Of a stretch of 32,900 bases of DNA, positions 1-32,900 are shown in pieces; position 1 is the stretch's first letter, and each line of letters starts with the position of its first letter. A model generated the notes under the pieces. The model was not told the DNA's origin and did no database searches. It saw only the letters and a list, made by a program, of their open reading frames with translations. The position numbers and the translations under genes are program-made. Source of the DNA: Methanosarcinales archaeon (GTDB lineage: Archaea > Halobacteriota > Methanosarcinia > Methanosarcinales > Methanogasteraceae); contig DAOURL010000008.1 in the NCBI GenBank assembly GCA_030625165.1, positions 1 through 32,900 on the forward strand, given 5' to 3'.

Positions 1-1
1 T

Positions 2-820
2 GCCGGAAGATCCCTGCTCGATCTCAAGATCAAGATCGCAGACCGAATGCTTGAGAATTGTCATTTCTGTGACCGGAGATGCGGCGCAAACCGGAAGAAA
101 GGAGAGATAGGGTACTGCAGGATCGGTGCGGTCTCGAGATACTCGTCAGAGTTCCTGCATTACGGCGAGGAGCCGGAACTTGTGCCATCGCACACGATCT
201 TCCTCTCGGGCTGCGTCTTCTCGTGCGTGTACTGCCAGAACTGGGAGATCTCGACCCACCCGGATCTCGGAATCCCGATTCTTCCAGAGGATGTTGCAAG
301 GATCGCTGCAATAAGGCGTGGTCTTGGCGCAAAGAACCTGAACTTCGTGACTCCGACACCGCATCTTCACACCATACTGCGCATTCTCGCCGAAATGAGG
401 GTGAATACCCCGATTGTGTGGAACTCGAATATGTATCACTCGGAAGAGGCTGCAAAACTCCTCTGCGGCGTTGTCGATGTCTATCTTGGAGATTTCAAGT
501 ACGGAAACGACGAATGTGCAAAGAGATACTCGAATGCCGATCATTACTGGGATACCGTCACGAGAAACTTCCTCTGCGCTTACGACGACTCAGAGATCCT
601 GCTGCGGCAGCTTGTGCTTCCCGGACACATCGAATGTTGCACCGCTCCGATTATTGAGTGGGTGGGTGATCACATACCCGCGGTCAGGTTTAACCTGATG
701 TTCCAGTACCGCTCCGCGTATCTGGCTTACCAGTATCCCGAGATTGCCAGATCGCTCACCGAGGGTGAGTGCGAGCAAGCGAGCCGGTTGCTTGCCGAGA
801 GCGGGATTTGCCGGGGTTGA
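2..820 (+). CDS. Radical SAM protein (PflA-like activating enzyme family), probably 5'-truncated by the window edge
   Basis: CVYCQNWEIS (CxxxCxxC-type cluster) and N-terminal CHFCDRRCGANR; the frame is open upstream of the M at 47 back to the window start (AGRSLLDLKIKIADRM...). Confidence 0.85.
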   Translation, partial: AGRSLLDLKIKIADRMLENCHFCDRRCGANRKKGEIGYCRIGAVSRYSSEFLHYGEEPELVPSHTIFLSGCVFSCVYCQNWEISTHPDLGIPILPEDVARIAAIRRGLGAKNLNFVTPTPHLHTILRILAEMRVNTPIVWNSNMYHSEEAAKLLCGVVDVYLGDFKYGNDECAKRYSNADHYWDTVTRNFLCAYDDSEILLRQLVLPGHIECCTAPIIEWVGDHIPAVRFNLMFQYRSAYLAYQYPEIARSLTEGECEQASRLLAESGICRG

Positions 821-871
821 CTGTGGTTCGTATCGCATAATTTTAAGTACTTCTGCCGCGGATTCATACCT

Positions 872-1255
872 ATGAAAGAACAGACCGAAGTCAGGAATCT
901 CAAAGAGGGCAGATATGTGATCATCGATGATGAAGTGTGCACGATCAAAGCTATCTCGAAATCAAAGCCTGGAAAACACGGATCTGCCAAAGCACGGGTC
1001 GATACCATCGGTCTTTTCGATGGACAGAAGCGGTCGATCGTGCATCCCGTAGGAACCAAGATATTCGTGCCGATCGTCGAGCGGAAGAATGCGCAGGTTC
1101 TCTCGGTCGCAGGCGATGTCGTACAGTTGATGGACATGACAGATTATACCACATTCGAACTCCCGATTCCAGCGGAGTACAAGGATCGCGTGGTAGAAGG
1201 GGGCGAGATCCAGTACATCACAGCGCTTGGCAAGATACGGCTCGATATGCGCTGA
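872..1255 (+). CDS. eif5A: Translation initiation factor aIF5A
   Basis: SKSKPGKHGSAKARVD hypusination loop; full length 127 aa. Confidence 0.97.
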   Translation: MKEQTEVRNLKEGRYVIIDDEVCTIKAISKSKPGKHGSAKARVDTIGLFDGQKRSIVHPVGTKIFVPIVERKNAQVLSVAGDVVQLMDMTDYTTFELPIPAEYKDRVVEGGEIQYITALGKIRLDMR

Positions 1256-2145
1256 TGTTCGAACGCTGCGTCTTTGCGGATGCAGTCTCTACTTATGAAG
1301 ACGCTCGCTTCGTGATATTCGGCGTGCCCTTCGATGCCACCTCCTCGTTTCGACGCGGAAGTGTCGAGGCGCCCGATGCCATGAGGAAGGCGAGCTACAA
1401 CTTTGAGACGTACAACGATTTTTACGGCATCGATCTTGCTGACGTTCCCACGCACGATCTCGGCAATCTCGATCTTGGTTATCTCGACCTTGACCGCTGT
1501 GTCGATGATATGCTGTGCATGACAGGGGACGTTGTCAGGAAGACTATCAAGGACTCCAAAGTTCCGATCGTGCTCGGCGGCGAGCATACTCTGACCTACG
1601 GCTGCGCAAGGGCTTTTGCAGAGCAGTATGATGATATCGGGATCATCATCCTTGATGCGCATCTCGATCTGCGTGATGAATATCTCGGGGCAAAACAGTC
1701 CCATGCCTGCGTTTCAAGAAACATCATCGACGATCTGACCGATCGGTGCGCCCTCATCGGTGTAAGAAGCGGATCGGCAGAGGAGTACCGGTATGCAGAG
1801 GAGAACGGGATTATGTGGCATTCCGCAGACGAGGTCTCTGATGCCGGCATGGAGTCTGTGATGCGGCAGGCGATCGATGCATTATCCGATAGCGGCGCCC
1901 GCAGGATATATCTCTCCATCGATGCCGACGTGATCGATCCCGGATACGCGCCCGGTGTCGGCAATCCTGAGCCGTTTGGGATCGAGCCGCGGGATCTGCG
2001 TGCTGCGATACGGATGGCTGCGCCGCATGTATGCGGATTCGACATCGTCGAGATCAGCCCGGGGTACGATCACGGAGAGAGTGCGATTCTCGGCGCACGG
2101 CTGGTGCGGGAGTTTATCGCGGCAAAGAGCGCACGGCAGGGGTAG
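1255..2145 (+). CDS. speB: Agmatinase / ureohydrolase family
   Basis: GGEHTLTYG, LDAHLDLRDEY, SIDADVIDPGYAPGVGNPEPFG metal-binding motifs. Start set at the ATG at 1255 overlapping the aIF5A stop, not the long upstream ORF start. Confidence 0.93.
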   Translation: MFERCVFADAVSTYEDARFVIFGVPFDATSSFRRGSVEAPDAMRKASYNFETYNDFYGIDLADVPTHDLGNLDLGYLDLDRCVDDMLCMTGDVVRKTIKDSKVPIVLGGEHTLTYGCARAFAEQYDDIGIIILDAHLDLRDEYLGAKQSHACVSRNIIDDLTDRCALIGVRSGSAEEYRYAEENGIMWHSADEVSDAGMESVMRQAIDALSDSGARRIYLSIDADVIDPGYAPGVGNPEPFGIEPRDLRAAIRMAAPHVCGFDIVEISPGYDHGESAILGARLVREFIAAKSARQG

Positions 2146-2198
2146 AAGTAAAGGTAGATGTAAAAGTAGAGGTAGAAAGGGCGAGGTGGTCTCTGATT

Positions 2199-3905
2199 AT
2201 GAAGATACACGGCTGGACCGGAAACATTGCAACGATCGATCTTGATTGCGGGACGGTCAGGCAGGAGAAACTCTCAATGGAGGTTGCAAGAGACTTTCTC
2301 GGCGGAAGAGGGCTTGGCGCATCCATCCTGTGCGAAACGATAGATCCGGACCCGAAAGCAGACGCGTTCGATGCCCCGCTCATACTCGCAGTGGGTCCGC
2401 TCACAGGCATCGCACCGATGTCCGGGCGGCATTCGTTCGTCACGAAATCGCCGCTCACCGGAACGATTGTCGATTCAAGCGGGGGCGGCTGGTTCGGAAA
2501 CGAATTAAAACGCGCCGGATTTGATGCGGTGGTCATAAACGGGCAGTCAGAGACTCCGGTCCATCTCAGCATCGATGATCATAGCATAAACATCGAGGAC
2601 GCATCCGATCTCTGGGGATTAAACGTACGCGAGACTACAAAGAAACTGGAAGAGCGCGGTAAAGTGGCGTGCATCGGGCGGGCAGGGGAGAAGTGCGTCC
2701 GGTTCGCAAATATCATGAACGATTACGTCCATGCATGTGGACGCGGCGGCATCGGCGCTGTGATGGGGCACAAGAGATTAAAGGCGATCGTAGTACACGG
2801 AAGCACCAAACCGGGAATTGCAGACGAAATGGGATTTGAAGAAGTGAACAAGGAGATATCACGGCTGCTTCATGCAAGCCCACCGCTAAAAAGTCTTTCA
2901 GTGTATGGGACGCCGTCGCTTGTGAGCCTGATCAATTATCTCGGATTGATGCCGACCAGGAATTTTAAAGACGTCCGGTTCGATGTTGAGTCGATATCCG
3001 GCGATTACATCGAAGAGAACTACGAACTGAAGCGACGTTCCTGCCACAAATGTTCTGTTGCATGCAAACACAGGACAAAGGAAGATATCGAGATTCCTGA
3101 GTACGAAACGATAGCTATCTTCGGTCCTGATTGTGATAACGGTGATTTTGATAAAATCATGGATGCGAACCGGGTGTGCAACGATTACGGGATGGATACG
3201 ATCTCGTGCGGATCAACCATCGCCTGCCATCAGGAACTGCACGGAAAGACGCACGGATTATCAGAACTGGCGGCAATGATCGGGGAGCGGGAGGGAGTCG
3301 GAGACGAATTGAGCACGGGATCGAGAGCGTATGCGGACGCGGCGGGCGCAGGAGACGTGAGCATGCACTCAAAAGGGATGGAGATTCCGGGATACGACCC
3401 ACGCGGCGCACTCGGGCAGTCGCTTGCGTATGCAACCTCACATCGCGGCGCATGTCATATGCGGGCGTACATGATTGCGCCGGAGATCATCGGCAAGCCG
3501 AAACTGATCGACCGCCACACCTTTGCAGGAAAGGCGGGGCTACTAAGCATCTTCCAGAACCTCTCGGCTGCGATGGATTCGCTTACAGTCTGCCGGTTCT
3601 CATCCTTCGCACTTTCGGCAGAAGAGTACTCAAGTATCCTGAGTGCGGTCACAGGAATCCGGTACACCTCAGAGGATCTGCTGCGGGTGGGCGAGCGGAT
3701 ATGGAACCTCGAGCAGATATTTAACCTGCGTGCAGGGTTCACACGTGCAGACGATACGCTTCCCAATCGCTTCTTTGGAGATGGCGGCATCGACCGCGGC
3801 GAATTCGAAGATGCGCTGGATGAGTACTACCGCTTTCGCGGATGGGGTGTGGATGGCGTGCCTGCCGGCTGGAAACTCGAGGAACTCGGGTTACAACCGG
3901 ATTAG
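2199..3905 (+). CDS. Aldehyde:ferredoxin oxidoreductase family (tungsten/molybdopterin)
   Basis: GRGLGASIL, GRHSFVTKSPLTGTIVDSSGGGWFG, GRGGIGAVMGHKRLKAIVVHG, CHKCSVACKH. ATG at 2199 chosen. Confidence 0.93.
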   Translation: MKIHGWTGNIATIDLDCGTVRQEKLSMEVARDFLGGRGLGASILCETIDPDPKADAFDAPLILAVGPLTGIAPMSGRHSFVTKSPLTGTIVDSSGGGWFGNELKRAGFDAVVINGQSETPVHLSIDDHSINIEDASDLWGLNVRETTKKLEERGKVACIGRAGEKCVRFANIMNDYVHACGRGGIGAVMGHKRLKAIVVHGSTKPGIADEMGFEEVNKEISRLLHASPPLKSLSVYGTPSLVSLINYLGLMPTRNFKDVRFDVESISGDYIEENYELKRRSCHKCSVACKHRTKEDIEIPEYETIAIFGPDCDNGDFDKIMDANRVCNDYGMDTISCGSTIACHQELHGKTHGLSELAAMIGEREGVGDELSTGSRAYADAAGAGDVSMHSKGMEIPGYDPRGALGQSLAYATSHRGACHMRAYMIAPEIIGKPKLIDRHTFAGKAGLLSIFQNLSAAMDSLTVCRFSSFALSAEEYSSILSAVTGIRYTSEDLLRVGERIWNLEQIFNLRAGFTRADDTLPNRFFGDGGIDRGEFEDALDEYYRFRGWGVDGVPAGWKLEELGLQPD

Positions 3906-4051
3906 TACCTCCCAACCAATCGAAAAGCTTTTAGGGGGGACAGGTCAGTTAGAAGATATGTGGGGTGCATGGACATGGATGCGAGAAGGTATAATAGGGC
4001 GAAAGCGCGGGCGAATAAGCTAAAAGAACTCATGGGAAAAGGGACGAGAAA

Positions 4052-4681
4052 GTGACAAAATCAGATGACCCGGAACTCGGAATGACGACCCATCGCATCG
4101 AGAATTTAGCAGATGGCATATTCTCCATCGCAATGACGTTACTGGTACTAAACCTTGCGCTTCCGGAGGTTGAAACTGGTCTAACACTGACAACAGAGTT
4201 GCATACACTTCTGTTTGGGCAGACGCATAAATTTTTTAATTACGCACTCAGTTTTATCCTTCTGGCGATCTTCTGGATTATTCAACATCAGCAATTTCAT
4301 TTCATCAAACGAACCGACCATACCCATCTCTGGATAAATATTTTCAGTCTCATGTTTGTAGCTCTGGTTCCTTTCTCTACTTCTTTAACTGGTGATTATC
4401 CTAACGAAACGGTAGCGAAACTCTTTTTTGATCTCAATTTGTTTATATTGGGAACATTAAATGTCTTGAACTGGACTTATGCCACAAAAGATTATCGGCT
4501 GGTTGACCGCGGTCTCGACCCGCGACGTATAGCAATGGGAAACCGGCGTGATGCGGTTATTCCGGCCACCATCCTTCTGGCGATGGTTCTATCTTTAATA
4601 ATTCCAAAGTGGTCTTCTTGCGTGTATCTTTTGATTCCTATTATGTTAGCACATCCGTGGTTCCGGCATAAGAAAACCTGA
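4052..4681 (+). CDS. TMEM175/DUF1211-family membrane protein (putative K+ channel)
   Basis: HRIENLADGIFSIAMTLLVLNL signature and several hydrophobic helices. Confidence 0.85.
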   Translation: MTKSDDPELGMTTHRIENLADGIFSIAMTLLVLNLALPEVETGLTLTTELHTLLFGQTHKFFNYALSFILLAIFWIIQHQQFHFIKRTDHTHLWINIFSLMFVALVPFSTSLTGDYPNETVAKLFFDLNLFILGTLNVLNWTYATKDYRLVDRGLDPRRIAMGNRRDAVIPATILLAMVLSLIIPKWSSCVYLLIPIMLAHPWFRHKKT

Positions 4682-4965
4682 ATATGTATGGGCGCAGGTA
4701 TTGCTGTAGTATACCACCCCGTAAGCGCAATCTGGAATTCTAACATTTCAGAACATCGTTTTAGATGACGTGTGTTGTTCATGCGGAATGATTTTTCAGA
4801 CCCGATCATACTACCGAAAGTTACAAAAACAGATACGGTTTACTATATTCGTTGTTCTGTTCGAGATGGCTTTTGCTTGCGCGCTTATGCCGAATACGCC
4901 TGCAATGCACCCACACGACAACGTTAATATAAAGCACCCCGAACGGTATGTAGAGGATCAAGAAA

Positions 4966-5112
4966 ATGGCACGATTTGAAGAAGCAGAAAACAAGCTGCT
5001 GCGTAAGAAGATATGTATGAAATGCAACGCACGCAATCCGATCGGGGCGACCAGATGCAGGAAATGCGGTTATAAACATCTACGCATGAAGTCGAAGGAA
5101 AGTAGAGGATGA
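4966..5112 (+). CDS. rpl40e: Ribosomal protein eL40 (48 aa, absent from the ORF track because of length)
   Basis: Translation [48 protein letters not shown]; zinc-binding CxxC...CxxC; stop overlaps the ATG of the next gene. Confidence 0.95.
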
Positions 5113-5849
5113 GCACAGAGCAGTATCTCGATGATGTCATAAAACGGGATGGTGCGGCGCACCTCACCCTGATCGACCCGGACGCCGGTCCCCCTTCCGC
5201 TGCATCCGGGATCGCAGAGGCGGCAGCAAAAGCCGGCAGCAGCGCGATCATGATCGGCGGCTCGGTCGGCGCATCCGGCGACGTCCTCGATGAGACCTTG
5301 CGTGCGATCAAGGAGGTGACCGATCTCCCGACTATCCTCTTTCCAGCAAGCGCATCTGGAATCAGCAGATACGCAGACTCCATATTTTTTATGAGTCTCT
5401 TAAATTCAAGGGATGTCGGTTATCTGATCACCAACCAGATGATTGGAGCAAAAGCCGTCTTCGATTACGGCATCGAGCCGATCCCGATGGCATACATCAT
5501 CGTAGAGCCAGGCGGCACAGCCGGATGGGTCGGGGATGCGAAACTGATCCCGAGAGAGAAGCCGGAACTTGCAGTGGCGTACTCGCTTGCAGGAAAGTTT
5601 CTTGGCATGAGATACACATACCTGGAGGCGGGTTCTGGCGCAGCCGACCCTGTGCCACCTGCGATGATCCGTGCTGTGAAGAGGGCGGGCTGCGAGACAC
5701 TCGTGGTCGGGGGCGGGATTGGAAGCGCGCAGGCTGCAAGAGCCGCCGCGGAAGCCGGCGCTGACATCATCGTGACCGGCACCGCGGTCGAAGAGACGTC
5801 AGAGATACAGAGAACGATTACCGAATTCGTAAATGCAATAAAAAAGTGA
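5109..5849 (+). CDS. Geranylgeranylglyceryl phosphate synthase
   Basis: [61 protein letters not shown]. Confidence 0.95.
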
Positions 5850-5853
5850 TAAT

Positions 5854-6219
5854 ATGACTACTGAGATACCACCACAGGTACAGCATCAACTTGCGCAACT
5901 TCAGCAGGTTCAGCAGCAGGCACAGGCGCTCGCATCACAGAAGGCGCAGGTGACATCAGCGCTCAACGAGACCGAGATGGCTCTCGAAGAACTTTCGAAA
6001 CTCGGGGATGACGCAGTGATCTACAAGAATGTCGGGCAACTCCTGATCAAGGGCGAGCGCGATTCTGTTGCGACGGAACTTACCGAGAAGAAAGAAACGA
6101 TGGAACTTCGGGCACGCACGCTCGAACGGCAGGAGGAACGCATCCAGAAACGGTTCCAGCAGTTGCAGGAGCAGTTGCGCAGTGCGATCGGCGGCGGCGC
6201 TGGCGGCGGAATGGCTTGA
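5854..6219 (+). CDS. pfdB: Prefoldin subunit beta
   Basis: Coiled-coil Q-rich N-terminus, LNETEMALEELSKLGDDAVIYKNVGQLLIK. Confidence 0.95.
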   Translation: MTTEIPPQVQHQLAQLQQVQQQAQALASQKAQVTSALNETEMALEELSKLGDDAVIYKNVGQLLIKGERDSVATELTEKKETMELRARTLERQEERIQKRFQQLQEQLRSAIGGGAGGGMA

Positions 6220-6469
6220 ACCGAAAAGATTTCAGAAAGGACGATCGAAAAATAGCTTGACCCGTTAAAGCAAGAAGAAGGTGCGGAGAAGGTGGTGTCA
6301 ATCTTCTCCGCGGTCTCTGCGGTGAGTACACAGTATTAGGCACTCACATAATATTGAGCGAAATCGATTATATCCCCCTATGATAAACTATCCTGTCAGT
6401 ACTATATTTCCAGATAGTGCAGGTTCGGTCATATAGTGAGGACTTTCGGGGGTGCTTTGGTTTTGGTGC

Positions 6470-6637
6470 ATGATGGATGGTGACTTGACCGAACAATCGA
6501 TTTTTGAGACGTTCGTGCAACCGACATCTTTACATACACAGTGCACAAACTGTACTATAATTGGAACGTACATCCCAAAACAATGTCCATTGTGCAGGAA
6601 TTCCGAATGGTGCAGTCATGTCTCAGACAACGATTGA
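6470..6637 (+). CDS. Possible small zinc-ribbon protein
   Basis: CTNCTIIGTYIPKQCPLC (CxxC-x11-CxxC); GTG- or ATG-started; 3' end overlaps the Roadblock gene. Confidence 0.5.
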   Translation: MMDGDLTEQSIFETFVQPTSLHTQCTNCTIIGTYIPKQCPLCRNSEWCSHVSDND

Positions 6638-6995
6638 TCAATTAAACGTGCTCCTCGCGGATCTGACCGCTCGCGTCGATTGCATACGCGGGATTGTCAT
6701 ATCATCCGCAGACGGTCTTAAGATAGCTGATCGGTTTCGCGATCACTCTTATGACACGCCGATTGCCCATGCGATCAGCGCATCGATAGTCGGTCTGGCA
6801 AACAAATCCGTCCACAATCTCGACTTGCCCCCATCCGATCGTATCGTGATTTATACTGGTGATGGGATCGTCGCGGTCTTCAATCTAGGAAATGCTTCGC
6901 TGTTAGCGCTGCTCGACCCTGACGCCAATGTCGGGCTGGTGATGATTGAATTGCAACACGCCGCTGAAAAGGTCAAAAAGGTTATGAGGTTATAG
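6618..6995 (+). CDS. Roadblock/LC7 domain protein
   Basis: IRGIVISSADGLKIADR... VIYTGDGIVAVFNLGNASLLALLDPDANVGLVMIEL; internal ATG at 6618 chosen. Confidence 0.85.
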   Translation: MSQTTIDQLNVLLADLTARVDCIRGIVISSADGLKIADRFRDHSYDTPIAHAISASIVGLANKSVHNLDLPPSDRIVIYTGDGIVAVFNLGNASLLALLDPDANVGLVMIELQHAAEKVKKVMRL

Positions 6996-7460
6996 GTGAA
7001 AACAGAAGGTATGGAACCGGATGAGGACATGAACATCCCGATATACCCGAGGGCTGGCGATCTGGTGTTGCTGATGAACTCGCTTGTCGATGTGATCGGC
7101 AGAGGGAGCGCGGGTATTTTATATAATTTCGGTAAGCAGCTCGCAGAGAGGTACTATGCGCGCATGAGTATACCAAAAGACCTTGAGCCTGATGCAATCT
7201 TTAAGAATATCTTGAGCAGCATGATGTTTTCCGACTGGTTCACAAAGATGGAGATCGACAGAAGCAATGGATTTGTTGTTACGCTGCACAATGTCTTCGA
7301 ACTGGAAGCGGACGAGGAGAACTGCAATTTTATCCGCGGTTTTCTTGCCGGGCTATCATCGAGCATCTACCACGCACCGTACACCTGCAAGGAGAGCCGC
7401 AATCCTGAGAAGGTTAGTGTCTTCACGCTCACCGCACGGAGTTCTTCTATAAAATATTAA
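6996..7460 (+). CDS. V4R-like (4-vinyl reductase/hydrocarbon-binding fold) protein
   Basis: GTG start one base after the Roadblock stop; AGILYNFGKQLAERYYARM and C-terminal FIRGFLAGLSSSIYHAPYTCKES resemble V4R proteins. Confidence 0.55.
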   Translation: MKTEGMEPDEDMNIPIYPRAGDLVLLMNSLVDVIGRGSAGILYNFGKQLAERYYARMSIPKDLEPDAIFKNILSSMMFSDWFTKMEIDRSNGFVVTLHNVFELEADEENCNFIRGFLAGLSSSIYHAPYTCKESRNPEKVSVFTLTARSSSIKY

Positions 7461-7746
7461 TCGTTACCGCCTATGCCGGTAGCCATCATGAATGAGGGGC
7501 TTAGCTTAAATTTGCGTAACTCAACCGGAAGCACAGCGGCAGAGACCTGCAATCTTTCAGAAACCGGATCGAGAGACTTTTTGTTATATTCTGGAATCAG
7601 GTTTTGGAAAAACCACATAGAAAACAACAACTCTCCGCGCCCTCTGCGGTTAATCTTCTTTGCCATACTCATATCCACCAGAAGAAATTAAAAAGCCACC
7701 GGACCGAAACCACAACATATTTTTACCGCCCTGCCAAACAACCATC

Positions 7747-8529
7747 ATGGAAAAACAGGTCATCGCAATCATGCGCCCTGACATGCATCTCGATTCCTCG
7801 GTCGCGCTTCTGCGTTCTCATGGCTTTGACGTGATCGCGGCACCGATGATCGAACTTAGGGATAATCGTGACAGCCATTTCGACGGGTTTGTAGAGCGCG
7901 TGCTCGCCTGCGAATCGGATATCGTGATATTCACCAGCGCAAACGGAATCGCATTCACGCTTGCGAAGATCGATGACCCTGAGCGTTTCGTTCATGCGCT
8001 TAACCGGACATCTGTTGTTGCCATCGGATCAAAGACGAAGAGAGCACTTGAGACGCGAGGCATAAACGTCTCCCTGATGCCGGATTCATACAGTTCGAAG
8101 GGGATCGCTGAGCTGTTGCGCGGCACTGACAACAAGACTGTGGAAGTGGTGCGGAGTACGCATGGGGATCCCGCGCTGATCACAGAACTGGGGCGTTCCG
8201 GAGATGAGGTTGAGGTGCACGAGACCGCGGTGTATAAACTGGTGCTTCCGGATGACGGCAGGCAGCAGCAGATGATTAAGGACGCGCTTGCCGGGAAGAT
8301 CGATGTATTCGCATTCACCAGTGCGATGACTGCCCACAACTTCATGACGGTCGCACGGTCGATCGGTGCCGAGGCAGGGATCGTGGACGTGCTATGCGAG
8401 AGAGTCGTTGCAGCGATCGGAGATCCCACTGCAGATGTCCTTTCCGGCTATGGCGTCAGCGTGGACATAATGCCAGAGAAGTTCACGTTTAAGGATATGG
8501 TCGATGCATTGCAGGTGCATGTAGGGTGA
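7747..8529 (+). CDS. hemD: Uroporphyrinogen-III synthase
   Basis: IVIFTSANGIAFT, VVAIGSKTKRALETRGI, VFAFTSAMTAHNFM, VVAAIGDPTADVLSGYGV; ATG at 7747. Confidence 0.9.
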   Translation: MEKQVIAIMRPDMHLDSSVALLRSHGFDVIAAPMIELRDNRDSHFDGFVERVLACESDIVIFTSANGIAFTLAKIDDPERFVHALNRTSVVAIGSKTKRALETRGINVSLMPDSYSSKGIAELLRGTDNKTVEVVRSTHGDPALITELGRSGDEVEVHETAVYKLVLPDDGRQQQMIKDALAGKIDVFAFTSAMTAHNFMTVARSIGAEAGIVDVLCERVVAAIGDPTADVLSGYGVSVDIMPEKFTFKDMVDALQVHVG

Positions 8530-8786
8530 GGGATTTTAAGTCAATAGTGATTTCAAAAATTGGGGGTTGTAAAGTTACTCTGGTGCTGGCGTTGTTTTGA
8601 GATTGTTATTGATTCAAGTCCCGTATCTGCCGCGTCAGGTTTGAATTTCCAGAACAATCAGAGTCGTAACCTGACGCCCGGGTAAGTTGGCAGTCCAGTT
8701 CGAAATGGTCCGACCTTTGATTAGTTTTTAGCAGAATCGCTAAAATACGATTAGGGGGGGATGACACCAGCGTGATCGAAATTTGT

Positions 8787-9680
8787 TTAACAGGGTGAGT
8801 GGGTTCTCCATATATTTTCAAAGTTATTCCTTAACAAAGCGATGGAATCCTTTTCCCTTATATATATTGTGCCGATACATGATGGACCTAATCTGTCTGA
8901 AAGCAGAATTTCCATTCCATCCAGCGCCCAATCATGATCAAAAAAAATCTGTCTGCATGTCCCATAGTCTTCGCGGGGTATATATTTTACCTCGATTTTA
9001 TCCCCATATTCCATCTTTAATCTTTTTACATCTTTTGCCTCATCATTTCTATCGATGATCGCCCTGATCTTCGATCCTTGTTGAATGATATGGCTATAAT
9101 ATGCTGTATATACCTCTTTAAAAACGTCGGTTTCGCCCAACATCATCGAGATGGTGGCATTCTCAGATCTATCCATGATCCCCAGAAGATTATACATGAC
9201 CCATGTATCAGCATAATGAAGTGTGACACTCCCCTTTTCTATCCCAATCCCATATCTGCCGAAGTTTTCCATCCAAATCCCATGCAGCTCCTCGACATCC
9301 CGGTTCCTGATGGAAAAATCTTCATCGGAATAGATATCCTTCAGATATTCGTTATATACCTCAGCAACGATCCCCGGGTTCACAGGTATGTATGGCTCTG
9401 TCCCGAATCTCGTATCCGACCCATGCACGAACAACACCTGTGCAATCAAACCATTGTCTATAAGTGCGTTCCTGCCATTCTTAAGCGCCCTTTCGGATAT
9501 GGTTTTGCGTATTCTTCTGGCTTCCCTGTACATTTCAGTAAAGCTCACCGGAGTGTGGTAAATCGAAGCAACATAATACAAAGAAGCTTCATGCGATACA
9601 TCGATCCCAATCTCATCAAATATCGATTCAAAGGTCTGGACAACACTTGTAAGTTTCATCTCTTCTATATTTATTCCCAC
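8787..9680 (-). CDS. Putative transcriptional regulator with N-terminal HTH-like region and C-terminal TrmB-/PLD-like sensor region
   Basis: N-terminus rich in helices (SFTEMYREARRIRKTISERALKNGRNALIDNGLI); C-terminus DGMEILLSDRLGPSCIGTIYIREKDSIALLRNNFENIWRTHSP. Confidence 0.5.
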   Translation of the reverse strand: MGINIEEMKLTSVVQTFESIFDEIGIDVSHEASLYYVASIYHTPVSFTEMYREARRIRKTISERALKNGRNALIDNGLIAQVLFVHGSDTRFGTEPYIPVNPGIVAEVYNEYLKDIYSDEDFSIRNRDVEELHGIWMENFGRYGIGIEKGSVTLHYADTWVMYNLLGIMDRSENATISMMLGETDVFKEVYTAYYSHIIQQGSKIRAIIDRNDEAKDVKRLKMEYGDKIEVKYIPREDYGTCRQIFFDHDWALDGMEILLSDRLGPSCIGTIYIREKDSIALLRNNFENIWRTHSPC

Positions 9681-9865
9681 GTTTAACCACCATGCAGTAA
9701 TCTTATCAAATTATAGTAGATATACCCTTTTCAGAAATATCACAAACTTCTCATTGCGTTATATTTGCAGAATGAAAAATTTACGTATCTGAAAATTGTC
9801 AAATCAAAGAAAGTACAATCTTTGCCCATCTGTTTTATATGCTTTCAAAATATACATAGATACAT

Positions 9866-9905
9866 TACCTCATTATCACTATTACAATAATGGATTGATG
9901 AGGTA
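9866..9905. promoter_or_regulatory. Inverted repeat TACCTCAT-N24-ATGAGGTA upstream of the first surface-protein gene
   Basis: Perfect 8-nt arms 9866-9873 and 9898-9905; TATA-like TTTTATATG about 25 nt upstream. Confidence 0.7.
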
Positions 9906-9931
9906 GTTAAACACGGAGGAGGTATGAAGAA

Positions 9932-11146
9932 ATGGCAAATTCAAAGACCGGGGGATTTAAGGAATTCGTGGCGGCTGTTAGCTGCGCACTACTCGCAACG
10001 ATACTGGCGTTTTCGATGTGCTCTGTTGCTGTTGCATATACGAGTGATGGTGAGACTGGCGCTGGTGGAACAGAGGGTATTTATGTAGTTGGTTTTACTA
10101 TAGACCCGACAAATGCAACGGTTTATTCCGGAAATAGCCAACAATTCATCGCAACCGCAACGGTTTTGGATACAACGACAGGAGAAACGACAGATGAAGT
10201 TGTATCTTCTGATGTTAGCTGGCAGAGCACAATCGGGAGTATTGATACTAATGGGCATTTTTCCGCGAAGGAAGTCGGTACGGGCATAATAAAAGTGATA
10301 TATGGGACGGTATCCGCAGAGGCGATAGTAACCGTCAATCATGGACCTGTAGACCGCATCTACATCACAGCAAATGATACCGAACTCGTCAGTTTCTCAG
10401 AGTTGACGCCATCTGTTTCGATACCACTCGGACTTAAAGGTGTGGATAGCTGTGACAACGAGTTCCAGATACCTGATGCACACTGGACATGCGATGACAG
10501 CATCGGCAGTATCACGCAAACCGGCGTATTCATGTTCGCAGATGGCATCGTTAATGAGACTGGTGGATTCAACCGAAGTCTTCTGGCTGATAACGAAAGC
10601 ACGATGACGATAATAACCGCATCGGTCAGTGCCAGCACTTCCTACACAGTGAATCTCACACTATATGCAAACAATCAATCAGGAATAAGGAACGATAATG
10701 TAACAGGTGTTAATGTTCGTGAGGATCCCCTAGAAACACCAGATGCAAGATTTTCACCTAAATTGATGGCAGTTCAGGTGATGGCAGCCAATGGTTGGGA
10801 CTTTAGAACGGTATACCCGGGTACACCTACTGGTTGGTCAAAGGTGACATTCAAGAACATCGGTACATGCGACATCAGGATTACGCCGCAGCCACCCATG
10901 AGTGCCCCTGATACCAACATTTATAAGTATGCATACTTAAGAGATGGATCAGAAGGAGATGGTATGAAGATGGGCAGTTATTCAGTTGACGTTCCGATAA
11001 CTCCAATATACGACAACTTCGGACGTATCGTCAGTTTCTCGTCAGAGACACAGACTGTGGAAGTTCGATTAATTCTCCCACCCGATCTGACAAGCGTTAC
11101 TGCAGGCGAAGACGGACCAATCAGGTACCTGCTTACGTCAATATGA
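9932..11146 (+). CDS. Secreted/membrane-anchored surface protein with BIG2-like Ig domain
   Basis: N-terminal hydrophobic segment AVSCALLATILAFSMCSVAVA; VSWQSTIGSIDTNGHFSAKEVGTGIIKVIYGTVSAEAIVTV resembles Big_2. Confidence 0.7.
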   Translation: MANSKTGGFKEFVAAVSCALLATILAFSMCSVAVAYTSDGETGAGGTEGIYVVGFTIDPTNATVYSGNSQQFIATATVLDTTTGETTDEVVSSDVSWQSTIGSIDTNGHFSAKEVGTGIIKVIYGTVSAEAIVTVNHGPVDRIYITANDTELVSFSELTPSVSIPLGLKGVDSCDNEFQIPDAHWTCDDSIGSITQTGVFMFADGIVNETGGFNRSLLADNESTMTIITASVSASTSYTVNLTLYANNQSGIRNDNVTGVNVREDPLETPDARFSPKLMAVQVMAANGWDFRTVYPGTPTGWSKVTFKNIGTCDIRITPQPPMSAPDTNIYKYAYLRDGSEGDGMKMGSYSVDVPITPIYDNFGRIVSFSSETQTVEVRLILPPDLTSVTAGEDGPIRYLLTSI

Positions 11147-12756
11147 AAAAAATTCTACTCCCTCTTTTTTTATTTTCTTTGATAGGAATTTCATCAGCAG
11201 CAGATATCATCGTCCCGAGTGAAGAATCGTATCATGTCCCCTACACGGACGAATTTACATTTACTCTGGTAGTTTCGAGTGAAGACTACAATGGACGGAT
11301 AATAGTGGAGGACCGGTGGGCAGAACCATGTGGTGTATGTGCAAAAGAGCCTGCCCTATACAACAAAACAGCATCCGATCTCGGCATTGAAATAAGTTAT
11401 GAAAACGAATTTTATATCTCTGAAAGAACTGCCCATGGTCTGAAAGTAGCGGTAAAAGTAGATACTGCAAATGTGTACTGTGGTTTGATTATTTTTACAC
11501 CGATTGACGTTGGTGGAAGCGGTATATTATCGCGCGGCACATGGATAACGATAGATATGAGAGGAATTTCATTATCGCCAGCAACCTCGCCTACAAACAA
11601 AACGGCGCTGAATATAACAGGCTTTAGCTCTGAGAAGAACCTTGAAATTTACTTAAACCAAAATCCTGTGGGGACTGTAGAGATAACCAGGGGCAACAAC
11701 TTCACTGCGACAATCACGTTATCAGAAGGGGATAATAAAATCTTCATGAAGGCGGCTGGGTCAGAACTACAGTCAAATCCGATCCGTATCACGCTCGATA
11801 CAATTCCGCCGGATGCACCAATCATTTTCCCCCTTCCCCTTCCAGCCGTAAACAAAAGCACGATTACAATAGCAGGAACTGCCGAGGCAGAGTCGATTGT
11901 TCACATATTCGTAAATGAAATCGAAAAAAATAATAGATCTGCGTCCGACTCCGGTGACTTTACGCTATCAAACATCGACCTGGATGTGGGCAACAACACG
12001 ATAACCGCGATTGCAGTGGACAGAGCAGGAAACCCGAGCAACGAATCTGCGCCTGTTTATGTGATCTACAGTGAAAATAAGAAGAGAATTCAATTGAGCG
12101 CAGATAAAACCACCACAATATTACATGATGGGGAATCTGCAACCTGCAACATAACCGCATTGGTTGTTGATGAGACTGGAACGCCGATGGAAAACACCAC
12201 AGTAACAATAAATTTCTCAATCGTTTCAGGAAATGCCGTTCTTTTAACAAGAGAAGTGGAGACGTATAGAGGTGGGGCAGCGACCATGATAGAAGGTGAT
12301 GATGCGGGTGACGTAACGATAAAAGCAGAAACATCTTCTCCGGATATAGGGGGTGATTCGCTCACCATCACCTTCAGAAGTCCGGAGTCCACACCTTCAC
12401 CCGGAAACGAGACAAACGAAACGATACATGTTTCCGATTCTGATGACAGATCCAGGGGCAGGAACATACCGAGTCTACTGATTTACATACTGGTTGCGAT
12501 CGCAATCGTTGTTGTGGGGTTCCTTCTATATAGTAAGATCACAAAAAAACGGAAAGGGCAGGCGGAAGAGATGGGTGATGGGTTATCATGGGTAGTATCA
12601 TCCATGAAGAAGAAAGGTGAGGACTATATGATAACAATCGATAAGGACGGTAAAAAGAAAACGATAAAACTGAATGAGAAGTTATATAAGAAATTAATAA
12701 AGAAGAGAAAGATGACGTTTGGCAAGCATACGATTGTGTTCAAGCCGAAAAAGTAA
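11143..12756 (+). CDS. Surface protein with Ig-like repeats, C-terminal TM helix and basic cytoplasmic tail
   Basis: Signal peptide MKKILLPLFLFSLIGISSAA; repeated Ig-like segments; TM IPSLLIYILVAIAIVVVGFLLY; tail MKKKGEDYMITIDKDGKKKTIKLNEKLYKKLIKKRK. Confidence 0.75.
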   Translation: MKKILLPLFLFSLIGISSAADIIVPSEESYHVPYTDEFTFTLVVSSEDYNGRIIVEDRWAEPCGVCAKEPALYNKTASDLGIEISYENEFYISERTAHGLKVAVKVDTANVYCGLIIFTPIDVGGSGILSRGTWITIDMRGISLSPATSPTNKTALNITGFSSEKNLEIYLNQNPVGTVEITRGNNFTATITLSEGDNKIFMKAAGSELQSNPIRITLDTIPPDAPIIFPLPLPAVNKSTITIAGTAEAESIVHIFVNEIEKNNRSASDSGDFTLSNIDLDVGNNTITAIAVDRAGNPSNESAPVYVIYSENKKRIQLSADKTTTILHDGESATCNITALVVDETGTPMENTTVTINFSIVSGNAVLLTREVETYRGGAATMIEGDDAGDVTIKAETSSPDIGGDSLTITFRSPESTPSPGNETNETIHVSDSDDRSRGRNIPSLLIYILVAIAIVVVGFLLYSKITKKRKGQAEEMGDGLSWVVSSMKKKGEDYMITIDKDGKKKTIKLNEKLYKKLIKKRKMTFGKHTIVFKPKK

Positions 12757-12772
12757 TACCTATCAGGGAGTG

Positions 12773-14860
12773 GTGAATATCAAGTTTCATAACATTGGTC
12801 GGAAAGTAATTTTCGCAATCCTACTTTCAATGCTGCTGCAACCAGCAATCGCTGCCACGAGCGAATGTCCTGATGATGATCCGAACACCGATGTTGTGTG
12901 GGTGAGCAGCGGTAGCACAATCCTCGCATGGAGCATGACGTACGGATTCGAAGCGGATGATGCGGTGTATATCATACGGGCTTGCGATTTTGATCAGGGT
13001 CTGGGCGCATCGCTCATATCGATTGAGAAGGAGGGGGTTGTGAGGAGAAAGGTTCTGTATCTTGATACGCGGCCAGGGGATGATTGGTTCAACTGGGACG
13101 CTGAGATAAGGGTGAAATTAACTGATATAACTACAGATGCACACGAAACTCCGTCAGCACACCTGGATATGTATCGCGGAGAGAAACCCCGGCTTGATAT
13201 CGAGATCGGTGCGACATCCGAGACCTTCTATGGGATCAACGTGTCCTCTGATCAGTACGCTCCGGGAAAGGAGAAGACTGTCACGGTATCTGTTAAGAAT
13301 ACAGGAGGGGCATGGATCGAGGATGTTGTAGTATGGGTTGATATCGGAGAACTAAAACTTTCAGATGGGGTTTTTGAGTTCCGTGATCAGATAATATATG
13401 AAAGTCTCGGGTGTATGGAGAATGGTGATACCAGATCGATCAATTTCACTGTTGCTGCACCAGCATGGAATGGGGTAACCTCGCCGTATCAGATCAATTA
13501 CACCATATCAGCATCTGCTGAAGGAATTGACATCCAGGAGAGGCGATACTGCACAAACGAATCCGTAAACCTATCCTGCACCGACCCTCAGTTACAGGTT
13601 ATACAATCGGTCTGCTATGATGAGATCAGTATGAGTCGGTGCAATCTCATAAGCTCGAATATGAGTCTGAAGAAGATCGCTACATCCATGCCAGAAGCCT
13701 TGATATATAACGTTAGTGAGTGGAGCGTCGTGGAAGTCAGCATCTGTAATATCGGCTTCTACCCTCTTTACAATCTCAATATCACGGACTCTCCGATACC
13801 TGACGGCTTCGGGGTTGCAGAGGTTCATGAGGAAGGATCGTTGGAGTACGTATCTAAGGATCATTCCTATCGCATCCGGTATAAGATTGTGCCGACAAAG
13901 CCTGGCAAGCATGTAGTCAATGCAACGGTTGTCAGAGCGGATTTCTACGGGACGAAACGTTCATGGAGTTCGGATGGTGCCACCATCACAGTTCACGGAC
14001 CCCATATCAATCTTGCAAAGACGATTACGGAATCGGGTAACGGGACGTACAGGGTGGCATTGAACATGCGAAACGATGGGGATCGTGCTGCGCTCATAGA
14101 TCTCATAGACACCATACCCTTATACGCGCGCTACACCGAGGGTGGTATGGATGAAGGTATCGACACCCCCACCAGATGGGATTTCGATCTCCGCAGGATC
14201 AATGATTCGTATCTCTTGGTAGTAAATGACGTTCTTCTGGAGCCGGAACAGTCCATCGGGTTTTCATATCACGTACAGTCTGATCGTGAACTGAATCTTT
14301 CGCGCGCAGAGGCATGGTTCATAGCTCGAAATGGCTACGGTGGTGTGGTCTTCTCCTCGATCTCGGGTCTTCCTGTGGCAGTGCCGGACGACAATGTGAC
14401 CTCTGAGAATCTGACCTCTGAGAATGTAACATCTGGTACCCGGTCAAATCAGTCAGAGTCTCTGCCTGTAAAAGTACCCGCGCCCGCTTTTAAGAATGAG
14501 ACCAGTGTCCTGCCCACTAATGCTTCTGGTCCGAAGGATGAACCAAAGGGCAGGAACCTGTTTGATCTACTGATATATACGGTGATTGGAATCGCGATCC
14601 TTGCTGCAGCGTTCCTACTGCATGGCAGGATTGCAAGAAAACAGAAAGGGCAGGTGGAAGAGGTGGAAGAGGTGGACGTGGGGTCATCATGGGCTGTATC
14701 GAGCATACGGAAGGCAGGCAGTGAATATGAGATAACAGTGAATAAAGATAGTAAAAAGAGAACGATAAAACTGAATGGGAAGTTCTATAAGAAGTTAATA
14801 AAGGATAAAAAGTTGACGTTTGGCGAGCAAACGATCTTGATCCTGTCTAAAAAAAGATGA
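12773..14860 (+). CDS. Surface protein with CARDB-like repeats, C-terminal TM helix and the same cytoplasmic tail
   Basis: GTG start after AGGGAG; signal VIFAILLSMLLQPAIAAT; TM LFDLLIYTVIGIAILAAAFLLH; tail homologous to the previous gene. Confidence 0.72.
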   Translation: MNIKFHNIGRKVIFAILLSMLLQPAIAATSECPDDDPNTDVVWVSSGSTILAWSMTYGFEADDAVYIIRACDFDQGLGASLISIEKEGVVRRKVLYLDTRPGDDWFNWDAEIRVKLTDITTDAHETPSAHLDMYRGEKPRLDIEIGATSETFYGINVSSDQYAPGKEKTVTVSVKNTGGAWIEDVVVWVDIGELKLSDGVFEFRDQIIYESLGCMENGDTRSINFTVAAPAWNGVTSPYQINYTISASAEGIDIQERRYCTNESVNLSCTDPQLQVIQSVCYDEISMSRCNLISSNMSLKKIATSMPEALIYNVSEWSVVEVSICNIGFYPLYNLNITDSPIPDGFGVAEVHEEGSLEYVSKDHSYRIRYKIVPTKPGKHVVNATVVRADFYGTKRSWSSDGATITVHGPHINLAKTITESGNGTYRVALNMRNDGDRAALIDLIDTIPLYARYTEGGMDEGIDTPTRWDFDLRRINDSYLLVVNDVLLEPEQSIGFSYHVQSDRELNLSRAEAWFIARNGYGGVVFSSISGLPVAVPDDNVTSENLTSENVTSGTRSNQSESLPVKVPAPAFKNETSVLPTNASGPKDEPKGRNLFDLLIYTVIGIAILAAAFLLHGRIARKQKGQVEEVEEVDVGSSWAVSSIRKAGSEYEITVNKDSKKRTIKLNGKFYKKLIKDKKLTFGEQTILILSKKR

Positions 14861-14973
14861 TTATACACCAGGCAGGCAATATGTAAACTTTTCGTTTCGC
14901 GATCTTTGCAAAAGGAGAATAAGTGAATTTTCCACAATTTTCTTAATATACCTCCAAAACATATTTTACATTG

Positions 14974-14995
14974 TACCTCATTATCATCATGAGGT
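14974..14995. promoter_or_regulatory. Inverted repeat ACCTCAT-N7-ATGAGGT upstream of archaellin 1
   Basis: Arms 14975-14981 and 14989-14995; shares TACCTCATTATCA with 9866-9878; TTAATATACC TATA-like element about 25 nt upstream. Confidence 0.7.
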
Positions 14996-15039
14996 TGGTG
15001 ATCGTGTGGGGTAAACAACAATACAGGAGGAAACAAATA

Positions 15040-15705
15040 ATGAGTAAATGGAAATTCCTTGAGAAATTCAAGGACTTTGGGAAGGACGAAAAGGCATTCA
15101 CAGGTCTGGAAGCAGCAATCGTGCTGACCGCATTCGTCGTGGTTGCAGCGGTATTCAGCTATGTGGTGCTTGGAGCGGGATTCTTCACATCGGAGAAGAG
15201 CAAGGAGGTCATCCACACAGGTATGGACCAGGCAACTTCTTCGGTCGAACTCGCGGGAGATGTGATAGGTCACAGTACTGATAATACGCTGTTAACGAAT
15301 GTAACAGTGTACCTGCAGCTGACAGCAGGCAACAATCCTATTGACCTATCTAAGTTGACGGTCGCGTATGCCGACAAATACGTGTACATCGGAAGTCTTA
15401 CGCATAGCGACAATACGACATACGATAGCACCTACCGGAACACAGATAACGTAACTTCTGCTGGACAATGGGATTTTGCCTTTGTCGCAGATAAAACCAA
15501 TAGTTACGGGAATGACGATGTCATGCTCGATTCAGGCGAGACGGCAAGGGTGCATATCTCACTGCCTGCTGAAGCAGGAAATGCTAACGGCGGGGTTGCG
15601 GTCAATAACTGGTTCCAGATCGAGATGAAACCAGCAAGTGGAGCAGCGCTCTCAATGGAGAAGACGATTCCGGGAGCTGTAGATGCCATAATGGTGTTGT
15701 ACTAA
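15040..15705 (+). CDS. arlB: Archaellin 1
   Basis: Class III signal and hydrophobic helix DEKAFTGLEAAIVLTAFVVVAAVFSYVVLGAGFFTS; AGGAGG RBS; ATG at 15040. Confidence 0.95.
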   Translation: MSKWKFLEKFKDFGKDEKAFTGLEAAIVLTAFVVVAAVFSYVVLGAGFFTSEKSKEVIHTGMDQATSSVELAGDVIGHSTDNTLLTNVTVYLQLTAGNNPIDLSKLTVAYADKYVYIGSLTHSDNTTYDSTYRNTDNVTSAGQWDFAFVADKTNSYGNDDVMLDSGETARVHISLPAEAGNANGGVAVNNWFQIEMKPASGAALSMEKTIPGAVDAIMVLY

Positions 15706-15711
15706 GAGGTG

Positions 15712-16263
15712 ATGAAGATGAGACTATTTAATAAACTGTTGAAGGATGAGAGAGCTTTCACTGGTCTGGAAGCAGCGATCGTGCTGACCGCGTTCGTCGT
15801 GGTTGCAGCGGTATTCAGTTATGTGGTACTGGGTGCTGGCTTCTTCACATCTGAGAAGAGTAAAGAGGTCATCCACACAGGCGTTGAGCAGGCAACATCA
15901 TCGGCAGAGGTGGTTGGTGATATCATCGGCAGAGAGACAACTGATGACAGTTATATAGACTATATCAACTTCACCATTGAGTTGACAGCAGGCAACAACC
16001 CGCTCGATCTTGATCAGGCGACGATATCATATACATCAGCGACCAGACACGAACCATCGGTGACCTGGGCGTACACGGTTTTTGAAGGCGACACCGATAA
16101 CATGCTTGAATCGCACGAAAAAGCTGAGATCCAGGTAACGGTTCCGGGAAATCTTGGAACATATACAGAGTTCCAGCTTGAGTTCAAGCCAAACGTGGGT
16201 GGCACACTGCCGATATCGAGGACAACGCCGGGCACGATAGACAAGATAATGAGGTTGTACTAA
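15712..16263 (+). CDS. arlB: Archaellin 2
   Basis: DERAFTGLEAAIVLTAFVVVAAVFSYVVLGAGFFTSEKSKEVIHTGVEQATSS. Confidence 0.95.
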   Translation: MKMRLFNKLLKDERAFTGLEAAIVLTAFVVVAAVFSYVVLGAGFFTSEKSKEVIHTGVEQATSSAEVVGDIIGRETTDDSYIDYINFTIELTAGNNPLDLDQATISYTSATRHEPSVTWAYTVFEGDTDNMLESHEKAEIQVTVPGNLGTYTEFQLEFKPNVGGTLPISRTTPGTIDKIMRLY

Positions 16264-16269
16264 GGGGTG

Positions 16270-16998
16270 ATGAAGATGAGACTATTTAATAAACTGTTGA
16301 AGGATGAGAGAGCTTTCACTGGTCTGGAAGCGGCGATCGTGCTGACCGCGTTCGTCGTGGTTGCAGCGGTATTCAGTTATGTGGTACTGGGTGCTGGCTT
16401 CTTCACATCTGAGAAGAGTAAAGAGGTCATCCACACAGGCGTTGAGCAGGCGACATCCTCTATGGAGCTCGGCGGCTATGTGGTCGGACACGGGTGGACG
16501 TATGGCTACGTGAACGCGTCCGCGGGGACCTGGAACGCTTCGGGTGGTGGTACTGACTATCTGTCATACTACGCATGGGGCAATGATACAGAGGATCGGA
16601 ACAGAGTGAACGCGACCGGGCTCACCGTTATGGAGTTCCAGGTGGAGCTTGCTGCAGGACAGAATCCGATTGACATGGATAAGATTGTGATCTCATACAG
16701 CGATGATGACACGTATGTAGCCCAGGTGGACGCTGTAACAACTACCAATGCAAGTAGCGGCAACTTTACCGTGACTGCAACATCCGGACAGTGGGCCTAC
16801 AGCCTGCTGACAGGTGAGATGGGCGGTTCCAACATGCTCGATCCGACAGAGAAGATGCTGATAGTGGTGGCATTGCCAGACTGGGGCGCAACCATTTATG
16901 AAGAGTTCGTGATCGATATAAAGCCTGCACAGGGAGCGACTCTGACGATGACGAAGACCGCACCGGGCGCGATACAGAAGACGATGGTACTCCATTAG
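16270..16998 (+). CDS. arlB: Archaellin 3
   Basis: Same N-terminus as archaellin 2; divergent distal part with an N-glycosylation-sequon-rich insert. Confidence 0.95.
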   Translation: MKMRLFNKLLKDERAFTGLEAAIVLTAFVVVAAVFSYVVLGAGFFTSEKSKEVIHTGVEQATSSMELGGYVVGHGWTYGYVNASAGTWNASGGGTDYLSYYAWGNDTEDRNRVNATGLTVMEFQVELAAGQNPIDMDKIVISYSDDDTYVAQVDAVTTTNASSGNFTVTATSGQWAYSLLTGEMGGSNMLDPTEKMLIVVALPDWGATIYEEFVIDIKPAQGATLTMTKTAPGAIQKTMVLH

Positions 16999-17026
16999 AG
17001 TACCTCTTCTTTATTTTTTGGGAGGT
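16999..17026 (+). terminator. T-rich tract between the archaellins and the downstream arl genes (possible partial terminator), with ACCTC/GAGGT pairing over the next RBS
   Basis: TACCTCTTCTTTATTTTTTGGGAGGT directly after the archaellin 3 stop. Confidence 0.4.
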
Positions 17027-17033
17027 GGGAATC

Positions 17034-17969
17034 ATGGAATCAGATAAAAGACTAACATCACTTGATAACGAGTTCAAGATCGTGAAAGGGGAGATAAAAG
17101 CGTTACTGATAGATATCCGTGAGATCATGAATAACATGGAGAATCCATTCTACAATACTCAAGGTATAACTGGTGGTCCGGATACATCAGTAGAGGTAAA
17201 GGCGGAACTGAAGGGAGACGCTCCGGGGGGGAGCATCCAGCCTGAAGATGTGTTAGAACAGGAGCCCGAACGGGAGCACCATCCGGACTTTACAGAGATG
17301 CCGGTGCAGCATGATGGGATGCAGCCGATGGGAGCAAGACATGCACATAACGTTGCAGAGACGCCAGTGCAGCAGGATGGACTGCAGCCGATGGGGGGAA
17401 CACCGGAACCGTATCATCCGGGTTTTGCAGAGACGCCGATGCAACAGGGGATGCCTATGCGGCAGATGGGGGGAACACCGGAACCGTATCATCCGTATCA
17501 TCCGGACTTTGCAGAGATACCGGTGCAGCATGATGGGACGACGCAGGAGGCGACGCCAGAACACATTCCTGACTTTGCAGAGATGTTTAAGCAGTACGAG
17601 GAAGCGAAGCAGAGCGAAGGGATGCCGGAAGAAACCCTGGAAATCCAACCTGATAACGGATTCGATATCTACACCCTCGCCGAACTGATGAGATGGACGG
17701 ATTACACACTTAAAACGATCGAACGGAGTAGATTGGATGAGCTGCTGGATCTGTGTGTGTTTACTGGACATATCTCAGAGACGCTAAAAGACACGGTCTC
17801 GAAGATCGCAGACATGTCCGCTCAGGAGGTTGCTGAAGGGAGTACGTCAACGATGAAAGATCACATAGCCGCGATGTTCCAGTTGAATGCGGTATTGAAT
17901 CCAAGCGAGTCTGATCAGAAGGCGATCTATTCAATATATGGAGAATTGCCATGGAGGACGGTGGGGTAA
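17034..17969 (+). CDS. Archaellum protein ArlC/D/E-like, with repetitive linker
   Basis: N-terminal KGEIKALLIDIREIMNNMENPF (ArlC-like); C-terminal TLAELMRWTDYTLKTIERSRLDELLDLCVFTGHISETLKDTV (ArlD/E-like); ATG at 17034 with GGAGGTG RBS. Confidence 0.8.
   Translation: MESDKRLTSLDNEFKIVKGEIKALLIDIREIMNNMENPFYNTQGITGGPDTSVEVKAELKGDAPGGSIQPEDVLEQEPEREHHPDFTEMPVQHDGMQPMGARHAHNVAETPVQQDGLQPMGGTPEPYHPGFAETPMQQGMPMRQMGGTPEPYHPYHPDFAEIPVQHDGTTQEATPEHIPDFAEMFKQYEEAKQSEGMPEETLEIQPDNGFDIYTLAELMRWTDYTLKTIERSRLDELLDLCVFTGHISETLKDTVSKIADMSAQEVAEGSTSTMKDHIAAMFQLNAVLNPSESDQKAIYSIYGELPWRTVG
17276..17590 (+). repeat. Degenerate repeats inside the ArlC/D/E-like gene
   Basis: GGAACACCGGAACCGTATCATCCG occurs twice; variants of CCGGTGCAGCATGATGGGATGCAGCCGATG recur. 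Confidence 0.8.
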
Positions 17970-18461
17970 ATGGGCGGAGAAACGATCAGTATTGCTATGA
18001 TCACGATAGCGTCCGTGATATGTGCTGCAACATTCGTCACTTCAGCATTTCCGGCGATTGCAAGGGCGCAGGATCCGCTCATAGCTTCAGCAGACGCGAT
18101 CAATGATAGGATGAAGACCGATATAACGATTATACACGAGACAGACTCTTTATCAGGAAGCATCGTATACATCTGGGTCAAGAACGTGGGAAACAATCGC
18201 ATCCATCCGAATCTGATCGCTAACTCAGACCTCTTCTTCGGACCCGAAGGAGATTTCATGAGGGTTGTATATAATGAGACCGGATCGATCTCACCAGGCT
18301 GGAACTACACAATCGAAAACGGTGGTGCTAAATGGGGGCAGGGAGAGACGATCAAGGTCACGATGAATATGCCTGGTAATCCGGTTATACCAGGGACGGA
18401 GTATTTCGTCAAGTTCATAATGTATAATGGTATCTCGGATGAGGATTATTTCACGGTGTGA
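17970..18461 (+). CDS. arlG: Archaellum stator/filament protein ArlG
   Basis: N-terminal TM, then RMKTDITIIHET... VYIWVKNVGNNRIHP pattern typical of FlaG; position. Confidence 0.75.
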   Translation: MGGETISIAMITIASVICAATFVTSAFPAIARAQDPLIASADAINDRMKTDITIIHETDSLSGSIVYIWVKNVGNNRIHPNLIANSDLFFGPEGDFMRVVYNETGSISPGWNYTIENGGAKWGQGETIKVTMNMPGNPVIPGTEYFVKFIMYNGISDEDYFTV

Positions 18462-18466
18462 GGGAA

Positions 18467-18982
18467 ATGGGGGCTGGATCAATCATTGCGGCGATAGTAG
18501 CGGTTGCGGCAATCCTGATAGCAGCCAATGTCGCCATAACAGGGGGGTTATACATGACCAATACACTAACAAGCTCGATGAAGGAAGTGCAGGATGCAAA
18601 GAATGAGCAGTTGAAGACTGAGATAGAGATCAGTAACATCACTGCGAATAAAACCCGTATCGACGTAACGCTTCGTAACACGGGTCATGAACGGATCAGG
18701 GAATATTCGCAGATGGACCTGATCGTGCATTACTATTCGGTCAATGGTGGGTATGTGAGGATCGTCTGGCTATCATACACGAATGGGACGCCGGACGGTG
18801 ATGAATGGACCGTAACCGGGATATCACCGGATCGGATCAATCCGGATATATTCGATCCTGATGAGGAGATGACGATCCGGATCGAGGTGGATGATAGCGA
18901 TCCGATGAAATATGAATACATAAACTGGCTCCAGATAACGACTCCAACCGGAGTGAGTACATCAAAGTATTTTAGTGGGTGA
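18467..18982 (+). CDS. arlF: Archaellum protein ArlF
   Basis: N-terminal TM then KTEIEISNITANKTRIDVTLRNTGHERI; position between arlG and arlH; ATG at 18467. Confidence 0.7.
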   Translation: MGAGSIIAAIVAVAAILIAANVAITGGLYMTNTLTSSMKEVQDAKNEQLKTEIEISNITANKTRIDVTLRNTGHERIREYSQMDLIVHYYSVNGGYVRIVWLSYTNGTPDGDEWTVTGISPDRINPDIFDPDEEMTIRIEVDDSDPMKYEYINWLQITTPTGVSTSKYFSG

Positions 18983-18987
18983 TCAAT

Positions 18988-19725
18988 ATGGCTGAAGAAG
19001 AATTCGACGATAAAGAAGAAGACTTTCTTGCGGATGTCTTATCCTCAGGAAATTATGAGATCGATCAGAAGATGGGTGGCGGAATCCCAATGAATTCGCT
19101 ATCCCTCTTCGAAGGGGAAAATGACAGTGGCAAGTCGGTCCTTGTACAGCAGATTATGTGGGGGGGCTTGAATCAGGGACGGCGTATCGCCATATTCACG
19201 ACTGAAAATACTGTCAAGAGCTTGCTTAAGCAGATGACAAGTCTGTCACTCGATGTAGATGATTATTTCATCATAGGACGTTTGAATATATTTCCGATCC
19301 ATGTGCAGGGCGTTGACTGGGCTGAAGATGTGGGTGGCAACCTACTCGAGTTCATGCTGAAATCCATGGCGCAGTGTAAGAATGATGTCATCATCATCGA
19401 TTCGCTCACGGTCTTTGTCTTTCATTCGAATGATAACGACATCTTAAACTTCTTCACAGGATGTAAAAAGCTGTGCGATCTTGGAAAGACAATTCTACTG
19501 ACGGCACATGGGTACGCCTTCCCTGAGAATCTTCTGATCAGGATCAGATCGATCTGTGACGCACACCTGCACCTGAAGATGGAAGAAGCTGGCGATCAGA
19601 TGATAAAGTCGCTGGTGGTTGCAAAGATACGTGGTGCACAGAAGAGCACGGGAAACATCGTCAGCTTCGACGTTGATCCTGGCTTTGGTATGAGGATCAT
19701 CCCGATCTCGAAGGCAAAGGCGTAA
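18988..19725 (+). CDS. arlH: Archaellum ATPase ArlH (KaiC-like)
   Basis: Walker A EGENDSGKSVL; Walker B DVIIIDSL; position. Confidence 0.93.
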   Translation: MAEEEFDDKEEDFLADVLSSGNYEIDQKMGGGIPMNSLSLFEGENDSGKSVLVQQIMWGGLNQGRRIAIFTTENTVKSLLKQMTSLSLDVDDYFIIGRLNIFPIHVQGVDWAEDVGGNLLEFMLKSMAQCKNDVIIIDSLTVFVFHSNDNDILNFFTGCKKLCDLGKTILLTAHGYAFPENLLIRIRSICDAHLHLKMEEAGDQMIKSLVVAKIRGAQKSTGNIVSFDVDPGFGMRIIPISKAKA

Positions 19726-19739
19726 GTAAGGTGATTAAG

Positions 19740-21494
19740 ATGGAGTCTCTACCCTTTGAACCGAACGTTCATGAGGCGCATGGAGCCGATCTGATGCAGT
19801 GTGGACTCTATCGCATGTTACCTCCGGATGCAAAGAAGTTTATCAGTGTAGAGGAGAACCGTCATGTACTTGATTACATCCACATGCTTCCACTCGATGA
19901 TATAGGGGTACCAAAGTTCTACCCCAAGCTTTCAAGAGATCTGAAGAAGATAACGAAGCCGAATATCATATATCCTGCCGGAGATGGGATATCCATCCAT
20001 ATTTATCCGGATAAAGATGATGTGAGGAACTACTACATCCCTATCGAACCAACCCTGTTCGTGAATGTCGATGAACTGCTCATAGAGGTGGAAGAAGCAC
20101 TTGTCGATATCGTAGACGTTCTGGAGGTTACAACAGATGATATATATGCTAAGAAAGCCTTACTGGAAGAGGGTCTCGATGATGTATGCATCATAGAAGA
20201 CGATGGAGATGTAGGGGCAGAAGGGGGGATCAGGAAGAGGATATTTGATCGCATCCGCGGATTTGCCAGGACCACCAAAAATAAGAAGGTGCATGTAACC
20301 CCTGACGAATTTCAGAAGATCAAATACTACATATTCAAGGATAAGATCGGGATGGGACCCCTCCAGCCACTTCTGATGGATCCGTATATCGAGGATATCA
20401 GTTGCAGTGGTGTGGGGCAGATATTTGTGGAGCACAAGATCTTTTCCGGATTAAAGACGACGATAACGTTTAATGATATAGCGGAACTCGATTCTTATGT
20501 GGTACGGATGTCAGAGAAGATAGGAAAGCCGATAACATACCGGGATCCGATCGTTGATGCTGCGCTTCCTGACGGATCAAGGATAAACATCGTGTTCGGA
20601 GAGGATGTATCGAAACGGGGCAGCAATTTCACGATAAGGAAGTTTTCAGAGACGCCGCTCAGCATCTTAAACCTCATCGACTTCCATACGCTCGACTATA
20701 AGATGGCTGCGTATCTCTGGATGTTGTTGGGTGCGGGGATGAACTGTTTCGTTGTTGGTGAGACCGCATCAGGAAAGACGACGACGCTTAATGCAATGAC
20801 AACGTGTATGCGGGCAGACTCAAAAATTATATCGATAGAAGATACGCCTGAATTACAGGTACCTCATAAGAACTGGTTAAGAGAAGTCACAAGAGGATCC
20901 GGAGACGGGGGAAGCTCGGACGTGACAATGTTTGATCTGCTGAAGGCTGCCTTGAGGCAGCGTCCGGATGAGATAATAATCGGCGAGATCAGGGGCGCTG
21001 AGGGTAACATCGCTTTTCAGGCGATGCAGACCGGACATCCTGCGATGGCTACGTTTCACGCAGCATCCGTTGAGAAACTGATCCAGCGGCTGACCGGAGA
21101 CCCTATAAATGTTCCGAAGACCTACATAGACAACTTAAACCTTGTTGTCATCCAGAATTCTGTGAATGTCCCGGGTAAAGGGATGGCGAGGCGCATCACA
21201 AGCATCAACGAGATTATAGGATATGATCCATCCTCCCAGGCATTCTCCTTCATCGAGACGTTTCAGTGGGATGCCTCAAAAGATGCATTCAAATTTACAG
21301 GAAATAACAACTCGTACCTGCTTGAGAACCATATCGCTACAAAGCGCGGCTTACCGAAGAATAAACGAAGAAGGATATATAAAGAGCTTGATCGAAGAGA
21401 GAAGGTCTTAAAGAAGATGCATGATGCAGGGGTACTCGGATTCTATGAGTTATTCAAGATGATGGGGCGTGTGGAAGAGGGGGGGATCGTGTGA
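19740..21494 (+). CDS. arlI: Archaellum motor ATPase ArlI
   Basis: Walker A VVGETASGKTTTLNAM; secretion ATPase motif LRQRPDEIIIGEIRGAEGNIAFQAMQTGHPAMATFHA. Confidence 0.96.
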   Translation: MESLPFEPNVHEAHGADLMQCGLYRMLPPDAKKFISVEENRHVLDYIHMLPLDDIGVPKFYPKLSRDLKKITKPNIIYPAGDGISIHIYPDKDDVRNYYIPIEPTLFVNVDELLIEVEEALVDIVDVLEVTTDDIYAKKALLEEGLDDVCIIEDDGDVGAEGGIRKRIFDRIRGFARTTKNKKVHVTPDEFQKIKYYIFKDKIGMGPLQPLLMDPYIEDISCSGVGQIFVEHKIFSGLKTTITFNDIAELDSYVVRMSEKIGKPITYRDPIVDAALPDGSRINIVFGEDVSKRGSNFTIRKFSETPLSILNLIDFHTLDYKMAAYLWMLLGAGMNCFVVGETASGKTTTLNAMTTCMRADSKIISIEDTPELQVPHKNWLREVTRGSGDGGSSDVTMFDLLKAALRQRPDEIIIGEIRGAEGNIAFQAMQTGHPAMATFHAASVEKLIQRLTGDPINVPKTYIDNLNLVVIQNSVNVPGKGMARRITSINEIIGYDPSSQAFSFIETFQWDASKDAFKFTGNNNSYLLENHIATKRGLPKNKRRRIYKELDRREKVLKKMHDAGVLGFYELFKMMGRVEEGGIV

Positions 21495-22969
21495 GCGAGG
21501 AGAAGAGGGTTGCGGATGATCTACTCTTCCTGCTCACGTATATGGCATCGATTGCCACAGCAGATATCGATAGGAATGAGCTGTTCAAACATACATCTGA
21601 GCAGAACTATCCGCTGTCGATATATTTCAAGCGGGTATACACGCTTGCTGCAAAGTGGAGCTATGCATATTCAAAGGCGTGCAAATTCATCTCAAAAAAG
21701 GCAAAATTTGCGGTTTTAAAGGAATTTTTCGGGAGAATGGCAAGTGCCATGTCATCAGGAGAGCCTGAAAAGGAGTTTCTGAAGAATGAGCTGAGCACGA
21801 TGGAAAGTATATACTCCAATAATTATGAAAGAAGCATCGAGGCACTTAAGAAATGGACCGATGGATATACCGCGCTCCTCATCTCAACAACGCTCATTGT
21901 GATGGTTATACTACTATCAACAATGCTATATCCAATCGGAGATATACATCAAACTGCGTTTGTGATCTCTTTGGTGATGGTAGTCATCTGTGGGATAGGG
22001 GTATTTACCATACGCGATGCGGCTCCATACGAGTTGAGAACACATTCGCTTGAGACCGGATCGAAAGAACAGGAGATCATAAAACTGCTCTGCAGGGCAT
22101 TACTTCCAGCCGGATTCATAGTGACACTTGGTTTGATTCTGTTACAGATACATCTCGGGTATATCATGATCACTGCAGCAGCATTCGTAGCTCCGATTGG
22201 GGTTATGGCGGTGATTGATGATGGCAAGGTAACCGGCAGGGATTATGATTTCCCTTCGTTTGCAAAGACACTTGGTTCACTTGCAGGAACGATGGGTATC
22301 AACCCGAATATTGCGATGAATTACTTAGACCGCGAAACAGTCGGATCCCTTGAACCGCTGGTCAATACGTTACATAAAAGTCTATCGATCGAACTCAGCC
22401 CGGGTCTCAGCTGGGAGAGGTTCATCAGGGACAGCGGGTCTGAGCTGATAAACCGATGCACAAGGATATTTAACGATGCTATAAATCTTGGCGGAGATCC
22501 TGCAGAGATCGGGAAGATCGTCTCTTCGTCAAGCCTTGCAATCGTTCTCTTAAGGATGAAGCGAAAACCTGTCAGTGCCAACTTTGCAGGGTTGGTTATA
22601 CTGCTCCACACCTCAATGTCAGCCCTTCTCATATTCATCATCGAGATCATAGTCGCATTTAATGTTGCGCTTGCAACGATGTTTGAATCATCGGGCTTAG
22701 CGGAGGGTGCGGAGGGTGCTATGTCGGGTATGTCCGGGCTTGCTGGCAGTTTTGGAGGTACTGGTTCTGCCGAGCTTACCTTCCTGTACCAGTTTACGAT
22801 AGCAGCCGTCTTGATACTGACGATTTCAAACACCATTGCAATGATGGTGGCAGATGGCGGTGCAAAGTGTAAGATATTCTTCTATGGGGCGATAGTAACT
22901 GCTGCATCGGGTCTGGTTATGCTGGTCGTACCGGGTCTTGTATCCACGATGTTCGCGATTAACGTGTAA
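21491..22969 (+). CDS. arlJ: Archaellum platform membrane protein ArlJ
   Basis: Overlaps arlI; multiple TM helices; T2SF-like DFPSFAKTLGSLAGTMGINPNIAMNYL. Confidence 0.93.
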   Translation: MSEEKRVADDLLFLLTYMASIATADIDRNELFKHTSEQNYPLSIYFKRVYTLAAKWSYAYSKACKFISKKAKFAVLKEFFGRMASAMSSGEPEKEFLKNELSTMESIYSNNYERSIEALKKWTDGYTALLISTTLIVMVILLSTMLYPIGDIHQTAFVISLVMVVICGIGVFTIRDAAPYELRTHSLETGSKEQEIIKLLCRALLPAGFIVTLGLILLQIHLGYIMITAAAFVAPIGVMAVIDDGKVTGRDYDFPSFAKTLGSLAGTMGINPNIAMNYLDRETVGSLEPLVNTLHKSLSIELSPGLSWERFIRDSGSELINRCTRIFNDAINLGGDPAEIGKIVSSSSLAIVLLRMKRKPVSANFAGLVILLHTSMSALLIFIIEIIVAFNVALATMFESSGLAEGAEGAMSGMSGLAGSFGGTGSAELTFLYQFTIAAVLILTISNTIAMMVADGGAKCKIFFYGAIVTAASGLVMLVVPGLVSTMFAINV

Positions 22970-22980
22970 GAGGTGATGAT

Positions 22981-23439
22981 ATGAATATAGGTGAGATAAC
23001 TGAAAAACTGATTCGGAAGATAAAGGGGGAAGATGAGATGGGCATTGAGCTGGAGATTGAAGACCTGTTATCAGATGAAGAGGAGCCTGATGAAGGGTTG
23101 GAGTCGGAATCTACTGGTGGATGGGTGCAGACGATAGAAGATAAGGATGATGATGATCTATCTTTTGAAGATGACCCCTCCAATGCCGCTAAAGGTGAAG
23201 AAGGCGAAGAGTCTGATGAATGGATTCGGCAGGATGATGATAAGACCGATCTGCAGGCATTTGGGTCAGGCGGGTCAGACACCACCGAGGATACGCTGTT
23301 AACAGAGCTAAAGATGGACGATGAGCTTGCCGATCACGAAAATCATGAGATTCTGGAGTATCTCGAGGTGGTTGGCGCGGACGAGCTGGTAGCTGAGATG
23401 AGGGGTGTTGTAGCGGAGCTTAAGAGAGGTCAAAGATAA
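22981..23439 (+). CDS. Small highly acidic protein of unknown function following arlJ
   Basis: RBS GAGGTGATGAT; Asp/Glu-rich; C-terminal LEYLEVVGADELVAEMRGVVAELKRG. Confidence 0.75.
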   Translation: MNIGEITEKLIRKIKGEDEMGIELEIEDLLSDEEEPDEGLESESTGGWVQTIEDKDDDDLSFEDDPSNAAKGEEGEESDEWIRQDDDKTDLQAFGSGGSDTTEDTLLTELKMDDELADHENHEILEYLEVVGADELVAEMRGVVAELKRGQR

Positions 23440-23442
23440 CTC

Positions 23443-23456
23443 TAAAATATAAATAT
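23443..23456 (+). promoter_or_regulatory. Archaeal BRE/TATA-like promoter for the intron-bearing transcript
   Basis: TAAAATATAAATATGG, followed about 95 nt later by AGGAGG and ATGA immediately before the intron. Confidence 0.5.
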
Positions 23457-23558
23457 GGAATCATTTAGGATTATCGTAGTAGTATCGGGGCATCAGCACC
23501 GGCACGTCCGGTAATAAACAACAAACAGAACAAACCAAGGAGGGATTAGAAGAGATGA

Positions 23559-24332
23559 GTGCGCCGAGCAAAATTCATATCATCCAGTTGGTGAAAACCC
23601 AACCTGGGGAAAGGTTAGCCGCCACCTCAGAACTGAAACCCAGCACCCGAGTACTGGTAACAGGCTGCTGTGAAGCCAGGGGGATTGGATACTGGGCCGC
23701 AACGCGAGTGAAGGTACCCACCCCCGAAATTCATCTTGTCTCGGAGGTCGACGCTGTTCATCTGACGGAAGACCGTACTTTCATCACCGTTAATCCGAAT
23801 CTCCGGTCTTGGAATATAGCAGGGAGCTCTGGGGTGTGGTTAGGTGATGCGAGCCCAGGCGGGCGTCTGATGCCGTGGCACGGTGCCAACGGCTTTGCTC
23901 ACTGCGTTCGCATTATCAAACGGATACGCTTGGGTTCTCGGGAGGGGCAGTGTGTTCTCCTTACGGGTGTATGTGGTGTCAAGCATAAGAACGGTGAGGC
24001 ATTGCAGATGGCGCTCTGGGAGTCGGACCAGTTCATAGTGCCAACGGCTTTGCTTCGCTTGCGCTTCGCATTACCGTCGAAACAGGGTAATTCCTGTAGA
24101 GGGAAGGGACTGGCAGAAGAACCATTGGGACAGGGACACATCTTCCGCACTCAGATGCGGGTTAAAGATGGCAACAAAACCGGACTCATAACCCATCTGA
24201 CAAATGATGGAGAGGGTTCTTCTGAAGAGCCGGATGAGGGAAAACCTCACGGCCGGTTCTGTGAGAGGGCTTCAATAGTAACCTCGGAGCTATTACTCCA
24301 TCAGGAGGTGCGCTATGAGCTCTACTCGACAT
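23559..24332 (+). mobile_element. ORF-less group II intron (ribozyme only)
   Basis: 5' GTGCGCCGAGC; domain V GAGCCGGATGAGGGAAAACCTCACGGCCGGTTC (24227-24259) with AGC triad; domain VI stem AGGGCTT[CA]ATAG / CTATGAGCTCT with bulged A at 24324 and end CTCGACAT; IBS1 AGATGA (23553-23558) complementary to TCATCT at 23758-23763 (also 23731-23736). 3' end uncertain by about 2 nt. Confidence 0.9.
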
Positions 24333-24338
24333 CAGAGT

Positions 24339-24479
24339 ATGTTGATCAAAAAAGGCAGCATGAATATCGAGGAGAGGGACGTGATTGCTGTGGAAAAGAA
24401 TATGAAAGAGGAGCGCATCAGGGTCGGCGAAGATGTCGGAGGAAACGATAGGCACACATTGAGCCGTGAGATGCGTTGA
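24339..24479 (+). CDS. Small ORF immediately 3' of the group II intron, possible exon 2 / host gene
   Basis: MLIKKGSMNIEERDVIAVEKNMKEERIRVGEDVGGNDRHTLSREMR; RNY-like codon pattern; below the ORF-track length cutoff. Confidence 0.45.
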   Translation: MLIKKGSMNIEERDVIAVEKNMKEERIRVGEDVGGNDRHTLSREMR

Positions 24480-24492
24480 AGAGGAGTTATAG

Positions 24493-24783
24493 GTGGAGAA
24501 TATGAAAAAGAATATCTCAAAGGCGAAGGCGTTTCAGATTGTCGTTGACAACATGAGGACGCTCTGCTATGAACAGACGATGGAGCACCGCACATCTTTA
24601 TCACGGATTGCAGGTCTTATCGGACTTTGCGAGCTTATACTTATCATCATAGTAATCGCACTCTCTGTATCAGGTTGGGATCTGTATGGAATAATCATCA
24701 TTTCGATGATCGCCGGATCATTCGTAACGAATATGCTATGGTTCTACCTAATGAGACGAGAGGTGAGAATTTGGAAGGGTTGA
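24493..24783 (+). CDS. Small membrane protein, unknown function
   Basis: Two hydrophobic helices; start at 24493 or 24502. Confidence 0.6.
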   Translation: MENMKKNISKAKAFQIVVDNMRTLCYEQTMEHRTSLSRIAGLIGLCELILIIIVIALSVSGWDLYGIIIISMIAGSFVTNMLWFYLMRREVRIWKG

Positions 24784-24786
24784 TAG

Positions 24787-25050
24787 ATGGCGAATCGTGA
24801 ATTTGTTCAGCAACAAGTCGTATTCATTGGATTCGTTATTTATCTCATCATTATCTGGAGAATCTGGCATCTTGCAATCCTTGGGATTATGGGTGGTGCG
24901 GTGCCGGCGAATTTTGTCCGAACCATGCTCGCCGATATGCCTGCCACGCATCAGATGTTGGTGCAATCATGTTTATGTGCCGTCAAACCAAGTAAGCGAT
25001 ATGGAGCGATGCATCGCAATCGCAAAGAAAGACCTTACAGCCGAGTTTAG
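24787..25050 (+). CDS. Possible small membrane protein overlapping ccmB
   Basis: Hydrophobic FIGFVIYLIIIWRIWHLAILGIMGG; C-terminal part overlaps the ccmB start in another frame. Confidence 0.35.
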   Translation: MANREFVQQQVVFIGFVIYLIIIWRIWHLAILGIMGGAVPANFVRTMLADMPATHQMLVQSCLCAVKPSKRYGAMHRNRKERPYSRV

Positions 25051-25663
25051 AACTAAGCAGATGCTAAACTCGATGCTCATGTTTGCATTCCTCATCCTAT
25101 TGATCTTCAGTTTTTCATTTGTGGATTTGCGCGGCAGTCACGACCGGATCACAGAACTGGCTCCGGGTATGCTCTGGATTACGTTTATGTTTGCAGGCAT
25201 GTTGGGGCTGTCCAGATCGTTCGCTCTTGAGCAGGAGGAGAACTGCATCGAGGGTCTGAAACTCTGCCCGGTCGATCGCAGCGCTATCTATGTCGGCAAG
25301 ATGCTCTCCAGTCTCGTGCTGATGCTGATCATGGAGGCAATCACCATACCGATATTTATGGTTCTGTTTAATTATACAATACCAAATATGTTCTGGCTGG
25401 CACTTGTCATACTACTCGGTACGATCGGGTTTCTCGCGGTTGGCACGCTCTTATCGGCACTGACCTTAAACGCACAGACAAGAGAGATCCTGCTCCCTGT
25501 TCTACTCTTTTCGGTGCTATTTCCCCTGATCATGGTGCTGGTGCCTGCGACTGCCAATGTGCTCACATACACAAGCGCGATCCCCCAAATCAGGCTGCTC
25601 TGTGTATACGATATCGTCTTCTTCCTGATATCGCTGATCGCTTTTGAGTATGCGATCGAGTGA
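25001..25663 (+). CDS. ccmB: Heme exporter / cytochrome c maturation protein CcmB
   Basis: MERCIAIAKKDLTAEFRTKQMLNSMLMFAFLILLIFSFSF... EQEENCIEGLKLCPVDRSAIYVGKM... EILLPVLLFSVLFPLI; start at 25001, not the track start at 24797. Confidence 0.88.
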   Translation: MERCIAIAKKDLTAEFRTKQMLNSMLMFAFLILLIFSFSFVDLRGSHDRITELAPGMLWITFMFAGMLGLSRSFALEQEENCIEGLKLCPVDRSAIYVGKMLSSLVLMLIMEAITIPIFMVLFNYTIPNMFWLALVILLGTIGFLAVGTLLSALTLNAQTREILLPVLLFSVLFPLIMVLVPATANVLTYTSAIPQIRLLCVYDIVFFLISLIAFEYAIE

Positions 25664-25729
25664 CGGGGGGGTTCGTGCGGGGCATATCTTCTTTTGGGGT
25701 ACGGCGATGCTGGCATTTTCACAAGGGGG

Positions 25730-26236
25730 TCACTCCGAACACAATTCTACGATCATCTTCCGCCTCGAAAGCGGCGTCACAATCGCTTTACCTTTTTTCG
25801 TGAGCCCCATGACCCGGAGAACGTCCTTTGGGATGTACATCCCAAGTCTTCCTGCGCCGACTGTGGATATGCTGCATTCGTATCCTCCGGCTGGCTTGTT
25901 TTTGGTGTATCGATCGATGATCTTCGATGAACCGGTATCGAATGCGAAATCTCCGCAGTTCGAGCACCGGAGCCCGGTCAGATTCGGGATCACGATCCGC
26001 TCGCCAGCCAGCACAACCTCAAATACGAGATCATCTACAAAACTGACTGTGTGTGATCCGCATACCGGGCATGTCGCATCTGCAATATCCTTCAGTGGCG
26101 ATCCGCGTCTGCCTGCGCGCCTCTTTGCGATCTCTATTTTTGTTTCCTCCACCATTTCAGGGGTTATGGTTGGAATATCATCCATCGGAGGTGTATCTTC
26201 TTTTTTTGTGTTCATGTTTGTGTTTGTTTGTGTCAA
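25730..26236 (-). CDS. MqsA/YgiT-type zinc-finger antitoxin with C-terminal AbrB/SpoVT-like domain
   Basis: CPVCGSHTVSFVDDLVFEVVLAGERIVIPNLTGLRCSNCGDFAFD; GRLGMYIPKDVLRVMGLTKKGKAIVTPLSRRKMIVE. Confidence 0.75.
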   Translation of the reverse strand: MTQTNTNMNTKKEDTPPMDDIPTITPEMVEETKIEIAKRRAGRRGSPLKDIADATCPVCGSHTVSFVDDLVFEVVLAGERIVIPNLTGLRCSNCGDFAFDTGSSKIIDRYTKNKPAGGYECSISTVGAGRLGMYIPKDVLRVMGLTKKGKAIVTPLSRRKMIVELCSE

Positions 26237-26574
26237 TCTTCATCGAATGCTGTGATAATCCTCACAAGACTGCCAGAATCGATCTCGTGCACTTCAAACA
26301 CGATGCGGATCAGTCTTGGCGGATAATTCATTCGAGACCACGATAAGTATCGTCCATCTATTTCCCGATCTGGTTTGTAGTAGCCATATAAAAGTCCGTT
26401 TATTAGGTCATCCTCGGTGATATTCGGGTGGCGTGATAATATGTGATGCCATTGGATGGCATATCTCTCGTTGAGAACGAGTTCTCTTACCTGCTCTTTC
26501 AGTTTGAGCAGATCTGTATGTACGTTTTTTGTTTCCATGTATATACTTCCTTTTACCTGTTTGCCATTTGTCAT
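26233..26574 (-). CDS. Putative toxin, DUF4258/MqsR-like
   Basis: VLNERYAIQWHHILSRHPNITEDDLINGLLYGYYKPDREIDGRYLSWSRMNYPPRLIRIVFEVHEIDSGSLVRIITAFDED; 4-nt overlap with the antitoxin gene. Confidence 0.65.
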   Translation of the reverse strand: MTNGKQVKGSIYMETKNVHTDLLKLKEQVRELVLNERYAIQWHHILSRHPNITEDDLINGLLYGYYKPDREIDGRYLSWSRMNYPPRLIRIVFEVHEIDSGSLVRIITAFDED

Positions 26575-26612
26575 TCATTTTTCACGTCCTCCTTTCGTAA
26601 TGCACGTTTTTT

Positions 26613-26642
26613 ACGTACATTATACTTTGAATTGACGTACAT
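26613..26642. promoter_or_regulatory. Pair of ACGTACAT direct repeats in the toxin-antitoxin promoter
   Basis: ACGTACAT at 26613-26620 and 26635-26642, 22 bp apart; TTTAAATA promoter element next to it on the minus strand. Confidence 0.6.
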
Positions 26643-26726
26643 ACTATTTAAATCTTCGCATCAGACACCCAAACCCAATACCATCAGCATCTATCTTTTT
26701 ATCCAATTGCCACCAACACCAGAGTC

Positions 26727-27992
26727 ATGGGAATGACCATCGCTGAAAAGATCCTTGCAGCACACGCCGGCAAAAAGAGCGTATCGCCAAAGGAGATCGT
26801 GGACGCAAAGATCGATTATGTCATGGTAAACGACGTGACAGGGCTTCCTGCGTTCGAGGTCTTCGAAGAGTTCGATACCACCCCGATCCTTGAGAAGTCG
26901 GTGCTGATCCAGGATCATTACGTGCCGAACAAGGATGTGGCATCGGCAGAGCAGGCGAAGTCGATGCGCGAGTTTGCTAAAAGATACGGGATCGAGAACC
27001 ATTTCGATGTCGGCAGGGGCGGCGTCTGCCACCAGATCATGATCGAAGAGGGATTTGCAGCACCGGGACGGCTGATCGTGGGAGCAGATTCGCATACGTG
27101 TAGTTACGGAGCACTCGGCGCACTCTCGACAGGTATCGGCTCATCAGAAGCCGCATCCGCAATGGCGACAGGAGAACTGTGGTTCAGGGTTCCTGAGACA
27201 CAGAAGTTCGTCGTTGACGGAGAACTCGGCAAATATGTGATGGGAAAGGATATCATTCTTCACATTATCGGAGATATCGGAGTTTCCGGTTCTCTTTACA
27301 AGTCGATGGAATTTTACGGATCTGCAATCGAGTCGCTCCATCTATCGGACAGGATCACGATCTCGAATATGGCGATCGAGGCAGGCGCAAAGTGCGGGAT
27401 CATCCCGCCGGATGACGCGGTCTTTGAGTATCTCAAGAACCGGGTCATCGGGGAGTATTCGCCTGTTTATGCAGACGCGGATGCGGGATACGAGGATACT
27501 TTCGAATATGATGCTTCCGAGATCGCGGTGCTGGTTGCGACGCCGCATCTTCCTGAGAACGTGACCCCGGCATCCGAAATCGATGTGCAGATCGATCAGG
27601 CGTATCTCGGATCGTGCACCAATGGCAGGATCGAGGACCTGCGTGCAGCAGCCGCGGTGCTCAAAGGGACGGGGAAGAGTGTGCACCCCGATGTCCGGAT
27701 GATCGTGGTTCCGGCAAGCAAGAGCGTTTTTGAGCAAGCTATGCGGGAAGGACTTATCGGGATATTCATGGATGCGGATGCTTATGTCGCAGGACCGACG
27801 TGCGGCGCATGTCTCGGCGGTTATATGGGCGTGCTTGCAGAGGGTGAGCGGTGCGTCAGCAGCACGAACCGCAACTTCATCGGCAGGATGGGGCATCCGG
27901 ATTCAGAGGTCTATCTTGCGAATCCGGCAGTGGTTGCAGCAAGCGCGATTACCGGGCGGATAACCGATCCTGAAGATCTTTTAGAGGGGTGA
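26727..27992 (+). CDS. leuC: 3-isopropylmalate/homoaconitate dehydratase large subunit
   Basis: VGADSHTCSYGALGALSTGIGSSE, YLGSCTNGRIEDLR, PTCGACLGGYMGVLAEGE. Confidence 0.95.
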   Translation: MGMTIAEKILAAHAGKKSVSPKEIVDAKIDYVMVNDVTGLPAFEVFEEFDTTPILEKSVLIQDHYVPNKDVASAEQAKSMREFAKRYGIENHFDVGRGGVCHQIMIEEGFAAPGRLIVGADSHTCSYGALGALSTGIGSSEAASAMATGELWFRVPETQKFVVDGELGKYVMGKDIILHIIGDIGVSGSLYKSMEFYGSAIESLHLSDRITISNMAIEAGAKCGIIPPDDAVFEYLKNRVIGEYSPVYADADAGYEDTFEYDASEIAVLVATPHLPENVTPASEIDVQIDQAYLGSCTNGRIEDLRAAAAVLKGTGKSVHPDVRMIVVPASKSVFEQAMREGLIGIFMDADAYVAGPTCGACLGGYMGVLAEGERCVSSTNRNFIGRMGHPDSEVYLANPAVVAASAITGRITDPEDLLEG

Positions 27993-27997
27993 CTGCG

Positions 27998-28492
27998 ATG
28001 GAAAAATATATTAAAGGCAGAGTATGGCGATTTTCAGAGAACGTGGACACCGATCAGATCATTCCGGCGATATATCTCGTGACTGGTGATCGGCAGGAAC
28101 TTGCAAAGCACGCATTCGAGAATGTGAGACCAGACTTTGCAAAGGAGGTCTCAGATGGTGACATCATCGTTGCCGGACCCAATTTCGGCAGCGGATCCTC
28201 ACGGGAACATGCGCCCCGCGCTCTTCTTGGAGCAGGGATCAAGTGCGTGATTGCGCCGAGTTTCGCACGGATATTTTACAGGAACAGCATCAACATCGGG
28301 CTGCCGCTTGTCGAGTGTGACGTCGATGCAGCGGATGGGGACGTTCTTGCTATCGATTTTGAGGACGGGAAGATCGTGAATACGAATACCAGCGCGGGAT
28401 ACACATTCCCTTCGCTTCCTGATTTTCTGGTAGATCTGCTCGATGTCGGGCTTATCGAGAATACGAAGAGGAAACTTACGAGAACGGGATGA
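27998..28492 (+). CDS. leuD: 3-isopropylmalate/homoaconitate dehydratase small subunit
   Basis: NVDTDQIIPA, GPNFGSGSSREHAPRALLGAGIKCVIAPSFARIFYRNSINIGLP. Confidence 0.95.
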   Translation: MEKYIKGRVWRFSENVDTDQIIPAIYLVTGDRQELAKHAFENVRPDFAKEVSDGDIIVAGPNFGSGSSREHAPRALLGAGIKCVIAPSFARIFYRNSINIGLPLVECDVDAADGDVLAIDFEDGKIVNTNTSAGYTFPSLPDFLVDLLDVGLIENTKRKLTRTG

Positions 28493-29511
28493 AAGACCCT
28501 GTCAACAACTTCGAAATCCCATCCGAATGGATAAAGCGCGCTACCATCCCTGAAGACGAATTGAGCGTAGGCATAGCAAGCGGGCGGCTCGTGCTGCTCG
28601 CTGACGGCTCGGTGTTGCGGCGCGGGTATACTACAGGAACGACTGCAGCAGCGGCGGCAAAGGCGGCTGTGCTCTCACTCAAACGCACAATCGAGCAAAT
28701 CAGCCACGTTACCGTCCCGACACCGGCTGGAATCGAGGTGACGCTGCCGGTCTCGGCATCAGGCGGCAGGGCATCTGCGATCAAGGACTGCGGGGATCAC
28801 GGGTTCGATGTCACAGGCGGGATCGAGATAGTGGCACAAGCGCATGAATCGGGCGGTGCGGATAATGCCGATGATGGTATATCGATTACGGCAGGCAGGG
28901 GCATCGGGGTTAAAAGGGGTGTGCCTGCGATCAATCCGGTGCCGATGAAACAGATACGCACCGCAATCGCAGAAGCTGTACGCGAGATTGGCATTTCCGG
29001 CGCAGACGTTCTGATCTCTGTTCCGAGAGGCGAGGAGATCGCTCTTGAGACACTGAACAGCAGGGTCGGGGTCATCGGAGGGATATCGATACTCGGAACA
29101 ACAGGTTTTGTCGAGCCGTGGAACGAGCACCTCCTCGAGACGAAGCAGGAACTGATACAGCAGGCAGAGCGGGTGGTGCTGACCACCGGACGCATCGGCA
29201 TGAGGTATTCGAATATGCTATTTCCGGATTACACGGTTGTCATGGTTGGAAACCGGATTTCGGAGGGGATCAATGCTGCAAAGGACAAAAGCGAAGTGAT
29301 CGTCTGCGGACTTCCCGGACTGGTCCTGAAATGGATCGATCCTGATGTATTGCGCGGATCAGGTAGTCTCACGACCCAGGAATTGATCGACCGGAACCCG
29401 GATGACGCACGGATCGACCGGACGCTTGCCGCTGCAAAAGAGGATGCTCCGGGTGTGCGTATCGTCCTCTTAAATCGTGACGGCTCGATACTGCGAGATT
29501 ATACACCCTAA
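28489..29511 (+). CDS. cbiD: Cobalt-precorrin-5B C1-methyltransferase CbiD
   Basis: RRGYTTGTTAAAAAKAAVL; GGISILGTTGFVEPWNEH. Confidence 0.93.
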   Translation: MKDPVNNFEIPSEWIKRATIPEDELSVGIASGRLVLLADGSVLRRGYTTGTTAAAAAKAAVLSLKRTIEQISHVTVPTPAGIEVTLPVSASGGRASAIKDCGDHGFDVTGGIEIVAQAHESGGADNADDGISITAGRGIGVKRGVPAINPVPMKQIRTAIAEAVREIGISGADVLISVPRGEEIALETLNSRVGVIGGISILGTTGFVEPWNEHLLETKQELIQQAERVVLTTGRIGMRYSNMLFPDYTVVMVGNRISEGINAAKDKSEVIVCGLPGLVLKWIDPDVLRGSGSLTTQELIDRNPDDARIDRTLAAAKEDAPGVRIVLLNRDGSILRDYTP

Positions 29512-29556
29512 AACCGGATATCAGCTTCCCTACTCCCATCCTCGATGTCGGTTGGT

Positions 29557-30264
29557 CTACGATCTGGATATTACCATCGACAGGGTGATCGCTAAGATAA
29601 CATTGGCTACACACAGCGCCATTATCAGCAGGTATAAGACAGGCACATTCAGCGAAAAGACGTCGCGCCATCTGATCCGCGTCAGATCGCCCCAACTTGC
29701 GGCGAATATGCTTTCAGACATATTTTCTTTGATATCCTCCAGTTCTATGACTGAATTCACCGATGTTTCGAGAATCTTTTCAGTCTGCGGGTCAAATATG
29801 CCGGATCTCGCAAGATAAATCGAAACAGACGCCATCCGCTGGATATCATTGTTCACACCCCTCAACATCTTCACGAATCTACCGAACATATCGTGCGACA
29901 TGGCTTCTTTCATGTCATCGAAGACGATCACGCATCTGCCAAATTCCCCGATTGCGTTGTAGATCGAACGGAGCATGCAATCATAGTCTGCCGAATCCGA
30001 GCAGTGTGCCACGTCGTCGTTGCTGCCGGTTCCACCGCTGATCATATCGATGAACAGCATGTTATCGGTCAATTTGTAAACCTTTGAGTCGTATCTGGAC
30101 TGGAGTGCTCTGACGGTATCCGGAGGGTTTTTGTAACAGACCCAGATCACGCCCTCGACCGGAGTGTTCAGGCACACCTGATAAACCGTTTCGTAGAGAT
30201 CCTTCTCCTTGTGTCCATACAGCAGCACACTCCCATAAGAAAATATGTCCTCGAATGATTCCAT
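29557..30264 (-). CDS. Degenerate KaiC/RAD55-like protein with C-terminal TM anchor
   Basis: Walker B-like GRCVIVFDDM; Walker A position reads SVLLYGHKEKDLYE without GKT/S; C-terminal VPVLYLLIMALCVANVILAITLSMVI. Confidence 0.55.
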   Translation of the reverse strand: MESFEDIFSYGSVLLYGHKEKDLYETVYQVCLNTPVEGVIWVCYKNPPDTVRALQSRYDSKVYKLTDNMLFIDMISGGTGSNDDVAHCSDSADYDCMLRSIYNAIGEFGRCVIVFDDMKEAMSHDMFGRFVKMLRGVNNDIQRMASVSIYLARSGIFDPQTEKILETSVNSVIELEDIKENMSESIFAASWGDLTRIRWRDVFSLNVPVLYLLIMALCVANVILAITLSMVISRS

Positions 30265-30418
30265 TGTTTACCCCCTGCTTAATCATCTGTCGTTCATGTA
30301 ATAAATATGTAACCCCCACCCTCCTGCACCCCCAGGTTGACAGCCCCAAACGGGCAGAAGTTTTATATGCGAATCTTTGTTAATTAGCTAAAAACGGGTA
30401 TTTACCACGGCTTGAAAC

Positions 30419-31528
30419 ATGACTCCCACACCCTTACTCATAATCGACAACAGCGTTCACAATCAGGACCTGTACTATGCGACCCGGTTCCTTGCGCCAG
30501 ATCAATTTTTATATTTGAGATCGGGAGACGAGGAGATCCTCATGGTGCCGGAGATGGAACTCGGTCGCGCCCGCAAGGAATCGCGGATCAGCGACATCCG
30601 TACGACAGCGGATTACCGCGTAATCGAGAAACTGAAACAGTACGGGCGAGACCACGCGCAATCTCTGGTCGTATCAGAACTGATGCACGACGAAGGCGTA
30701 ACCGAAGTTGCGGTCCCGCATAACTTCCCGGTATTCCTTGCAGACGAATTGAGAGACGGTGGATTCAAGATCGCTCCGGTCCGGAGTCCGATCAGAAAAT
30801 TACGATCCGTAAAGACCAGAGAAGAGATCGAATGGATCAAAAAGGCACAGATCTGCTGCGAAGCTGCCATGCAGAGTGCAATCGATCTGATACGAACGGC
30901 AGGGATCAGAAGAGGCGTCCTGACAGACTCCGGCTCTGACCAGTCATTGACATCCGAGCATGTCAGGACGGTGATCGAACGCACCCTGATCGACTGCGGC
31001 TGCGAATCGCAAGGGACGATCGTTGCGGGCGGTAAGGACGCAGCCGATCCGCACAACGCGGGCAGAGGCGTACTGCGGGTAGACGAGAGCATCGTGATCG
31101 ATATCTTCCCCCGCCTTAAAATGGAGCGGTACTGCGCGGATATGACCCGCACGGTTGCGCGAGGCAGCCCATCGCGGGCACTATCCGAGATGTATGATGC
31201 CGTGCTGGATGCGCAGACTGCCGCGCTTGGGGTGGTGCGGACAGGAGTGTCGGGAGAAGAGGTTCATGATGCAGCATGCGGCGTCTTTGAGGATGCCGGG
31301 TACAGGGAACTCTTCATCCACTCGACAGGGCACGGAGTCGGGTTGGATGTCCATGAGGAACCGCATATAGGCGTCGGCGGCGAGATGCTCAAAGCCGGGA
31401 ATGTGATCACCATCGAGCCCGGGCTGTACGATCCTGAGATCGGTGGCATCAGGATAGAGGATCTGGTTGTGGTAACGAAATCCGGGTGCGAGAATCTTAC
31501 CACGATTGGGAAGGGGTTTTTGGTCTGA
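30419..31528 (+). CDS. M24-family Xaa-Pro aminopeptidase/dipeptidase
   Basis: ESIVIDIFPRLKMERYCADMTRTVARG, HSTGHGVGLDVHEEPHIG, NVITIEPGLYDPEIGGIRIEDLVVVT. Confidence 0.94.
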   Translation: MTPTPLLIIDNSVHNQDLYYATRFLAPDQFLYLRSGDEEILMVPEMELGRARKESRISDIRTTADYRVIEKLKQYGRDHAQSLVVSELMHDEGVTEVAVPHNFPVFLADELRDGGFKIAPVRSPIRKLRSVKTREEIEWIKKAQICCEAAMQSAIDLIRTAGIRRGVLTDSGSDQSLTSEHVRTVIERTLIDCGCESQGTIVAGGKDAADPHNAGRGVLRVDESIVIDIFPRLKMERYCADMTRTVARGSPSRALSEMYDAVLDAQTAALGVVRTGVSGEEVHDAACGVFEDAGYRELFIHSTGHGVGLDVHEEPHIGVGGEMLKAGNVITIEPGLYDPEIGGIRIEDLVVVTKSGCENLTTIGKGFLV

Positions 31529-31690
31529 TTCACTCTGGGACGTACCTCTTGAGTTGCAGCCTGAAAAGACCTTCGCGATCTCCCTGTTCATGTCTTCGAT
31601 CACAAATCCCGCATTCCAGCACCCCCGCGCATTCTTTTGCCGGGGGTAATTGGCTGAAATGGGATGTTGTGATGCTCTGATACAGCCAAA

Positions 31691-32749
31691 CTACAATTCC
31701 ACCATATCAGCCGCCGCCTGCAGGATCATTAGAGCGTCGAGCGAAGTGACCGCCCCGTCGCCGCTGACATCGGCTGCATCGTCATGTGCACCGGTGGCTG
31801 CAAGGCGAAGTGCGATTGCGGCGTCCGCAGGGGTGATGGCGCCGTCGCCGTTGAGGTCGCCTTTCACAGATGCTTCAGATAGGTAGCAGAGCGGGTGATA
31901 ATCGAAATTGTTATCGTCAATATTGTACGACGTATTTCCAAGTCCATTCCCATTCGTATCATCACCAGTATAGTCGCTCCAGTAGTTTCCGCCGAGGTAG
32001 GGTCCGCCGATTATATTTGATCCGGGGGTTACAGTTACGGTGGTGTTCCACCGGTTGGATCCGTCGTCGTAGACGTTGTTTGCGTTGTTTGCGTTGTCGA
32101 AGTAGTTGTTGTAGATCAGGTTGTTGCTCGAATCGTCCAAGTAGATGCCTTCATAGTTGTACAATACAGTGTTGCCTGTGAGCGTGTTGTTGCTCGAAGA
32201 CTCCAGATAGATGCCGTCACCTTCGTTGTTCGATGCGGTGTTGTTCAGAAGTATGTTGTCGCTCGAAGACTTCAGGTAGATGCCGTACTTGTTGTTCGAT
32301 GCGGTGTTTTCAGAGATATTGCAGTGATCTGCTCCGTTGAGATAAATCCCGGCATTGCTAATTCCGGTTGCTCCGGTTGCCCCGGCCACATTGAACCCTG
32401 AGATGTTCACGTAATTAGCAGTCACCTCAAAGATGTGATCGTCCGAATCTGCGGTCACGGTCACCACATCCGCGCCCTCGCCTGCAAGCGTGAGATGCGC
32501 TGTCGCAATCTCCACATTCTCGGCGTAGTCGCCGGCATTCACACAGATTATATCACCGCTGCTCGCGTTATTCACTGCATCCTGTATCGGTGCTCCGCTC
32601 GCGTTAAACGCGCCGCTGTCGCGCCACCAGCCAGTCTCGTTGACGCAGATGTCACCGCAGTCGCAAGAGATCGCGGCTGCCGTCGTTATGGATGCCGTAA
32701 TAAGTGCTAAAATCAGTGCCGTTGTTTTAATGATCGTGTATGCTTTCAT
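31691..32749 (-). CDS. Secreted NosD/right-handed beta-helix protein with C-terminal dockerin-type domain
   Basis: Signal peptide MKAYTIIKTTALILALITASITTAAA; repeated NNTASNN-GIYL-SSNN motifs; GDLNGDGAITPADAAIALRLAA...ADVSGDGAVTSLDALMILQAA. Confidence 0.9.
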   Translation of the reverse strand: MKAYTIIKTTALILALITASITTAAAISCDCGDICVNETGWWRDSGAFNASGAPIQDAVNNASSGDIICVNAGDYAENVEIATAHLTLAGEGADVVTVTADSDDHIFEVTANYVNISGFNVAGATGATGISNAGIYLNGADHCNISENTASNNKYGIYLKSSSDNILLNNTASNNEGDGIYLESSSNNTLTGNTVLYNYEGIYLDDSSNNLIYNNYFDNANNANNVYDDGSNRWNTTVTVTPGSNIIGGPYLGGNYWSDYTGDDTNGNGLGNTSYNIDDNNFDYHPLCYLSEASVKGDLNGDGAITPADAAIALRLAATGAHDDAADVSGDGAVTSLDALMILQAAADMVEL

Positions 32750-32900
32750 ATCATGCTCGCCTCATCTTATTCTCATACCGCACCTTTCCGGTGCAGATGC
32801 CTCGCGTTATGCAGAAGAGTGGATATACCTAAACCGCACCCCATTATAAACTTGTCGGGAATTCTTGATACGGACCTTCGGACCGGAGTTTATAAGATAT

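Follow-up and report, generated by a model that had tools for sequence, protein, structure and literature searches.

A group II intron without a reverse transcriptase at the scar of a chemotaxis deletion in an ANME-2-type archaeon

Group II introns of Methanosarcina, both ORF-less and encoding a reverse transcriptase (RT), have already been described (Dai and Zimmerly 2003; Simon et al. 2008, as cited in PMC4424553). In the cyanobacterium Thermosynechococcus elongatus, experiments established that the ORF-less TeI3 introns are mobilised by proteins of TeI4 (PMC2882425), and a census of archaeal genomes reported a maximum of 10 group II introns (PMC8919778). A literature search on group II introns in ANME archaea found none described by title or abstract. 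Here, we report an intron within a 32,900-nt stretch of Methanosarcinales DNA (contig DAOURL010000008.1, hereafter the window, whose numbering is used throughout). The kind is therefore known in the order, whereas this member, its subfamily and its setting appear from the sequence to be new as far as we searched. The best explanation as a whole, to which we assign a probability of about 0.9, is that an ORF-less ANME-2 intron that had lost its RT reverse-spliced into the relic of a chemotaxis deletion and has since been inherited vertically.

Architecture of the intron

The initial annotation read this region as an archaeal group II intron, and the Rfam covariance models bear that out. RF00029, which describes domains V and VI, matches 24225-24330 at 44.5 bits (cut-off 40 bits), and RF02005 (group-II-D1D4-6), run at relaxed settings, matches domain I just one bit below its curated cut-off of 49 (Table 1). 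A free fold of the element is 3.1 standard deviations more stable than shuffles and also sets long-range structure around domain I. As anticipated, no RT is encoded, there being no Pfam or NCBIfam match inside the intron. Judged by these signatures, the element is an ORF-less group II intron, a real mobile intron of the self-splicing type minus its own enzyme. Its archaeal origin is supported by the adjoining archaellum operon and by Methanosarcinales/ANME-2 genomes that match the locus at ~89-97% DNA identity.

Table 1. Features of the intron and its surroundings, in window coordinates
Feature	Position	Strand	Evidence
ArlJ/FlaJ, end of the upstream archaellum operon	21491..22969	+	NCBIfam NF004703, 567.5 bits, just under the cut-off of 570
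152-aa acidic ORF between arlJ and the intron	22981..23439	+	also in G006
IBS1 (AGATGA) in the 5' exon	23553..23558	+	6/6 with EBS1; blind covariation scan; G006 mcp-start alignment to exactly 23558
ORF-less group II intron, whole element, 772 nt	23559..24330	+	RF00029 and RF02005 matches; same site in G002; intron-free L052
Domain I, stretch covered by the D1-D4 covariance model	23594..23847	+	RF02005, 48.1 bits, E=3e-12
EBS1 (UCAUCU)	23758..23763	+	pairing, covariation, blind scan
30-nt insert TGCCAACGGCTTTGCT...TTCGCAT, without counterpart in the RT-bearing copy, present in ORF-less relatives	23884..23913	+	
Further 33-nt insert of this kind, found only in the window and G002	24039..24071	+	
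Domain IV stub with RT-start relic, RT body deleted	24168..24224	+	alignment with L028; same stub in L110, L111, L112
Domain V catalytic hairpin	24226..24260	+	Rfam match, fold, DV/DVI alignment
Domain VI, candidate branch-point A at 24324	24262..24330	+	Rfam match, fold, DV/DVI alignment
3' exon, what remains of the cheD C-terminus; in frame with ATGA once spliced	24331..24479	+	

The expected GUGCG boundary is present at 23559; other copies carry variant 5' ends, for example GAGCG and GCGUG. An AY 3' end had been proposed at 24332; the sequence type is right (..GAC), but the true end lies two nucleotides earlier, at 24330, because the Rfam match stops there, the ..GAC/A end is common to other full-ended copies, and the match to an intron-free allele (described below) resumes at 24331. 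In the predicted domain V hairpin, Rfam and the fold agree on an 8-bp lower helix containing the AGC triad, a bulge and a 5-bp upper helix, and the unpaired A24324 of domain VI is also bulged in the free fold of the whole intron, six nucleotides before 24330. Relative to RT-bearing copies, domain V shows two slight differences, a GAAAA loop of 5 nt and, next to the bulge, an A facing a G; its catalytic fitness is accordingly only putative. Across seven copies the DV/DVI pairs are retained in 97.4% of cells, with no compensatory changes among them; every change is one-sided, and the pairing is thus conserved without proof by covariation.

The 6-nt complementarity claimed between EBS1 and IBS1 was found in full. 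In a single copy such pairing is weak evidence, since three places in the intron (EBS1 and two others) can pair fully with IBS1. Over 21 copies of the family, 113 of 126 positions are paired, whereas permutation gave 95.8 on average and a value as high in 0 of 20,000 runs, although this test overstates independence because many of the copies are kin. When identical EBS1/IBS1 pairs were counted once, leaving 16 distinct ones, 83 of 96 positions paired against 70.0 expected (p=0.0002). In a blind scan of the same 21 copies, exon positions -5 to -1 with intron positions 200-204 ranked first of 4,308 exon/intron segment pairs, which is the very pair named in the initial annotation; for EBS2/IBS2 the scan gave weak candidates only. 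Scan and covariation together show the EBS1-IBS1 guide-target relation to be real at the level of the family.

The intron-free allele and the chemotaxis deletion

The genus was placed through three of its genomes, Methanosarcinales archaeon CSMAG_1193 (G002), UBA203 (G004) and ANME-2 cluster archaeon E20ANME2 (G006). We take the genus of E20ANME2 to be the ANME-2c (Ca. Methanogaster) lineage. The intron occupies the identical site in G002, where 16 of its 772 nt differ (2.1%), a divergence not clearly below that of the surroundings. A Guaymas contig (L052, QNDS01000161) matches the ANME locus at ~94.6% over 5.5 kb and has no intron. This contig lies in a bin labelled Candidatus Fermentibacteria and is probably misplaced there. 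Its junction reads GGATGA/ATCAGAG: the match to the window breaks off within the preceding ORF and picks up again exactly at 24331, while immediately before the junction five nucleotides (GATGA) agree. These five are all that L052 shares with the 5' flank of the window, as its upstream flank has diverged. The ATGA/ATCAG junction, newly recognised here, supports both predicted splice sites.

In G006 a run of chemotaxis genes comes after the archaellum operon and the 152-aa ORF: mcp, cheW, a CheF-like gene, cheY, cheB, cheA, cheC and cheD (MCP, through MCPsignal, and CheD were checked in Pfam and CheW domains were detected, while the other names come from reading the sequence). The 5' flank of the window aligns to G006 as far as 23558 exactly, a position that corresponds to the fourth mcp base; from there G006 continues into the complete gene. 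The 3' flank resembles the end of cheD (SMLIKKGSMNIEERDVIAV versus SGMKGNTMNIGERNIAAV). The two flanks are separated in G006 by ~7.3 kb of chemotaxis genes, which are therefore gone from the window, with the intron at the junction. Since L052 has the junction and no intron, the deletion most likely came before the insertion, and placing the intron on a deletion scar is new here.

The chemoreceptor start codon is inherited at 23555-23557, and spliced exons would fuse it to the CheD C-terminus. The resulting frame, MNQSMLIKKGSMNIEERDVIAVEKNMKEERIRVGEDVGG..., runs on unbroken in L052; the spliced window would read MNQSMLIKKGSMNIEERDVIAVEKNMKEERIRVGEDVGGNDRHTLSREMR, continuous in L052 and truncated in G002 by a 65-nt deletion. 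It therefore has the look of a relic in decay, and whether splicing occurs may be of no consequence to the host. Near its end, G006 cheD itself has an apparent frameshift (L050 3574-4008), which may reflect either an error in sequencing or incipient decay.

The window genome lacks CheW and CheD domains, as do six of the other seven genomes in the genus (several are incomplete); G006 has them, and so do all five genomes tested from other genera of the family. In three genomes of the genus (G001, G003 and G005; L142, L143 and L144) positions 8508-24962 of the window are missing, a loss of 16.4 kb that includes the whole archaellum region; the join falls at the 3' end of the 7660-8529 gene and is marked by a short TGCA in common. 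UBA203 has a different further deletion at the same place (L053 5988-6341), taking the junction and part of the cheD relic. A single genus thus shows stepwise loss of chemotaxis and then of the whole motility region, a point relevant to the question of whether these consortium-forming archaea can still swim. A literature search on chemotaxis loss in ANME-2c gave nothing usable.

RT-bearing relatives and the ORF-less subfamily

The initial annotation suggested looking for RT-bearing relatives elsewhere in the genome, and these exist. Contig C120 encodes an intact 443-aa RT/maturase without stops (TIGR04416, 369.5 bits), which has D1-D4 and DV/VI matches of its own on either side; this copy scores 110.3 bits with RF02005 and shares 78% DNA identity with the window intron. 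Contig C131 of the same genome holds a related intron with a partial RT. No match was found among PLSDB plasmids, or in IMG/VR queried with the RT.

In the window, domain IV is reduced to a stub that retains the relic of an RT start at 24168-24191, ATG GCA ACA AAA CCG GAC TCA TAA, the counterpart of which in RT-bearing copy L028 is ATG ATA ACA AAA CTG ATG TCC AAA. ORF-less copies in G004, G005 and G006 have the same stub. Counting the window, no fewer than three different 3' flanks occur among the copies that share it, with one flank common to the copies of G005 and G006. Because the stub is common to copies at different flanks, our analysis suggests that the RT was lost once and that the ORF-less form would then have spread in trans. 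An ORF-less subfamily at several sites in the genus, as these sequences indicate, is newly seen here.

The two inserts within the intron (Table 1) both begin with TGCCAACGGCTTTGCT and end with TTCGCAT, and possibly represent a small dispersed repeat. The 17-nt core of the insert occurs 13 times in the genome at no more than two mismatches, and the reversed control not at all. Intron pieces of ~150 nt, in which the first 76 nt are fused to the last 72 nt without domain V, were seen in G000 (contig C172, L121 564-713) and G002 (contig C27, L120 708-857); both lie directly after the TGA stop of a gene whose frame resembles coaBC, apparently at the same site. Partial matches in G001 (L142 4808-4887) and G003 (L143 3197-3276) comprise the 5' piece only. 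G006 contains 27 domain V/VI matches, about a dozen with identical score. That a few RT-bearing copies are spreading the ORF-less subfamily of this ANME-2 genus in trans, and that the subfamily is decaying into ~150-nt pieces without domain V, is a tentative picture, to which we would give not quite even odds.

Competing histories and comparison with known systems

The intron lies under a single 298-codon open frame that has an ATG and, upstream of it, GGAGGG, and could be taken for a genuine protein gene whose intron features are coincidental. The initial annotation had called this frame spurious, rightly so: the G002 copy has an in-frame TAG at 24083, and the window and G002 differ in it by 11 non-synonymous codon changes (the stop included) against 4 synonymous ones. 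The pN/pS is ~0.9, compared with 0.29 for FlaJ in the same two genomes, so the frame bears no sign of purifying selection, and searches of Pfam and NCBIfam with the ORF gave no match. The covariance-model matches and the intron-free allele also oppose a protein gene, and we reject that reading as having a negligible chance of being correct. A 298-aa gene call over this region would be false, which is a warning for annotation. A different history is offered by recombination of an intron copy in mcp with another in cheD, which would have deleted the chemotaxis operon and left one hybrid intron at the scar. The intron is located exactly at the deletion junction, group II intron copies are many in the genus, and the G006 mcp start, AGATGA/A, would itself be a good target. 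However, L052 has the same deletion junction and no intron, so that recombination would need an additional precise intron loss there, and we found no chemotaxis operon with introns. Intron-intron recombination is thus disfavoured as the cause of the deletion, and we consider it improbable.

The account that we prefer is an ORF-less intron inserted after the deletion. It would have derived from the RT-bearing introns of the family (C120, C131), losing almost the entire RT gene from domain IV. The ~7.3-kb deletion downstream of the archaellum genes (mcp, cheW, cheF, cheY, cheB, cheA, cheC and most of cheD) left a small relic reading frame, which the intron then entered between ATGA and ATCAG. 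Arrival was most likely by EBS1/IBS1-guided reverse splicing with a maturase/RT supplied in trans, and inheritance in the two sister genomes has presumably been vertical since then. We infer the insertion route, the trans action of the RT and any present competence to splice from the sequences. Within this account, differing in present activity alone, the intron may already be a drifting relic that no longer splices or moves. The small domain V departures, the two inserts, the lack of selection for splicing that follows from a relic frame truncated in G002, and an intron divergence not distinctly lower than in the surrounding sequence all point that way; the near-complete retention of the DV/DVI pairs and the ORF-less relatives at other sites, which imply that the subfamily was mobile, point the other. 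We regard inactivity as a serious possibility, somewhat less likely than not.

The locus thus offers both intron ends fixed by a natural intron-free allele, in uncultured archaea of the methane-oxidising type in which few introns have been described. As with the Methanosarcina introns, it belongs to the archaeal order Methanosarcinales and places RT-less introns beside related RT-bearing ones. It differs in genus and in sites, the window intron lying in a relic frame at a chemotaxis deletion and not nested in introns. The closer likeness in mode of spread is to TeI3/TeI4, with which the subfamily would share a single ancestral deletion of the RT in domain IV, ORF remnants, spread by proteins acting in trans and EBS/IBS-matched sites, although that system is cyanobacterial and its mobility is experimental, whereas here it is deduced. 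If the tentative picture of the subfamily is true, this ANME-2 genus would provide archaea with their own equivalent of the 'driver' system of Thermosynechococcus, in genomes whose introns (27 DV/VI matches in G006) exceed the census maximum of 10 (PMC8919778).
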